A stretch of DNA of 64,000 bases. Origin: Clostridiaceae bacterium DTU079. Lineage in GTDB: Bacteria > Bacillota > Clostridia > Acetivibrionales > Acetivibrionaceae. The position numbers and the translations under genes were made by a program. Under the pieces are notes generated by a model. That model ran no database searches, was not told the DNA's origin, and saw only the letters and a program-made list of their open reading frames with translations. Where the stretch lies: the NCBI GenBank assembly GCA_001512505.1, contig LFSC01000041.1, forward strand, positions 1 through 64,000. The letters run 5' to 3'. Shown one piece after another: positions 1-64,000 of this stretch (position 1 is its first letter; every line of letters begins with the position of its first letter).

Positions 1-12
1 TATTTTTTTCAT
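1..12 (-). CDS. 5' end of a minus-strand gene leaving the window
   Basis: Only the first four codons (ATG AAA AAA ATA) lie in the window, read leftwards from position 12. A GGGAGG ribosome binding site sits just upstream with about 6 nt spacing. The MKKI start is typical of a secreted or membrane protein, but nothing can be said about function. Confidence 0.5.
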
Positions 13-455
13 TGATATCCTCCCATACGCTTATTTTATCTATAAGAAATTTAAATCCTTTTCATAGCCAAAAAGTTACGCTTTTCAATAAAGATGAACT
101 TCTCAATGTTCATTTTTCTTAAGAGTAAAAGCACAGCTTGCCACAAGGAATGTAAAGTTATACAAGAGATGCTATTTACATACTATGACATCGTCAATTA
201 TAGCATAATGGAGATTTTCCATCAATACTCAATACGGTTTATGAACGGAAAAGAGCTTCTTGATGTACAAGTAGGGGAGAGGGAAAAAATAATCCATAAA
301 CAAATGATTTTACTATAGTTAAAGTCTATATTTTGTTATAATGAAAAAATTTTGTAAATATATTTTAATTATAAATCAAACTAATAAAGTATTATAATGC
401 AAAATGTAATACATAATCGAGGTATGCATAAATGAAAAAAATAATTGCAGATAAA
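13..455. other. Intergenic stretch, no supported gene
   Basis: This AT-rich gap lies between the leftward gene start at position 12 and the terminator of the next minus-strand gene. A 74-codon open frame at 94-318 has no ribosome binding site and no recognisable protein character, so I do not call it. TATAAT-like hexamers occur near 337 and 394 without a convincing -35 partner or a gene downstream. Confidence 0.5.
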
Positions 456-489
456 AATAGAGATGTATTTTGAGCAATACATCTCTATT
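456..489 (-). terminator. Rho-independent terminator of the stalk-domain gene
   Basis: A perfect 14-bp stem (AATAGAGATGTATT with its complement) encloses a 6-nt loop. Read on the minus strand it is followed by TTTTTATC. It begins 8 nt past the stop codon of the gene at 497-1306. Confidence 0.85.
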
Positions 490-496
490 CTTTAAC

Positions 497-1306
497 TTAA
501 GTCGGAAGTTTATACCCCTTTACATATACTACTACATTTATATCAATAGATCTTGATTCTTGAACCCAAATATACTGATCATTTTTTGCACTATACAAAA
601 CCTTTTCAGGCAGAACATCAAAACGTTCTTTCTTTTGATTTATGTGATTTATTATTTCATCAACTAATTCGGGTTCAAACTTTTGAAGGAGAATTTCCTT
701 TAAATCTGCTTTTTGCTTTTCGGGATTTTTTCTCAAAAGATTAACTTCAAAATCAGCTTCTATTTCTTCACGAGCCTGTACCTTCGTAACAACAAGATCT
801 GTGTCTGCTGGAATTTTGAATCCACCAACTTCTTTTCCAATGTTACTGATATCATTATCATTGTTTTCAGTCTTATTGAGAGTTATATAAACGGTTTTAG
901 TACTAGGCTCCCAAGTTACAGTGGCACCAAAGGCTTCGGCGACATAGCGAACAGGAACGAAAATTCTGCCTTCAATATTCAACGCAACAGTATCCATCTG
1001 TTTTTTTTCACCGTTTAGGGTGTAGTCTCTTTTATCTACATAGAGAACCAATTTGTCGCTGCCTCTTTCAAAAGTGGCCTTTTTTGCAATCCCATCCCAT
1101 GTAACCGTCGCGCCTAATTTTTCACCGATAAATCTCGCTGGAGCTTGAGTTCTTCCAAAGGAATCAATGAAGGGTTGCTGATCCGGAAAATTTATTTTCT
1201 CCCCATTGTAAAAAACACGAAGGGGCAGTTCATACGAGAAACAATTTGTGGTTATAAACACGCCCACAATAACTAAAACTACCAATAATGACACTGATTT
1301 TTTCAT
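497..1306 (-). CDS. Secreted protein with copper amine oxidase N-terminal-like (stalk) domain
   Basis: Residues 1-25 form a signal peptide (MKKSVSLLVVLVIVGVF). Two repeats follow at about 35-145 that match the 'copper amine oxidase N-terminal domain' family, with the recurring pattern of a conserved F/Y, PARFIGEKLGA or PVRYVAEAFGA, then VTW and a K. In clostridia this domain is a structural module of secreted or cell-wall proteins, not an oxidase. The C-terminal 120 residues are charged and I do not recognise them. I place the start at ATG 1306 because GGGGGG lies 6 nt upstream; a TTG at 1312 is in frame but overlaps that site's spacing. The gene is monocistronic, with its own terminator. Confidence 0.75.
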   Translation of the reverse strand: MKKSVSLLVVLVIVGVFITTNCFSYELPLRVFYNGEKINFPDQQPFIDSFGRTQAPARFIGEKLGATVTWDGIAKKATFERGSDKLVLYVDKRDYTLNGEKKQMDTVALNIEGRIFVPVRYVAEAFGATVTWEPSTKTVYITLNKTENNDNDISNIGKEVGGFKIPADTDLVVTKVQAREEIEADFEVNLLRKNPEKQKADLKEILLQKFEPELVDEIINHINQKKERFDVLPEKVLYSAKNDQYIWVQESRSIDINVVVYVKGYKLPT

Positions 1307-1373
1307 TAACAACCCCCCAGATTACCATTCTATCTATAAGAGATACAAACATCATTTCAAAAAGACTGACTTT

Positions 1374-3104
1374 TTACACATGATTTTTTTCCAGGTACCG
1401 TTTAATCTTTTTAGTGGTTGTCTTGACAAATTCGGTTTCGCGAATATTTATATCAATTACCCTTTTGTATAGCGGCATGTTTCTGTTTATACTCTTTATT
1501 TCCGATTTTATCAATTTATAAACCACTTCAGCTGAAGGATCAGAATCCATCTTAAGTTTTGCTTTTATTGCCTCCATATCAGGAACAATTTGTGCAGAAA
1601 CAATTGTTTCACCGGTTTTTTCGTCCTCTTTGCCTGTTACAAGAGATTCTAATACATAGGGACTTTTATTAATGTATGCTTCAACCTCTTCGGGGAAAAT
1701 GTTCTTACCGTTTTTAGTTACTATTACATTCTTTTGACGGCCGGTAATATAAATAAAGCCTTTTTCATCCATTTTAGCAAGATCTCCTGTAAAGAGCCAT
1801 CCGTCCCTCAAAACTGCTTTTGTCGCAGCATCATTTTTGTAATAGCCCAGCATCACACTGTCACCTTTTACAATGATTTCACCCAAACCGTCTTGATCGG
1901 GATTGTTTATTCGTACATCAAGTCCGGGAAGGGGAAGACCTGCCGAATCATCCCTGAATATCTCATCCCTGTTGACAGAAACAATCGGAGAAGCTTCAGT
2001 CAGCCCGTAGCCTTGACGAATAGTGATACCGAAATTACTGAGTCCCTTGGATACCTTCGGATCAATAGCTGCTGCTCCGGAAATCACAAGTCTTAACCTA
2101 CCTCCGACATTATCAAGAATTTGCTTGAACAATTTTTTGCGTATATCGATTTTAAAGACGTTATATAAAAGATTACTGATAAAAAGTCCAAATTTTAGCT
2201 TTATTTTAAGACTCTTATTTTTTTCAGCCTGGGTCCATATTTTCCTGTACATGTTTTCCAGAATAAGAGGCACCGAAATAAGAAGTGTCGGTTTAGTTTC
2301 CTGTAGGTTTTTAGCAATATATTTAAGACCTTCATTAAAGGAAATTGTTACTCCGTTATATATCATAACAAGAAAACCTGCAGTACATTCATAGGTATGA
2401 TGAAGAGGTAATATTGAAAGTACCGAATCGCTACTGTCAATGTAAAGAGAAGAACAGACACTCATTATATTCGAGCAAATATTTTTATGGGACAGCATTA
2501 CACCTTTAGCGAAATCGGTGGTACCGGAGGTATATATTAATGCACTCAATGCATTTTCGTCAATTTCGGAGTCAATATAGTCTTTATTGCCGGAATTTAA
2601 AAGCTCTCTGCCTTTTTTTACAAGACATTTAAAGGATAAGAAGCTATCATTTTCATGTTCTTCAATATCCATGTTTATATAATATTTAATGCTTATTAAT
2701 TTGGGTGAAAGCTCTTTTAGCCTATCATGAAAAAGTCTTCCCGAGTAAACAATCGCATTGGCATTGGAATTGTTTAAAAGGTTTTCAAGATCTGAATTGG
2801 GAAGTTCTTTATCCAGAGGGACTATTACTCCCACTCCGTTTACTACCGATAGGTAAGTAACACACCACTCATACCGGTTTTCACCTATAACGGCTATAAA
2901 ACTGTTTTTTAGGTTTAGGTCCAATAAAGCGGTTCCCAAAGCGTCAATATCATTTTTGAACTCAGAATACTTGATTCCTTTATACGTGTTGTCTTTGCAC
3001 TTTATGTTAAATGCGATTTTTTCGGCAAACATAGTTGAGCTTTGTTCAATCATGTCTTTCAAGTTTTTTATCGGCCTTACATCATAAATCGGTGGAAAAA
3101 TCAT
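1374..3104 (-). CDS. AMP-forming acyl-CoA synthetase (long-chain fatty acid-CoA ligase-like)
   Basis: This adenylate-forming enzyme should activate a carboxylic acid, probably a fatty acid, with ATP and then CoA. Motifs are in the expected order: the P-loop-like YTSGTTDFAKGV near residue 190, GYGLTEASP near 365, the hinge region FTGDLAKMDEKGFIYITGR near 445, and the C-terminal lysine segment TKNGKNIFPEEVE. At 576 residues it has normal family length. No signal peptide is present, so it is cytosolic or membrane-associated. It may be followed in transcription by the stalk-domain gene 67 nt downstream. The exact substrate cannot be read from sequence; an o-succinylbenzoate-type ligase is less likely given the long-chain-type motifs. 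Confidence 0.88.
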   Translation of the reverse strand: MIFPPIYDVRPIKNLKDMIEQSSTMFAEKIAFNIKCKDNTYKGIKYSEFKNDIDALGTALLDLNLKNSFIAVIGENRYEWCVTYLSVVNGVGVIVPLDKELPNSDLENLLNNSNANAIVYSGRLFHDRLKELSPKLISIKYYINMDIEEHENDSFLSFKCLVKKGRELLNSGNKDYIDSEIDENALSALIYTSGTTDFAKGVMLSHKNICSNIMSVCSSLYIDSSDSVLSILPLHHTYECTAGFLVMIYNGVTISFNEGLKYIAKNLQETKPTLLISVPLILENMYRKIWTQAEKNKSLKIKLKFGLFISNLLYNVFKIDIRKKLFKQILDNVGGRLRLVISGAAAIDPKVSKGLSNFGITIRQGYGLTEASPIVSVNRDEIFRDDSAGLPLPGLDVRINNPDQDGLGEIIVKGDSVMLGYYKNDAATKAVLRDGWLFTGDLAKMDEKGFIYITGRQKNVIVTKNGKNIFPEEVEAYINKSPYVLESLVTGKEDEKTGETIVSAQIVPDMEAIKAKLKMDSDPSAEVVYKLIKSEIKSINRNMPLYKRVIDINIRETEFVKTTTKKIKRYLEKNHV

Positions 3105-3351
3105 AATAACACTCCTTCAAGGGCTAAGCCTGTATATTTTTTGGCTTCTAATTATATACTATATAGATTATACATCAAAATATGATTGTTGTAATAATGA
3201 ATTTTTGATTTGTTTCATTTATATACCTATTATGATTGAACAAAAATACTCAACATAACAAAATTACCGTAATGTACCGGTGAATTTTAAAGATATTTAC
3301 AATTATGAATTTTTAGTTGCTAATACATTTTTTCTTGTTGCTAATATATTT

Positions 3352-4650
3352 TTATCTTTTTGAATTAATACTTCTGGATATTCTGCGGAGGGTAAACCTC
3401 AGCAACATAAACATTATAAAGAAAATTAATGTTACAATGGTGACTTTTTTTAATATCGGGCTCTTTATTGATTGTTCGATTATTCTTTGAGGAGGAGGTG
3501 AAGGCACGAATTCTTCCATATCTCTTGAAGCAACCGCATCAATCTTGCCCAGTGAAACACCGTTTCGTTTAACTTCCAAATACCCAAGGACTTCACCTTT
3601 TTTTATAGGAGCACTGATTTCAGTGTTGATATGCTCTTCAATTTCAAAATCGGTTTTTTTGGCATTATTGGGTAATAAACATTTGAGCCCATCCGATGAA
3701 GCAACGATATCTAAATTATTGTTCCCGGCACCGTTGGCAACATGTACGGATTTTATATAGGAGTTCGGTGCCACGACATCCTGCATGGAATAGTTTTTGA
3801 AGCCATACTCTAAAAGCTGTTTTGAGTAATCAAATACCATGTCATAATTTTCAACACCGAGAATTACGGAAATCAATTCAATTCCCTCATCGTTTTCCGC
3901 AGAGGAAACAAGGTTGTTCAATGCCCTGTCCGTATATCCCGTCTTGATGCCTGTAATTTTTGTATAATAATCCGATTTGTATTTTGAGTTGGAATACAGC
4001 AAAAGCTTGTTGGTCGTACCCACAACAACTTCTTCATCGTGCTTGTTTGTAGGTGGAATTCTGACTATGGTCTTTTGTACTACTTCCCTGAAATAGGGCA
4101 GAGACATACCATAGCGTGCAATTAATGCAAGATCCCTTGCAGTGGAAAGATGGTTTTCATATTTTTTTCCGTTATCAATTCCGCAAGGGTTAACGAAATT
4201 TGTATTGGTAGCACCGAGTTCTCTGGCTTTTTCATTCATTAAATCGTAAAACTCCTGTCGTGTGGAGCAGAGATTTTCTGCGATTACGTAAGCCGTTTCA
4301 TTTGCGGACCTAACTAAAAGGGCATCAAGCAAATACCTTAACTTTACTTGCTCTCCTGCGAGCAAACCTATGTGCATTCCGCCGGGACCTATGTCGTCAA
4401 TTGCGGATTGATTTACCGTCATTAACTGGTCAAGGTCTCCCATCTCAATTGCTAAAATACCTGTCATTATTTTGGTAGTACTTGCAGGATAGGTTTTAAA
4501 ATCGGGATTATGCTCTGCCAACACCTGGCCTGTTTTTGAATCTATAAGAATATATGCTCTGGCATTAATGCCCAACGATTCCGCATTTATATAAGCAGCA
4601 TTTGAAAGTACTATAATTATTAAAGTTATAATCGTCAGTAGTTTTTTCAT
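3352..4650 (-). CDS. dacF: D-alanyl-D-alanine carboxypeptidase (DacF/PBP5 family)
   Basis: This penicillin-binding protein trims the terminal D-Ala from peptidoglycan stem peptides. From the chosen start, residues 1-23 are a signal peptide. The active-site triad is intact: STTK at 57-60, the SAN motif (RSANETAY), and KTG in GIKTGYTDR. A C-terminal beta domain (PBP5_C) follows, then a hydrophobic anchor (IVTLIFFIMFMLLRF) and a basic tail. The open frame extends 36 codons further upstream, but GGAGG lies 5-9 nt before ATG 4650, and starting there gives the signal peptide at the N-terminus. DacF-like enzymes often act in sporulation, which would fit this spore-former, but a vegetative role is equally possible. 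Confidence 0.9.
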   Translation of the reverse strand: MKKLLTIITLIIIVLSNAAYINAESLGINARAYILIDSKTGQVLAEHNPDFKTYPASTTKIMTGILAIEMGDLDQLMTVNQSAIDDIGPGGMHIGLLAGEQVKLRYLLDALLVRSANETAYVIAENLCSTRQEFYDLMNEKARELGATNTNFVNPCGIDNGKKYENHLSTARDLALIARYGMSLPYFREVVQKTIVRIPPTNKHDEEVVVGTTNKLLLYSNSKYKSDYYTKITGIKTGYTDRALNNLVSSAENDEGIELISVILGVENYDMVFDYSKQLLEYGFKNYSMQDVVAPNSYIKSVHVANGAGNNNLDIVASSDGLKCLLPNNAKKTDFEIEEHINTEISAPIKKGEVLGYLEVKRNGVSLGKIDAVASRDMEEFVPSPPPQRIIEQSIKSPILKKVTIVTLIFFIMFMLLRFTLRRISRSINSKR

Positions 4651-4832
4651 TGATTCCTCCAGCCTCACATGATGATAATAAAAAGATTCCTTCTGATATT
4701 TTATTTTAAGTATAACAAAAAAGTCGTAAAAAATGTAGGTTTCAATTGAAAAAAACATAGAGGTATATTAAGGAAATATGCATTTACATTTATGTGTAAA
4801 ATTATTATTATAATATTGGAGGGAAATTTATT

Positions 4833-5594
4833 ATGTTAAGGGATTTTTTGAGTCAGGAAATCAACATGAAAAAAGGTGTGGTTGCGCTAATGATTTTGGG
4901 GTTGGTTGTAACCACTTCGGTCACCGGTTTTCTTTTGGCAAATCGAAACAGCGATATAATTATTAGCAAGGATGCTTCAAATACCCGAAGCAATATAAAC
5001 CAGCTTACAGACAGTAGTATGGGAACCAATACAGATCATGATAATAATAATGCAAACCGGCAGGATGAAGAACCGGAGGAAGAGATAAAGGTTTATGTTG
5101 TGGGAGAGGTAAATAATCCGGGTGTAGTTACGCTTAAAAAGGGGCAGTTGATATATGATGCAATTGAGCTGGCCGGGGGACCCACCGAAAAAGCCGATGT
5201 TGAGAACATCAATATGGTGTATGAGTTGAAAGAGAATGTTATGGTCAGGGTAAAATCAAAGGAGGAAAATCAGCCTGATAAAACGGAGGAGGAGAACCGG
5301 ACTCTTAAAAATGACGGTAACAGCGGTATAAGTATTATCAGGGACAGTGCAGGAGCAGTGGTTGAAGAAAATAATAATGACAATAAAGGTACGACAAGCT
5401 CCAAGATAAATATTAATACCGCATCGGCGGACGAACTTATGACTCTTCCGGGGATTGGGCCTTCTACAGCTGAAAAAATCATATCCTATAGGGAGCAAAA
5501 CGGGGAGTTTAAAAAAATAGAAGACATAATGAATGTATCGGGAATAGGAGAGGGTAAATTTAATAAGATGAAGGATTATATCACGGTCAAATAA
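4833..5594 (+). CDS. comEA: ComEA-like DNA-binding protein (SLBB plus helix-hairpin-helix)
   Basis: ComEA is the membrane-anchored DNA receptor of natural transformation. An N-terminal hydrophobic segment (residues about 14-34) anchors the protein. An acidic, low-complexity linker follows, then an SLBB domain (about 83-145, with KVYVVGEVNNPGVV and ELAGGP). At the C-terminus two helix-hairpin-helix motifs bind DNA (NINTASADELMTLPGIG and MNVSGIGEGKFNKM). GGAGGG lies 9 nt before ATG 4833. No comEC or comEB follows, so the gene stands alone here, and whether the cell is competent cannot be judged from this window. Confidence 0.88.
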   Translation: MLRDFLSQEINMKKGVVALMILGLVVTTSVTGFLLANRNSDIIISKDASNTRSNINQLTDSSMGTNTDHDNNNANRQDEEPEEEIKVYVVGEVNNPGVVTLKKGQLIYDAIELAGGPTEKADVENINMVYELKENVMVRVKSKEENQPDKTEEENRTLKNDGNSGISIIRDSAGAVVEENNNDNKGTTSSKININTASADELMTLPGIGPSTAEKIISYREQNGEFKKIEDIMNVSGIGEGKFNKMKDYITVK

Positions 5595-5697
5595 GTGAAG
5601 TGGCGTTATTTTGGAATAAAAAGTATTAGACGAAAGGGATATGGCAGGAGTATAATTTTGATATAATTGTTCGCAAATTTATTTCAATGCTAAAGAC

Positions 5698-5749
5698 AAA
5701 GGAGGTGACTTATCAGACTGCAGCAAAATATATTTAATTTATATTTTGC
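5698..5749 (+). other. Strong Shine-Dalgarno followed by a hairpin, without a normal start codon
   Basis: AAAGGAGGTGA at 5698-5708 is a near-perfect ribosome binding site, but no ATG, GTG or TTG follows at proper spacing. Fifteen nt later a perfect 10-bp stem GCAAAATATA/TATATTTTGC (5723-5732 and 5740-5749, 7-nt loop) occurs. It lies in the leader of the GerMN lipoprotein gene and could be a regulatory leader or the relic of a lost gene. Confidence 0.3.
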
Positions 5750-5818
5750 ATAATCCATTGGCTTAGGTGTTGAGTGATTTAAGTTCTAATGGGTCAAATC
5801 GGTCTGATAAGAACATTT

Positions 5819-6796
5819 ATGAGAAAAACATTGATTTTGACGACAATACTGTTGACGACAATACTGTTGACGGCTATGTTAGTACTTGTGGGTTGCAATG
5901 ATCCTTGGGGTTCTGATACCGGTGATTCCGGAGGCCAGCCGAACCAAGGAAACGGCCAGGAAGGAAGTAAAGCGGAAGTAACTCTTTATTTTCCGACTAA
6001 AGATAACAGCAGGGTAGTGAGTGAAAAAAGAACTATAACTGCAGATGACGATGAAATAGTTAAAAGATGTATTGAGGCTTTAATGGAGGGACCGAAAAGC
6101 GAAGAACTTAGGAAACCTTTTCCTAACGGAACAACGTTTCTTGGTGTAAATACGGTAGGCGATGTTGCCGTGATAAATTTTTCCAAAGAATTTGAAAATG
6201 TAAAGGGACAGGATGGACTGTTGTTGAGGGTTTCCCTGGTGAATACTCTCACGGAACTTGAAGGTATTAAAAAGGTCAGAATTATGGTTGTAGGGCAGGA
6301 GCTTACCGATGAAAACGGCCAGCCTTACGGTGACATTGAAAGAATTCCGTTAGATTCCGAGGGAAAGCCCGAAATGGACAATGAAACCACTGTGGTTGTT
6401 TATTACATTGATGCCGATTCCGAAAAAGTCGTTGCGGAGGAAAGAACTGTGGAAATAGCACAGGGGGCTGGAATTGAAGAGATTATTTTTGAGGAGCTTA
6501 AAAAGGGTCCTGAGAAAGATGGATTGGAGCCTGTAATTCCCGACGGAACAAGACTCTTATCGGTTAATACAAAAGACGGAATTTGTACATTAAATCTTTC
6601 AAAAGAATTTATTGATAACCATATAGGCGGATCAATAGCGGAAACGTTGACTTTGAATGCTATTGTTGCTTCTTATACCGAGCTTCCCGGAATAGACAGT
6701 GTGCAGTTTCTAATTGAAGGAGAGATTAGAGAAGTGTTTATTCATTCTGCATTGGACAGACCTATTGAAAGGGATGAGGGAATCATTAAAAAGTAA
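5819..6796 (+). CDS. Lipoprotein with two GerMN domains (sporulation/germination type)
   Basis: The N-terminus MRKTLIL, a hydrophobic stretch and the lipobox LVGC form a lipoprotein signal peptide, so the product should be anchored to the outer face of the membrane. Two copies of the GerMN domain follow, at about residues 60-160 and 190-305. Each has the pattern T-LYF/VYY, an E-x-I-x-K/E-ELxxGP segment, PDGT-LLSVNT and a L-N-L/I-S-KEF core. GerM of Bacillus is needed for sporulation and germination; two-domain versions are common in clostridia. An in-frame ATG at 5789 would add 10 residues before the signal peptide; neither start has a strong ribosome binding site. A short DNA duplication encodes TTILLTTILLT in the signal peptide. 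Confidence 0.8.
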   Translation: MRKTLILTTILLTTILLTAMLVLVGCNDPWGSDTGDSGGQPNQGNGQEGSKAEVTLYFPTKDNSRVVSEKRTITADDDEIVKRCIEALMEGPKSEELRKPFPNGTTFLGVNTVGDVAVINFSKEFENVKGQDGLLLRVSLVNTLTELEGIKKVRIMVVGQELTDENGQPYGDIERIPLDSEGKPEMDNETTVVVYYIDADSEKVVAEERTVEIAQGAGIEEIIFEELKKGPEKDGLEPVIPDGTRLLSVNTKDGICTLNLSKEFIDNHIGGSIAETLTLNAIVASYTELPGIDSVQFLIEGEIREVFIHSALDRPIERDEGIIKK

Positions 6797-6802
6797 AAGG
6801 AT

Positions 6803-6829
6803 AAAGCTGGTCTTTGTACCGGCTTTTTT
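6803..6829 (+). terminator. Rho-independent terminator after the GerMN gene
   Basis: The stem AAAGCTGGT/ACCGGCTTT (9 bp with one T-G pair) has a 6-nt loop and is followed by a T run. It starts 7 nt after the stop codon. Confidence 0.85.
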
Positions 6830-7113
6830 GCTGAGAGGATTTAATGTTTGCCCGACATTGAGGGGATGATAATCAGGACTGAAAACAAATAGCCTAGAAA
6901 TATGAAAGTTGCCGGAAGGATAAAAGTAAATATTATACATTTTTTTATTTTTTGCTGCCTTTGCTTTTTGAATTTTATCAATCTTTTGGTCCGCATAAGT
7001 AACCCCCGTCCAATTTGTTGTTGCTTACATTATACCACAATAATTACTTATTTGTTATTTCCGGGGAATACAGAAGCGCATAAAAAACGTGGTTTATACA
7101 AGTAATATAGTGG
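6830..7113. other. Intergenic stretch before the thrS promoter
   Basis: An open frame at 6902-7105 (67 codons, cysteine- and isoleucine-rich) has no ribosome binding site and no family resemblance, so it is not called. Nothing else is visible here. Confidence 0.4.
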
Positions 7114-7142
7114 TTGACACAAGTGATATATAAATATATAAT
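7114..7142 (+). promoter_or_regulatory. Consensus sigma-A promoter of thrS
   Basis: TTGACA (7114-7119) and TATAAT (7137-7142) are both exact, with a 17-nt spacer. Transcription should begin near 7150, about 30 nt before the T-box stem I. Confidence 0.8.
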
Positions 7143-7182
7143 TGAATATATATTTATTGAATTTTTATATTGTATTGTCAAC

Positions 7183-7377
7183 AATGAAGAGAAGAGTAGG
7201 CTGCGTCCGTTCTCTCAAGAGAGAAGGTATCATGGGCTGGAAGTACCTTCAGAGAATAGCAGTTGAAGACCACCTCGGAGTTGAAACGGTGATTACGTTA
7301 TAGTCATAATGAGTAATAATTAGGGTGGAACCACGGGAGATAACTCTCGTCCCTTTCGAGGGATGGAGAGTTTTTTT
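7183..7377 (+). promoter_or_regulatory. T-box leader of thrS (tRNA-Thr sensing)
   Basis: The leader opens with GAAGAGAAGAGTAGG, the purine-rich start of T-box stem I. The conserved T-box AGGGTGGAACCACG lies at 7322-7335 and is followed by the terminator stem AACTCTC...GGAGAGTT with a T run ending at 7377. An ACC triplet in GAAGACCACCTCGG is the likely threonine specifier codon. Uncharged tRNA-Thr should favour the antiterminator and switch on thrS. Confidence 0.92.
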
Positions 7378-7429
7378 ATTGATTGCTTGAAAGTTCTTTC
7401 ATGAATTATTATAAACAGGAGGTATATTT

Positions 7430-9337
7430 ATGATTAAAGTTACACTTAAGGACGGTAGCGTTAAGGAATATAATAAAGGTGTCACCATTAAGAACGTTGC
7501 AGAAAGTATAAGTGAAGGCTTGGCAAGGGTGGCTCTTGCCGGAGAGGTAAACGGAGAAGTAAAGGATCTTGGTTATCAGCTTGAGGAGGATTGTTCCTTA
7601 AACCTTTTGACCTTTGAAGATGAAGGCGGAAGGCATGCTTACAGACATACTTCATCCCATATAATGGCCCAGGCGGTTAAAAGGTTATACCCTGATGCAA
7701 AGCTTGCGATAGGACCTTCTATTGAGAACGGTTTCTACTATGACTTTGATGTGGAGAAGCCTTTTTCGGTTGAGGATTTGGAAAACATTGAGAATGAAAT
7801 GAAAAAAATAATAAAGGAAGACTATAAGCTGGAGAGATTTACTCTGCCGAGGGATGAAGCAATCAAGTATATGGAAGAAAGACAGGAGCCCTACAAGGTA
7901 GAGCTTATTCGGGATTTGCCGGAAGGTGAAACAATATCCTTTTACAGACAGGGAGATTTTGTGGATTTGTGTGCCGGCCCTCACGTGGAATCCACAGGCA
8001 AGATTAAAGCGTTTAAGCTGTTATCGGTAGCTGGTGCTTATTGGAGAGGCAACGAGAAAAACAAGATGCTTCAGAGAATCTATGGAACTTCCTTCAATAA
8101 AAAAAGCGAACTGGATGCATATCTCACAAGACTGGAGGAGGCAAAAAAGAGGGATCACAGGAAGCTTGGAAAAGAGCTGGATCTTTTTGATATCCTGGAA
8201 GAGGGACCCGGATTCCCATTCTTCATGCCTAAAGGTATGGTTTTGAGAAACATTTTGGAGGAGTATTGGAGAGAAGAGCATAAAAAAGCAGGGTATCAGG
8301 AAATAAGGACTCCGATTATATTGAATGAAGAGCTCTGGCACCGTTCGGGACATTGGGATCACTATAAGGAAAATATGTACTTTACAAAAATAGATGAAGG
8401 AGATTTTGCCATTAAGCCGATGAATTGTCCGGGAGGAATGCTGGTTTATAAAAGAAAGCTTCATTCTTACAGGGATTTGCCCCAAAGACTGGCAGAACTC
8501 GGACTGGTTCACAGACATGAGCTTTCCGGAGCTTTGCACGGATTGATGAGGGTTAGATGCTTTACCCAGGATGATGCCCATATTTTTATGACTCCTGAAA
8601 TGATTAAGGATGAGGTATTGGGGGTAATAAACCTTATCGATAGCTTCTATAAAGTGTTCGGCTTCAAATATCATATCGAATTGTCAACAAGACCGGAAAA
8701 TTCGATGGGTTCCGACGAACAGTGGGAAGAAGCAACCGATGCATTGAAAAATGCCCTTGAAGCAAAAGGTCTAAGCTATAAGATAAACGAAGGAGACGGT
8801 GCTTTTTACGGACCAAAGATAGATTTCCATCTCGAGGACTCTATCGGACGTACATGGCAGTGCGGTACAATACAGTTGGATTTCCAGATGCCGGAGAGGT
8901 TTGATTTGACATATATCGGAGCGGATGGAGAGAGACACAGACCGGTTATGATTCACAGGGTGGTTTTCGGAAGTATAGAAAGATTTATTGCCATTTTGAC
9001 AGAGCACTATGCAGGAGCATTCCCGGTATGGCTCTCACCGGTTCAGGTTAAAATTCTGCCCTTGGTTGACAAACATCACGGTTATGCAGAAGAAGTTAAA
9101 AAGCAATTAGAAAAAGAAGGAATCAGGGTAGAAGTGGATTTGAGAAACGAAAAGATCGGCTACAAGATCAGAGAGGCACAATTGGCAAAGATACCTTACA
9201 TGCTTGTTATAGGCGACAAGGAAACGGAAACCAAAACCTTGGCGGTAAGGTCCAGAAAAGACGGGGACTTGGGTTCTATGTCAGTGGATGATTTTGTTGC
9301 AAAAATTATTAGTGAGATAAAGAACAAAGAAAACTAG
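7430..9337 (+). CDS. thrS: Threonine-tRNA ligase
   Basis: The enzyme charges tRNA-Thr with threonine in the cytosol. The 635 residues show the full bacterial architecture: a TGS domain (1-60), an editing domain with H73-x3-H77 (HTSSH) and LCAGPHV, and a class II catalytic core with [23 protein letters not shown] and [11 protein letters not shown]. The C-terminal anticodon-binding domain begins near [11 protein letters not shown]. An AGGAGG site precedes ATG 7430. Expression is governed by the T-box leader just upstream, and no frameshift is seen. Confidence 0.98.
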
Positions 9338-9387
9338 GTGAAGTCATAAGATTTGTTTAATAAAAAAGCAAAGTGGGGTTGATATTA

Positions 9388-10026
9388 ATGATCGTTATTA
9401 AGCCGTATTTTGTGATTGAGACGGAAATTGACGGACAGCAGATTTTGAAGCATATTGAAAAGGCGGGAAGGGTTTGCTATAAGAGCGAGGACAAAACTAC
9501 CGAAAGTTCCGCAGCTGAATTTGTAAGAAGGATCATTAAAAATGGTCATGAGGCGGTTATTGAGCATTTTTCGGTCACGGTGAAGGTAATCTGTGACAGA
9601 GGTGTTACCCATGAGATTGTAAGGCACAGGCTTGCATCGTATTCTCAGGAAAGCACAAGGTATTGCAACTACAGCAAGGACAAGTTTACAAATCAGGTTA
9701 CCTTTATTCAGCCCTGCTTTTGGGATGTTAACACAGAGGACGGAAAAAGAAAATATGATATATGGAAGAGTGTAATGGAGTTTTCCGAAGAAAAATATAT
9801 GGAGCTTTTGGAGTTGGGGGCAACACCTCAAGAGGCCAGGAGTGTACTGCCTAATTCCTTAAAGACGGAATTGGTGATGACGATGAATCTAAGGGAGTGG
9901 AGGCACTTTTTCAAGCTTAGGACTTCCACGGCAGCACATCCTCAAATGAGGGAGATTGCAATACCTTTATTAGATAAGTTTAAAGAATTGATACCGGTTG
10001 TTTTTGACGATATTGAAGCGGAATGA
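9388..10026 (+). CDS. thyX: Flavin-dependent thymidylate synthase ThyX
   Basis: ThyX makes dTMP from dUMP using methylene-tetrahydrofolate as carbon donor and FADH2 as reductant. The signature RHR-x7-S is present (RHRLASYSQESTRY), as are the N-terminal HEAVIEHF and the C-terminal NLREWRHFFKLR segments. I choose ATG 9388, which has GGGG about 9 nt upstream, over a GTG at 9373 that has none. It lies 50 nt after thrS with no terminator seen between, so it may be partly co-transcribed. No classical ThyA is visible in the window. Confidence 0.95.
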   Translation: MIVIKPYFVIETEIDGQQILKHIEKAGRVCYKSEDKTTESSAAEFVRRIIKNGHEAVIEHFSVTVKVICDRGVTHEIVRHRLASYSQESTRYCNYSKDKFTNQVTFIQPCFWDVNTEDGKRKYDIWKSVMEFSEEKYMELLELGATPQEARSVLPNSLKTELVMTMNLREWRHFFKLRTSTAAHPQMREIAIPLLDKFKELIPVVFDDIEAE

Positions 10027-10076
10027 TGTATGAACTGAAGTAATAAAAACTTTTTATTGATTTTTTATAAAATTTC

Positions 10077-10105
10077 TTGACAAATACCGAAGTATTTGAT
10101 ATTAT
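10077..10105 (+). promoter_or_regulatory. Sigma-A promoter of the infC operon
   Basis: TTGACA (10077-10082) and TATTAT (10100-10105) are separated by 17 nt. They lie just upstream of the long infC leader. Confidence 0.75.
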
Positions 10106-10114
10106 TGAAAAGCA

Positions 10115-10338
10115 AAACAAAGAAGAAGTAATCCACTTCTCACCTTGCGAACACGTTTTGTAAGGTTAATACTCATTAAGTACAAAGGTTATTTATTGTG
10201 TATTGTGAGATAGGTGGATCATTTCTTGGTCCACCTTTTAATATTAATATGCACGGATTCATAATTGAGGTCGTGCTGTAAGTAAAAGAGCTTAATGCTC
10301 GAAAAAGTTTAAAAATAACGCAAAATCTCAAAAAGCCC
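10115..10338 (+). promoter_or_regulatory. infC-rpmI-rplT leader, probable L20-type autoregulatory RNA
   Basis: The untranslated leader is over 200 nt and holds a stem AGGTGGA/TCCACCT (10212-10218 and 10230-10236) followed by TTTAAT, which looks like an attenuator. In Firmicutes the L20 leader at this exact position binds ribosomal protein L20 and terminates transcription when L20 is in excess. The assignment rests on position and the attenuator, not on a full structural match. Confidence 0.7.
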
Positions 10339-10351
10339 GGAGGTGTTCTTT

Positions 10352-10864
10352 ATTAACAAAAACGAATTAATGGTCAATGAGCAAATAAGAGACAAGGAAG
10401 TAAGACTGATTGATGTTGATGGTACCATGCTTGGAATAATGTCTTCAAAGGAAGCACAGAAGCTTGCAAACTCAAAGAATCTTGATTTGGTCAAGATTGC
10501 TCCGCAAGCGGTGCCTCCGGTATGTAGGATAATGGACTATGGCAAGTATATGTTTGACCTTGCCAAAAAGGAGAAAGAAGCCAGAAAGAAACAGAAGGTA
10601 ATTAATGTTAAAGAGGTTAGACTGTCTTCATCAATTGAAGAGCATGATTTCAACTTTAAGTTGAAAAATGCCGTCAAGTTCTTAAAAGATGGGGATAAGG
10701 TTAAAGTAAGCATTAAGTTTAGAGGCAGAGAAATGAATTACACCTCGTTAGGTCAGCAGATACTTGAGAAATTTGCGGATGCTATTGAAGAGTTTGCAGT
10801 AGTAGAAAGGAAACCAAAGCTTGAAGGAAGGAACATGTTTATGATTCTTAATCCTAAGCAGTAA
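10352..10864 (+). CDS. infC: Translation initiation factor IF-3, probable AUU start
   Basis: IF-3 binds the 30S subunit and checks start-codon pairing. The N-terminal domain has NEQIRDKEVRLIDVDG, and the C-terminal domain runs from KVINVKEVRLSSSIEEHDF to RNMFMILNP. The longest frame begins at GTG 10343, but that GTG lies inside the Shine-Dalgarno GGAGGTG (10339-10345). The codon at the right distance (8 nt after GGAGG) is ATT at 10352, giving INKNELMVNEQ. AUU is the known non-standard infC start that lets IF-3 repress its own synthesis. First gene of infC-rpmI-rplT. Confidence 0.95.
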   Translation: MNKNELMVNEQIRDKEVRLIDVDGTMLGIMSSKEAQKLANSKNLDLVKIAPQAVPPVCRIMDYGKYMFDLAKKEKEARKKQKVINVKEVRLSSSIEEHDFNFKLKNAVKFLKDGDKVKVSIKFRGREMNYTSLGQQILEKFADAIEEFAVVERKPKLEGRNMFMILNPKQ

Positions 10865-10888
10865 TATAGAATTTAAGGAGGAAATCTT

Positions 10889-11086
10889 ATGCCGAAGGTT
10901 AAAACACACAGCTCTTCCAAAAAGAGATTTAAATTAACAGCAACAGGTAAGGTTAAAAGATCAAAAGCTTATAGAAGACACATATTGACAAAGAAAACTA
11001 CTAAAAGAAAAAGAAACTTGAGGAAATCAACAATTGCATCCGATGCTAATGCTTCAGTGATCAAAGTGTTGATTCCATACAAGTAA
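10889..11086 (+). CDS. rpmI: 50S ribosomal protein L35
   Basis: This small basic protein of 65 residues begins [15 protein letters not shown] and carries the typical [20 protein letters not shown] region, as in all bacterial L35 proteins. It is the middle gene of infC-rpmI-rplT, 24 nt after infC and with an AGGAGG ribosome binding site. Regulation should follow the L20 leader. Confidence 0.97.
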
Positions 11087-11101
11087 GGGAGGAGTGCGGC
11101 T

Positions 11102-11455
11102 ATGTCAAGAGTTAAAGGTGCGGTTAGAACCCGTGCAAGACATAAAAAAATATTAAAGTTGGCAAAAGGCTATTTCGGAGCTAAAAGTACAAACTTTAGA
11201 ATTGCAAACCAAGCTGTAATGAAATCTTTGGTTTATGCATACAGGGATAGAAGGGCTAAGAAAAGAGATTTCAGAAAGCTCTGGATTACCAGAATAAATG
11301 CTGCAGCAAGACTGAACGGTATGAGTTACAGCAAGTTTATGAACGGACTTAAAAAATCCGGTATAACCTTAAACAGAAAAATGCTTGCCGAGATGGCTGT
11401 TAATGACGCAAATGCTTTTGCTCAATTAGTGGAAAAAGTTAAGTCAGCAAAATAA
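11102..11455 (+). CDS. rplT: 50S ribosomal protein L20
   Basis: L20 is an early-assembly 23S rRNA-binding protein. The 117 residues show the hallmark [26 protein letters not shown]-type start (only part quoted: [18 protein letters not shown]) and the [13 protein letters not shown] core. It lies 15 nt after rpmI. In Firmicutes L20 is also the repressor of its own operon through the upstream leader. A terminator follows directly. Confidence 0.97.
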
Positions 11456-11469
11456 TTTTTCAATAAAAA

Positions 11470-11500
11470 GGGGGGAACTCGAAAGAGCTCTCTCTTTTTT
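11470..11500 (+). terminator. Terminator of the infC operon
   Basis: GGGGGAACTC, a GAAA loop and GAGCTCTCTC form a 10-bp stem with wobble pairs and one mismatch. It is followed by TTTTTT. Confidence 0.8.
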
Positions 11501-11576
11501 ATAGAATAGTGAAGAACAAATTAATTAAATATGGAAGGAATAAATTAATTAATGAAATAAGATATAAGGAGATTTT

Positions 11577-12395
11577 ATGAAATACATAAGCAGTGCTCAA
11601 AATCCTGTCATTAAAGAAGTTAAAGCATTAAAACAGAAAAAATACCGTGAGGAAACCGGTATGTTTTTTATTGAGGGTATCCGGTTTGTTGAGGAAGCAT
11701 TAAAAGAAGATATTTCCATTGATAAAGTGCTCGTTTCCGAAAGCCTCAGTGATGTTAACGGCGGCAAGGAAATTTTGGAGAAGGTCAATGCAAGGGGATG
11801 TGAGGTTTTTTTGCTGCCCCACAAGCTTTTTATGGAAGTGTCGGATACCACAAACCCTCAGGGGATTCTGGCGGTGCTGCAGGAACAAAAATACAAGATT
11901 GAAGATATATATGATAATAGGAATTTTTTTATTATACTTGAAGGAATTCAAGACCCGGGAAACATGGGGACTATAATCCGTACAGCCGATGCCGTGGGTG
12001 CAACGGGGGTCGTATTGTCCAAGGGCTGTGTGGATATATACAACCCTAAGGTTTTGAGGTCTACAATGGGCTCTGTTTTTCATGTGCCTATTTGCTTTAG
12101 TGAAAATATCTTTGAAACTTTAAAGGATATGAAGTCCAGGGGAATAAAGGTTTGCGCCTCACACCTGGAGGGCAATTGCGATTATTTTGATATGGATATT
12201 AGCGATAATATAGCCGTTGTAATTGGAAATGAAGCCAATGGAATAAGCCGGCAAATGAAGGATTATGCGGATATTTTAGTTAAGATACCTATGGTAGGAA
12301 AGGCCGAATCGTTAAATGCGTCGGTTGCTGCAGGTATATTGATGTATGAAGTGTTAAGAAAAAAATTAAATAGCTCTGGGACGATTCTGCCCTGA
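11577..12395 (+). CDS. TrmH/SpoU-family rRNA 2'-O-methyltransferase
   Basis: This SPOUT-class enzyme should transfer a methyl group from SAM to a ribose in rRNA. The N-terminal L30e-like substrate-binding domain contains TGMFFIEGIRFVEEAL. The C-terminal SpoU domain carries all three motifs: GNMGTIIRTADAVGA, VVIGNEANGIS and IPMVGKAESLNASVAAGI, which form the knotted SAM pocket. At 272 residues it has family length. An AAGGAG site precedes ATG 11577. TrmH-like 23S methyltransferases commonly sit near rplT or pheS in Firmicutes. The modified nucleotide cannot be told from sequence. Confidence 0.9.
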   Translation: MKYISSAQNPVIKEVKALKQKKYREETGMFFIEGIRFVEEALKEDISIDKVLVSESLSDVNGGKEILEKVNARGCEVFLLPHKLFMEVSDTTNPQGILAVLQEQKYKIEDIYDNRNFFIILEGIQDPGNMGTIIRTADAVGATGVVLSKGCVDIYNPKVLRSTMGSVFHVPICFSENIFETLKDMKSRGIKVCASHLEGNCDYFDMDISDNIAVVIGNEANGISRQMKDYADILVKIPMVGKAESLNASVAAGILMYEVLRKKLNSSGTILP

Positions 12396-12518
12396 TTACG
12401 TTGAAAACTGTTGAGGTCTTGAAAAATATGAAAGAAAATCTGCGGATCAAAAGTTTACGGAATAATTTTCTTAACCTTGTCTATTATATAATTTGATACC
12501 GTTTTTACTTTTATTACC

Positions 12519-12547
12519 TTGTTAAATCATGCCTATAGTGATATACT
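12519..12547 (+). promoter_or_regulatory. Possible promoter of the glucan synthase gene
   Basis: TTGTTA (12519-12524) and TATACT (12542-12547) are separated by 17 nt. The 12396-12708 gap holds nothing else that I can recognise. Confidence 0.4.
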
Positions 12548-12708
12548 TATCGTTGAACAGTTCTATTTTATGCTTATTTTAAAGTGTATATGTTTTGAAT
12601 TATTCTATTTGGCATATAATAAATATGCTCCTATGTAAAATAAATTCTTTTAATGTTAATGCGTGTTGCCAAAAAGCGAAAATTATACAGACAGGAGTTG
12701 ACGTTGCA

Positions 12709-15700
12709 ATGGAAATAGTCTTGAATGTTTTATATATTGCCATTTTATTGTTGACAGTATTGTACTTAGTATGGTTAATGTTCTCCAAAACGCAAGACAG
12801 GCAGTTGATAAAAACGCGGGATGCATCTTTGAGCAGCGATGAACTGCAGAACTATGCAAAGGAAATTGCTTTTGAGCACGCCATATCTAAGAATGTCAGT
12901 GACTTTATTTGGCCTATACCGCGAATGAACGATAACTATAGATATATTATGTCTGTTTACAAAGAATTGAATGAAGATGTAATGAACGGAATTGACACTA
13001 CTCCGGCAGCCGAGTGGTTGTTGGATAACTTTTATATAATTGAAGAGCAGGTAAAGAGTATACGCAGAGATCTTACAAAAAAATATTATTCAAAGCTTCC
13101 CATGCTTAGCAGCGGGCATTTGAGGGGTTATGCCCGTATATACTCTATTGCCTTGGAATTGGTTTCCCATACCGATGGCAGGATTGATGAAAAAGTGTTG
13201 ATAAACTACATAAATGCTTATCAATCCAATAATGTGCTTACAATTCGTGAATTGTGGGCATTACCCATTATGATAAAATTGGCCCTTATAGAAAATACGA
13301 GGTATATTTGCGAAAGAATCTCACAGACCCAGAGTCAAATACGTAAGGTGGAAGAAATCCTCGATGATTTTGATGAGAACAATGAAAATATATATAAGCT
13401 TATAAATGCCATTGACAGTGAGCTGAAAGGGAAAAACCAGGTTAGTTCGGCATTTATTGAACATCTTGCATATAGGTTTAGAAAGATGGGAAAAGCCTAT
13501 TCCCATGTCCTTGCTTATATTGATGAAAGGCTGGGCGAAACCGGTACAACAGTAGATATTGTTACTCACAAGGAGCATAACGAGCAAACCGTGAGAAAAG
13601 CCTCTATCGGTAATTGCATAATGAGCCTTAAGTATATCTCTACAACCAACTGGGTAGATATATTCGAAAGGCTTAACGCTGTCGATAAAATATTACGTTC
13701 AGATCCGACCGGTTCTTATTCTTTGTTGGATCTTCCGACACGAAATTATTACAGAAAAAGCATAGAAGAGCTGGCCATGAGATTCAGTGTCTCGGAAACC
13801 CATGTTGCCAAGAAGGCTGTTGAGCTTGCTCAAAGAGCAGCAGAGCATCAAACTCAGGAAAATGTACGTTTGAGACATGTGGGCTATTACCTTGTGGGCA
13901 AAGGCATTAAAGACCTGGAAAAAGAAATCGGATATCAAAAGAAATTTTTTGAAAGAATTTCGGAGAAAATATTGGCGCATCCCGGTATTTTATACATGAC
14001 ATCCATTGGATTTATTATACTGATGCTTACAGCCGGAGCTGTTTGCTATTCGTTTAATAACTCATTGGAGTACCGGTGGTTATTTATGGTTATTTCCGGG
14101 TTGGCGGTGATTGTTCCTGCAGCGGATATTGCCGTCAATGCTGTAAACTGGATAATCAGCCGTGTAGTAAAGCCATCTTTTCTGCCCAAGATTGAAATAA
14201 AAGGGGATATTCCTGAGGAATATGCCACAATGGTGGTTATTCCGGCATTGCTTCCCGATGAAAAAAGGGCTTTGGAGCTTATTGACAATCTTGAGGTATA
14301 TTATTTGGCAAATAAAGAGAAAAATCTGTATTTTTCTCTGGCAGGAGATTACAAGGATGCACCAGAAAAGGAAATGCCCAACGATAAGAAAATAATTGAA
14401 ACTGCACTGAATAGAATTTCAGAGCTTAATAAAAAGTACGGCTCCGAGGATAAAAATATTTTTTATTTCTTCCATAGACACAGACAGTTTAACGATAAGC
14501 AAAACAAATGGATGGGATGGGAAAGAAAAAGAGGAGCACTTCTGGAATTTAACGAACTTTTGTTAGGTTCGAAGTCCACGAGCTATTCAATATTGTCGGA
14601 GGAGTTTTCGAAGCTTCCGAAGGTGAAGTATATTATTACAATTGATGCCGATACCATATTGCCTTTGGGTGCAGCCAAAAAGCTGATCGGGACAATGGCA
14701 CATCCTTTGAACCGGCCGGTAATCGATAAAACCCGGGGGGTAGTGGTAGAGGGATATGGTCTTTTACAGCCGAGGATAGGCTTTGATATAGAAAGTACTA
14801 ACAAATCTCTTTTTTCGAGAATATTTGCAGGAGATGAGGGGATAGACCCCTATGCCAGTGCCATTTCCGATGTTTATCAGGATTTGTTCGGGGAAGGTAT
14901 TTTTACCGGAAAGGGTATATATGACCTGGAAGTCTTCCAGGATCTTTTGAAAAACGCCATACCGGACAATACCGTACTGAGCCATGACCTTTTAGAGGGA
15001 TCCTATGTCAGAACCGGGCTTGTAACCGATGTACAGCTGGTTGACGGTTATCCTTCAAAGGTCAATTCCCACGCCATGAGGCTTCACCGGTGGGTAAGAG
15101 GGGATTGGCAGCTATTGCCGTGGCTTAAAGGACATGTGAAAGACAAGTCGGGAAAATTAATAAAAAATCCTTTGTCTTTATTGACAAAGTGGAAGATAAT
15201 AGACAATCTAAGAAGGAGCTTGGTGGCACCTTCCTTAATGCTGCTTTTATTCTTGGGATTTGGTGTTTTACCGGGAAGTCCCGTTTTTTGGTTTTTAACT
15301 GCACTTCTATGTATGTATTTGCCATTAATTACCGGCGCCATTGACTATATAATTTCAAAACGCTTCAGAACCATAGCTTTAAAGAAATATGCACCTGTAA
15401 TCAGTGGCCTGAAGGCGTCTTTCCTTCAGATGACATTGCAATTTGTTTTCTTGCCCTATAATGCGTACCTTATGGTAAATGCTATTGCTGTAACTCTTTT
15501 CAGGGTTTTGATTTCAAAAAAGAATATGCTGGAGTGGGTAACAGCTTTAGATACTGAAAAGTCCCTTAAGAATTCATTAAAGGGATATGTAATCAAAATG
15601 AAAACTGCAGTGTTTCAGTCCCTGATAATTGTAGGGCTTTCGGTATGGTTAAGGCCCGATTATCTGGTGTTGGCTGTTTGTTTGCTTGTAATCTGGACAT

Positions 15701-18700
15701 TATCGCCCTTTATAGCTTACTGGATAAGCAAAGAGAGCGTTTATAAGAATAAGGCTTTGAGCGAAAAAGAGCAGCTGGAGCTAAGGAAAATTGCCAGAAA
15801 AACCTGGAGATATTTCGAGGAGTTTATGAATAAAAGAAACAACTACCTCGTTCCCGACAATTATCAAGAGGATCCGCCAAATGGTGTGGCATACAGAACT
15901 TCTCCCACCAATATCGGGTTGGGTATGCTGGCAGCATTGACGGCAAGAGATTTGGGTTATATAGGTACCCTTGAACTTTGCGACATACTGACGAGAACCA
16001 TGGACACCATTGACAGGATGGAGAAATGGAACGGACATCTTTATAACTGGTACACTACCGATACCTTGGAAACACTAAGACCCAGGTATATTTCAACGGT
16101 GGACAGCGGTAATTTTGTTTGCTATCTCATAACCTTAAAAGAAGGTTTGTTGGAATACCTTAAAAGGCCGCTTATCGACAAGACGTTTGTAAATGGAATA
16201 AGGGATACCGTTAGCTTGATTAACCGGGAAAAGGATGGCTCATACAGCGATATTTCCGGTTTGGAAAAATGCTTTACCGATGGCGGCGGAGTAAGTCATG
16301 GGGATGCCGTGATGTGGGCAAAAGCATTGTCGGAGCTTGTCGATAACAACAAAAACCAGGGAAGCGGCAAGGATGTGTGGAAGTTAAAGGTTGATAATAT
16401 GATTGAAATGCTCAGGATGGAGATATTCACTTACATGCCCTGGGTTACCATGCTTGGCGACGTGCCGGAAGGTTTCAAAAAGCTCTACGGGAAGCCGGAA
16501 ATTAAAAAACTGTTTGACGATATAAAGGAAAAACTAAGCGCTGATATTACCCTGATTGAAATGCCAGAATCGTACAGGGATGCGGTTAAGAAGATTGACA
16601 GGCTGAAGAAAGCAGCTAAGGGTGAACAGGATGCGGATTCACTTATAAATTGGTTTGACGAATTGAAGAAAAATCTCGAAACCGCAGCAAAAAATACGGA
16701 AAAATTAATCGGAAGAATTAATGACTTAATAAAGAGGATAACGAAACTTTTCGATGAAACAGAGTTTATCCATCTATATGACAGGAAAAGACAGCTGTTT
16801 TCCATCGGATACAATATCGAAGAAAACTCTCTTACGGATTCCTATTATGATTTGTTGGCTTCCGAGGCAAGACAGACCAGTTATATTGCTATAGCAAGGG
16901 GAGAGGTGGAACCGGAGCATTGGTTCAAGCTCGGAAGAACCCTTACTCAACTGGACCGCTACAAGGGAATGGTTTCATGGAGCGGAACCATGTTTGAATA
17001 CCTCATGCCTTTGCTTATCATGAAAAGCAATAGAAATACCCTTCTTGACGAGACCTATTCCTTTGTGGTAAGGGGACAGAAAAAGTACGGAAGGCAAAGA
17101 AATGTGCCTTGGGGAACGTCGGAATCCGGGTTTTATGCTTTTGACATAAACCTGAATTATCAATATAAAGCGTGTGGGGTACCGTGGCTGGGTCTTAAGA
17201 GGGGACTGATTGAGGACATGGTGGTTGCTCCCTATGCAACCCTTCTCGCCTTGCCGTTAGACCCGCAAGGCGTTATGGAAAACATAAAAAGGCTTGCTGC
17301 TGAAGGTGCAGAAGGACGTTACGGACTGTATGAAGCCATTGACTATACCCCCGAGAGGATACCGATAGGTGAAAAGAAGGGCATTGTTAAAAGCTACATG
17401 GCTCACCATCAGGGTATGAGTATATTGTCTTTAAATAATTATTTAAATGACAACATTATGCAAAAACGTTTCCATGCCGATCCTGTGGTGGAAGCTGCCC
17501 GGCTTCTCCTTGCGGAAAAAGTGCCTTCCAATATTGTCTTTACCAAGGAGAATAAAGAAAAAATATTGCCGTTTAAGGATATTGTGTATGAAGAGGTTGA
17601 TTTCTATAGAGAGTTTAATTCTCCGGATCCTGTACTTCCCAAAGTACACATCCTTTCCAACGGCAGTTATTCGGTAATGGTTACCGATAAGGGTACGGGC
17701 TACAGCAGAAACAAGAATCTGGATGTGATTCGGTGGAGGGAAGATATCAGCCAGGACAACTACGGAAATTTCTTCTATATAAGAGATGTTAAAAGCAACG
17801 AAGTCTGGTCGGCTGCTTATGCTCCCTTCGGTAAAAAGCCCGATGAGTATAAAATAATCTTTACATCGGGAAAAGCACGGTTTTTGAGAAGGGACGGCAA
17901 TATAAGCACGCAGACGGAGATGGTGGTTTGCGCCGGGGATAATGCAGAAATAAGGAGCCTTACTTTGACAAATAACGGAACGGAGGAATCTGTTCTTGAA
18001 GTTACCAGCTACTTTGAATTGGTTTTGGCCCCTCACGGAGCCGATATTGCGCACCCTGCTTTCAGCAATTTGTTTATAAGAACGGAGTTTTTGCCGGAAC
18101 ACAATTGTATTATTGCCAGCAGAAGGCCGAGAACCGAGAACGGTAAAACTATTTGGCTGGTTAGCAAGATGTTGGTTGAAGGGGAGACAGTGGGAGGACT
18201 GCAGTATGAAACGGACCGAATGCAGTTTATAGGCAGGGGAAGAGATGTATCAAATCCTGTAGCATTAGAGCCCGCAAGACCTCTTACCAACACCTGCGGT
18301 GCTGTATTGGATCCTATTGTGAGTTTTAGACAGATGGTAAGGATGGAGCCCGGGAAGACGGTGAAAATATCCTATATTACAGCTGTTGCCGATACTCGTG
18401 AGGATGCCGTTGACTTAGCTGCAAAATACTCATCGTCACATGTGATAAAAGACGAAATCAGTATGGCTATAACGAGAAGCCGTGTGGAGGCAAAATATTT
18501 GAACCTTGTTACTGAAGAAATCGAGCTTTATCAAGACTTGATTTCCCACATATTGTTTATTGGTCCCAACCAAAGGAAAAAACAGGAATGTATAAAAAAC
18601 AACAAAAAGGGACAATCGGCCCTATGGCCTTACGGAATATCGGGAGATATACCCATTGTGTTGGTTATGCTGGATAAGACAGAGGATATTGACATAGTTC

Positions 18701-21456
18701 AAGAGGTATTGAAGGCACATGAGTATTGGAAAATTAAAAACATGAAGGTTGACCTGGTAATTTTAAATGAAGAGGAAAACAGCTATACAAACCCTCTGAA
18801 CAGTTTGCTGTTTGATGTTTTGGCGGGAAGTCATGCCCATGATATGATAAACAAGCCAGGAGGAGTATTTGTCCTCAAGGGAAGCAATATGCCGCCCGAA
18901 GACATTGATTTGATTTGTGCCGTTTCCAGGATTATATTGAAAGGAAATGCCGGGGACCTGAGGGAGCAGACCAAAAGTATTAAAGCTCAAAGCTTTTCTG
19001 AGTTTAAGAGCTTTAAGGAAGAGCCTTTGCATTATGAGACAAAACTCAACAAAGATACGGATCTTATCTTTTACAACGGACTGGGAGGTTTCAGACAGGA
19101 CGGCAGGGAGTATGTAATTTATCTCGAAAACGGTAACAATACACCCTTGCCATGGATAAATGTTATATCCAACCGAAACTTCGGCTTTATTGTTACTGAA
19201 TCGGGAGCCGGCTATACATGGTTTGAAAACAGCCGGGAAAATAAACTTACTCCGTGGTCCAATGACCCTGTGAGTGACACCCCCGGAGAAATTTTGTATA
19301 TCCAGGACGACAGAACCGGGGAAACATGGTCCGTAACTCCTCTTCCGATTCGGGAGGCAGAGCCCTATAAAATAAGGCATGGCTTCGGTTATACGGTATT
19401 TGAGCACGTAAGCCACGGAATCATACAGGAAATGACACAATTCGTACCCGTTGAGGACAGTGTAAAAATAAGCATTTTAAAGCTTGTGAACCAAGCAGAT
19501 AAACCGAGAAGCTTAAGTATAACTTACTATATACGACCGGTTTTAGGTGTAAGTGACCAGTTTACCGCTTCCCATATAAATACGGAGATAAGTGACCGGG
19601 GAGTGGTGTTAATAAGAAACAACTATAATGATGAGTTTCCGGGAAGGGTTGCTTTTATTGACTCCTCAATAAAGGATAGGTCCATAACCTGTGACAGAAA
19701 AGAGTTTTTCGGAATGGGCAGCATTAAAGAACCGGAAGCGATAAAGAGAGTATCTCTTTCCGGAACTGTTGGTGCAGGCTTTGATCCTTGTGCGGCTATG
19801 AGCGTAAATGTCAGTCTTGAGCCCGGTGAAGAGAAGGAGATGATTTTCCTTTTAGGCGCAGGGAAAAATGCGGAAGAAACCGAATATTTGTCAAATAAAT
19901 ATAGAAAGCCGGAGGAAGCCAAAAAGGCTCTGGAGGAAGTGAAGAAATTCTGGGATGGGAAGCTGGGGGCAGTACAGTTCTATACCCAGAACTCTGCAAT
20001 GGATATCCTTTTAAACGGATGGCTTATGTATCAGGTGATAACCAGCAGGCTCTGGACCCGGTCGGCATTTTATCAATCCGGTGGCGCTTATGGCTTCAGA
20101 GACCAGCTTCAGGACTCTATGGCTATTACCCACGTGTGGCCTGAAGTTACCAGGGCTCAAATACTGCTTCATTCAAAGCACCAGTTCATAGAAGGCGACG
20201 TGCAACACTGGTGGCATGAGGAGAAGTATAAGGGTACAAGAACAAGGTTTTCCGATGACCTTTTGTGGATGCCCTTTGTAACGGAAGAATATATAAGGGT
20301 TACCGGTGACTATTCAATTCTTGAGGAAAAAACACCTTTCCTTGAGGATGAGCCGTTAAAAGAGTTTGAGGATGAAGCTTATCGTATACCCAGGGTATCC
20401 GAGACCGTTTCTACCCTGTATGACCACTGTATCAGGGCTATTAATCGGTCTCTCAGGTTCGGAGAGCATGGAATACCTCTAATAGGCTCCGGAGACTGGA
20501 ATGACGGAATGAATACCGTCGGAAACAAAGGAAAGGGAGAAAGTGTATGGCTTGGCTGGTTCCTTTATTCGATACTTAAGGGTTTTGCACCGATTTGCGA
20601 AAGAATGGGGGATAAGGAGCTGGCAAAGAGCTATCTTGAGACAGCGGACAAAATAGCTTCGGCAATAGAAGAAAATGCTTGGGACGGCAGCTGGTACAGA
20701 AGGGCATATTTTGACAACGGAATACCTCTCGGTTCAATACAAAACAGTGAGTGTAAGATAGACTCTTTGGCGCAGACTTGGGCAGTAATATCCGAAGGAG
20801 GAAACAAGGACAGAATAATTGAGGCAATGAATGCTCTGGAGAATTACCTGGTTAAGCGTGATGAAGGCTTAATAAAGCTTTTGACACCTCCTTTCGATCA
20901 AAGCGATCTGGAGCCGGGATATATCAAGAGCTATGTTCCGGGTGTGCGGGAAAACGGAGGACAGTATACCCATGCAGCTGCTTGGGTGGTTATGGCTTTT
21001 GCAAAGATGGGGGACGGGGATAAGGCTCTTGAGCTTTTTGACCTGTTAAATCCCATCAATCACTCAAGGACGCCTATTGAATACTCGAGATATAAGGTTG
21101 AGCCGTATGTAATGGCTGCAGATGTTTATTCCGTGCCTCCTCATACGGGAAGGGGCGGATGGACCTGGTACACCGGATCGGCAGGATGGATGTATAGAGT
21201 GGGATTTGAATATATTTTGGGTTTCAAAAAGCGTGGAGAATTCCTTGAAATTGATCCGTGCATACCTAAGACATGGTCCGGATTTGATATTAAATACAAG
21301 TATAAGGATACTTTGTATTTGATTGAAGTTAAAAACCCTGACGGTGTGAACCGTGGGATAAAAAGGGTAGTGGTTGACGGAGCGGAATGCGACGATAATA
21401 GGATCCCCTTGGTCAACGATGAAAAAGAGCATAAAATTGAGGTTTATATGGGTTAA
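12709..21456 (+). CDS. Giant cyclic beta-1,2-glucan synthase-like membrane protein (GT84 plus GH94)
   Basis: The architecture matches NdvB/ChvB cyclic beta-1,2-glucan synthases. Numbering here is from the TTG-extended frame at 12595. After one N-terminal membrane helix and a soluble region come two helices (about 467-520). A glycosyltransferase domain follows, with IITIDADTILPLG (D684, D686) and HRWVRGDWQLLPW. A block of helices (about 870-1055) is next, then a glycoamylase-type domain (from RKIARKTWRYFEEF). Two GH94 N-terminal-type beta domains follow, and a GH94 catalytic domain with GSGDWNDGMN (D2637). ATG 12709 is preferred because it starts the first membrane helix and has GGAG upstream, giving 2915 residues. 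The product would be a periplasm-like or wall glucan. A role as a 1,2-beta-oligoglucan phosphorylase system is a weaker alternative. Confidence 0.88.
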   Translation: MEIVLNVLYIAILLLTVLYLVWLMFSKTQDRQLIKTRDASLSSDELQNYAKEIAFEHAISKNVSDFIWPIPRMNDNYRYIMSVYKELNEDVMNGIDTTPAAEWLLDNFYIIEEQVKSIRRDLTKKYYSKLPMLSSGHLRGYARIYSIALELVSHTDGRIDEKVLINYINAYQSNNVLTIRELWALPIMIKLALIENTRYICERISQTQSQIRKVEEILDDFDENNENIYKLINAIDSELKGKNQVSSAFIEHLAYRFRKMGKAYSHVLAYIDERLGETGTTVDIVTHKEHNEQTVRKASIGNCIMSLKYISTTNWVDIFERLNAVDKILRSDPTGSYSLLDLPTRNYYRKSIEELAMRFSVSETHVAKKAVELAQRAAEHQTQENVRLRHVGYYLVGKGIKDLEKEIGYQKKFFERISEKILAHPGILYMTSIGFIILMLTAGAVCYSFNNSLEYRWLFMVISGLAVIVPAADIAVNAVNWIISRVVKPSFLPKIEIKGDIPEEYATMVVIPALLPDEKRALELIDNLEVYYLANKEKNLYFSLAGDYKDAPEKEMPNDKKIIETALNRISELNKKYGSEDKNIFYFFHRHRQFNDKQNKWMGWERKRGALLEFNELLLGSKSTSYSILSEEFSKLPKVKYIITIDADTILPLGAAKKLIGTMAHPLNRPVIDKTRGVVVEGYGLLQPRIGFDIESTNKSLFSRIFAGDEGIDPYASAISDVYQDLFGEGIFTGKGIYDLEVFQDLLKNAIPDNTVLSHDLLEGSYVRTGLVTDVQLVDGYPSKVNSHAMRLHRWVRGDWQLLPWLKGHVKDKSGKLIKNPLSLLTKWKIIDNLRRSLVAPSLMLLLFLGFGVLPGSPVFWFLTALLCMYLPLITGAIDYIISKRFRTIALKKYAPVISGLKASFLQMTLQFVFLPYNAYLMVNAIAVTLFRVLISKKNMLEWVTALDTEKSLKNSLKGYVIKMKTAVFQSLIIVGLSVWLRPDYLVLAVCLLVIWTLSPFIAYWISKESVYKNKALSEKEQLELRKIARKTWRYFEEFMNKRNNYLVPDNYQEDPPNGVAYRTSPTNIGLGMLAALTARDLGYIGTLELCDILTRTMDTIDRMEKWNGHLYNWYTTDTLETLRPRYISTVDSGNFVCYLITLKEGLLEYLKRPLIDKTFVNGIRDTVSLINREKDGSYSDISGLEKCFTDGGGVSHGDAVMWAKALSELVDNNKNQGSGKDVWKLKVDNMIEMLRMEIFTYMPWVTMLGDVPEGFKKLYGKPEIKKLFDDIKEKLSADITLIEMPESYRDAVKKIDRLKKAAKGEQDADSLINWFDELKKNLETAAKNTEKLIGRINDLIKRITKLFDETEFIHLYDRKRQLFSIGYNIEENSLTDSYYDLLASEARQTSYIAIARGEVEPEHWFKLGRTLTQLDRYKGMVSWSGTMFEYLMPLLIMKSNRNTLLDETYSFVVRGQKKYGRQRNVPWGTSESGFYAFDINLNYQYKACGVPWLGLKRGLIEDMVVAPYATLLALPLDPQGVMENIKRLAAEGAEGRYGLYEAIDYTPERIPIGEKKGIVKSYMAHHQGMSILSLNNYLNDNIMQKRFHADPVVEAARLLLAEKVPSNIVFTKENKEKILPFKDIVYEEVDFYREFNSPDPVLPKVHILSNGSYSVMVTDKGTGYSRNKNLDVIRWREDISQDNYGNFFYIRDVKSNEVWSAAYAPFGKKPDEYKIIFTSGKARFLRRDGNISTQTEMVVCAGDNAEIRSLTLTNNGTEESVLEVTSYFELVLAPHGADIAHPAFSNLFIRTEFLPEHNCIIASRRPRTENGKTIWLVSKMLVEGETVGGLQYETDRMQFIGRGRDVSNPVALEPARPLTNTCGAVLDPIVSFRQMVRMEPGKTVKISYITAVADTREDAVDLAAKYSSSHVIKDEISMAITRSRVEAKYLNLVTEEIELYQDLISHILFIGPNQRKKQECIKNNKKGQSALWPYGISGDIPIVLVMLDKTEDIDIVQEVLKAHEYWKIKNMKVDLVILNEEENSYTNPLNSLLFDVLAGSHAHDMINKPGGVFVLKGSNMPPEDIDLICAVSRIILKGNAGDLREQTKSIKAQSFSEFKSFKEEPLHYETKLNKDTDLIFYNGLGGFRQDGREYVIYLENGNNTPLPWINVISNRNFGFIVTESGAGYTWFENSRENKLTPWSNDPVSDTPGEILYIQDDRTGETWSVTPLPIREAEPYKIRHGFGYTVFEHVSHGIIQEMTQFVPVEDSVKISILKLVNQADKPRSLSITYYIRPVLGVSDQFTASHINTEISDRGVVLIRNNYNDEFPGRVAFIDSSIKDRSITCDRKEFFGMGSIKEPEAIKRVSLSGTVGAGFDPCAAMSVNVSLEPGEEKEMIFLLGAGKNAEETEYLSNKYRKPEEAKKALEEVKKFWDGKLGAVQFYTQNSAMDILLNGWLMYQVITSRLWTRSAFYQSGGAYGFRDQLQDSMAITHVWPEVTRAQILLHSKHQFIEGDVQHWWHEEKYKGTRTRFSDDLLWMPFVTEEYIRVTGDYSILEEKTPFLEDEPLKEFEDEAYRIPRVSETVSTLYDHCIRAINRSLRFGEHGIPLIGSGDWNDGMNTVGNKGKGESVWLGWFLYSILKGFAPICERMGDKELAKSYLETADKIASAIEENAWDGSWYRRAYFDNGIPLGSIQNSECKIDSLAQTWAVISEGGNKDRIIEAMNALENYLVKRDEGLIKLLTPPFDQSDLEPGYIKSYVPGVRENGGQYTHAAAWVVMAFAKMGDGDKALELFDLLNPINHSRTPIEYSRYKVEPYVMAADVYSVPPHTGRGGWTWYTGSAGWMYRVGFEYILGFKKRGEFLEIDPCIPKTWSGFDIKYKYKDTLYLIEVKNPDGVNRGIKRVVVDGAECDDNRIPLVNDEKEHKIEVYMG

Positions 21457-21532
21457 TTTTATAGACAAATATGATGAGAAAATCTATAATAGAATTGAGT
21501 TTTTGACAATATATTGATTAAGGGGTGACTGT

Positions 21533-22450
21533 ATGAAATATTTAGAAAATGCATTTAAATTTTTCGGTAAATATCTGTTATTGTCAATACCTTTATTAAT
21601 ATTGGTAACCATACCGAATGTTATTCAAGGTAGTACAGATAGGGATACTGTTACAGAAATGTCATACCAGATTGAGAATTTGTCGTTGAAGGTTACCAGA
21701 GGAGAACTTACATCGGAAGATTTCCTAATTATGACATTAGATATTTTGAAACCATTATTTATGCTTATGATTATTGCCCAAATTGTTTCATTAGTGTTAC
21801 GTTTGATTATAATTCCTTCAACTTACGGAGTGGTAAATAAAGCTTTAAAAGAAGGATATGCCGGCTTTGACGATTTTTTGCCGCAATTAGGTAATAATCT
21901 TTTGAAGTATATAATTTACGGAATTGCAAATTTCGTTTTATGGTTAATAATTTCTATTATTATTGCGATAATCGCAGCATTGATTTTATTTTTATTTATC
22001 GGTTTAGGTCAAATCTCAGGTCCGCTTGTTGGATTTGCTATTGTAATTTCCGTACTTCTTGGTGTTGTAATTGTATTAGGAATAATAGCAGTTTGTTATT
22101 TTACAATTTATTGGTTCCCGGCTATGGTTGCTGAAGATTTGGGGGTAATATCCGCTTTAAAAAAATCTATTGAAGTTTCAAAGTCTTATTTTTGGCCGAC
22201 AGTGGGAATTACATTACTGATTTCTTTTATGGGTTGGGTTGTTTCCGTTAGCGTAGCATTTCCTTTAGGCTTGATACCCTATATGGGAGTAGTTGTATCA
22301 AGTATCCCGACGGCGATAGCTCAGTTTTTAACAATTGTATTTTTGATGCTGGTATATAGGGATAAAGCCATAAATGCCCAACCTCAGGATGATGGAATTA
22401 ATGGGTCTGACCCTAATGAATTTAGGTCTAACCCTCATGAATTTATCTAG
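21533..22450 (+). CDS. Integral membrane protein of unknown function
   Basis: The 305 residues contain about six hydrophobic segments: near 14-30, 73-100, 130-160, 165-200, 225-248 and 255-280. Between them is an amphipathic helix with LGVISALKKSIEVSKSYFW, a pattern seen in glycerophosphodiester-phosphodiesterase-type membrane domains and related families, so this may be a general membrane scaffold. The C-terminal tail contains a short duplication (GSDPNEF, RSNPHEF). It lies 76 nt after the glucan synthase with its own GGGGTG ribosome binding site and may be co-expressed with it. I do not assign a function. Confidence 0.75.
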   Translation: MKYLENAFKFFGKYLLLSIPLLILVTIPNVIQGSTDRDTVTEMSYQIENLSLKVTRGELTSEDFLIMTLDILKPLFMLMIIAQIVSLVLRLIIIPSTYGVVNKALKEGYAGFDDFLPQLGNNLLKYIIYGIANFVLWLIISIIIAIIAALILFLFIGLGQISGPLVGFAIVISVLLGVVIVLGIIAVCYFTIYWFPAMVAEDLGVISALKKSIEVSKSYFWPTVGITLLISFMGWVVSVSVAFPLGLIPYMGVVVSSIPTAIAQFLTIVFLMLVYRDKAINAQPQDDGINGSDPNEFRSNPHEFI

Positions 22451-22508
22451 TTTGGATACTTAAATTTGATACTCTTTTTATTATATTAGAGAGATTAATT
22501 TCATTTGC

Positions 22509-22552
22509 GTAAAAAATGTTTCGGTAACTTAAATTTCCGGAACATTTTTTAC
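22509..22552. terminator. Bidirectional terminator, short member of the palindromic repeat family
   Basis: GTAAAAAATGTT(T)CGG pairs with CCGGAACATTTTTTAC around a 12-nt loop. It lies between the convergent genes 21533-22450 and 22549-23652 and contains the stop codon of the latter. Its loop and arms resemble the right arm of the long repeats at 27313 and 38182. Confidence 0.8.
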
Positions 22553-23652
22553 TTTTTTCTGTACTCTGCGATAAGAAGATCGACCATTCTTCCATAGCTT
22601 CTTACCCCGTCATTTTGCATATTAGCCTTTAAATATGCATTGTTTATTGAGGATGAGAAATCCTGTATTTTGGTTTCGTACTTTTCCCAATAATTATTTA
22701 AGGCATTGACATCACGGTTCACACCTTCGCTATACTTTTCCCTCAGTTCGAAATAATCCTCCGGGCTGTATTGATACAGGGCATTGGTTGCATATATCAT
22801 AGCCGAAAGGGTACCTGAATATTGAAAATCCGCATCCGGGTGGTATTTGCAGGCGAGATAGGCAATGTAATTGGCCTCATCCTCCCTGGAAAATCCAATT
22901 TGATGTGCTATCTCATGGCATGCGGTAAAGGGAAGCGATGTGCTGGGGAGGGAAATGTTTACATTCGCCTCTGTAGTATAGGGAAAATAGACTCCTCCGA
23001 TACCTAGGTAGGACATTACTTCAGAGAGAAGTACCCCTTTGGGCCTTCCGAATTTGTATGTCAGCTCAGGATATTGAGATTCAATATTTTTATAACCTAA
23101 ATGTGCTCTTTTTAAAGTATTGTTTATACCGCCGGAGAGCTTCATTATACCGTTACTGTTCTCATCAACCTGTGTTCTGAGTTCGTTGGTACGTTGGATT
23201 AATGCCTCACACACCTGTTTTAGCATATTGATATCGGTCGGTTGCGTGTCATATCCGGCAATATCTTTAAAGGGAAGTCTCTGATAATTAAATCCCCAAA
23301 GAAGTATAAAGGAAAAATACAATATACTTAAAGCTGCAACAAAATTTGATATTGCTCTGCCCAATATACTCCATTTTTCCGAAGAAGACTTTATAATTCT
23401 TATTATTGTTCTTACAATTAAAAACAGCAAAATTAAGACAGTTGAAATCAAAAGAATTTCTGCCATGGATATGGGTATATACCCAAAAAGAAGGTTTAGA
23501 GGAAGGGTAAGTACTTTATATAAAACTTGAGAGTAAATTTTTTCCGTCAAACTATGAGAAAGGGATGAAAGATAGAACAATAGATATCCTAAGGGTATCA
23601 GTAAAACAAGCAATAATCTTTTATGGATTGCTTTTTTTTTCATACTTTTCAC
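22549..23652 (-). CDS. DUF3810-type membrane protein with zinc-peptidase motif
   Basis: Three hydrophobic segments at about 14-32, 62-82 and 100-120 anchor the N-terminus. The large C-terminal domain carries HEIAH at 246-250 followed by SREDEANYIAYLAC, the HExxH plus downstream E arrangement of zinc metallopeptidases. This matches the DUF3810 family, whose role is not established; a membrane-bound peptidase facing the outside is the natural inference. The start MKSMKKKAIHK has an in-frame second ATG three codons later. The stop codon lies inside the bidirectional terminator. Confidence 0.82.
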   Translation of the reverse strand: MKSMKKKAIHKRLLLVLLIPLGYLLFYLSSLSHSLTEKIYSQVLYKVLTLPLNLLFGYIPISMAEILLISTVLILLFLIVRTIIRIIKSSSEKWSILGRAISNFVAALSILYFSFILLWGFNYQRLPFKDIAGYDTQPTDINMLKQVCEALIQRTNELRTQVDENSNGIMKLSGGINNTLKRAHLGYKNIESQYPELTYKFGRPKGVLLSEVMSYLGIGGVYFPYTTEANVNISLPSTSLPFTACHEIAHQIGFSREDEANYIAYLACKYHPDADFQYSGTLSAMIYATNALYQYSPEDYFELREKYSEGVNRDVNALNNYWEKYETKIQDFSSSINNAYLKANMQNDGVRSYGRMVDLLIAEYRKK

Positions 23653-23680
23653 CGACTTTCATATGGGTTTATATTGTTTA

Positions 23681-23759
23681 AGTGAAGAGAAATATGGAAG
23701 AAACATTGTGGAGTAAGTTGTAGAGCCTGTTAAGTTAATACGGCAATATTTTCTTCACT
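23681..23759. repeat. Deleted copy of the palindromic repeat element
   Basis: The 79-nt element has outer inverted ends AGTGAAGA-GAAATAT and AATATTTTCTTCACT. It keeps the left arm of the long form (GGAAGAAACATTGTGGAG, GTAGAGCCTGTTAA) but has lost the centre and most of the right arm. It lies between aat and the DUF3810 gene. Confidence 0.75.
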
Positions 23760-23800
23760 CTCGGTATCTATATAAAAAGAATTAGCAAATTATAACCCTT

Positions 23801-24496
23801 TTATTCGTTTAAAAACTGCCAACTGCCGCGTATTGTATCGAAGCCGAGGCCTTTTTTGAGGCATTCTAAGAATTCATCCCGGTCAATATTTATTGCACCT
23901 AAAGACTCAAGATGTTTAGAATAAACCTGGCAATCGATTAAAAGAAAATCCAGTTCCGAAAGCTTTCGGGTAAGAGTGATAAGTGCGGTTTTCGAAGCAT
24001 TGTCCATAATTGAAAACATGGATTCTCCAAAAAAACATTTACCAAGGGAGACACCGTATAGTCCGCCCACAAGATTACCTTCATACCAAGTTTCTACCGA
24101 GTGGGCAAAACCGAGTTGGTGGAGCAAGGAATAGCTTTCGATGATATCCTGGGTAATCCAGGTGTTATCCTTCCTTAGCTCCGAACACTTGGTGATTACA
24201 TCCTTAAAGCATTTATCAAAGGTTACTTTATATAAATTTTTCTTTAGGAATTTACGCATGGACCTGGAGATAATAATTTTATCGGGATAAAGTACACACC
24301 TGGGATTCGGTGACCACCATATTATGGGGTCACCTTCAGAAAACCAGGGGAAAATACCGTTGGCATATGCAAGAAGAAGACGTTCCGGGGAGAGGTCTCC
24401 ACCTACGGCCAGAATCCCGTCTTCATTGGCAAGGGAGGGATGGGGAAAAAGTAATTCGCTTGTGAGTCTAAAAACCGGCATTAAACCATCACCCAA
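23801..24496 (-). CDS. aat: Leucyl/phenylalanyl-tRNA-protein transferase
   Basis: Aat attaches Leu or Phe from aminoacyl-tRNA to proteins that begin with Lys or Arg, creating an N-degron. The family hallmarks are clear: [45 protein letters not shown], and [21 protein letters not shown] with FFGESMFS. The frame starts with TTG 24496, which has AAAGGA about 8 nt upstream; ATG 24481 is the alternative. It lies 48 nt downstream of clpA, so clpS, clpA and aat appear to be one operon carrying the whole N-degron branch. Confidence 0.93.
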
Positions 24497-24544
24497 ATCG
24501 TTAATCCTTTAAACTATAATTACAACTAAAATTTGATATTTACT

Positions 24545-26836
24545 TTAGCTGTGCGAATCTATTTTTATTTCATCATCCACTACATCCACTACGGCGGTTC
24601 CTCCCTTGGAAAGCTTGCCGAAGAGAACCTCGTCAACAAAATAGGTCTTTATTTTGTCCTGTACTATTCTAAGTATTTCCCGGGCACCGTAAATGGATGA
24701 AAGACCTTTTTGAGCAAGCCATTTATAGCACTGGGTGGTAACTTTCAGCTTTATATTTTTAGCCTTTAGCTTCTCCTCAAACTGCTTGATGGCCTTCTTG
24801 GCGATAAGAACAGCCATGTCCTCATTAATATGATTAAAGACCACGATTTCATCCAGCCTGTTTCTAAATTCGGGGGAGAATACCCGATCCACCTCTTTAG
24901 ATATGGCGCTCCTATCGATACTCCTGTTGTCAAAGCCTATCATGGTTTTTCCAATTTCCCGGGCTCCCGCGTTTGAGGTCATTATCAGTATGGTGTTTCT
25001 GAAATCTGCCTTTTTTCCGTTGTTATCGGTAAGAGTAGCATAATCCATTATTTGAAGCAGCACATTAAATATGTCGGGATGTGCCTTTTCAATTTCATCC
25101 AAAAGAAGTACACAGTGAGGCGATTTCCTTATGGCATCGGTTAAAAGGCCACCCTCTTCATATCCCACATATCCGGGAGGTGCTCCAATCAGTCTTGCTA
25201 CCGTATGCTTTTCCTGGTATTCACTCATGTCAAACCTAATAAGCGGAATACCCAAAATCAAAGAAAGCTGTCTAGTAAGCTCGGTTTTTCCCACACCTGT
25301 AGGTCCCACGAAAAGAAGGGATGCCACAGGCTTTTCACCTTCGTTAAAACCTGCACGGGATCTCTTTATAGCATTAACAACGGTTTCAACGGCATTGTCC
25401 TGCCCGAATATTTCAGACTTAAGCTTCTTATCGAGCTTTTTGAGCAACAATATCTCATTGTGAGATACACTCTTTTCAGGAATTTTTGCAATTGACGATA
25501 CAGTGCGTTCTATATCCTTTTCTTTTATAACGATTACCCGGTTTTCGTCTTTTGAATGAAGACGCACATAAGCACCGGTTTCGTCAATCACATCGATTGC
25601 TTTGTCGGGAAGATGCCTGTCCTGAATATATTTAGCCGATAATTCTGCGGCAAGGCGCAGTGCTTTATCGGTATACTTTACTTTGTGGAAATTCTCATAC
25701 CGGTCTTTAAGCCCGGTAAGAATCTTGATGGTGTCATCAATTGACGGTTCGGGAACTTCAATTTTTTGAAACCTTCTCGACAGGGCACGGTCCTTTTCGA
25801 AGTATTTTTTATATTCTTCGTAAGTGGTAGAGCCGATAAAACGCAATTTACCCTGGGTGAGAAAGGGCTTTATTATGTTGGAAGCATCCATTGCCCCGTC
25901 GGAGACGGCACCTGCTCCTACAATTGTATGAATTTCATCTATATAAACAATAGCCTTTTCCTGGCTCTCAATCTCTTTTAAGACTTTTTTCAGACGTTCT
26001 TCAAAGTCACCGCGGTATTTTGTTCCGGCCAGCATACCGCCCATATCGAGACTGTATATTTTACAGCCTTTTAAGGCTTTAGGAACCTTGTCTTCCACGA
26101 TTAATTTGGCCAGCCCTTCAGTGATGGCGGTTTTTCCGACACCGGGATCGCCGACGTGGATGGGATTGTTCTTAAGCCTTCTGGACAAAACCTGAATTGT
26201 TCGGTCGATAATATCATCTCTTCCGATAAGGGGATCTATTTTTCCCATTCTTGCTTTTTCCGTGAGCTCGGTGGCAAAATTGTTTAGAAAATCATTCTTG
26301 GAAGAGGAGTCTTCATCCGTATCAAATTCATAGTACTCCTCTTCATATTCATCCTCTTCCGGCAGAAATTCCGGCTCTACAGGCCGCAAAGAGGTATCAC
26401 GGCTTTTTGGAACCAAAGATACTCCATGGGATATATATTTTAAAACGTCAATTCTCTTTATACCGTTTTCCTGAAGGATATAGCTGGCAAAAGACTCTTT
26501 TTCACCGTAAAGAGCAACGATAATGTCCCCGATAAGGATGGTGTCTTTACCGGACGACATGCAGTGATAAGCCGTTGACTGCATTACACTGTTTACACCA
26601 AGGGATTCGATGGGATCCCTGTTTTCAACGATATCCATGTTTTCAGCAAAGAAATTTAATAAATCGCTCTTGAGTTTTTCGACTTTTCCACCGCAATTTT
26701 CAATTATATCTCTGCCTTCATCAAAAAAAAGGGAGGCATAAAGAATATGCTCGGGAGTAAAGTATTCGTGGTGTTGATGCTTTGCTTCATTATAAGCTGC
26801 GATCAGTATTTTATTTGCTGTATCATCTAATTTCAT
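24545..26836 (-). CDS. clpA: ATP-dependent protease ATPase subunit ClpA
   Basis: ClpA unfolds substrates and feeds them to ClpP. The 763 residues start with two Clp N-repeats (1-145), then an acidic linker. AAA module 1 has Walker A GDPGVGKTA and VYIDEIHTIVGAG. AAA module 2 has GPTGVGKTEL, LLLDEIEKAHPDIF and a small C-terminal D2 domain. The ClpP-docking loop IGF is present (MIGFDNRS). The absence of a long middle coiled coil separates it from ClpB and ClpC. The gene lies 59 nt after clpS, which supplies the adaptor, and 48 nt before aat. Confidence 0.95.
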   Translation of the reverse strand: MKLDDTANKILIAAYNEAKHQHHEYFTPEHILYASLFFDEGRDIIENCGGKVEKLKSDLLNFFAENMDIVENRDPIESLGVNSVMQSTAYHCMSSGKDTILIGDIIVALYGEKESFASYILQENGIKRIDVLKYISHGVSLVPKSRDTSLRPVEPEFLPEEDEYEEEYYEFDTDEDSSSKNDFLNNFATELTEKARMGKIDPLIGRDDIIDRTIQVLSRRLKNNPIHVGDPGVGKTAITEGLAKLIVEDKVPKALKGCKIYSLDMGGMLAGTKYRGDFEERLKKVLKEIESQEKAIVYIDEIHTIVGAGAVSDGAMDASNIIKPFLTQGKLRFIGSTTYEEYKKYFEKDRALSRRFQKIEVPEPSIDDTIKILTGLKDRYENFHKVKYTDKALRLAAELSAKYIQDRHLPDKAIDVIDETGAYVRLHSKDENRVIVIKEKDIERTVSSIAKIPEKSVSHNEILLLKKLDKKLKSEIFGQDNAVETVVNAIKRSRAGFNEGEKPVASLLFVGPTGVGKTELTRQLSLILGIPLIRFDMSEYQEKHTVARLIGAPPGYVGYEEGGLLTDAIRKSPHCVLLLDEIEKAHPDIFNVLLQIMDYATLTDNNGKKADFRNTILIMTSNAGAREIGKTMIGFDNRSIDRSAISKEVDRVFSPEFRNRLDEIVVFNHINEDMAVLIAKKAIKQFEEKLKAKNIKLKVTTQCYKWLAQKGLSSIYGAREILRIVQDKIKTYFVDEVLFGKLSKGGTAVVDVVDDEIKIDSHS

Positions 26837-26895
26837 TAACCTTCACCTTCCCTTTACCATATTAAATCTTAGTTATCATAAGTATAGAAATTAAG

Positions 26896-27195
26896 TTATT
26901 CCGGTTCCATAACAGCTGCCAGGGGAAATTCTCTTTCATTAGCCAGTTTCTCCACCTGTGCTATTTTAGTTCTGGCTATGTCATAGGTATAAACCCCAAC
27001 GACACCTTTTCCTTTTTGGTGTACATCAAGCATAATTCTTGTTGCATCGGCAGCACTTTTGTGAAAAACGGTGATCAATATCTCGACAACGAAATCCATT
27101 GTTGTATAGTCGTCGTTCAGTAATATAACCTTGTACATTTTAGGCTTTTTAAAATCAACAGTGGTTTCTTCCTTGTATATTGTCTTTCCTTCCAC
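26896..27195 (-). CDS. clpS: ClpS adaptor protein
   Basis: ClpS binds N-terminal Leu, Phe, Tyr and Trp and hands those proteins to ClpAP. The core is intact: KVILLNDDYTTMDFVVEIL, the helix with KSAADATRIMLDVHQKG, and the C-terminal part with AREKVEKL-like TKIAQVEKLANEREFPL. At 99 residues it has family length. Translation starts at GTG 27195 with GGAG 9 nt upstream. It is the first gene of the clpS-clpA-aat operon. Confidence 0.96.
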   Translation of the reverse strand: MEGKTIYKEETTVDFKKPKMYKVILLNDDYTTMDFVVEILITVFHKSAADATRIMLDVHQKGKGVVGVYTYDIARTKIAQVEKLANEREFPLAAVMEPE

Positions 27196-27312
27196 AAAAA
27201 GCCACTCCTATCCGACAAAACCTTATTTCTATAATAGAATTATAACAAATATATTCGGTTTATTACAACTATTATTGACCTCTAAATTGACCTCTAAGGG
27301 GTTATATTATTT

Positions 27313-27480
27313 TGAAGAAAAAATGTGGAAGAAACATTGTGTAGCAAGTTGTAGAGCCTGTTAATATGACGTGGAAAGGGAGAGCAATGTTTGAGCGTAG
27401 CGAGTTTTGCTCGACCCCACGGAGTATTTACAGGCTCTGAACTTGCGAAACTTAAGTTTCTGGAACATTTTTTTCTTCCA
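27313..27480. repeat. Long palindromic repeat element, copy A
   Basis: The element is about 168 nt with inverted arms of about 45 nt. The left arm contains GAAGAAACATTGTGTAGC, then AAGTTGTAGAGCCTGT. The right arm contains ACAGGCTCTGAACTTGCG, then AAACTTAAGTTTCTGGAAC. The centre folds again (GAGCAA...TTGCTC with GCGTAGCGAG). It sits between the divergent clpS and TauE-like genes, so it is not simply a terminator. Copy B at 38182 shares arms and centre. Confidence 0.8.
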
Positions 27481-27592
27481 TATTTTGCTTTACAATTAAT
27501 ATGTATTGTTTTGGTTTTTAGTTTAAGATTGATATGTATCATTTTGGTTTTTAGTTCAAGGTGGAATATTAAAAATTATTTTAACTAAAAAT

Positions 27593-28006
27593 ATGGTTAT
27601 GAATAATTATAGATTTCAATTGGGTCTTAAAAAAGTAAAATCAAAAGGTTTATTGGCTAAATATACTAAATATATAATTATCGGAATAGTAACCGGTATG
27701 GCAAACGGGCTTTTCGGTTCGGGAGGCGGAACCATAGCAGTTCCGGCAATGGTTTTGCTGTTGGACGAGGAAGAGCATATTGCCCATGCAACTGCCATAT
27801 CCATTATTCTGCCTCTTACCGTTGTAAGTGCTTATTTTTATATCTCAAATAGCTATGTGGACTGGAGCTTGACGTTAAAGGTTATACTGGGAGGCTTGCT
27901 GGGAGGTTATTTGGGTGCAAAGCTGCTTAATATTTGTCCGTCGCATATTTTGCGGAAAATTTTTGCTGTTTTTATGATAGCGGCGGCTGTCAGAATGATT
28001 TTTTAA
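27593..28006 (+). CDS. TauE/SafE-type membrane transporter, first half-size protein
   Basis: This is a sulfite exporter TauE/SafE (TSUP, formerly DUF81) family protein of only 137 residues. It has one copy of the repeat: IGIVTGMANGLFGSGGGTIAVPAMVLLL, then HATAISIILPLTVVSAYFY and GGYLGAKLLN, with four membrane segments. (Longer strings are shortened here: the signature is GLFGSGGGTIAVPAM.) Full-length members have two such repeats in about 250 residues. The second half is encoded by the next gene, so the two may assemble as a heterodimer. No clear ribosome binding site precedes the ATG pair at 27593/27599. The substrate is unknown; anions such as sulfite or sulfonates are usual. Confidence 0.8.
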   Translation: MVMNNYRFQLGLKKVKSKGLLAKYTKYIIIGIVTGMANGLFGSGGGTIAVPAMVLLLDEEEHIAHATAISIILPLTVVSAYFYISNSYVDWSLTLKVILGGLLGGYLGAKLLNICPSHILRKIFAVFMIAAAVRMIF

Positions 28007-28022
28007 TGGGGAGATAAAAATA

Positions 28023-28406
28023 ATGCTGTTATTTTTAATAGGACTCATATCAGGAATAATAAGCGGTATGGGAATAGGTGGAGGAACCGTTCTGATTCCG
28101 GCCCTTGTAATTTTTGTCCATCCGGACCAGCACATAGCCCAGAGTGTAAATCTTTTATTTTTTATTCCTACGGCGATAATTGCTCTGATCGTGCATATAA
28201 AAAATAAAAGAGTTAATTTTAAAATATCAATTCCCGTTGCTGTTTTCGGGCTGGTGGGAGCTTACTTTGGTTCTAAAATAGCTATTTCTTTACCGGGAAA
28301 TTCATTAAGAAAGTATTTTGGTGTATTCCTTCTGGTACTGGGTTTTTATGAAATGATTAGAAAAGATAAAAGGAACCCGCAAAAAAAGCGGGTTTCCTCA
28401 AATTAA
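28023..28406 (+). CDS. TauE/SafE-type membrane transporter, second half-size protein
   Basis: This protein of 127 residues carries the other TSUP repeat: SGIISGMGIGGGTVLIPALV, HIAQSVNLLFFIPTAI and GAYFGSKIAISLPG, with four membrane segments and a basic tail. It follows the first half by 16 nt with a GGGGAGAT ribosome binding site, consistent with co-expression. The last codons form part of a terminator hairpin, and the stop overlaps the stop of the convergent lipoprotein gene by 4 nt. Confidence 0.8.
   Translation: MLLFLIGLISGIISGMGIGGGTVLIPALVIFVHPDQHIAQSVNLLFFIPTAIIALIVHIKNKRVNFKISIPVAVFGLVGAYFGSKIAISLPGNSLRKYFGVFLLVLGFYEMIRKDKRNPQKKRVSSN
28371..28398. terminator. Terminator inside the end of the TauE-like gene
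   Basis: AGGAACCCGC pairs with GCGGGTTTCCT (one bulged base) around seven A. It lies within the last codons of the plus-strand gene and just past the stop of the convergent minus-strand gene, so it may serve both. The T tract is stronger on the minus strand, where the loop reads TTTTTTT. Confidence 0.6.
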
Positions 28407-29239
28407 CCGTTGGGAGAAAGCTTTCTGTTTATTTCCTCAGCCGGATCCACCGGGCGCGGAATCTCAACCTTTGGTATATTCGGCTGCTGAGGATTAATAA
28501 TAGTCGGTACCGTATTATCAAAGGGATTATAGGGATCGTTGCCGATATTGGGATAATTGTTTTTGTTTATGTCATTAAGCCTTTGAAGGCTTTCGTAAGC
28601 CTTTTCGTCAATCTTCTCGGCTGTAATCAAATCCGATTCAACAATTCCTGCAAGCTTTTCTTTTCTCAACTGTTCATAGGAGTCTCTGTCAGTTATACAC
28701 ATACCTAAATCTATATCCAACTGCAGAGAAATTAAGTATTCGTCAAATACTTTCTCCTTGGTACCGAAAATGTCTTTTAATTTAATCATATAATATATGG
28801 CTTTCTTTTCATCAATTTTTGAAGAAAGTTCCGAATATTTCAATGTATCGTCCGTATTTGGATTGTATAAGACGGGATCGGCTGCGGACGGAAGAAACCC
28901 GGCATTGTTGCTGAATGTCTGTATCTCATTTAGCTGAAGAGTTACTCTTTTTACATACAATTCAGCGGATTCGATTTCCTTGGTATCGACGTTTTCCGAT
29001 TTAAGCTTTTCGATATAATTCACTGAAGTTGCTTTATTTTCCGATACATTTGGAGGATTCTCTTTACTGTCGCTGTTCTTTTGAGACTGAATGGTATCTG
29101 AATATGACGTTGAACCGGAGGTTTGATCGTTAGCTGTGGGTACAACATTATCCTTGGTATTATCTGATTGGCAAGCGGCAAAAGTAAAGAGAAGTATAGC
29201 AGTAATACTAAACATAAATGCAGTTTTTTTTAAAATCAT
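28403..29239 (-). CDS. Predicted lipoprotein of unknown function
   Basis: The N-terminus MILKKTAFMFSITAILLF ending in FAAC is a lipoprotein signal peptide with a lipobox. A serine, asparagine and glutamate-rich disordered linker follows (about 22-75). The helical central region has segments such as ESAELYVKRVTLQLNEIQTF and ELSSKIDEKKAIYYMIKLKDI. The C-terminal 45 residues are proline- and asparagine-rich (NIGNDPYNPFDNTVPT). I do not recognise a family. It is monocistronic and convergent with the TauE-like pair. Confidence 0.65.
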   Translation of the reverse strand: MILKKTAFMFSITAILLFTFAACQSDNTKDNVVPTANDQTSGSTSYSDTIQSQKNSDSKENPPNVSENKATSVNYIEKLKSENVDTKEIESAELYVKRVTLQLNEIQTFSNNAGFLPSAADPVLYNPNTDDTLKYSELSSKIDEKKAIYYMIKLKDIFGTKEKVFDEYLISLQLDIDLGMCITDRDSYEQLRKEKLAGIVESDLITAEKIDEKAYESLQRLNDINKNNYPNIGNDPYNPFDNTVPTIINPQQPNIPKVEIPRPVDPAEEINRKLSPNG

Positions 29240-29515
29240 TTTGCTGTTACCCCCATTTCATAATAATGCTTGTCAATTTTTCCATCCACTATTTTAACAT
29301 ATATAGCAGGAGAAAGAAAATTCTTAGGAGGTTTAAAAGAGAAGGCAGCAAAGGATCTATTTTATCATAAAGTATCGTTCCGTCTAAAAAATAAAAAAAC
29401 TTAATTTGTACCCCGATAAAAAATGGAAAGGTAACGCAAATATATAATAGAGAGATTATAGTATTATTAGAGAAATAGGGGTATATCTAGGATTATATTA
29501 TCTGGGGGTGGGAAA

Positions 29516-29728
29516 ATGAGGGCACTGATAGTTGGAGTAAAGGGCAGGAACGCATTTGCATTTAGAGAAGACGGCGCATTTATTAAAATAAAAAATCGGG
29601 GTGATCTTGCTCCCGGACTTGAGGTGACTGTTTTTCCGGAAGATTATACTTTATCCTATAAGATAGTATCGACTTTGGGCAATATAATTCATTATGCCGA
29701 AAAGAAAACATCTAATGGTATCAGATAG
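29516..29728 (+). CDS. Stand-alone RsgI N-terminal-like (anti-sigma factor) domain
   Basis: The 70 residues (from MRALIVGVKGRNAFAFREDG, continuing AFIKIKNRGDLAPGLEVTVF) match the small beta-barrel domain at the N-terminus of RsgI, the membrane anti-sigma factor that holds SigI. Normal RsgI proteins continue into a membrane helix and an outer sensor domain. Here a stop codon follows directly and no membrane segment is encoded. The gene has a strong GGGGGTGG ribosome binding site, so a working truncated regulator is plausible. It could instead be the remnant of a larger rsgI. No sigI is adjacent. Confidence 0.6.
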   Translation: MRALIVGVKGRNAFAFREDGAFIKIKNRGDLAPGLEVTVFPEDYTLSYKIVSTLGNIIHYAEKKTSNGIR

Positions 29729-29997
29729 ATTTATAACGGAAAATTTTGGGGTATCAAGATGAAAAGGTTTTTCCAATGATGAGAAACTTTAATAAACACA
29801 ATAATTTATGGTTTTTTAGTATTGGCATATGCAACAATTTAAGGTATAATAATATTGACGATAGTATAGTAATATAAATAATATATGTTATATTTATTGC
29901 ATTCTGCACATTAATGATAATAAAAAACGTATTAGCATTCGCAACATAATCTGTTCTTATCTTTTTATTTCTCGCTTGTAAAAAAGGGGTGGTGTTC

Positions 29998-30939
29998 TTG
30001 GATAATAAAAAGGAAGTATTGAACACAGTGGGTAATGGAGATGCTAAAGGGCTTTTTGATCTCATTGCATCAAAGGTTCATGTAGATCAAGGCAAGGAAA
30101 TACTGTCGGATCTAAAGGACAGCTTAATTGATAATATTCAAGACAAGTCAAAGAGAGCCGTGGATTTTTTACACTCACTTAAGAAAGATAAGATAAGAAA
30201 TCTTGAAAGACTTTTGGATGTCACCAAGAAGGATTTGAAGAAGTCGGACAAGAAGACTTATTTTTACATGACCGCTGCGGGTAGGACGGTTCTTGTTGAC
30301 AGGGATATTTGGGGAGATCCTTGTACTGTTACCGTTAAAGAAGCTAACAAAGTAGTCATAAGACTTGTTAAATTCTTTAATGACAGACCTTTCCTGTTTC
30401 CTGTGTTCAATGAGAAATCTGTAACCGGCGATATCATATTTATGGATGAGGACGAAATATGGTACCGCAACAAGGATGAAGCGACATTGGTATTGTTCAA
30501 AAATGATGTTCCTGACTTCTTGAATATAAAATTGAATAATACAAAGGGACTTAATGAAAAACAACTACTGAAATATCTTGAAAATTGCAAAATGCTGTAT
30601 CTTGAAAAGAGACTGAACAACCTACTGTTAGTTGAAAGAAAGATCGGTATAGAAAACATTGTTACAATACGCAATGGATATGTTATATACAAGAACACTG
30701 ACGCTGATTATACGGTTCTTCTTTTTGACAATCTCAAAAATCTATATGACGAGTTTACATTAAAAAAGGTTCCGGACTTAAGCGAAAGAGCTATGGATGT
30801 CCTCTTTTCGGAAGATATTGTGGAATATATTAAGTCCAAAGGCTATTCCTTTGAAAACTTCAAAGAGGACAATGATTATTTGGAATACTGGCAAAATATC
30901 GGCAACAAGAGAGTTTGTGTTATGAGATGCAGATTCTGA
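29998..30939 (+). CDS. Conserved-looking cytosolic protein of unknown function
   Basis: About 313 residues without a signal peptide or membrane helix. The N-terminal 95 residues are helical and charged (LKDSLIDNIQDKSKRAVDFL, LERLLDVTKKDLKKSDKK). The rest looks like mixed alpha/beta (TYFYMTAAGRTVLVDRDIWG, VFNEKSVTGDIIFMDEDEIW). GTG 29989 overlaps the AAAGGGGTGG ribosome binding site, so TTG 29998 (MDNKKEVLNT) is the likelier start. A terminator follows. I recognise no family. Confidence 0.65.
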   Translation: MDNKKEVLNTVGNGDAKGLFDLIASKVHVDQGKEILSDLKDSLIDNIQDKSKRAVDFLHSLKKDKIRNLERLLDVTKKDLKKSDKKTYFYMTAAGRTVLVDRDIWGDPCTVTVKEANKVVIRLVKFFNDRPFLFPVFNEKSVTGDIIFMDEDEIWYRNKDEATLVLFKNDVPDFLNIKLNNTKGLNEKQLLKYLENCKMLYLEKRLNNLLLVERKIGIENIVTIRNGYVIYKNTDADYTVLLFDNLKNLYDEFTLKKVPDLSERAMDVLFSEDIVEYIKSKGYSFENFKEDNDYLEYWQNIGNKRVCVMRCRF

Positions 30940-31043
30940 GAACTTTAAAATTTAGATGGACTTAAAAATGTTATAGTATAGATTTTGTGCTTATTTATTA
31001 TTTGTTTTAATACAATTCTGTTTAAAATACTGTTGTACCTATA

Positions 31044-31077
31044 AAAAAGGGACTGTAAATATGTGACAGCCCTTTTT
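31044..31077. terminator. Terminator between convergent genes
   Basis: AAAAAGGGACTGT pairs with ACAGCCCTTTTT (one bulged A) around a 9-nt loop. It lies between the stops at 30939 and 31109 and can serve both strands. Confidence 0.8.
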
Positions 31078-31108
31078 CGTAGTTTTAGAGACCAAATTCA
31101 TTTTTGAT

Positions 31109-32899
31109 TTATGGAGTTGATGCTTCCGACTGCTTTTTTGCAAGTCGTATTGTATATCTTGTAGTCAGATCGGCAGAGCAATTAATTACCAAGGATTCGG
31201 GAATCGTGTAGTCTTTAGGGAATTTATCCGGGGATATTGTAACATTATATGAACCTTCAGGAAGCTTTAATACCGCAATACCTTCTTCGTTGGTTACGGA
31301 GCAGTATTTGTCCGGGTCTTTTAAAGATTCATCATCTTTTTCTATTGAAGGATCTCTATCTTCTTGGGACTTTTCGGTATTGTCAACATAAAGTTCGATT
31401 TTTTCAACCGGCAGGTTGTTTTCATCCAAAAATTCAATTTCTGTAATTCCTGTTTTCTTTGAGGAATCTTTATATTCATCCAGGTTAACGGTGAGAATGG
31501 TAGTACCTACCGATTGCAAATCAAATAAAAAGGGCGAAGGGAGAAGATATTCTGCCGGTTTGTGTGGCGAAGAAAACTCCAACCTGAATGTACCCTTGCC
31601 CAAAGTGAATTTTACCGAACCTGTTTCATCGGTTATATTGGTTAAGTTATGATATTTTTCGGGTGTATCCGTTTTGCCGCTGACACTAATTTGAATACCG
31701 GATATCGGAGAGTTGTCTTTTGAGTTAACAAGCTTAACCTGAAGTGTATATATTGTGTCATCTTTTGCAGAAACAACTTCTGTGTAAGCGTTTGCGCTGG
31801 TTAGCTTGGATATAACGCTTGTAAAATTCCTAGAGACAAACTCCTTTTTGAAGGAATATACATTGAAGGAAAGCAGTCCTGTAAAGAATACAAATAACAC
31901 GGCAAGGGTTGAGTATTCCGCTATCTTGCGGTATTTATCGGAGATTTTTATTTTAATAATCTTACTTACCGATACCTTGTTTACAATGCGTCCAAGGGAC
32001 AGTATACAAAAAGACATAATAAGGGTAAGTATAGCCAACACCATACAATAAAGGGATATTGGAAGAATGCAATCCTGAATATAGGCTAAGATTACTTCGA
32101 ATTCTAAAGGTATAAACATTGCAAATTTATCGATATTTTCCGGAACAACTTTATAGCAAAGCACCAAGCCGAAAACTGCGGTCAGAAGGTTGAATAAACC
32201 GGTAGTAATAAAAGATGCAAACAACCATTCGATTACATCTTTTGGTTTTTTACTTAAGAGCAACGCCAAAAGAAATAAAACAGTAATAACCAAGATAAAT
32301 ATTCTTGAAACATAACCGTTAATGAAGTAAAACAATTTGACCGAAAGCAGTTGATCAAGTATATCGCTTCGATTAATAGACCTAAGTACGGCAGTGAGGC
32401 TTACTCTTTTAATTTTGCTAAGGACTTGGCCAGGGTCAGCTGTTTCCAATGATTTAACCCCTTTTTTATCCGAAACATCCTGCGGATTGTCATCTTGAGA
32501 CGGTATGTTTGGTAGCGAGTCTGTATCAAGTCTGATATCGGGCAAAAAGTTTATATCTCCTCTGAAGTATTTAAAAAGGCCTTCTCTTATAGAATCCAGA
32601 TTTGTTCTGATCATATTCGGCGATATGGATTCCTGTAGAAGATAAAATATCTCATTTTGCTGCTCATTCAACTGCGGAGAGTCGTTATAATCGGTAAAAA
32701 TGCTATGTAATAAGTTTTTTACTTCATTGTGAACTTCTGTATATATAGAGTTTTTTTCAAACAATTTTCCGTGAAAATCCGAATCCATTACGGTGGAATT
32801 CAGACCTAAAGATATTAATCCTAAAAAAAGGCAAATACCGGCAAGGCAGGATGTTATATAAAGAATGATTTTTTTTGCTAAGCTATAAAAAATTTTCAT
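31109..32899 (-). CDS. Multi-pass membrane protein with two C-terminal carboxypeptidase-regulatory-like domains
   Basis: A first membrane helix (about 10-32) leads to an outer segment of 160 residues. A block of about five helices follows (about 195-360), including LFYFINGYVSRIFILVITVL and STLAVLFVFFTGLL. The last 200 residues hold two repeats of the transthyretin or CarboxypepD_reg type, each with a D-E-x-G-x-V/A-x-F/L-L-x-x-G-x-[FY]-x-[LV]-x-[FI]-S pattern (TDETGSVKFTLGKGTFRLEF, TNEEGIAVLKLPEGSYNVTI). This suggests a surface-exposed beta-sandwich stalk. Monocistronic, with an AGGAGG ribosome binding site. No named family recognised; a stress or envelope role is a guess. Confidence 0.7.
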   Translation of the reverse strand: MKIFYSLAKKIILYITSCLAGICLFLGLISLGLNSTVMDSDFHGKLFEKNSIYTEVHNEVKNLLHSIFTDYNDSPQLNEQQNEIFYLLQESISPNMIRTNLDSIREGLFKYFRGDINFLPDIRLDTDSLPNIPSQDDNPQDVSDKKGVKSLETADPGQVLSKIKRVSLTAVLRSINRSDILDQLLSVKLFYFINGYVSRIFILVITVLFLLALLLSKKPKDVIEWLFASFITTGLFNLLTAVFGLVLCYKVVPENIDKFAMFIPLEFEVILAYIQDCILPISLYCMVLAILTLIMSFCILSLGRIVNKVSVSKIIKIKISDKYRKIAEYSTLAVLFVFFTGLLSFNVYSFKKEFVSRNFTSVISKLTSANAYTEVVSAKDDTIYTLQVKLVNSKDNSPISGIQISVSGKTDTPEKYHNLTNITDETGSVKFTLGKGTFRLEFSSPHKPAEYLLPSPFLFDLQSVGTTILTVNLDEYKDSSKKTGITEIEFLDENNLPVEKIELYVDNTEKSQEDRDPSIEKDDESLKDPDKYCSVTNEEGIAVLKLPEGSYNVTISPDKFPKDYTIPESLVINCSADLTTRYTIRLAKKQSEASTP

Positions 32900-33565
32900 A
32901 ACATACCTCCTTGTAGATGTTGATATTTCGGATAAATCTTGTCGGGATCAAAAAAAGAAAAAGTCAATATTATTATATCATTAAACCCTATAAAAAAATT
33001 AAGAAAAATATAGCATGTATATTCCATATTTTTCTCCACATAAGCAACATCTACCTCCTAAATTATATGCACCTCATAATTAATATGTAACCCTTAATCA
33101 ATATGCAGTGTAACAGAATTGACCAAATAAAAAATATGGCTATTTACATATGAATATGTTATAATAAAACTATAGCAATTCTTAAAAAAACACACAACTT
33201 ACTTTTTTTGTATTTTAATTGGTATGTCTTGTTCTTTGGAAACCTGTTGCAGATAATTATTTAATAAAAGCCTGCATCCAGGGTGGATTGTGTATATTCG
33301 TTATCGGTTTTGTATCCCGGTTTAAACCTGAGTATTTTATTTTTAACATGGTAATATACATGGAAATATGAAACTTACTTCAAAACAGGAAGCATGTAAA
33401 ATTTTTAGACATATATATGTTAATTGAAAAATTATATGGATATATATATCTAAAGAGCTATTTTAATCAACTTTGTATTGACAAAGCAATAATATGATTA
33501 TGTTGAGACGGAAACCGGGAGCACATGTAAAATCGAAGAATATTCAAAGAAAAGGGGGAATAAGC
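32900..33565. other. Long intergenic region before prkA
   Basis: This AT-rich gap of about 660 nt lies between divergent genes. The prkA frame extends back to 33494, but GGGGG lies 7-8 nt before ATG 33566, which fits the conserved MEKRDLSS start. No clear sigma-A promoter or hairpin is visible; a sporulation sigma factor promoter is expected but not identified. Confidence 0.4.
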
Positions 33566-35494
33566 ATGGAAAAAAGAGATTTATCAAGCATTATACGGAA
33601 GGATAGAGAGGAACATAAAAGCAAAAAGTTTGAGGGTACTTTCCTTGATTACCTTGATATCGTCAAAGAAAATCCTGAGGTTGCGATGCTTGCTCATCAA
33701 AGAATGTATAAGCTTATTACAGACCCGGGAGTGAAAGTAATTGAAACCGATGAGAATCCAAGGCTAAGAAGAATATATGGAAACGATGTAATAAAAAAAT
33801 ACAAGTTTTTTGATGAAGAATTTTTTGGAATTGACAAAACGATAATGAAAATAGTCAGGTATTTTCATTCAGCTGCCATGGCAGGTGAGGAAGCGAGACA
33901 GGTGCTCTATCTGGTTGGACCGGTGGGTGCCGGTAAATCATCATTGATGGAAGCCTTGAAACGTGCCCTTGAAATGAGTCCGCCAATTTATGCAATAAAG
34001 GGATGCCCCATGAGGGAAGAACCTTTGCATCTTGTTCCGAAACACTTGAGAAAAGAATTTGAGGAAATATTAAATGTCAAGATAGAAGGGGACTTGTGTC
34101 CTGTATGCCGTTACAGACTGAAAAATGAGTTTAATGGTGAATATGAAAGGTTTCCGGTGGTAACCGTTGATTTTTCCATTAGATCGCGAAAGGGTATTGG
34201 AGTAGTTCCCCCGGTAGATCCCAATAACCAGGATACTTCGGTTCTTATCGGAAGTGTTGATATTTCAAAGATAGACTTGTATCCGGAAGACGATCCCAGG
34301 GTACTGTCCTTAAATGGTGCGTTCAATGTAGGAAACCGCGGTATTGTGGAATTTATTGAGGTTTTTAAAAACGAGACGGAATATTTGCATACGATGATTA
34401 CCGCAACCCAGGAAAAGTCGATTCCGTCCCCCGGAAAAGGCTCGATGATTTATTTTGACGGAATTATTCTTGCCCACTCCAATGAAGCAGAGTGGAACAA
34501 GTTTAAATCCGATCACACCAATGAAGCCATACTTGACAGAATTGTAAAGATAGAGGTTCCCTATTGTCTGGAGCTTAATGAGGAAATTAAGATATATGAA
34601 AAAATATTAAAGAAGAGTAAGTTCGATGCCCATATTGCACCCCATACCATTGAAATTGCTTCTATGTTTGCAATATTGACAAGGCTTGCTCCTTCAAACA
34701 AGGTTGATCCCATTACCAAGCTCAAAATTTACAACGGTGAGGAAGTAATTGAAAAGGGAATGACAAGGAAAATTGATATTTTTGAGTTGAGGGAAGAGGC
34801 ACCGAGAGAAGGTATGACCGGTATTTCTACCAGGTTTATTATGAAATCACTGGATACGGCTTTATCGGAATCGGTTCATAACTGTATCAATCCCATTTCG
34901 GTTTTGGAGACACTGGTTAAGGCGGTTAAAGAACTGTCTATCGGTGAGGAGGAAAGGGAAAGATATTTAAGATTCCTCCAGGACACAGTGAGAAAAGAGT
35001 ATAACAAGATTTTGGAGAAAGAAATTACAAAGGCTTTCATCCATGGCTACAGGGAGCAGGCAGAAAGCCTCTTCAACAATTATCTCGACCACGCAGAAGC
35101 CTTTGTAAACAAGACCAAAATTAAGGACCGCAATACGGGAGAAGAGCTTGAGCCCGATGAAAAGTTTTTGAGGTCCATTGAGGAACAGATAGGCATTACC
35201 GATACTGCAGCGACAGGATTCAGGGCCGATGTTACCGCATATATGTTTTATGTTTTGAGAAACGGCGGCAAGCTGGACTATACAAGCTATGAGCCTTTAA
35301 AGGAAGCCATAGAGAAGAAGCTTATGGCATCAGTCAAGGATATCAGCAGGGTTATTACCCAAGCCAAGGTTAGAGACCAGGAGCAAAGCGAAAAATATGA
35401 CAGTATGGTGGAAGAAATGAAGAGAAACGGTTACTGCGACAACTGCTGCAATGTTATATTGAAATATGCTGCAAACAATTTATGGAAGGATTAA
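33566..35494 (+). CDS. prkA: PrkA serine protein kinase / AAA ATPase
   Basis: PrkA is an AAA-type ATPase with a C-terminal kinase-like domain, active in sporulation and nutrient stress in Bacillus. The Walker A site is GPVGAGKSSLMEAL, followed by a zinc-like CPVCRYRL segment. YFDGIILAHSNEAEWNKFKSD lies in the AAA core (partial quote: ILAHSNEAEWNKF). The C-terminal PrkA domain begins near TRFIMKSLDTALSE. About 643 residues, normal family length. It is first in prkA-yhbH-spoVR, with 47 nt to the next start, an arrangement conserved across spore-formers. Confidence 0.96.
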   Translation: MEKRDLSSIIRKDREEHKSKKFEGTFLDYLDIVKENPEVAMLAHQRMYKLITDPGVKVIETDENPRLRRIYGNDVIKKYKFFDEEFFGIDKTIMKIVRYFHSAAMAGEEARQVLYLVGPVGAGKSSLMEALKRALEMSPPIYAIKGCPMREEPLHLVPKHLRKEFEEILNVKIEGDLCPVCRYRLKNEFNGEYERFPVVTVDFSIRSRKGIGVVPPVDPNNQDTSVLIGSVDISKIDLYPEDDPRVLSLNGAFNVGNRGIVEFIEVFKNETEYLHTMITATQEKSIPSPGKGSMIYFDGIILAHSNEAEWNKFKSDHTNEAILDRIVKIEVPYCLELNEEIKIYEKILKKSKFDAHIAPHTIEIASMFAILTRLAPSNKVDPITKLKIYNGEEVIEKGMTRKIDIFELREEAPREGMTGISTRFIMKSLDTALSESVHNCINPISVLETLVKAVKELSIGEEERERYLRFLQDTVRKEYNKILEKEITKAFIHGYREQAESLFNNYLDHAEAFVNKTKIKDRNTGEELEPDEKFLRSIEEQIGITDTAATGFRADVTAYMFYVLRNGGKLDYTSYEPLKEAIEKKLMASVKDISRVITQAKVRDQEQSEKYDSMVEEMKRNGYCDNCCNVILKYAANNLWKD

Positions 35495-35541
35495 CCCCTT
35501 TTGTAAAGAAGGAGTAGCAGACGTACCAGGGGGTGATTATC

Positions 35542-36741
35542 TTGGCTATTTTCAGGGAATATGTCAACATCGGCAAGGACCGTGCTGCTGAGGACAGAAG
35601 GCGGCACAAGGAACTGGTGGAAGAGTCCATTAAAAAAAACATAGGCAACATTATTGCAGAGGAAAGCATAATAGGTCAAAGTAAGGATAAAAAGATCAAA
35701 ATACCCATAAGGGGTATTAAGGAATATCAGTTTATATACGGAAACAACTCTCCTTCGGCCGGATCCGGTGACGGAAGTGAAAAGAGAGGAGACAGAATAG
35801 GCGAGGAAAAGGCAGGGAAAAAGGGGGACGGCCGTGCAGGAAATCAGGAAGGTGAAGATATTTACGAGACAGAGATTACGATTGAGGAACTTATAAATTA
35901 TCTGTTTGATGATTTGAACCTTCCGGATATAGACAGAAAAAAGCTGGCTGAGCTGGAATCAATAAGAAGTTATAAAAATCTTGGCTACCAGCGCAAAGGT
36001 ATTCCCCCAAGACTTGCCAAGAAAAGATCGGTCATTGAAAAGATTAAGAGAAAGCAGGCATACATGCGTACTCACAGGCTTACGGACGAGGATGAGGTAT
36101 TGGAGGAAAACATAGAACCTGCTATTGAAGAAGATATTAAGAAAAAGCGGTTTCCTTTTATGGAGGATGATTTACGCTACCGAAGGGTAAGAGAAGACTA
36201 TAAAAAGGATTTTAATGCTGTGGTTATCTGCATCATGGATGTTTCCGGTTCTATGGACCAGACCAAAAAGTATCTGGCCAGAAGCTTTTACTTTTTGCTT
36301 TATCAGTTCATAAGGCTCAAATATGCCAGTGTTGATGTTGTTTTTGTTGCACATACCACAACTGCGAAAGAAGTGAACGAAAACGAGTTCTTCCATAAAG
36401 GGGAATCGGGAGGAACCTATATCAGCAGCGGATATGAAAAGGCCTTGGAAATAATTGAACAAAGGTATAACCCAGCCAGTTGGAACATATATGCCTTTCA
36501 TTGCAGTGACGGCGACAACTGGACGGAGGATAACAAAAAGGCGGTTGAGCTGGCAGAAAAGCTTTGTGATGTATGCAATTTATTCGGATACGGAGAGATC
36601 ACACCGGGCTATTATCCCTCAAGCAGCACTATTAGGGCAGAATACCAGAAAAATATTAAAAGAAAGAATTTCTCAATTATAACAATGAGCAAAAAGGAAG
36701 ATGTGTTGCCGGGACTGAAAAAGCTCCTTGAAGAAGATTAA
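35542..36741 (+). CDS. yhbH: YhbH-family (DUF444) sporulation protein with vWA-like domain
   Basis: YhbH is a partner of PrkA and SpoVR in the conserved three-gene block. The N-terminal half is charged and partly disordered, with a glycine-rich stretch ([20 protein letters not shown]). The C-terminal half has a von Willebrand A-like fold with the metal-binding DVSGSM ([13 protein letters not shown]) and [11 protein letters not shown]. The longest frame starts at GTG 35533, but that codon lies inside GGGGGTGA. TTG 35542 ([13 protein letters not shown]) is 5 nt past it and is the likelier start. 399 residues. Confidence 0.93.
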
Positions 36742-36765
36742 CTCACCGGCCTGGGAGGTGAATTT

Positions 36766-38154
36766 ATGACGGAATACAGCATCAAGGAATTGCTGGAATG
36801 GAATGAAAAGATTGAAGAAATAGCACGTTCCGAGGGACTTGACTATTATGAGCAGGAGTTTGAAATATGCAGCTATGAGGATATGATTGGCTATGAAACT
36901 TATGTAGGCATGCCATCTCATTACCCTCACTGGAGCTATGGAAAACATTATGAGAGAACCAAAACTCTTCATAAATATAATTTGACGGGTTTACCCTATG
37001 AAATGGTTATAAATTCAGACCCGTGCATAGCCTATCTTATGAAGGACAATACGTTGCTCCTTCAGATATTGACCATTGCCCATGTATATGGACATAATGA
37101 TTTTTTTAAGAATAACAGACTTTTTAAGATAGGGACGAGAGCAAAAGACACGGTGGAAATGTTTAAAAACCATGCAAACAGGATAAGGGAGTATATACAA
37201 GATCCCGGTATAGGATATGCAAGGGTTGAGAAAATATTGAATGCTGCCCATGCGATAAAATTTCAGATTTCGCGTAATATTGGAGTAAAGAGACAGACAG
37301 AGGAGGAAAAACGTAAGGCTCTATTGGAAAGATACAGAAAACCGAAAAGCGAGTATCCTTTACTGGAGCCGAAAGCAAAAGAGGAGGAGCCTCCACCGGA
37401 CTTCAAGAAAATTCCCGTTGAACCGGAAGAAGATTTGCTTATGTTTATTATGGAATACTCCAAGCTAACGGACTGGGAGAAGGATATAATTAACATAGTA
37501 AGAGAGGAAACATTGTATTTTCTTCCTCAGATTGAAACCAAGATTATGAATGAGGGATGGGCAAGCTTTTGGCATTATAACATATTAAACAAGCTGGAAC
37601 TGGATCAAGGGCTCCATATAGAGTTTTTAAAAAGGCATAACCAAGTTTTAAGACCGCTTATGGGACAGATCAATCCTTACTATGTGGGATTTAAAATTTT
37701 CCAGGACATAAAAAAGAGGTATGCCGATGACCCGAAAAAAATATTTGAGGTCAGGGAGATTGAAAGGGACCAGTCGTTTATAAGGAGATACCTTACCAGG
37801 GAGCTTTGCGAGGAAATGAATCTTTTTGAGTATATGAAGCTGGGAAGCAGCTACATCATAACGGAGGTATCCGATGAAGAGGGCTGGCAAAAGGTCAGGG
37901 ATACGATAGCCAATAGTGTCGGGCTTTCCGGTATACCTGTGATTAATGTGGTGGAATGGGTGAGAAAGGACAATACCCTTGTTTTAGAACACCGGTATGA
38001 CGGCAGGGAACTTGAGTTGGCTTATGCATATGAGACATTGAAGCATATTGTGGACCTTTGGGAGGGAAAGGTCATGCTTGCCACTAAAATAGACAATAAA
38101 AATAAATTAATTATATGTGATGAGCAAAAGAAGGTTGCTTTGACAGACGGATAG
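36766..38154 (+). CDS. spoVR: SpoVR family protein
   Basis: SpoVR is involved in spore cortex formation in Bacillus and is found beside prkA and yhbH in many bacteria. Typical segments are present: HYPHWSYGKHYERTKTLHKY, HVYGHNDFFKNNRLF, INEGWASFWHYNI-like IMNEGWASFWHYNILNK, and the terminal HRYDGRELELAYAYETLKHI. (Strings are cut to 20 residues.) At 462 residues it has normal length. GGGAGG precedes ATG 36766, 24 nt after yhbH, so the three genes form one operon. Confidence 0.96.
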   Translation: MTEYSIKELLEWNEKIEEIARSEGLDYYEQEFEICSYEDMIGYETYVGMPSHYPHWSYGKHYERTKTLHKYNLTGLPYEMVINSDPCIAYLMKDNTLLLQILTIAHVYGHNDFFKNNRLFKIGTRAKDTVEMFKNHANRIREYIQDPGIGYARVEKILNAAHAIKFQISRNIGVKRQTEEEKRKALLERYRKPKSEYPLLEPKAKEEEPPPDFKKIPVEPEEDLLMFIMEYSKLTDWEKDIINIVREETLYFLPQIETKIMNEGWASFWHYNILNKLELDQGLHIEFLKRHNQVLRPLMGQINPYYVGFKIFQDIKKRYADDPKKIFEVREIERDQSFIRRYLTRELCEEMNLFEYMKLGSSYIITEVSDEEGWQKVRDTIANSVGLSGIPVINVVEWVRKDNTLVLEHRYDGRELELAYAYETLKHIVDLWEGKVMLATKIDNKNKLIICDEQKKVALTDG

Positions 38155-38181
38155 TAAGAAGGGCATATAATATGAGGTGTA

Positions 38182-38348
38182 TGTAGAGAATAATATGGAA
38201 GAAACATAGTGGAGCAAGAGTTAGAGCCTGTTAATACGACGAGGGAAGGGAGAGCAAGTACTTACGCGAAGTGAGTTTTGCTCAATCCAGAGGAGTATAT
38301 ACAGGCTCTGTATTTGCGAAACACAAGTTTCCGGAATATTTTTCTTTA
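38182..38348. repeat. Long palindromic repeat element, copy B
   Basis: Left end TGTAGAGAATAATATGG, then GAAGAAACATAGTGGAGC and AGAGCCTGTTAATACGACG. The centre GAGCAA...GCGAAGTGAGTTTTGCTC folds back. The right arm contains ACAGGCTCTGTATTTGCG and AAGTTTCCGGAATATTTTTC. It aligns with copy A (27313) along its whole length. It lies between spoVR and the MFS gene. Confidence 0.8.
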
Positions 38349-38378
38349 ATAAACCTTGTGTATGTAATGTGGAATGAA

Positions 38379-38430
38379 TGTAGAGAAAAATATAGAAGAA
38401 GCGTGAGTTTCTGTAATATTTTTCTCTACA
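38379..38430. repeat. Short palindromic element of the same family
   Basis: A perfect 15-bp inverted repeat (TGTAGAGAAAAATAT at 38379-38393 and its complement at 38416-38430) encloses 22 nt including GTGAGTTTC. Its ends match the outer end of copy B. Similar words, GTATGTAATGTGGA and GTATACATAATGTGGA, flank it on both sides as an imperfect direct repeat. Confidence 0.7.
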
Positions 38431-38555
38431 TTATACATCAAGTATACATAATGTGGAGAAAAATCTTATTATGGACAATTGAATTCGCCGGGTATATAAT
38501 ATTGATTGTAAATATTTCTATGAAATAAATCTGGTACATAAGGAGCCGAGTCACA

Positions 38556-39731
38556 TTGTACAATTTTAAAAATCTGAGAACTTATCCTTTCTATTTCATT
38601 GTCTATTATTTACTAATGTTTATGGGTTTTGGCGTTTACAGCGTATTTATGCCGGTCTACCTCGACGAACTGGGGTTTGACAATTCGAGCATTGGAACGT
38701 TGCTTTCATTAGGTTCGTTTGTGGGATTGTTTGCGCAGCCGCTATGGGGTGTTGTCAGCGACCGTTCAAAGTCAAAGAATAATGTACTGAAATTACTGGT
38801 TTTTCTGAGTAGTCTGGGAATATTGCTTTTAGGGGCTTCAGGCAATTATTATTATATTTTTTCCGTAATGCTTGTTTATTCTTTTTTTCAAACCTCAATG
38901 GTACCTATAAGTGAAACCATTACTTTGGAGCATATATCTTCAAAAGGCTGGAAGTATGGTCCCATACGTCTTGCCGGAACTTTGGGATATGCTATAATGC
39001 CGGTTCTGGCCGGTGTAATGATAAAGAACAATACCAACATCTTGTTTTTTTTATGTTTTGTATTAGGAATTATGACGTTTTTATCAATCTTTATGCTGCC
39101 GAAGGTAGAGGGACATCAGTCGTCGGGGAAAAAGACATCCCTTTGGGAGCTTTTAAAGAACCGGGAATTGATGCTGCTTTTGGGTTTTACTATTGTTACC
39201 CAGATTACAATAGGTTATTATAATTCGTTTTTTTCGATATATTATAAAGAAATGGGTGCAGATAACCGTATCCTTGGGTGGGCAACATTTATTTCCTGCA
39301 TAAGTGAAATTATTTTTCTAGTAATCGGAGATAAGATAATAAAAAGGTTCGGGATTAAGCTTACCATGATTTGTGCAGCCTTTGTTGCGGTGATTAGATG
39401 GCTGTTTATGGGAATTGTTAACAATGTTTATTTTGTATTGGTACTTCAATTTCTTCACGGATTCACATTTATCGTAATTGCTTATTCTATGGCACTATAT
39501 ATAAATGAAAAGGTAAGGGATGAATTGAAGGCATCCGGACAGGCACTGAATTCCGCTGTCGGAACGGGATTCACAAGAATTATCGGAAGTATTGCAGGAG
39601 GTATGCTCAGTGATTATATCGGAATCAGGAATGTATTTGTACTGAGCTCCATAGCTGTTCTTATTTCAATAATTATTTTTGTACCTATTTTTATGACAAT
39701 ATCCAAAAAAAGCGGCGTCGAAAATGCATAG
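38556..39731 (+). CDS. Major facilitator superfamily transporter
   Basis: 391 residues with about 12 membrane segments. The loop 2-3 motif appears as GVVSDRSKSKNN after LFAQPLWG, typical of the MFS_1-like/LacY-type nucleoside or sugar symporter branch. A second related motif lies in the C-terminal half (GGMLSDYIGIRN). Translation starts at TTG 38556 with AGGAG 11 nt upstream. The substrate cannot be read from sequence. The gene is flanked on both sides by palindromic repeats and probably stands alone. Confidence 0.82.
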   Translation: MYNFKNLRTYPFYFIVYYLLMFMGFGVYSVFMPVYLDELGFDNSSIGTLLSLGSFVGLFAQPLWGVVSDRSKSKNNVLKLLVFLSSLGILLLGASGNYYYIFSVMLVYSFFQTSMVPISETITLEHISSKGWKYGPIRLAGTLGYAIMPVLAGVMIKNNTNILFFLCFVLGIMTFLSIFMLPKVEGHQSSGKKTSLWELLKNRELMLLLGFTIVTQITIGYYNSFFSIYYKEMGADNRILGWATFISCISEIIFLVIGDKIIKRFGIKLTMICAAFVAVIRWLFMGIVNNVYFVLVLQFLHGFTFIVIAYSMALYINEKVRDELKASGQALNSAVGTGFTRIIGSIAGGMLSDYIGIRNVFVLSSIAVLISIIIFVPIFMTISKKSGVENA

Positions 39732-39747
39732 TTACATTGCTTACATA

Positions 39748-39792
39748 CTCTAAACTTGCGGAACTTGAGTTTTTTGGAGCATTTTTCTTTAC
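39748..39792. repeat. Right-arm fragment of the palindromic repeat
   Basis: CTCTAAACTTGCGGAAC, then TTGAGTTTTTTGGAGC and ATTTTTCTTT align with the right arm of copies A and B. No left arm is present. It begins 17 nt after the MFS stop codon. Confidence 0.6.
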
Positions 39793-39851
39793 ATCTGTTA
39801 AACGAACCCGTAGTATGTCTTGTTTCATTCAGGTAAGATGTGTTAATATAA

Positions 39852-39939
39852 TAACGAGGCGAGAAATGTTCCCTATTTTTGTAGGTTGCAGTTAAAGATT
39901 TGCTTTGGAGCGGCGAATATATTCTTTACCGACTCGTTA
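39852..39939 (+). other. Possible structured RNA upstream of the purine/SAH cluster
   Basis: TAACGAG (39852-39858) and CTCGTTA (39933-39939) are fully complementary and enclose 74 nt containing GTAGGTTGCAG and GGAGCGGCG. It lies about 170 nt upstream of the pnp-ahcY-deaminase genes. I could not match it to the SAM, SAH, purine or preQ1 riboswitch consensus. The 39940-40111 remainder shows only the AGGAGG site of the next gene. Confidence 0.3.
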
Positions 39940-40111
39940 AAACACCGCAAAAGAAGGGAAATTTACCGCAATTGAAATTATTCTTGGCATTGAGGCCTTA
40001 TAAAATTGAGGTCTTATAAATATTATGATAATTAATTGCAATAATTGAAAAAATAATGTTTGGATATATAGTACGTTTTATACAATATAAATTATCTGCG
40101 GGAGGAAAGAT

Positions 40112-40939
40112 ATGGACAATATTTTCGAGAAAGCGAAGGAGACGGCTGGGTTTATTAAGGACAGAATTAAAGATATTCCCCAAATAGCAATTATCCTTGG
40201 ATCGGGCCTTGGACCCCTGGCGGATGAGATTGAGAGCAAGGTTGAAATTGATTACAAGGATATACCGAATTTTCCTTTGACCACCGTTGAAGGACATGCC
40301 GGTAAATTTGTGTACGGTCTTCTGGGGAACAAAAAGGTGCTTGCCATGAAGGGACGATTTCACCACTACGAGGGATATGATGTTTCACAGATTGTGTTTC
40401 CCATAAGGACGTTTAAAGTGCTGGGAATTAACAATCTTATTGTTACCAATGCATCCGGCGGAATAAATAAAGCTTTTAAGCCGGGGGATCTGATGATTAT
40501 CAAAGATCATATCAGTTTCTTTGCACCTTCTCCTTTAAGAGGCAGGAATATAAATGAGTTTGGGCTGAGGTTCCCGGATATGAGCAAGGCATACAGTCCT
40601 GACCTGGTGGAATTGTGTAAAAAATCCGCTCAAAAAGTAGGTGTGGATGTTAAAGAAGGGGTATATGCTTTTGCTCAAGGCCCCATGTATGAGACTCCTG
40701 CGGAGATAAGAGCACTGGGTGTTTTAGGTGCCGATGCTGTCGGTATGTCCACCGTTCCGGAAGTAATTGCCGCAAGGCATGCAAATATTAATGTACTGGG
40801 TATTTCATGCGTAACCAACATGGCTGCGGGAATACTTGACCAGCCCCTATGCCATGAAGAGGTTATGAGGACAGCCAAAGAGGCGGAAAATAATTTCACT
40901 CGTTTAGTAAAGCAAGTGATATCCGATTGGGAGGTATAA
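40112..40939 (+). CDS. punA: Purine nucleoside phosphorylase (PNP-I/trimeric type)
   Basis: This enzyme splits inosine or guanosine with phosphate into the base and ribose-1-phosphate. Family motifs: ILGSGLGPLADEI, the phosphate-binding GRFHHYEGY, TNASGGINKAFKPGDLMII, GVYAFAQGPMYETPAEIRAL and GADAVGMSTVPEVIAARH. These are of the trimeric mammalian-like (inosine/guanosine) class. 275 residues. Its stop is immediately followed by the start of ahcY, so the two are translationally coupled. Together with AhcY and the deaminase it points to salvage of the nucleoside released from S-adenosylhomocysteine. Confidence 0.95.
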   Translation: MDNIFEKAKETAGFIKDRIKDIPQIAIILGSGLGPLADEIESKVEIDYKDIPNFPLTTVEGHAGKFVYGLLGNKKVLAMKGRFHHYEGYDVSQIVFPIRTFKVLGINNLIVTNASGGINKAFKPGDLMIIKDHISFFAPSPLRGRNINEFGLRFPDMSKAYSPDLVELCKKSAQKVGVDVKEGVYAFAQGPMYETPAEIRALGVLGADAVGMSTVPEVIAARHANINVLGISCVTNMAAGILDQPLCHEEVMRTAKEAENNFTRLVKQVISDWEV

Positions 40940-42187
40940 ATGATGAAAAGTGTAATTCGTGATATAAGTCTTGCCAAAACAGGAAAGCAGAAAATTAACT
41001 GGGTAAGGAAGAATATGCCCCTTTTGAGAAGTCTTGAAGAAGAGTTCTCAAAAACAAAGCCCTTTGAAGGTGTAAGAGTAACGGTATCAGTTCATCTTGA
41101 GGCAAAGACGGCATATTTGGCAAAGGTTCTGGCTATTGGGGGCGGAGAGGTTTCTGTAACCGGAAGCAATCCGTTGTCCACTCAGGATGATGTTGCTGCT
41201 GCCCTTGCAGAAGACGGACTTAATGTTTATGCCTGGCATGGTGCCACAGAGGAGGAATATAAGGAGCATCTGAATCTTACTTTGGGTTACAAGCCCAATA
41301 TCATTATTGATGACGGAGGAGACCTGGTTAATCTTTTGCATACTTCAAGGTCTGAACTTTTACCCCATGTAATGGGAGGATGTGAAGAGACGACAACCGG
41401 GGTTATAAGGTTAAAGGCCATGGAGAGAGAGGGAGTTTTAAAGTTCCCCATGGTTGCGGTAAACAATGCTTACTGCAAGTATTTATTCGACAACAGATAT
41501 GGGACAGGCCAGTCGGTATGGGACGGAATTAACAGGACCACCAATCTTATAGTTGCTGGAAAGAACGTTGTTGTTGTGGGATACGGATGGTGCGGCAAGG
41601 GTATTGCCATGAGAGCAAAGGGATTCGGTGCCAGTGTTATTGTATGCGAAGTCGACCCTATAAAGGCAGCTGAGGCCATAATGGACGGATTTAAGGTAAT
41701 GCCTATGGAAGAGGCGGCAAAACTGGGAGATATCTTCATTACTGTAACCGGCTGCATCAGGGTAATACACCGCGACCATTTCAAGCTTATGAAGGACGGA
41801 GCCATATTGTGCAATGCCGGACATTTCGATGTGGAGGTATGCATGACAGAATTGGAAGAGATGGCGGTTTCAAAAGTGGAGCAGCGTAAAAACATAATGG
41901 GATATCAAATGGAGGACGGCAGGTGGATAAACGTTCTTGCCGAAGGAAGACTTGTCAATCTTGCTGCAGGAGACGGACATCCGGCGGAAATAATGGATAT
42001 GAGCTTTGCACTTCAGGCTTTAAGTGCCGAATATGTGTTAAAGAATTATAAAGAACTGGGGAATAGGGTACTGGATGTACCGGAGGAGATAGACAGAAGA
42101 GTTGCCGTAATGAAGCTTAATTCCTGGGGAGTTAAAATTGACGAGCTCACCGAGGAACAGAAAAAATATCTGGATAGCTGGTGTTAA
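40940..42187 (+). CDS. ahcY: Adenosylhomocysteinase (S-adenosyl/inosyl-homocysteine hydrolase)
   Basis: AhcY splits S-adenosylhomocysteine into homocysteine and a nucleoside, using bound NAD. Motifs: [45 protein letters not shown], and the NAD-binding [19 protein letters not shown]. The C-terminal [15 protein letters not shown] is also typical. At 415 residues it is the short, prokaryotic form. Start ATG 40940 overlaps nothing but abuts the pnp stop; a second ATG follows at once. Given the neighbouring SAH deaminase, the true substrate may be S-inosylhomocysteine, as shown for the Methanocaldococcus enzyme. Confidence 0.95.
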
Positions 42188-42263
42188 TTTGAATATAAAT
42201 GAAAAACCCAAAGATGTTTACCTAAGACAATGGATATAGACTTTTTACAAAGCGGAGGAGACT

Positions 42264-43565
42264 TTGACAGTGAAAATACTTATTAAAAATGCCGATATAA
42301 TTACCTGCAATGCTTCAAATGACGTGATTAAAAATGCCTTTTTGGGTATAAAGGATGGGTATATCGATTTTATTGATACCCGGGAGGAGGCTTTAAAGGG
42401 CTTTGATGCGGATAAAATCATTGATGCCCGAAACAAGCTGGTGATGCCCGGACTGGTAAATGCCCATACCCATAGCGGAATGACTATATTAAGGAATTTT
42501 GCCAATGACCTTGCCCTGGAGGAATGGCTTTTTAATAATGTATTTCCTGTTGAAGCAAAACTCACTCCTGAGGATATTTATTGGGGTACATTACTGGGAA
42601 TAGCGGAAATGATTAAGTCGGGCACTACCACATTTGCCGATATGTATCTTCATATGGAGCAGGTGGCAAAAGCCGTTTTTGAGGCCGGTATAAGGGCAAA
42701 TTTATGTAGAAGTCCCCTGAAGGACGGAGACGGAAGTGTGGAGGATTCCATACGGTGTTTTGACTATTTCAGGGAATGGAATAACGGTGCCAACGGAAGG
42801 ATAAAGGTTTACATTGAAGTTCATTCGGTTTACCTTTTTGATGAGGATACTCTGAGAACTTCTGCGAAGGTCGCCAAGGAATTGAATACCGGCATCCATA
42901 TACATGTTCAGGAAACGGTGAAGGAGTGCGAGGACAGCATTAAAAAATATGGGATGAGTCCGGCTGAAATCTGCTGTGAGACAGGAATTTTCGATGTTCC
43001 GGTTATTGCAGCCCACTGTGTTCATTTGTCCGAAAGGGATATGGACATTATCAAAAATAAGGGTGTAAATGTGATTCACAATCCCACCAGCAATCTGAAG
43101 CTTGGAAGCGGAATAGCAAAAATAAATGAGATGCTGGATTTGGGTATAAATGTGGCTCTTGGAACGGACGGAGCAGCAAGCAACAATAACCTCAATATGA
43201 TGGAGGAAATGCATATAGCATCAATATTACACAAAGGAGTACATAGAAATCCTTTGCTGATGGATGCTCCCGGGGTTTTGAAAATGGCAACACTAAACGG
43301 TGCAAAGGCATTGGGGTTTGAAGGTGAAATTGGGGCAATTGAAAAGGGAATGAAGGCTGATATAATTTTGATAGATACCGATAAGCCCCATCTCTGTCCT
43401 ATAAATGATGCTGTTGCAGCTGTGGTTTATTCTGCCCAGGGTTCGGATGTCGATACCGTTATTATTGACGGTGTCGTTGTTATGGAAAAGGGTGAACTGA
43501 AGACTATAGACGAGGAAAAGGTCAAGTTTATGGTAAGGGAAACGGCAAAGAAATGTTGCTCTTGA
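42264..43565 (+). CDS. mtaD: 5-methylthioadenosine/S-adenosylhomocysteine deaminase
   Basis: This amidohydrolase removes the amino group from the adenine of SAH, MTA or 5'-deoxyadenosine. Metal ligands of the family are visible: HTHSGM (HxH), HIHVQETVKEC (H), AAHCVHLSERD (H), and the late D in LGTDGAASNNNLNMMEEM. At 433 residues it has normal length. The start is TTG 42264, with GGAGGAG just upstream. It is third in the pnp-ahcY-mtaD cluster, after a 76-nt gap. The precise substrate is inferred from neighbours, not from sequence. Confidence 0.92.
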   Translation: MTVKILIKNADIITCNASNDVIKNAFLGIKDGYIDFIDTREEALKGFDADKIIDARNKLVMPGLVNAHTHSGMTILRNFANDLALEEWLFNNVFPVEAKLTPEDIYWGTLLGIAEMIKSGTTTFADMYLHMEQVAKAVFEAGIRANLCRSPLKDGDGSVEDSIRCFDYFREWNNGANGRIKVYIEVHSVYLFDEDTLRTSAKVAKELNTGIHIHVQETVKECEDSIKKYGMSPAEICCETGIFDVPVIAAHCVHLSERDMDIIKNKGVNVIHNPTSNLKLGSGIAKINEMLDLGINVALGTDGAASNNNLNMMEEMHIASILHKGVHRNPLLMDAPGVLKMATLNGAKALGFEGEIGAIEKGMKADIILIDTDKPHLCPINDAVAAVVYSAQGSDVDTVIIDGVVVMEKGELKTIDEEKVKFMVRETAKKCCS

Positions 43566-43590
43566 CAAAAATGTATTTTGGATTTAATAT
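43563..43590 (+). promoter_or_regulatory. Promoter of the tRNA-Thr gene
   Basis: TTGACA (43563-43568) overlaps the deaminase stop codon. TAATAT (43585-43590) follows after 16 nt. Transcription would begin about 43 nt before the tRNA. Confidence 0.55.
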
Positions 43591-43639
43591 TTTAATGTGA
43601 GTTTTATAATTATGGAACTATAATAACATATTCATTGAT

Positions 43640-43715
43640 GCTGGGGTAGCTCAGTCGGTAGAGCAATTGATTCGTAATCAATAGGTCGAGGGTTCAAGTC
43701 CCTTCCTCAGCTCCA
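43640..43715 (+). tRNA. tRNA-Thr (anticodon CGU)
   Basis: The acceptor stem GCTGGGG pairs with CCTCAGC; CCA is encoded. The D-arm TAGCTCAGTCGGTAGAGC, an anticodon stem ATTGA/TCAAT with loop TTCGTAA (anticodon CGT, reads ACG), and the T-arm GAGGGTTCAAGTCCCTT are all canonical. A T run follows immediately as terminator. Confidence 0.97.
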
Positions 43716-43792
43716 ATCTTTTTTTATTTTTCCAATAAATTTCCGGCGAAAAATATTGAAGATTTGAACAGTTGACGGTTTTGAACATAAAG

Positions 43793-43838
43793 AATCTCCT
43801 TCTTGGATATTTATTAAAATACTACCAAGAAGGAGATT
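43793..43838. terminator. Bidirectional terminator between tRNA and pectate lyase genes
   Basis: A perfect 14-bp stem, AATCTCCTTCTTGG with its complement, encloses an 18-nt loop and is flanked by TTTT on the plus strand. It lies 90 nt past the stop of the minus-strand pectate lyase. Confidence 0.7.
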
Positions 43839-43927
43839 TTAATTAATGGGAGTTCTCTAAGTTAAACAACCAATTTTAATTATATTTAATTTAAAGAGCA
43901 ACCGGGGAATTTTCCTCAATATAAACC

Positions 43928-45598
43928 TTAATAACCTCCGGTTACATCCATTTTATCAATGTTCGGACCTCCGTCTGATGATGTGGCAGTAAGCCTGATC
44001 TTATTGGTCCCGGAATTTAATGAAACTATTATGCTTTTAGTCTGCCATTGTGTCCAGGAGCCTGTTCCTTCAAACACTACATTGTATGCAACAACGTTAC
44101 CGTTTATACTAATATCAACCGTTCTGTTTGAAGTAGTTCCGTTTGCATATGTAAATGTCAATATCTTTGTTCCTGCACCGGCCGTGTTTATTGTCCATTC
44201 AATATAACCGCCGCTAACATTATCATAGTTTACATAGCTTGATCCCGTATATCCTGCGTTCTTTGTTTCGGTTACGGCAAGGTATAAAGCTGCGTCTTCT
44301 GCCTGGTAAGTTATAGTTTCGCCATAGGGTAATGTTTTAATGGAACGCAATATGTATCTTTTTAATATTGATAAATCGATTGAATTTATTTCATTATCAA
44401 GATTTAAATCCGCTGCTCTAAGCTGATCACTTGTTAAACTGACTTTTCTAAGAAGGTATCTTTTTAATAAAGTTAAGTCCATGGAATTTACTCCACCATC
44501 ATTATCCAAATCCCCGAATTTTGGGATCATTGGCGTAGGAGATGCTGTGGGTGTGGGAGATGTTGTAGGTGTAGGCGTAGGTGACTTTGTGGGTGATGAT
44601 GTAGGTGTATTTATATCCGATATGGTTAGTGTTGCTCCTGCGCCGGCTTCAATGCGTTGCTTGAGTCCGGAAGTGGATTCAACAGTATACTTGTAGGGTG
44701 GAGTGAAAGCAATACCTCTTCCGGTTGTTCCTGTGCAGTTTCCAATAAACAGATCATTAATGCTCTGGAGAACAGAATCCGGCGAGGAGGTACCAAAGTC
44801 AAAACAATTTTTCGTATTTACAAAGACGTTGCCCTCAGAGCGGATATTTGCCTTGTAACCGCAGCGAATAGCATAATTGTTACCGGGAGAATCGAACAGA
44901 TTGTTGAAAATATGAACCTTTCCAAAACGTACGCGGGGCATACGCTCTGTTACTCCCTTCGAATACCAGTTATGATGATAAGTTACTCTTAGCTTTCCTT
45001 CGTCTTGTGCTGCATTATCGTCGCTGTGTCCAATCAAACCTCCGAATGTGTGACCTCCGTCTCTTGAAAACCAGTATTTGCACCATGATACGGTTATATA
45101 ATCACTTCCGCGTTTTATGCTAAGGTTTTCGTCTGTTGAGTCGCATAAATCAAGGTGGTCAAACCAAATATGATGAGAACCGTTTGTAACAGATACGGAA
45201 TCGCCATCTGCACCGTTTCCTCTTATTATAAGGTTTCTCAATATAACGTTGGAAGAGCCGCTAAACGTCCAACTGCCCGTTGCCGCACCGGGTAAACCGA
45301 TGATGGTCTTGTTGGAGCCTACACGATAATCACCGCCAATATTTCCTTTAACATAAATAACCCTAGGAGTATCTCCTTTTACAAGGTTTTGGAGTTCACT
45401 TGCACTCGTTGCAATCACAGGTGTGGCGTTTCCACCGCCTGTGGTTCCTCCTGCTTCTGATGCCCAGCCTATGGGTCTGTCAAAAGGTGATGCTGTTTCT
45501 GCATAAGTCGCAGGTGTAAACAAAAATGCGGTTATTATTGTTATTATTATTGAAGTCATTAACATTAAAGACATAAGTTTTACAAAACTTCTTGACAT
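43928..45598 (-). CDS. Secreted pectate lyase (PL1) with internal type I dockerin and C-terminal CBM35-like module
   Basis: The enzyme should cleave polygalacturonate by beta-elimination while bound to the cellulosome. The order is: signal peptide (1-33, ending TYAET); PL1 parallel beta-helix (about 35-330) with HHIWFDHLDLCDSTDENLS, SWCKYWFSRD and the catalytic-arginine region TERMPRVRFGKVH; then a Thr-Pro linker. A type I dockerin follows (about 363-425) with two calcium-binding repeats, FGDLDNDGGVNSMDLTLLKR and ADLNLDNEINSIDLSILKR. A CBM35/CBM6-like beta-sandwich closes the chain (YQAEDAALYLA to NIDKMDVTGGY). Residues 10-11 of the dockerin repeats are S-M and S-I. A GGGAGG ribosome binding site precedes ATG 45598. 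Confidence 0.95.
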   Translation of the reverse strand: MSRSFVKLMSLMLMTSIIITIITAFLFTPATYAETASPFDRPIGWASEAGGTTGGGNATPVIATSASELQNLVKGDTPRVIYVKGNIGGDYRVGSNKTIIGLPGAATGSWTFSGSSNVILRNLIIRGNGADGDSVSVTNGSHHIWFDHLDLCDSTDENLSIKRGSDYITVSWCKYWFSRDGGHTFGGLIGHSDDNAAQDEGKLRVTYHHNWYSKGVTERMPRVRFGKVHIFNNLFDSPGNNYAIRCGYKANIRSEGNVFVNTKNCFDFGTSSPDSVLQSINDLFIGNCTGTTGRGIAFTPPYKYTVESTSGLKQRIEAGAGATLTISDINTPTSSPTKSPTPTPTTSPTPTASPTPMIPKFGDLDNDGGVNSMDLTLLKRYLLRKVSLTSDQLRAADLNLDNEINSIDLSILKRYILRSIKTLPYGETITYQAEDAALYLAVTETKNAGYTGSSYVNYDNVSGGYIEWTINTAGAGTKILTFTYANGTTSNRTVDISINGNVVAYNVVFEGTGSWTQWQTKSIIVSLNSGTNKIRLTATSSDGGPNIDKMDVTGGY

Positions 45599-45662
45599 GA
45601 TAAACCTCCCTCTTTTAATACTTTTACATTTAAGTTAAGGTTCGAACCTTTTATATTTAAGA

Positions 45663-45690
45663 TACGGACCTTAAGCAATATTTCATCGGG
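45663..45690 (-). promoter_or_regulatory. SigI-like promoter of the pectate lyase gene
   Basis: On the minus strand the element reads CCCGATGAAATATTGC, then TTAAGGTCCGTA. The CCC and CGTA blocks are 21 nt apart, as in the element before the pectinesterase (47461-47488). CCC-type -35 and CGWA-type -10 boxes are the pattern reported for SigI promoters. Confidence 0.6.
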
Positions 45691-45713
45691 AATTTGAAAA
45701 TAATACATACTTC

Positions 45714-47411
45714 TTATAAAGGCAATTGTTTAATTTTTCTCAGTATATATCTTTTTAATATTGAATTATCTATTGAATCCACAGAGCCGTCCCGGTTCAA
45801 GTCCGCTGCCTCAAGTTTATCCTGAGGCAAATTAATTTTTCTGAGTATAAATCTTTTTAATATTGTTAAGTCGAGGGAATCTACAAATCCATCCCCGTTT
45901 AAGTCATCATATATAATACTGCTTTGTTCACTTTTAATTATCACAATATAATTTACAGCATTGGATGAGGCTCCGTTAGGTCCGAGAGTAACAACGGAAT
46001 TTGAGCTGAAATCCTTTTTATAAAGGATGTAGGTGACTGACGGATTGCCGTCATCGGTTATCGATAAATTGGTCTTAGTCCAATTGCCAAGCCACGACGG
46101 TACATTTACAACCCTTGAATCCAAGCCTACGTATACGGTTACATCAGCTTTGACAGTAAAATATGCGGCATCTGATGTATATTTTTTTGAATCACAAGCT
46201 GTTCGGATCCATTCAGAGCCAAGAAGCTCATTTGGAATTGTGACAAATTTGTATGTCCTGTCACCGAATACATTATCTCCAACCTGTAAATTTGATTGTA
46301 TGGACCAATTGGACGAGTTTGCCGAATCATTTATCGTTAATGATTTAATTAGTTCTCCGTCCATGGGCGTAGGCGCAGGTGTAGGTGTAGGAGTCGGCAT
46401 AGGAGATGATGTTTGAGATACGAGTACAAGCGGATTCCAATTGTCATTTCCTTTTAAGATGTTTTGCGGAGTAAATTTCGCAGCTTCAGCGTCTGATAGC
46501 TGCCTTCTGGATGAATTAATTACTGCCCCCGGACCGGTATTCTTGTACTCAAAAAAGCGTGCATTTTCAGGAGGATTACCGCTCATGCTGGTCCAGCCCG
46601 TCTCCTTTATATGCGCGCCTAAATAACATGTTTTGTATACTACATATGCATTGGGGCGCCAGGGCCTTCCAAGATATGTTGAATTTTTAGGGGCACTGCT
46701 TGTTAAGTTGCAGTTTAAAAACAGAAATCCGTAATCAGCTATATCAGTGCTTGCAGCAGTAACATATCCACCTTTGGGTGTTGATATAATTTCGCAATTT
46801 TCAAATACAGCAGTGGCACCGCCGAATATAAAATCTGTATCGCCGATAATTCTGCAGTTTGTATAATACTGTCTGCCTGAATGTGCATACAACGTATCCT
46901 GATTTCCAATGAAAATACAGTTTTTAATTATTTGTCTGTCACCGCGAATATAAGCGGCTACAGCTTGTTTGTCGTTTACATTGATGTTTTCATCAAAGGA
47001 ATTTTCAATTGTGAGATTTTCAAGAATAGCATCGGTTCCATAGAGATAAAAGGATGCAGAACCGGATGTACCGTATGTGGTGCCATCGGGTTTTAGTTTA
47101 CCGGCATAATTGTCATATGTGATAATTGTTCCAGTATTGCTTTCTCCTATGAGATGAATGTTGTTTTGTCTGATTGTAACAACTTCTTTGTATGTACCGT
47201 TCTTGATAAATATAACAATTCTTTTTGAATTGTTTGACGGTATAGAATCAATTGCAGCCTGTACGGTTCTAAAATTTCCGGTACCGTCTTTGGCAACTAT
47301 TATATCTGCTTTAACTGCAGCAAAAGTATCGGATGCAATGTTTACAGTTAACAAAAACACCAGGCAAAGTATAATACAAAGTAACAGGGATGTTTTTTTA
47401 ATTGCTCTCAT
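45714..47411 (-). CDS. Secreted pectinesterase (CE8) with C-terminal type I dockerin
   Basis: The enzyme should remove methyl esters from pectin, preparing it for the pectate lyase encoded next door. A signal peptide (1-32) leads to a CE8 beta-helix (about 33-325). The active-site motifs are intact: GNQDTLYAHSGRQYY, GDTDFIFGGATAVFE and YLGRPWRPNAYVVY. A Pro-Thr linker, then a beta-sandwich accessory module (about 352-497) of a kind often attached to clostridial pectinases, not identified further. The C-terminal dockerin has repeats DLNGDGFVDSLDLTILKRF and DLNRDGSVDSIDNSILKRY, with S-L and S-I at positions 10-11. GAGGTG precedes ATG 47411. Confidence 0.95.
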   Translation of the reverse strand: MRAIKKTSLLLCIILCLVFLLTVNIASDTFAAVKADIIVAKDGTGNFRTVQAAIDSIPSNNSKRIVIFIKNGTYKEVVTIRQNNIHLIGESNTGTIITYDNYAGKLKPDGTTYGTSGSASFYLYGTDAILENLTIENSFDENINVNDKQAVAAYIRGDRQIIKNCIFIGNQDTLYAHSGRQYYTNCRIIGDTDFIFGGATAVFENCEIISTPKGGYVTAASTDIADYGFLFLNCNLTSSAPKNSTYLGRPWRPNAYVVYKTCYLGAHIKETGWTSMSGNPPENARFFEYKNTGPGAVINSSRRQLSDAEAAKFTPQNILKGNDNWNPLVLVSQTSSPMPTPTPTPAPTPMDGELIKSLTINDSANSSNWSIQSNLQVGDNVFGDRTYKFVTIPNELLGSEWIRTACDSKKYTSDAAYFTVKADVTVYVGLDSRVVNVPSWLGNWTKTNLSITDDGNPSVTYILYKKDFSSNSVVTLGPNGASSNAVNYIVIIKSEQSSIIYDDLNGDGFVDSLDLTILKRFILRKINLPQDKLEAADLNRDGSVDSIDNSILKRYILRKIKQLPL

Positions 47412-47460
47412 TTGAACACCTCTAATAACTAATTTTGTTCGTCCTTTTTTATATTAATAA

Positions 47461-47488
47461 TACGAAGCTCAAGTAATATTTCGATGGG
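47461..47488 (-). promoter_or_regulatory. SigI-like promoter of the pectinesterase gene
   Basis: On the minus strand the element reads CCCATCGAAATATTAC, then TTGAGCTTCGTA. It matches the element before the pectate lyase in sequence and in its 21-nt spacing between CCC and CGTA. The predicted start lies about 40 nt before the ATG. Confidence 0.6.
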
Positions 47489-47610
47489 TTTTTTTACACA
47501 AAAATTAAAAAAAGATTTATCGATTTACAGGCGAATAAATGTATAATAATATATGACATAAATATAGTGAATGCTAACTTAACTAATTCCATTGGATTAG
47601 GACTGATTGT

Positions 47611-48501
47611 ATGAAGAAAGCTTTAATTGAATTTTGTAAATCTATAAACATAGAGCACATAGGAATAGCACCTTCCGGACCCTATGAGGATTTGAAGGAA
47701 ATATGGGAAAAGAAGATTGAAATGGGATTTGCCCATATTTTTGATAAAGGAAGTTTGGATAAAATGATTTATCCTGATTTGACTTTGGAGGATGCAAAAT
47801 CGGTAATAGTATGTTTGTTCCCCTATTATTGCGGTGATTTTGAAGATGCCAATTTGTCAAAATATGCTTATAGTGTGGATTACCATATAACGGTTATAAA
47901 TATGCTGGAGAAGATAGGGGAGTTTTTGAAAAAAAACATTGAAGGATTTAATTACAAAGCCTTTGCAGACGCAGGGCCTCTAAATGACAGGTATTTAGCC
48001 TACAAAGCAGGTTTGGGCTTTTACGGAATAAACAGCCATATAATAACGGATGAATATGGCTCTTATGTTTTTATCGGGTATATAATAAATAATTATCCCT
48101 TTGAGCATGACAATCCGCAGGACAGGACATGTCTAAAGTGCTTTGAATGTGTGAAAAGATGCCCCGGACAGTGCATTTTAGGAGACTTTACTATAAATCC
48201 TCTAAAGTGCAGGTCTTACATTTCTCAAAAGAAGGGGGAACTTTCTGGTGAAGATGTGGAAATATTAAAGAAAAATCCTTTGATTTGGGGTTGTGATGTA
48301 TGCCAGGATGTCTGTCCCCACAACCAAGGAATAAAAAAGACGGAGTTAGAAGATTTTAAAAGCAATATAAAGTATAGAATAGATTATGAAGAGCTGAAAG
48401 ATGTTTCAAATAAAGAGTTTTTACGAAGACACAAGGATAGAGCTTTTAGCTGGAGAGGAAAAGGAGTATTGCAGAGAAATTTTGAAATTATTAATGAATA
48501 A
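47611..48501 (+). CDS. queG: QueG-like iron-sulfur protein (epoxyqueuosine reductase family)
   Basis: QueG reduces epoxyqueuosine to queuosine in tRNA, using cobalamin and two [4Fe-4S] clusters. Both cluster motifs are visible: CLKCFECVKRCPG and CDVCQDVCPHNQG. The central NDRYLAYKAGLGFYGINSHI matches the family. At 296 residues it lacks the C-terminal HEAT-like repeats (about 60-90 residues) of standard QueG, as many clostridial homologues do. The start ATG 47611 has AGGA upstream. It stands alone, with pectinase genes divergent on one side and metG convergent on the other. A related reductase on another substrate cannot be excluded. Confidence 0.82.
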   Translation: MKKALIEFCKSINIEHIGIAPSGPYEDLKEIWEKKIEMGFAHIFDKGSLDKMIYPDLTLEDAKSVIVCLFPYYCGDFEDANLSKYAYSVDYHITVINMLEKIGEFLKKNIEGFNYKAFADAGPLNDRYLAYKAGLGFYGINSHIITDEYGSYVFIGYIINNYPFEHDNPQDRTCLKCFECVKRCPGQCILGDFTINPLKCRSYISQKKGELSGEDVEILKKNPLIWGCDVCQDVCPHNQGIKKTELEDFKSNIKYRIDYEELKDVSNKEFLRRHKDRAFSWRGKGVLQRNFEIINE

Positions 48502-48656
48502 AGGCTCTCCTTATCCTCGTCCTTTTAAGCAGAATCAAAGTTTACTAAATTTTGATTTTGCATACCTCCCTTTATATTTAATGGACTTAACGAAGCTGAA
48601 TTATTTCTAAGTTAATTGGCTCAGTGCCTTGAGCCTATGCTTATTTAATACGGCCA

Positions 48657-50270
48657 TTACATATTTTCAATTTCCTCTTGAATTCTCTTTTTGTCAATGC
48701 GTTCAAAAAGAATATTTACTTCTCCAATGCCTTGATCCGCCGGCACTTCGGTGTATTTCCACTCGGTTGATTTCAAATGAAGCATGCTGCGGATTTTAGA
48801 TGATGAAAAGGGCAGGAAGGGCTCCAGTAAAATTGACAGGTTAGCAATAATTTGAACACAGGTAAAAAGGGTTTGCCCGCATTTTTCCGTGTTTTCCTTT
48901 ATGGTTATCCAAGGCTGTTCTTCGTCAAAATACTTGTTGGCAGAGCGTATAAATGAAAATACTTTTTCAGTGGCGTCTTTAAAATCTCCCTGTTCAATAA
49001 GGCTTCCGACTGATGGGTAAAGATTCTCCAATGATTCTTTTATGTTCGGATTGCACTCTCCTTTGGGCACTTTTCCTTCAAAAAACTTTTGTATGAAAAC
49101 AAGGCTTCTGTTGACAAAATTACCGTAAGCACCAAGAAGCTCTCCATTGTGACTGTTTATAAATTCTCTCCATGAAAAGTCCGTATCCTTTTTTTCGGGA
49201 CCGTTGGCAATAAAGTAATATCGGATACTGTCGGGATTATAGTGCTCAATAAGGTGAGGTATCCAGACAGCCCAGTTTTCACTGGTGGAGATCTTTTTGC
49301 CCTCAAGGGTTACATACTCGCTGGATATTATTCTGTTCGGCAGATGTAAACCGCCATGAGCTTTTAAAAGGGCAGGGAGAATTACGGTGTGAAAGGGAAT
49401 ATTGTCCTTGCCGTGAATATAGTAGTGCAAAGAGTTTTCTGACCAAATTTCACGCCAACTTATACCGTGAGCCTCTGCCCATTTTTTGCTGGCGGAAAGA
49501 TACCCTAAAACCGCTTCAACCCATACATAAATCTTTTTGCTTTCAAATCCTTTCAGCGGCACGGATATACCCCATTCCAAATCCCGGGTAATGGCCCTGT
49601 CGCGAAGTCCTTCGTCAATATATCTTTGGGAAAGTCCCGATGCATTTGTTCTCCAGCCTCTGGAATTATTAACATAATCCTCAATGAAGGGCTGCAGCTT
49701 TGATAGTGCCAGGAAAAAGTGTTCCGATAATTTGAAGACGGGAGTATCTCCACAGATGCCGCATTTTCTGTCCTTTAGATTGGCAGGATCCAAAAGCGTT
49801 CCACAGGCATCGCATTGGTCACCCTTTGTCTTGCTTTTGCAATTTGGACAAGTGCCTACGACAAACCTGTCGGGAAGGAACCGGTTGCAGGATTTACAAT
49901 AGACCTGTTCTACGGCTTTCCTATATACAAAACCGCTGTCGAGAAGCTCGGTAAAAAATTCCTGGACAAATTCAATATGGTAAGTATCCTTGGTTTGACC
50001 GTACAAGTCATAGGAAAAGCCCAGCTTTTCAAAACACTCCTTGAACTCATTGTGGTAGCGGTCTGCAATTTCTTCCGGGGATACTCCTTCTTTTTGAGCA
50101 CGTATCTGAATGGGGGTACCGTGACAATCACTTCCTGAAACATAACAAACATTATATTTTTTTAATCTGAAATATCTTGCCAGTATGTCACCTGGCAGTA
50201 GGGCCGCAATGTGCCCGATGTGAAGGGAGCCGTTTGCATAAGGCCAGGCTCCGCCGATAAATATGTTCAT
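48657..50270 (-). CDS. metG: Methionine-tRNA ligase
   Basis: This class I synthetase charges tRNA-Met. HIGH is present (SLHIGHIAALLPG), as is KMSKS in the form KISTS (EGKKISTSENW). The knuckle domain carries CKSC, CPNC, CDAC and CGIC cysteine pairs (about 130-175), i.e. the two-zinc type. The all-helical anticodon domain ends near residue 537; the C-terminal dimerising/tRNA-binding extension of longer forms is absent. AAGGAGGAG precedes ATG 50270. A T-box leader lies directly upstream. Confidence 0.96.
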   Translation of the reverse strand: MNIFIGGAWPYANGSLHIGHIAALLPGDILARYFRLKKYNVCYVSGSDCHGTPIQIRAQKEGVSPEEIADRYHNEFKECFEKLGFSYDLYGQTKDTYHIEFVQEFFTELLDSGFVYRKAVEQVYCKSCNRFLPDRFVVGTCPNCKSKTKGDQCDACGTLLDPANLKDRKCGICGDTPVFKLSEHFFLALSKLQPFIEDYVNNSRGWRTNASGLSQRYIDEGLRDRAITRDLEWGISVPLKGFESKKIYVWVEAVLGYLSASKKWAEAHGISWREIWSENSLHYYIHGKDNIPFHTVILPALLKAHGGLHLPNRIISSEYVTLEGKKISTSENWAVWIPHLIEHYNPDSIRYYFIANGPEKKDTDFSWREFINSHNGELLGAYGNFVNRSLVFIQKFFEGKVPKGECNPNIKESLENLYPSVGSLIEQGDFKDATEKVFSFIRSANKYFDEEQPWITIKENTEKCGQTLFTCVQIIANLSILLEPFLPFSSSKIRSMLHLKSTEWKYTEVPADQGIGEVNILFERIDKKRIQEEIENM

Positions 50271-50335
50271 AAAAACTCCTCCTTATTTTTCTAATTAATT
50301 AGATAAAGGTTTGATATAAAATTAGTAATATAAAT

Positions 50336-50612
50336 AAAAAAGCCCTCATCCCCAGAAATAAATTCTGGGGACGAGAGCATTATGCTTCGTGGTACCACCC
50401 CGGTTTACCGATATTTCACAATATCGGCCTCAGCAGGTACGTCAGATATCTCTGATTATACCCCGGCACTATAACAGGTGCACCTGTCGCAGCCTAAATC
50501 CATCGGATTGTCGGTGCGAAAGCTCCAAGACCATGTTCGGCTACCTGTTCTTTACTCCTTCTCAGCTTCCCGGAGCTCTCTGTAAAAGCCATCGATAGCT
50601 TACTCTTCTCTT
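50336..50612 (-). promoter_or_regulatory. T-box leader of metG
   Basis: On the minus strand the leader begins with GATGAAGAGAAGAGTAAG (stem I start). The T-box GGGGTGGTACCACG lies at 50388-50401. The terminator stem GCTCTCGTCCCCAG/CTGGGGATGAGGGC with a T run ends near 50336. An ATG in GAACATGGTC is a plausible methionine specifier. Confidence 0.92.
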
Positions 50613-50655
50613 CATCGCAAACATGATATTTACATAATAATTACATTATAGTTAC

Positions 50656-50684
50656 ATTTTAATGCAGGAAATTTTGTAAGTCAA
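50656..50684 (-). promoter_or_regulatory. Sigma-A promoter of the metG T-box transcript
   Basis: On the minus strand, TTGACT (50684-50679) and TAAAAT (50661-50656) are separated by 17 nt. They lie about 45 nt upstream of stem I. Confidence 0.65.
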
Positions 50685-50727
50685 TAGGTTTCGTTTTTTA
50701 CAGTTTATGCAAGTGTATTAAATAAAT

Positions 50728-50777
50728 GTGAAGAAAAATATTCCAGAAACTTATGTTTCTTCTACATTTTTCTTCAC
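50728..50777. repeat. Short palindromic element of the repeat family
   Basis: GTGAAGAAAAAT...AGAAAC pairs with GTTTC...ATTTTTCTTCAC around a TTAT centre. Its arms match the outer ends of the 23681 and 27313 copies. It lies between the divergent metG leader and splB. The remaining 50778-50955 holds the splB leader only. Confidence 0.7.
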
Positions 50778-50955
50778 TTTGGCAATATACATCCGTTTAT
50801 TGCCGACATTGATGGATTTTTAGCATATGAGTATATAAATCCGATAAAGTGCAAAACTAAATTATAAGTACCATGCAAAGGAGAAAACACATACCGGGCT
50901 AAAGTCAGAAAAACCTTACATATATTCAAAATCCAAAACTAATTGAGGTGACTTT

Positions 50956-51951
50956 ATGTATCCGGATAAAATATTCTACGAGCCGGCAATTGACAGGTAT
51001 GAGCTTGGCCTGTATTTAAGAAAAAAATATAATGACAAAACCTGGATACCCATTGAGAGTCATAACAAGATTGAAGAGCTGCAAAAAAGCTCAAACAAAG
51101 AATTTGGAAAGATGAAAAGGTATCTTATAATCGGGGTTCGAAAAACCCATAAATATGTTCCCAATCATAAAGTATCGGATTTTCTTGTACCTTATACATC
51201 CTCGGGCTGTAGTGCCATGTGCCTTTATTGCTATCTTGTGTGCAACTATAATAAATGCTCTTACTTAAGATTGTTTGTAAACCGTGAACAGATGATGGAT
51301 AAATTGATAAGAACGGCCAACAACTCCCGCAAGGAACTGACCTTTGAAATAGGAAGCAACAGTGATCTGGTTTTGGAAAGCACCATAACCAAAAACCTTG
51401 AATGGACAATTGAAAGGTTTGGCAGAAACGAATTGGGATATATAACCTTTCCCACAAAGTTTCACATGGTGGATTCATTATTACCTTTAGCTCACAAAGG
51501 CAGAACTATTGTCAGAATGAGCGTAAATCCTGAGCAGATAATTCAAAAGGTGGAGTTTGGAACATCTTTGCTGAAGGATAGAATTAATGCAATCAATAAT
51601 TTGTGCGAGGCGGGGTATAAAGTTGGTCTTTTGATAGCACCGGTGGTGTTACTGGAAAATTGGAAGCAATTGTATTCGGATTTGATTCGGCAACTGGCGG
51701 ATGAGTTATCGGATAAGGTTAAAAAAGAGATGTTTATTGAGATTATCTTTATGACATACAGTTTTGTACATCGGGCAATCAATAAAGAAGCATTTCCCAA
51801 TGCGGTAGAACTCTACGACAAGACGCTGATGACCGGAAGAGGCAGGGGAAAGTATTGGTATAAAGAAGAATTGAGAGCCGAGGGTGAGCAATTTTTAAGA
51901 GAACAGCTTTCAATGCATTTTGGCAATGTTCCGATAATTTACGTGGTTTAG
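50956..51951 (+). CDS. splB: Spore photoproduct lyase (clostridial type, radical SAM)
   Basis: SPL repairs the UV thymine dimer typical of spore DNA, using SAM and a [4Fe-4S] cluster. The cluster motif is C85-x3-C89-x2-C92 (CSAMCLYCYL). The 331 residues are of family length, with TFPTKFHMVD, GRTIVRMSVNPEQIIQ and MTGRGRGKYWYK in the expected order. The position that holds the conserved hydrogen-donor cysteine in Bacillus SPL (C141, in a C-T-S-D context) appears here as S134 (FEIGSNSDLV). This may be a trait of the clostridial subfamily. GAGGTGA precedes ATG 50956. Confidence 0.9.
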   Translation: MYPDKIFYEPAIDRYELGLYLRKKYNDKTWIPIESHNKIEELQKSSNKEFGKMKRYLIIGVRKTHKYVPNHKVSDFLVPYTSSGCSAMCLYCYLVCNYNKCSYLRLFVNREQMMDKLIRTANNSRKELTFEIGSNSDLVLESTITKNLEWTIERFGRNELGYITFPTKFHMVDSLLPLAHKGRTIVRMSVNPEQIIQKVEFGTSLLKDRINAINNLCEAGYKVGLLIAPVVLLENWKQLYSDLIRQLADELSDKVKKEMFIEIIFMTYSFVHRAINKEAFPNAVELYDKTLMTGRGRGKYWYKEELRAEGEQFLREQLSMHFGNVPIIYVV

Positions 51952-51980
51952 GATACTTCAAAACATATAATTAATTACGA

Positions 51981-52345
51981 TCAGTTAAAGCTATACCATG
52001 TGTTGTAGTCATCTACTGTGTCTTGTAATTTGTATCTTGCTTCGTATACTTTGTGGTATCCGGCAAAATAAATATAGACACCGGGATATCGGTAAAAAAC
52101 TTTTTTGTTCTTCAGCGACAGCGTCAAGTTGTTCTTCTTCAACCTTTGTGTTAAAACTATACGTAAAACAGAATGAACCTTGGTCAAATTGTACATTTAA
52201 GTTATCTACATAACTGAATTCCTTTTTAATATCTTTTTTAAAATCCTTCAGTTCTTTAAAACTAATAGTTCTATAATGAGCACATCCTACGAATTGGACC
52301 GTTAGCAGAATAAATAAAAAAAATAATATTTTTGCATTGTTTCAT
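51981..52345 (-). pseudogene. Frameshifted small lipoprotein gene
   Basis: From ATG 52345 (GGAG 7 nt upstream) the frame MKQCKNII breaks in a run of eight T. With one T fewer it reads on as FLFILLTVQFVGC, a complete lipoprotein signal peptide, then AHYRTISFKELKDFKKDIKK and onwards to VAEEQK. There a run of six A breaks the frame again. With one A fewer it continues KVFYRYPGVYIYFAGYHKVY to NTWYSFN and a TGA at 51981. Two single-base insertions in homopolymers therefore split a lipoprotein of about 120 residues. No family recognised. Real decay or sequencing error are both possible. Confidence 0.7.
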
Positions 52346-52906
52346 AACATGACTCCGATTATTTTTATAATATTTTGCAAATAACTTATAATAAAATTTC
52401 GATTAAGACTACCTGCTTAGGGCAATTCTTGATCTTTCTCAAAATGTATAGTTTGTATCCGTACTAAACGGTATTATATTCCGATTCCATGTACGTTAGG
52501 CAAATTACATATCATTAAGAAAATTATATAACATTTGGGAGAAAAAGTAAAACATAATCCATTCATTTAGAAAACTATGCTTAAATATTTTACGCTGTTA
52601 GAATTCCTCGATTTATTAATTAAATTCTCACTAATATTTAAATCGGAATATTATTCTTTAATAGCGGGTCACACCTTGTCAGGAGGTCATTTGTCACGGG
52701 TCGTCCTGCTGACAAATTCGCCTCGTAATCTACACAAATTGTTATGCATAGAACGGTTTTTCTGCTATAATTGTTCATATAAGTAGTCTCTTTTAGTATT
52801 TATCAAATGGATTGGAAGGCTGATGGAATTCCATAAAGATAAATGGTTCATTACAATAGGTTTTAATTTTCACGCGGGTTAAAAATTAAAAAAGAGGTGC
52901 TGTCGA
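52346..52906. other. Intergenic region before the MoxR operon
   Basis: No supported gene. An open frame at 52577-52786 has no ribosome binding site. A hairpin at 52683-52724 (GAGG...ATTTGTC paired with GACAAAT...CCTC) is the only structure I see; its role is unknown. Confidence 0.4.
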
Positions 52907-53836
52907 ATGAGCAAGACCATTGATATACTGATAGATAACGTGGAAAAGATTATTATCGGCAAAAGGTCTGTTATAGAACATCTTCTTGTTGCTCTGTTAA
53001 GCGACGGACATGTTTTGATTGAGGACGTTCCCGGTGTGGGAAAGACTCAGTTGGTTGCAACTCTTGCAAGATCTGTAAACGGGGCTTTTAACCGGATTCA
53101 GTTTACTCCGGACGTAATGCCTTCAGATATAATGGGTTTTTCAATGTTCAATCCCGGAACACGGGAGTTTGAATACCGGGAAGGTGCTGCAATGTGCAAT
53201 TTCCTTCTCGCGGATGAGATAAACCGAACATCGCCGAAAACCCAGTCAAGCCTCTTGGAAATTATGGAAGAGTTCCAGGTTACCGTTGACGGAAAGACAT
53301 ACAAGCTCCCTCGACCCTTTATGGTATTAGCCACCCAGAATCCTATTGAGAGCTTCGGTACTTATCCATTGCCGGAAGCTCAGATGGATAGATTTTTCCT
53401 TAAGCTCAGTATTGGTTATCCCGATAAAAATGAAGAGAAACTGATTATAGACAGGTTTGGAAGTGAGAATCCTCTGGATAGACTTGAGCCTGTTACTACA
53501 ACACAGGAGCTTATTGAGCTAAAAGATCAGGTAAAAAAAGTAAGGATGGAGGAATGCCTGAAGGAGTACATAATCAATATAATTGCCGCAACCAGAAGCG
53601 ACAAAAATGTAGTTTTGGGTTGCAGTCCCCGGGGAAGCTTAAATCTGTATAAAGCTTCGAAGGCATGGGCATTTATCATGGGAAGGGATTATGTTCTCCC
53701 CGATGATATTCAGAAAATGGCTGTACCGGTATTGGCCCATAGAATTATATTAAGCCAGGGAGCAAAAATGAATAATTACAATTCAACTAAGTTGATAAAC
53801 GATATTCTTCAAAATACAAAGGTTCCGGCTGTATAA
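52907..53836 (+). CDS. MoxR-family AAA ATPase
   Basis: MoxR ATPases act as chaperone-like helpers for vWA or DUF58 partner proteins. Walker A is DVPGVGKTQLVATL, Walker B is LLADEINRTSPKTQSSLLE, and sensor segments include VLATQNPIESFGTYPLPEAQ and a GCSPRGSL arginine region. 309 residues, normal length. GAGGTG precedes ATG 52907. It is first in the moxR-DUF58-transglutaminase operon, a widely conserved trio whose exact task is not settled. Confidence 0.93.
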   Translation: MSKTIDILIDNVEKIIIGKRSVIEHLLVALLSDGHVLIEDVPGVGKTQLVATLARSVNGAFNRIQFTPDVMPSDIMGFSMFNPGTREFEYREGAAMCNFLLADEINRTSPKTQSSLLEIMEEFQVTVDGKTYKLPRPFMVLATQNPIESFGTYPLPEAQMDRFFLKLSIGYPDKNEEKLIIDRFGSENPLDRLEPVTTTQELIELKDQVKKVRMEECLKEYIINIIAATRSDKNVVLGCSPRGSLNLYKASKAWAFIMGRDYVLPDDIQKMAVPVLAHRIILSQGAKMNNYNSTKLINDILQNTKVPAV

Positions 53837-53872
53837 GCAGACATTACAGTACAATATAGAGGGAAGGGTTCA

Positions 53873-55132
53873 ATGCGAAGCTATTTGATATATTTATTTA
53901 TGCTGATTTCTATGATTTTATATACATATTTTTTTGGGGATGAAACCAGTATACTTGTAATATACATGCTGGTTTTGTCACCGGTTATATTTTTACTTGT
54001 GGCTCTTTTATCATGGAAAAGTCTTGAGGTTTCTGTTGATACCAAGCTTGACTCGACGCGGATTGAAAAAGATGATGTGGCACAAGTGACAATACATCTG
54101 AAAAATAAATCTATTTTTCCAATACCTATTGCATATATTTCTTTTTTTACGCCGCCCAATATGCTACCCTTGAGTTCTCCCAGTCTTATTGCTTCTTTAG
54201 GACCTTTAAAAACCCGGAGCATTGTTTTGGAATATAGAGCAAAATACAGGGGGCAAGCCAGAATTGGAGTTAAAGAAGTATGGATAAGAGATTTTTTAGG
54301 CTTTTTTAAATTTTCCGCAATAAAAAAAATCGACGAGAGTGAAAGAACGAGGGATATTATAGTATTGAACAGAATAGTGGATTTGAAAGTAAATAGCGCC
54401 TTGCTATTGAACTCCGTTCCGATAGAAGGTGAGGAAACGGGAAATACATCAGCTGATTTTAATTTTATGAGTTGTTTATATGGGGAGCCGGGTCATGAAT
54501 TTCGTGAATATCAGCCGGGAGATTCCCTCCATAAAATCCATTGGAAATTGTCAGCAAAAACCGATGCTTTCATGGTAAGAAAGGATGAGGGGGGGAGCTT
54601 TGCCAAAAAGAAACTGATGCTTGATCCTCTTATTTCAATGGAGCTAAAATCCACACCTCAAAAAAACGCTCAAAGAGAAGATAAAATTTTAGAGATACTT
54701 ATTTCGATAGTAAACATGATGGTGAAAGCAGGAAGGGATCTGGAGTTGTGGCTGTTTGATAACGGTGAATGGACGAAATACTTCATCAATGATAGGGAAG
54801 AAGTAATCAAAATACAGCATAGACTGGCTATATATAGATTTGTTTATTCAGGCGATGGTTTAGGGACCGGCCGTCTTCCGTTGCAAGGTATTTCAGTTCA
54901 AGAAACCAAGGGGCGTAACCCTTTTGGTGGGGATGCAATGGTGTTTACAGCTTCGCCGGACGAACAAATCTTACAATATATAAGACAGATGCTGGATTTA
55001 AACATGGCAGTTGATTTTGTATTGTTAGAAAACAATGAATTTAACGGGGATAAAAATAAAGAGATTAAGAATTTAAATTTGAATACTTGGACAATAGGTG
55101 TCAATGATGATATATCACAGGCATTTATTTAG
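53873..55132 (+). CDS. DUF58 domain protein
   Basis: Two N-terminal membrane helices (about 3-20 and 25-46) are followed by an outer or inner beta-rich region. The DUF58 signature comes next: HEFREYQPGDSLHKIHWKLS and KTDAFMVRKDEGG. The C-terminus resembles a vWA-like fold. 419 residues. It lies 36 nt after moxR and 52 nt before the transglutaminase-like gene. MoxR ATPases are thought to act on such partners. Confidence 0.9.
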   Translation: MRSYLIYLFMLISMILYTYFFGDETSILVIYMLVLSPVIFLLVALLSWKSLEVSVDTKLDSTRIEKDDVAQVTIHLKNKSIFPIPIAYISFFTPPNMLPLSSPSLIASLGPLKTRSIVLEYRAKYRGQARIGVKEVWIRDFLGFFKFSAIKKIDESERTRDIIVLNRIVDLKVNSALLLNSVPIEGEETGNTSADFNFMSCLYGEPGHEFREYQPGDSLHKIHWKLSAKTDAFMVRKDEGGSFAKKKLMLDPLISMELKSTPQKNAQREDKILEILISIVNMMVKAGRDLELWLFDNGEWTKYFINDREEVIKIQHRLAIYRFVYSGDGLGTGRLPLQGISVQETKGRNPFGGDAMVFTASPDEQILQYIRQMLDLNMAVDFVLLENNEFNGDKNKEIKNLNLNTWTIGVNDDISQAFI

Positions 55133-55184
55133 TATGTAATAAATACGGTATTGGCTTAAAGGGTAAGGAAGGGTGAGGGTTTAA

Positions 55185-57470
55185 TTGGAAAGTATAACAA
55201 AATTAAAAAGCCAGATAGTCCCTATACTGCTTTCTGTAACTGCGGTAAACTGGATGCTGATTTCATTAACCGGATCATTTAAAATAATTATTTTAATAAT
55301 AACATTAGTTGTTAGTTGCATAATCTTTGTATGCTATAATTATATACAAAAGCATGGTAAAATGACATTTCTTTTGTTTGTCTTGTTCTCCGTTTTGTAC
55401 TTTGTGCTGTCGGGCATATTATCAATAAATAAGAGAATGTTATTTTCTTTGCTGTTTGTTCCGGTTTATGGCTTTACTTCGGTAATTTATTATTTTACGG
55501 TTATTCGTTATAGGGTTGCAGTGGTCTTCCTTACCGGTCTTATTCCGTTCTTGATTTATTCTTCCAAATCGGAAAAGAATTTAACATTGTCCTTTGCGAT
55601 TTTTGTAATATTGTTTTTTATTGTGTATTATGAACGGGAAAGAAAGAAAAGCAGCTTTGTTTCCGAAGGGAATTTATTCAAAAACAGCTGGTATTATCTA
55701 TCGATGTTTTTTTGTGTTTTTGTAGTTTTTATCGGTGCAATGCTCATTCCCAAGCCGGATATAATACCGAAAATTGTTTATTTGAACACTGTAATTAGAG
55801 AGGATGTTAATCCTTTAGTTAATAATGATCAAAATTATTTACCGAATGTAGCGGCTAATATTTTCAATCCGGTAAATGCCAAAACTCAGAGCAGGATAGA
55901 TTCCTTGAGTGCACCTTTGAGTGACAGGGTGCTTTTTAAGGTGGAAGCTGATGAAGTATTGTACCTTAAAATGCGGGCATGGGACAAATATGAGAATAAT
56001 TCGTGGAAGTCGGGAAACCGTGAGTTGATAGAATATCAGCCTATTGAAAATATATATTGGAATCAGATTAAATATGATACTCTTGTTTCATTGTTAAAAA
56101 GAGCAAACCAAGAGGGGGCTGTTCCCTCAATGTTATCTGAATATAGTGAATTGTGGAATTTGGATTCGGTTCCAAGGAAAAAGAAAACTGCGGTTATATC
56201 AAATACAAGCCTGGTTTTCTCAAGCTCGCTTCCGGTGCCTGTCGGTATTTTGGATGCTTATTGCGTTGATAATCGGAATGAATATATAAACCGATATGGA
56301 ATGTGTACGGTGCGTACGGCTGAATGGGCATATCCGTGGGATTATTACAGTATTGAATACATATCTCAGAAGATGGCGCTTAATTCACAGGAGTATAGGC
56401 TTATGAGATATTTAAGCAAATCGGTAGCCGAAGAATTATTAAATCCTGCATCCTATAAATCGTATAATGCAGAAAATGTAGAAAATTCAGGCTTTTCACT
56501 GGGTTATGACGAGTTAACTGTGATAAGCGAGGCAGCGGCCGATTTAAAATACGTATATGAAAACTATACGCAATTGCCTAAAAACATTTCCGAAAGAATT
56601 TATAAACTGGCTGAAAGTATTACTCAAGGAAAGAACAGCGACTATGATAAGGCAAAAGCAATAGAGCAGTATTTTCACTCATCGGATTTTGTATATGATT
56701 TAAATCCTCCCGGGATACCTAACGGTGCAGAGACCAATGACTATTTTCTTTTTGAAAGCAAGAGCGGATTTTGCATTCATTACGCCTCAGCCATGGTGAT
56801 ACTGGCAAGGGCATGCGGTTTACCTGCAAGATATGCCGAGGGATATGTGGCGGATGAAATTGAAAAGGATACCGGTAAATATATTGTTCGAGAAAAAGAT
56901 GCCCATGCATTTCCTGAAGTTTATATTGCAGGATACGGATGGATGGTATTTGAACCTACAGTGAGTACCAGGGCTCGGAGCAAATGGGATATAATGATTG
57001 ATAGGATTATGGTAACTATTGATTTTATTGCGACATTCATATCAAGGATTATTGATATTACTCCGGTGTGGGCAAGGTTTTTAATCATACCTTTTGTTAT
57101 TATTTCTACTTTGCTTCTTGTATGGGTTTTTCGAAGACTTTATATTGAGGCATGGATCAGAAAAAATCTTGCTATGGACAGGGAAGAAGCTGTTTACAGA
57201 ATTTTCGGTAGAATAATAAAGATTTTGGCAGTTGTTAACCTTGACATGATTAAAGGTGAGACACCTTTGCAATATGAGAGGAGGATAAATATAAAAACCG
57301 GGCTGGACCTGTCGGAATTTATTGAAATATTCAATAAATCAAAATATGCCGGGATAAAGCCTTCAATTAATGATGTGAGGGTTGGAATTGCTGCATATAA
57401 TGATGTTGTCTTATATGTAAAGGGCAGTATGGGGAGATTCGACTTTTTAAAGTATTTCTGGCTTGTATAA
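55185..57470 (+). CDS. Membrane-anchored transglutaminase-like protein (TgpA type)
   Basis: The N-terminus has about six membrane helices (to about residue 195). A large outer domain includes LYLKMRAWDKYENNSWKSG. The transglutaminase core carries C530 in SGFCIHYASAMVILARACGL, H574 in DAHAFPEV, and an E in VFEPT where many relatives have D. One more helix (about 630-650) precedes a cytosolic C-terminal tail. The start is TTG 55185 with GAGGG upstream. It is third in the moxR-DUF58-TG operon. Such proteins may cross-link or cleave amide bonds in wall or surface proteins; the true reaction is not known. Confidence 0.9.
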   Translation: MESITKLKSQIVPILLSVTAVNWMLISLTGSFKIIILIITLVVSCIIFVCYNYIQKHGKMTFLLFVLFSVLYFVLSGILSINKRMLFSLLFVPVYGFTSVIYYFTVIRYRVAVVFLTGLIPFLIYSSKSEKNLTLSFAIFVILFFIVYYERERKKSSFVSEGNLFKNSWYYLSMFFCVFVVFIGAMLIPKPDIIPKIVYLNTVIREDVNPLVNNDQNYLPNVAANIFNPVNAKTQSRIDSLSAPLSDRVLFKVEADEVLYLKMRAWDKYENNSWKSGNRELIEYQPIENIYWNQIKYDTLVSLLKRANQEGAVPSMLSEYSELWNLDSVPRKKKTAVISNTSLVFSSSLPVPVGILDAYCVDNRNEYINRYGMCTVRTAEWAYPWDYYSIEYISQKMALNSQEYRLMRYLSKSVAEELLNPASYKSYNAENVENSGFSLGYDELTVISEAAADLKYVYENYTQLPKNISERIYKLAESITQGKNSDYDKAKAIEQYFHSSDFVYDLNPPGIPNGAETNDYFLFESKSGFCIHYASAMVILARACGLPARYAEGYVADEIEKDTGKYIVREKDAHAFPEVYIAGYGWMVFEPTVSTRARSKWDIMIDRIMVTIDFIATFISRIIDITPVWARFLIIPFVIISTLLLVWVFRRLYIEAWIRKNLAMDREEAVYRIFGRIIKILAVVNLDMIKGETPLQYERRINIKTGLDLSEFIEIFNKSKYAGIKPSINDVRVGIAAYNDVVLYVKGSMGRFDFLKYFWLV

Positions 57471-57524
57471 AATAATATAAATTTATGTAAAACAATAATA
57501 AAATAGTACTTGAAAATCGTAATA

Positions 57525-57606
57525 AAATGGAGTAAAATATTGGTGTAAGGTTAATATGTTATGTAATTTTTCATTTCATAATCAACACCTTGTTTTTACT
57601 CCATTT
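57525..57606 (+). terminator. Large hairpin after the MoxR operon
   Basis: AAATGGAGTAAAA (57525-57537) pairs perfectly with TTTTACTCCATTT (57594-57606). Inside, GGTGT (57542-57546) pairs with ACACC (57585-57589). A T-rich stretch follows. It may terminate the operon, though the loop of about 38 nt is unusually large. Confidence 0.45.
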
Positions 57607-57684
57607 GTTTTTACAAGAACTAGTTCAGTCTATATTTTTCCAAATTAGTTTATTTCAGTTGACCAACTTATAGGAGGTTTTATT

Positions 57685-58077
57685 ATGATTCTATTTGGCT
57701 GGGGTTATAGAACTGTTAAAAACTATGGACCTGTTCGCAAAATTCAATGCAACAAATGCAGTAATGAAACAAGTTGGCTTTTACAGAAATTAACTACTTG
57801 GTTTACACTTTTTTTTATTCCCGTTATTCCGTACAAGAGAGATTACTTACTGGTTTGTCCGGTATGCAGATGCTGTCTGGAGCTTGATAAAGAGGAGTTT
57901 GACGAGCTCAAAAGTATAATTCAGGATGCAAAGTTTTTTGAGTCCGAAGAGGCAGTTAGACATATGAACAATATTGTTACCGAAGCCGGGGGAATTATCC
58001 GCACAGAGACTCAGCTGAAATTTCTCAGGGATGTTCAGGAATTTCAAAGAGAAAGGGAAGAGAAGAACAAGGTATAA
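57685..58077 (+). CDS. Zinc-ribbon domain protein
   Basis: A small protein of 130 residues. The ribbon is formed by CNKC (residues 27-30) and CPVC (about 57-60), with a hydrophobic stretch between (WFTLFFIPVIPYKRDYLLV), a layout shared with the zinc_ribbon_15 family. The C-terminal half is helical and charged. An AGGAGG ribosome binding site precedes ATG 57685. It is monocistronic with a perfect terminator. Function unknown. Confidence 0.8.
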   Translation: MILFGWGYRTVKNYGPVRKIQCNKCSNETSWLLQKLTTWFTLFFIPVIPYKRDYLLVCPVCRCCLELDKEEFDELKSIIQDAKFFESEEAVRHMNNIVTEAGGIIRTETQLKFLRDVQEFQREREEKNKV

Positions 58078-58108
58078 AAATATTGTGGGAAAATTATTCA
58101 TATAAAAA

Positions 58109-58133
58109 GTGGTATGACATTTTGTCATACCAC
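58109..58133. terminator. Perfect bidirectional terminator
   Basis: GTGGTATGACA and its exact complement form an 11-bp stem with a 3-nt loop. On the minus strand it is followed by TTTTTATAT, on the plus strand by AAATATTTTTTT. It can end both the zinc-ribbon transcript and the minus-strand peptide transcript. Confidence 0.85.
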
Positions 58134-58266
58134 AAATATTTTTTTATAAAATTTCTCTCTAAATTAATCTGATACTTGCATATACCTGCACATAATCTCA
58201 TTCAAATAATTTTATTGACATAACATTTCTTTCAGCACATGATATGTAACTTACCCTACCGGGGCA

Positions 58267-58371
58267 TTATCTCAAACTATACCATGATGCTTCTGCAATC
58301 GACACAAGTTGACATACCACCATTGCTCCAATTGTCAAAGCAACTAATAACTTGGCTTTTAAGTTTTTCAT
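58267..58371 (-). CDS. 34-residue secreted peptide precursor, too short for usual gene finding
   Basis: ATG 58371 has GGGAGG 8 nt upstream. The peptide starts MKNLKAKLLVALTIGAMVVC and continues QLVSIAEASWYSLR. Two or three lysines, a hydrophobic core and AEA before S look like a type I signal peptide. Cleavage after AEA would leave SWYSLR. It could be a signalling peptide, a toxin-like hydrophobic peptide or a leader peptide; the family is not recognised. It lies downstream of the GGGGAGT array and the stem-loop, and is followed by a perfect terminator. Confidence 0.6.
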   Translation of the reverse strand: MKNLKAKLLVALTIGAMVVCQLVSIAEASWYSLR

Positions 58372-58413
58372 ATACATTTCCTCCCTTAATTATATTATTA
58401 TAGTGTATTCATT

Positions 58414-58468
58414 ATGAAACGGGCTTGGTCCCCATCGGCTTTAATAGCTGAAGGAAACCCCGTTTCAT
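58414..58468 (-). promoter_or_regulatory. Stem-loop upstream of the small peptide gene
   Basis: ATGAAACGGG and CCCGTTTCAT form a perfect 10-bp stem around 35 nt that contain AGCTATTAAAGCC and GATGGGGACCAAG. It ends about 30 nt before the peptide's ribosome binding site. It has no T run, so it is not a plain terminator. I could not match it to a known riboswitch. Confidence 0.5.
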
Positions 58469-58498
58469 ATTAATACGCATCTTTCTCTTTAAAGAAGT

Positions 58499-58512
58499 TG
58501 TGTACGTACACA
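58499..58512. promoter_or_regulatory. 14-bp perfect palindrome, possible operator
   Basis: TGTGTACGTACACA is fully symmetric, as expected for the site of a dimeric DNA-binding protein. It lies between the GGGGAGT array and the stem-loop. Confidence 0.4.
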
Positions 58513-58560
58513 TTATTATCCCATTTAAGATCTTTCCCTAAATTTTCCGAAAAACTTTCT

Positions 58561-58923
58561 ACTCTCCCTAAATTCTTTAATAATGTACTCCAATTCTTTA
58601 ATAATGTACTCCCTAAATAAAATTCTCTATAAAATTTCCACTCCCCAAAACGCTACAATTTACTCCCCTAATAAGTTTTTCTAAATTACCTACTCCCCAA
58701 AAACTTTAAACTCAACTCCCCTAAAATTTTTCATTGTAATTTTTCTACTCCCCAAAATGTTTAAAAACTCAACTCCCCAAAAAGTGCTCTTACATTTTTA
58801 CTCCCCAAAAACTTAAATAAATTACTCCCCAAAAAAAACTTACTTAAATTTTTTGATTCTAAATAATCCTTTTAAATACTCCCCGAAAAGTTTTTCTAAA
58901 AAGTCCGTTCCTCCTTACTCCCC
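58561..58923 (-). repeat. Array of GGGGAGT repeats in AT-rich spacers
   Basis: On the minus strand the word GGGGAGT occurs ten times, ending (plus coordinates of ACTCCCC) at 58640, 58662, 58692, 58715, 58747, 58772, 58800, 58824, 58878 and 58917. All have the same orientation, and most are preceded by TTTT or TTA. Spacings are 22, 30, 23, 32, 25, 28, 24, 54 and 39. Weaker copies occur at 58561, 58587 and 58608, the last two in a 21-bp tandem duplication (AATTCTTTAATAATGTACTCC at 58571 and 58592, quoted without its last base pair context). It encodes no protein. Confidence 0.85.
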
Positions 58924-59247
58924 GTGAAAAATATAACCAATTGACAATTAAAACGATACTTACAGTAAGATCTTACTTATAGGATAATAATCTTGAAATG
59001 TTGCAAGAAATGTTACGAGAAATATGAAGTATCTGTTGCAATAGCTTTTGTTATATTGCTATGGAAAACTTGTTTTCTATATTCTAATTATACAACGAAT
59101 TATTTGTAAAAAGAAGATAATAATTTTATTATTTTATTATAAAATATTAAGTTATAAAAGGGGTAATAATAAAAAAGGGGCAAATAGTGAATTTTTGAGG
59201 CAGCAAAATTAATATTGAAAGACAAAGTATTGGGAGATGATGATAAA

Positions 59248-59430
59248 ATGGATGTTGAAAGGGCAAGACAGATTATTGAGTCCGACGGTGTTATCGAAGT
59301 GCTTTACCAAGGTTCGCCGGTATGGATTGAGAAAATATTGGACAACAATCAGGCACAGGTGTCGGATATTAAAACCAATAAAGTTAATGAAGTACCTCTT
59401 TATATGCTTGTTGAAAAGAATCTGCATTAA
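59248..59430 (+). CDS. sspH: Small acid-soluble spore protein, H type
   Basis: The 60 residues from MDVERARQIIESDGVIEVLY, then QGSPVWIEKILDNNQAQVSD, closely follow SspH-type spore proteins, which are packed into the forespore. The frame opens at 59215, but family members begin at MDVERA, so ATG 59248 is chosen; GGGAG lies about 11 nt upstream. It is monocistronic, with a terminator. Expression should be forespore-specific, but I could not pick out a promoter. Confidence 0.88.
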   Translation: MDVERARQIIESDGVIEVLYQGSPVWIEKILDNNQAQVSDIKTNKVNEVPLYMLVEKNLH

Positions 59431-59464
59431 AGCAGGTATTGAGATGATTTTACAAAGATTAATG

Positions 59465-59505
59465 GGGTGCATATTGTTCTTGTGTTTGTATAATGCACCC
59501 TTTTT
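59465..59505 (+). terminator. Terminator of sspH
   Basis: GGGTGCAT (59465-59472) pairs with ATGCACCC (59493-59500) around a 20-nt loop and is followed by TTTTT. Confidence 0.8.
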
Positions 59506-59534
59506 AATGTTTTTATTTTATTTTAAAATTAATA

Positions 59535-59563
59535 TTGACAATAAAATTATATAGTATTATAAT
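59535..59563 (+). promoter_or_regulatory. Consensus sigma-A promoter of pncA-pncB
   Basis: TTGACA (59535-59540) and TATAAT (59558-59563) are exact with a 17-nt spacer. Confidence 0.85.
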
Positions 59564-59645
59564 GATAATAACAGACAGTTAATAACACAAAACAGTATTG
59601 ATTGCAACTTATAGTAAATGAACAAAAAATTAAGGGGGCGTTATT

Positions 59646-60320
59646 ATGAAAAAAATATTGAGAGATGATTTTATACAAAAGAGCGGTGCGATTCTTGGAG
59701 AAATTCTGGAGACTATAGAAAAACAGCCGGTTTTGGATATAAAGGAGATTGAACCGGAAAAAACCGTTCTTGTTATTGTCGATATGATAAACGGCTTTGC
59801 CCGGGAGGGAGCACTTAAAAGCCCGAGAGTTGAAGAGATGATTCCGGAGATATGCAGGATTAGCAAGTTGTGCGACAAATATAAGATCAAAAAGATCGCT
59901 TTTGCAGACAACCACACGGATAAATCGCCGGAATTCGATGCATATCCCGCTCATTGCCTTGTGGGAACTGCTGAAAGCGAAGTAGTGGATGAAATAAAGG
60001 ATATAGGCGGATATATGCTTATCAAAAAGAATTCTACAAACGGTTTTCTAGAGGAAGAATTTCAAAAATGGCTTAAAGAAAACCCGGAGCTTGATACTTT
60101 CATTGTAGTAGGAGATTGTACCGATATTTGTGTTCAGCAGTTTGCCGTTACCCTGAAAACATATTATAATATGAAGGACAAAAAGAGCAGAATCATTGTT
60201 CCTTTAGATGCGGTTGACACTTTTGATTTGGGACAGCACTACGGAGATTTGATGAATGTTATGGCCGTTTTTAATATGATGGGAAACGGTATTGAAGTTG
60301 TTAGGGGGATTAAGGAATAG
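59646..60320 (+). CDS. pncA: Nicotinamidase-like cysteine hydrolase (isochorismatase family)
   Basis: The enzyme should turn nicotinamide into nicotinate for NAD salvage. The catalytic triad is visible: D in VLVIVDMINGFA, K in YMLIKKNSTNGF and C in VVGDCTDICVQQFA. A metal-site-like D and H occur in ADNHTDKSPEFDAYPAHC. At 224 residues it is slightly longer than typical. GGGGGCG precedes ATG 59646. The next gene, 12 nt downstream, uses nicotinate, which supports the assignment. Confidence 0.88.
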   Translation: MKKILRDDFIQKSGAILGEILETIEKQPVLDIKEIEPEKTVLVIVDMINGFAREGALKSPRVEEMIPEICRISKLCDKYKIKKIAFADNHTDKSPEFDAYPAHCLVGTAESEVVDEIKDIGGYMLIKKNSTNGFLEEEFQKWLKENPELDTFIVVGDCTDICVQQFAVTLKTYYNMKDKKSRIIVPLDAVDTFDLGQHYGDLMNVMAVFNMMGNGIEVVRGIKE

Positions 60321-60332
60321 GAGGTCACAAAA

Positions 60333-61793
60333 ATGGAAAAGATAAATTGGAATCAACAGGAAAAGCTTACAATGCTCACGGATTTTTACGAGCTTACTAT
60401 GGCAAATGGATATTTTGAAAACGGATTAAAGGACACAATAGCATACTTTGATATGTTTTTCAGAAGGGTTCCTGACGACGGCGGGTTTGCCATAATGGCC
60501 GGGTTGGAACAGCTTATAGATTATATAAAAAGCCTCAAGTTTGAGGACGACGACATTGAATTTTTAAGAGAAAAAGGAATTTTTAGCGAGGATTTTTTGA
60601 AATATCTTAAAGAATTTAAATTCAGCTGCGATATTTGGGCAATACCTGAGGGAACACCGATTTTTCCCAATGAGCCTATCCTTACAGTAAGAGGGCCGGT
60701 CATAGAGGCCCAGTTCATTGAAAGCATGATTTTGCTCACAATTAATCATCAATGCCTCATTGCCACAAAAGCCAACCGGATAACCAGGGCAGCTAAGGGA
60801 AGACCGGTGCTGGAATTCGGAACAAGACGGGCTCAAGGATATGATGGCGCTGTTTTGGGAGCAAGAGCTGCATACATCGGAGGTTGTGTGGGCACGGCAT
60901 GTACTGTGGCAGATAAGGAATTCGGAGTACCTGCTTCGGGAACAATGGCACATAGCTGGATTCAGCTTTTCCCCTCAGAACTTGAGGCATTCAGGGCGTA
61001 TGCCAGAATTTATCCCGACAGTTGTACCCTTCTGGTGGATACCTATAATGTATTGAAATCCGGGATACCCAATGCCATCAAGGTGTTTAACGAAGAGGTG
61101 GTTCCAAGAGGATTCAGACCGAAGGGTATAAGAATAGACTCCGGTGACATTGCATATCTATCGAAGGAAGCAAGACAGATGCTTGATGAAGCAGGCTTTC
61201 CCGATTGTAAAATTGTTGTATCAAATTCACTGGATGAATATATAATCAGAGATATACTTATTCAAGGTGCACAGGTGGATGTTTTCGGTGTGGGAGAGAG
61301 GCTTATTACTTCAAAAACAGAGCCTGTATTTGGAGGCGTATACAAACTTGCCGCAGTGGAGGAAAACGGAGAAATTATTCCGAAAATTAAGATCAGCGAG
61401 AATGTTGCCAAAATTACCAATCCCGGATTTAAGAAGGTTTACCGGTTGTTTGGCCGGCAAAACAACAAGGCCATTGCCGATGTAATTACCTGTGCAGATG
61501 AGGTCATTGACGACAGCAAACCTTATGAAATATTTGACCCTGAGCATACATGGAAAAGGAAAAACGTGACTGATTTTTATGCAAAGGAGCTTCAGGTTAA
61601 AGTTTTCGACAAAGGAAAATGTGTCTACGAGCCTGTGGACCTGGAAACAATACGGAACTATTGCAAGGAGCAGGTGGATACCCTCTGGGACGAAGTTCTC
61701 AGGTTTGAGAATCCTCACAGGTATTATGTGGACTTATCGGAGAAATTGTGGAATGTTAAGAACGAACTGCTTAAAAAGCATACGGTAATTTAG
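60333..61793 (+). CDS. pncB: Nicotinate phosphoribosyltransferase
   Basis: This enzyme joins nicotinate and PRPP to give nicotinate mononucleotide, the step after PncA. Family features: LTDFYELTMANGYFENGLKD, FEFGTRRAQ-like LEFGTRRAQGYDGAVLGARA, GTMAHSWIQLFPSELEAFRA, and RIDSGDIAYLSKEAR. At 486 residues it is the longer, clostridial form, with a cysteine- and charge-rich C-terminal tail. GGAGG precedes ATG 60333, overlapping the pncA end region, so the two form one operon. Confidence 0.95.
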   Translation: MEKINWNQQEKLTMLTDFYELTMANGYFENGLKDTIAYFDMFFRRVPDDGGFAIMAGLEQLIDYIKSLKFEDDDIEFLREKGIFSEDFLKYLKEFKFSCDIWAIPEGTPIFPNEPILTVRGPVIEAQFIESMILLTINHQCLIATKANRITRAAKGRPVLEFGTRRAQGYDGAVLGARAAYIGGCVGTACTVADKEFGVPASGTMAHSWIQLFPSELEAFRAYARIYPDSCTLLVDTYNVLKSGIPNAIKVFNEEVVPRGFRPKGIRIDSGDIAYLSKEARQMLDEAGFPDCKIVVSNSLDEYIIRDILIQGAQVDVFGVGERLITSKTEPVFGGVYKLAAVEENGEIIPKIKISENVAKITNPGFKKVYRLFGRQNNKAIADVITCADEVIDDSKPYEIFDPEHTWKRKNVTDFYAKELQVKVFDKGKCVYEPVDLETIRNYCKEQVDTLWDEVLRFENPHRYYVDLSEKLWNVKNELLKKHTVI

Positions 61794-62059
61794 GTGATAA
61801 CTAAGCTATCTGGAGCAAATAGACACTCGTTATTATGAAAGCAAGATGCACAGGGGAATAACTGACTTGTGAAGAATATTGTGCTTTGATAGGAATAATT
61901 ATTTCATTGAATATTTATGCGTTTTACCTTATTATATGATAAGCATAAGTTTTATCCCTTACAATGAAATTAACCTGTAAATCATTAGATTTGTTTACAC
62001 TTTTCTTATATGGTTATTTAAACAAGTTTAATAACCAAATAATGACAAGTCTAATACAA

Positions 62060-62091
62060 GATAGAGGAAGTGTTTCGATGCTTTCTCTATC
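62060..62091. terminator. Terminator between pncB and the DUF155 pair
   Basis: GATAGAGGAA pairs with TTTCTCTATC (one mismatch) around a 12-nt loop, followed by TTTCTGTTT. It lies in the 61794-62129 convergent gap, which holds no other feature I can see. Confidence 0.65.
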
Positions 62092-62129
62092 TTTCTGTTT
62101 AGCGATATTTCACGACATGATCAAAATAT

Positions 62130-62957
62130 TTAGAGCTTGAGAAGGCTTTCGATAATATAAAATAACGGAAACAGGAGAAGAAGAAGGGATTCAAACATAA
62201 CAAGGCGGTGCTCCGTTTGGTTTTGGCTCAATGAAGTATATAGCTCCGTAATTTCCTGAAGATCGTTAATCTTGCTTTGCAGAATTTTATAACGGTCGTT
62301 CATTTCAAAATATTCCATCAGGCTGTCATAGGTTTCTTTTCCCTTAATACTTTGTTCGGCGAGCATAGGCCGGTCTAAAACTCTTACACTGTTTATGCTG
62401 TCAAATTGAAACCTCAGTATTTTGGAAATTATAAGACAGGATTTCTTTCTATACCACTTTAAGCGGCCTTTTTGAAGGAAAACTATAAATTTTTCCGCAT
62501 CCCCCAAAAGCTCGGAAAGCTTTGCATCAAAGCTGAACATCTCCACCGATTTTGCCAGAACAATTGCTATAATATGATTAATATCGTCGGTATATTCAAT
62601 TTTTCTGTTAACGTTGCCGGTAAGGCTGCAGCACAAATCATCATCTATCTCCAGGGAATGGCTTTCATGGTATTTATAAAATAGGCTATAATCAATGTTT
62701 CCGATTATCAACTCAATATATTTCAAAAAGTCATAGATCTCATTGTTTGAAAAATTGACAAAGGAAATGCAGCCGTATTTAAAAAGATAAACAGACTTGT
62801 CTTCGGAATCGGTTTTCAATATTATATCAAGCTGCTTATCCTTAAGCACAATATATTCCTTCCAGCTAAAAGTCATTTGAGTTTTAAGAAAAGCTGCAAT
62901 CTTTTCCAAAGGAAGAGACGGTGCAACCTTATAGCATATAAAATACACATTTTTCAT
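62130..62957 (-). CDS. DUF155 (RMD1/YagE) family membrane protein, paralogue 1
   Basis: The 275 residues follow the DUF155 plan. An N-terminal alpha/beta region has KYGCISFVNFSNNEIYDFL, the middle is helical (VLAKSVEMFSFDAKLSELLG, then YDSLMEYFEMNDRYKILQSK), and one C-terminal membrane helix ends the chain (LLLLLFPLFYIIESLLKL). Family members occur from bacteria to mitochondria (RMND1) and are anchored by that helix; no reaction is known. It lies 74 nt downstream of its paralogue and is probably co-transcribed. Confidence 0.8.
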   Translation of the reverse strand: MKNVYFICYKVAPSLPLEKIAAFLKTQMTFSWKEYIVLKDKQLDIILKTDSEDKSVYLFKYGCISFVNFSNNEIYDFLKYIELIIGNIDYSLFYKYHESHSLEIDDDLCCSLTGNVNRKIEYTDDINHIIAIVLAKSVEMFSFDAKLSELLGDAEKFIVFLQKGRLKWYRKKSCLIISKILRFQFDSINSVRVLDRPMLAEQSIKGKETYDSLMEYFEMNDRYKILQSKINDLQEITELYTSLSQNQTEHRLVMFESLLLLLFPLFYIIESLLKL

Positions 62958-63031
62958 ACCGATCAGTTCCTTTATTAATTCATCATCTTTATCATCAATT
63001 TATGTTCAAAAGCATAATCCTATTTTCAAGT

Positions 63032-63856
63032 TTATCTTAATAAATCAAGAACCATAAGAACTATTTCTACCAGAATCAGCAGAACAATTATCCATTCCAC
63101 AAAAAGTCCTCTAATTGAATCGCTAATAGAGGAAAAACCTTTAATGATACTGTTTAGGATATCGGTTTTCTCCTTCAGTATAATATACCTGTCATTAAGC
63201 TCGAAAAACTCCGACATACGGTCGTAAATACTTTCTGCATCGCTGTTGGTCCATGTAATGTCCGGTTTGTCAAGAATCATTATGTAGGCTATGGTGTTGT
63301 ATTCATGACGAACAATTTTAGACGTTGTTTTTGCAATTTCCTTATTGCTGATATTTAACTTTCCCTTTTCCAGCTTATCGATCATGTTTTCCAATTTATC
63401 AAGGATGCTTTCAAGATGCTTTTCGGTCTTCTCCAACGCAACGGATTTGGCAATAACGGTTGAAACCAGCTCCGGATAAAAAATCTGAAATGACGGAACC
63501 ACCAAATACTTGTCGGTAAGTTCTATTTTAGCATTTTCAACCACTTGCAGCTCATAGTCATCCGAATATTCTTCATAATTATTGATATCGATATCGTCCT
63601 TGATTTTTTTCAAATACTTTAAAAAGACCTTTTCATCCTCAGTTGTGGAGTTGATAAAAACTATACTGCCGAAAGAAAAAACGAGAATTTCTTCATTCTT
63701 AAGTTTTTTTCTATGCAGTATATTGGACAGGATTTCTCCCTGTAATACCAAGGGCTCTTCCCAGGTGTATTTTTTTGGAATATTGCAATCGGCAGCGATC
63801 CTGTTAAGGTCTATTTCATTTGTTACGGCATAAGCTTTAAAAACCATTCTATCCAA
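63032..63856 (-). CDS. DUF155 (RMD1/YagE) family membrane protein, paralogue 2
   Basis: This has the same layout as the neighbour: FSFGSIVFINSTTEDEKVFL, VIAKSVALEKTEKHLESILD, YDRMSEFFELNDRYIILKEK and a C-terminal helix VEWIIVLLILVEIVLMVLDL. GTG 63865 lies inside the GAGGTG ribosome binding site; TTG 63856 (MDRMVFKAYAV) is better spaced, and ATG 63847 is a second alternative. The two paralogues have clearly diverged, so the duplication is old. Confidence 0.82.
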   Translation of the reverse strand: MDRMVFKAYAVTNEIDLNRIAADCNIPKKYTWEEPLVLQGEILSNILHRKKLKNEEILVFSFGSIVFINSTTEDEKVFLKYLKKIKDDIDINNYEEYSDDYELQVVENAKIELTDKYLVVPSFQIFYPELVSTVIAKSVALEKTEKHLESILDKLENMIDKLEKGKLNISNKEIAKTTSKIVRHEYNTIAYIMILDKPDITWTNSDAESIYDRMSEFFELNDRYIILKEKTDILNSIIKGFSSISDSIRGLFVEWIIVLLILVEIVLMVLDLLR

Positions 63857-63930
63857 GACCAACACCTCGTCATATTTTATCTATACCAGCTTGCAGCAAA
63901 GAAATATAGATTATTATCGTCATAAAAAGT

Positions 63931-63999
63931 TTATTTCTGCTTTGATGGTTTATATTTAAACTTCCGTATCAAACTCCTGAACATAAGAAGAATGCTTCC
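63931..63999 (-). CDS. Possible 3' end of a minus-strand gene entering from the right
   Basis: Read on the minus strand from the window edge, one frame gives GSILLMFRSLIRKFKYKPSK, QK and a stop at 63931. It looks like a membrane helix end followed by a basic tail. Another frame (RKHSSYVQEFDTEV, stop at 63956) is also open, so the call is weak. Confidence 0.3.
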   Translation of the reverse strand, partial: GSILLMFRSLIRKFKYKPSKQK

Positions 64000-64000
64000 G

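Follow-up and report, generated by a model that had tools for sequence, protein, structure and literature searches.

What is the function of ten copies of one short word, all facing the same way, in DNA that codes for no protein? The words, GGGGAGT, are exact and lie on the minus strand in a single orientation, with the outermost copies at 58640-58646 and 58917-58923 of the window, by which we mean the whole 64,000-nt stretch of DNA that was analysed. Together they occupy 284 nt with a G+C content of 31%. Dinucleotide shuffles of a 310-nt stretch (n = 5000) contained the word 0.15 times on average and twice at most, compared with the ten real copies, and the expectation for the whole 64-kb window is 5.15. 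The ten same-way copies in about 280 nt reported in the initial annotation are thus borne out. In transcript order the start-to-start spacings are 39, 54, 24, 28, 25, 32, 23, 30, and 22; the seven values listed earlier were correct, but the two gaps on the 5′ side (39 and 54) had been omitted. The idea that the unit is a pair of words of about 53 nt holds in part: there are two clear pair units in the window, with a parallel unit of 18 + 53 = 71 nt in the related genome G002. The 3′ edge of the array is ragged, since decayed words follow it at about 58561-58620. The spacings modulo 3 are mixed, so that the words fall in all three frames; the array is non-coding, as had been claimed, and a protein-coding repeat was ruled out. 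A mobile element or a plasmid or phage origin was rejected as well, because the plasmid and phage collections held no similar DNA and the locus is syntenic in the family.

The peptide gene and the terminator that had been placed downstream of the array on the same strand are both real, and the array is framed by several other elements (Table 1). The first word lies 169 nt downstream of TATAAT (59092-59087, minus strand). The flanking genes on the plus strand code for a zinc-ribbon protein and SspH (sspH), and the terminator can also be used by the convergent plus-strand gene. On either side of the array stands a perfect palindrome; both are kept within the genus but not across the wider family. 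The upstream one, the single site of its type in the whole window, is exact in four genomes of one genus (G000, G001, G004, and G005) and has one mismatch in G003. The downstream one was found in G000, G003, G004, and G005, with a variant in G001; when up to two mismatches are allowed, 0.03 such sites are expected per window. Both look like sites for a dimeric DNA-binding protein or for self-dimerization of an RNA. The conserved hairpin is present in G000, G001, and G002, including G002 that has no peptide; its outer stem has paired (compensatory) changes, its folding energy is -19 to -27 kcal/mol, and it carries a CCAAG bulge. Elsewhere on the minus strand of the window, two adjacent DUF155 genes (RMND1/Sif2-Sif3 family) occupy positions 62130-62957 and 63032-63865.

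Table 1. Features of the array locus, in the order of the minus strand (window coordinates).
Feature	Position	Strand	Remarks
Putative promoter	59081..59110	minus	TATAAT at 59087-59092; promoter scan 10/12; the scan picks TTTACA-18-TAGAAT
Palindrome (A)AGTAAGATCTTACT(T)	58963..58978	no strand	close by, on the upstream side of the array
Array of ten GGGGAGT words	58640..58923	minus	exact matches; orthologous arrays in 14/14 family genomes
Decayed words AGGGAGT, TTGGAGT, AGGGAGAGT	58561..58639	minus	at the array's 3′ end; recognized by direct reading
Palindrome TGTGTACGTACACA	58499..58512	no strand	downstream of the array
Conserved hairpin GAAACGGGGTTTCC...GGGGACCAAGCCCGTTTC	58410..58472	minus	3/14 genomes; this locus only
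34-aa exported-looking peptide MKNLKAKLLVALTIGAMVVCQLVSIAEASWYSLR	58267..58371 (stop included)	minus	ORF 58371-58270, stop 58269-58267; full-length relatives in 7/14 family genomes
Intrinsic terminator, 11 bp, -15 kcal/mol, then TTTTTATAT	58109..58133	minus	equivalent in 14/15 loci

Is the array a peculiarity of one genome? We searched 14 genomes of the Acetivibrio family, to which the window belongs, for the locus with the peptide, sspH, clpS, and a pattern of three GGGGAG. A GGGGAG array in transcript orientation was present at this locus in all 14, in 15 loci altogether, A. alkalicellulosi having a second copy. The search of related genomes that the initial annotation had advised has thus given a conserved array. 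The number of exact GGGGAG words per locus ranges from 2 to 12: the window has ten, G002 twelve, G006 and G009 five each, G012 four, G001, G010, G011, and G013 three each, and the remaining loci two. GGGGAG is the sole G/C-rich hexamer with two or more occurrences in every one of the 15 loci. These loci were found partly through GGGGAG itself, but eight of them were reached by way of the peptide, sspH, or clpS genes. The arrays span three genera and two gene neighbourhoods, on the side of sspH in two genera (g1 and g3) and upstream of clpS in the third (g2). In 14 of the 15 loci TATAAT precedes the first word by 119-284 nt; an intrinsic terminator follows the last word by 102-538 nt, likewise in 14 of 15. 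A class-wide search (391 genomes) did not find the array outside the family save for one unrelated match. Array-like matches in other families (G047, G052, G014, and G271) were rejected as G/C-rich or unrelated by appearance.

The peptide has a signal-peptide character and a conserved ASWYRFR-like end at its C-terminus. It may be an exported signal or a membrane peptide, possibly an exported peptide that is processed. Its relatives occur in Acetivibrio straminisolvens, A. mesophilus, A. alkalicellulosi, a Herbivorax, and a Clostridium sp. MAG. The search with family models gave no significant match; one of six members of the peptide family matched NprX_fam with E = 0.031, below significance, and no receptor gene of the NprX/Phr pheromone type stands beside the peptide gene within the window. 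Seven loci have the whole peptide, among them G011 with CTT at the start position. Judging by codon positions, it is under purifying selection where intact: the changes are distributed 225:102:362 over the three positions, with an excess at the third, and 4:1:16 in the pair G000/G001. In the other eight loci (G002, G003, G006, G007, the second copy of G008, G009, G012, and G013) the frame is interrupted or has largely disappeared, and relics are recognizable in most of them. Read from these sequences, the peptide is ancestral at the locus and has been lost repeatedly in the family.

If the peptide has been lost so often, then we can ask: What happened to the words? They are present in all eight loci with a decayed peptide, and in G002 (L051, reverse strand 2053-2431) they have expanded to a six-fold tandem of the 71-nt unit with 12 words. 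Of the two GGGGAG in each unit, one lies in a hairpin and the other in the linker, so half of the 12 words lie within a strong hairpin. Words were compared with spacers in three peptide-dead genomes, the ones whose loci can be aligned well. In the pair G006/G012, where the peptide is a pseudogene, 29 of 30 word positions are identical versus 107 of 145 spacer positions, and among the G/C columns 24 of 25 versus 16 of 47 (p = 1.3e-7). Two further peptide-dead pairs had 23/24 and 22/24 identical positions in words versus 79/115 and 90/124 in spacers, and 19/20 and 18/20 versus 10/34 and 13/38 for G/C columns (p = 1.6e-6 and 4.1e-5); the three pairs share genomes and are therefore not three independent tests. 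Since the words are better kept than the spacers in genomes with a dead peptide, selection acts on them not only through the peptide. Equal decay of words and spacers, which according to the initial annotation would speak against the array, is not what these genomes have. Outside the three genomes the words are not better kept in some pairwise alignments, which are unreliable and join loci of different copy number. The part of the RNA that does the work seems to be the repeated word itself.

The 54 distinct occurrences of the word give the consensus TnGGGGAG(A/T). At position -2 there is T in 46 of them and A in eight, never G or C. We propose that the locus yields a single RNA, which would start near 59079, end near 58103, and be about 0.97 kb long here and less than that in most relatives. 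The array of these words would be its functional portion, and each word would be bound separately by a reader that recognizes this sequence. The likeliest reader is an RNA-binding protein, the alternative a small RNA with a CUCCCC segment. As the level of the RNA rises, it would draw the reader off its other targets by titration, in the manner of CsrB or RsmZ with CsrA and of CrcZ with Hfq. The ancestral RNA would have been dual-function, with both the array and the exported-looking peptide that was later repeatedly lost. The array is conserved in place and orientation, its words are selected independently of the peptide, TATAAT and a terminator frame it, and its copy number changes; transcription, reading at the RNA level, and titration are the parts that we infer. 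We give an even chance to a multi-site decoy (titration) RNA with the TnGGGGAG(A/T) array as its working part. The more detailed proposal is of a titration RNA specific to this clostridial lineage, with the new word TnGGGGAGW and a novel RNA-binding protein or sRNA as reader; this RNA would have arisen as, or from, a peptide mRNA and would now be becoming a noncoding sponge in several lineages. We hold this proposal tentatively, at somewhat short of an even chance. Against a sponge, some loci have just two exact words, which is few for titration.

At another site of the window's genome (L016:1501-1544), two GGGGAGTAATCTAA words stand 37 nt apart, a short way ahead of the start codon of a gene for an exported protein. 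This is a possible target leader; the pair is a 37-nt tandem duplication and so does not count as independent evidence.

The main rival places the same words in DNA, as direct-repeat sites for a transcription factor or another protein that controls the transcript or a neighbour. The words are indeed direct repeats with a sharp 9-bp consensus, and the perfect flanking palindromes of one genus would fit DNA-binding dimers. The word spacings have a weak tendency to multiples of 10.5-11, as expected of helical periodicity, with p of about 0.02-0.05, uncorrected and from related genomes that are not independent. Presentation of the words in hairpin loops, which had been expected from reading the sequence, was not supported as a general feature in comparison with shuffled spacers (combined z = -0.2 across loci; high only in G002 and G010). 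However, the words lie some 120-280 nt downstream of the conserved TATAAT, inside the putative transcription unit with its own terminator, and are never reversed although the neighbours differ between genera, where it is the putative transcript and its terminator that are kept. The spacings form a near-continuous series from 18 to 58, and structured RNA elements are kept in the transcription unit of the array in some genomes. A binding array in DNA is rather unlikely in our opinion, and we judge, without having computed it, that RNA is about three times as probable. The multi-site binding array suggested in the initial annotation is supported by its conservation in 14 of 14 genomes, its orientation, its framing by TATAAT and terminator, and the persistence of the words, and is most likely read as RNA.

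In another rival explanation the words form a cis-acting 5′ leader and affect only how the peptide mRNA is translated or how stable it is, for instance by serving as decoys of the mRNA's own ribosome-binding site. In every locus the peptide gene, or what is left of it, follows closely on the array, the ribosome-binding site of the peptide in G010 is itself TTTTGGGGAGG, and purifying selection on the intact peptide agrees with such a role. This explanation is quite improbable and largely refuted by the persistence of the words, with visible selection on them, in the eight loci where the peptide has decayed; moreover, G002 grew to its 12 words without a peptide.

If the words form a titration RNA, one candidate for its reader is CsrA; the initial annotation had already suggested CsrA-like titration. 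The locus would then be the clostridial equivalent of CsrB, with GGA-containing words that bind CsrA. Every word contains GGA, the layout resembles that of CsrB with many GGA words (2-12 per locus) on what would be a single transcript, and GGGGA stands in hairpin loops of G002 and G010. The csrA gene is present in 13 of the 14 genomes, which is a necessary condition only. But the CsrA consensus is ANGGA (RUACARGGAUGU; PMC7652899), and none of the 54 distinct words fits ANGGA: two bases before GGA all of them have G, never A. Nor would CsrA account for the GGGG and the upstream T of the word. Several of the hosts themselves have canonical AAGGA sites in their flagellin leaders. Beside csrA in four g2 genomes (G006, G008, G010, and G012), these leaders have canonical CAAGGAUG or CAAGGACG hairpins, the CAAGGA hairpin being accompanied by CAAGGAGG at the ribosome-binding site. 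CsrA is thus unlikely as the reader, judging by its sites, and we regard a CsrA sponge as a highly improbable identity for the locus.

The weakest explanation, which we consider extremely improbable, is that the words mimic Shine-Dalgarno sequences as ribosome decoys or stack their GGGG tracts, both of which had been suggested earlier: GGGAG resembles ribosome-binding sites and most loci have at least three GGGG tracts per transcript, but the base after GGGGAG is G in 0 of 54 words, which makes them unlike the Shine-Dalgarno sequence (GGAGG), none reaches GGGGAGG and the best anti-Shine-Dalgarno match, AGGAGG, is unused, while the G tracts are mostly separated by loops of 15-50 nt and a quadruplex would leave the conserved A, G, and upstream T without a role.

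Partner sRNAs and described RNAs were considered too. RsaE is a known family of C-rich sRNAs; the RsaE/RoxS model (RF01820) matched 0 of the 14 genomes, with the B. subtilis positive control matched, and RsaE was ruled out as the partner. The Rfam covariance models gave no match at gathering scores and nothing credible at E up to 5, on which ground a riboswitch or another known RNA was rejected, and a literature search turned up no paper describing an RNA from this locus. In a test for a type III toxin-antitoxin system (ToxI), no ToxN-like endoribonuclease gene was found after the array, where only the 34-aa peptide follows, next to the zinc-ribbon protein and SspH genes.

It remains to compare the proposed decoy RNA with known systems. 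RNAIII, which encodes delta-hemolysin, is an example of a dual-function RNA. Like such RNAs, the putative transcript of the locus would both regulate and encode a small peptide; the peptide here is unrelated and has been dispensable in evolution. CsrB provides the precedent for the layout (PMC7652899): CsrB/CsrC and RsmY/RsmZ likewise have many copies of a short G-rich word in loops and single-stranded linkers, an arrangement that is clear in G002. In contrast to CsrB and RsmZ, the word here is TnGGGGAGW rather than ANGGA and its placement in loops is not general; the family is clostridial, its ancestral form encodes a peptide, and the reader is a putative one. CrcZ of Pseudomonas, an RNA of 407 nt (about 0.4 kb), titrates Hfq with six A-rich sites, copies of a short word that mimic target sites (PMC4063720), whereas the word of our array is G-rich. 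SprY of Staphylococcus aureus is an sRNA from Firmicutes that sponges RNAIII by base pairing (PMC9266662). The equivalent partner here would be an sRNA bearing CUCCCC; unlike SprY, the array is multivalent, and no C-rich partner sRNA was found, the RsaE family being absent from the 14 genomes.

If the decoy RNA is real, clostridia have a multi-site titration RNA whose word is at odds with CsrA, to which such arrays usually bind. A novel RNA reader would then be indicated in industrially important cellulose degraders, a group in which little is known of global post-transcriptional control. With the peptide lost several times and the words kept, the family also gives natural snapshots of a coding RNA turning noncoding. 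In kind this RNA resembles the known titration RNAs; what is new are its word, its lineage, and its history from coding to noncoding.
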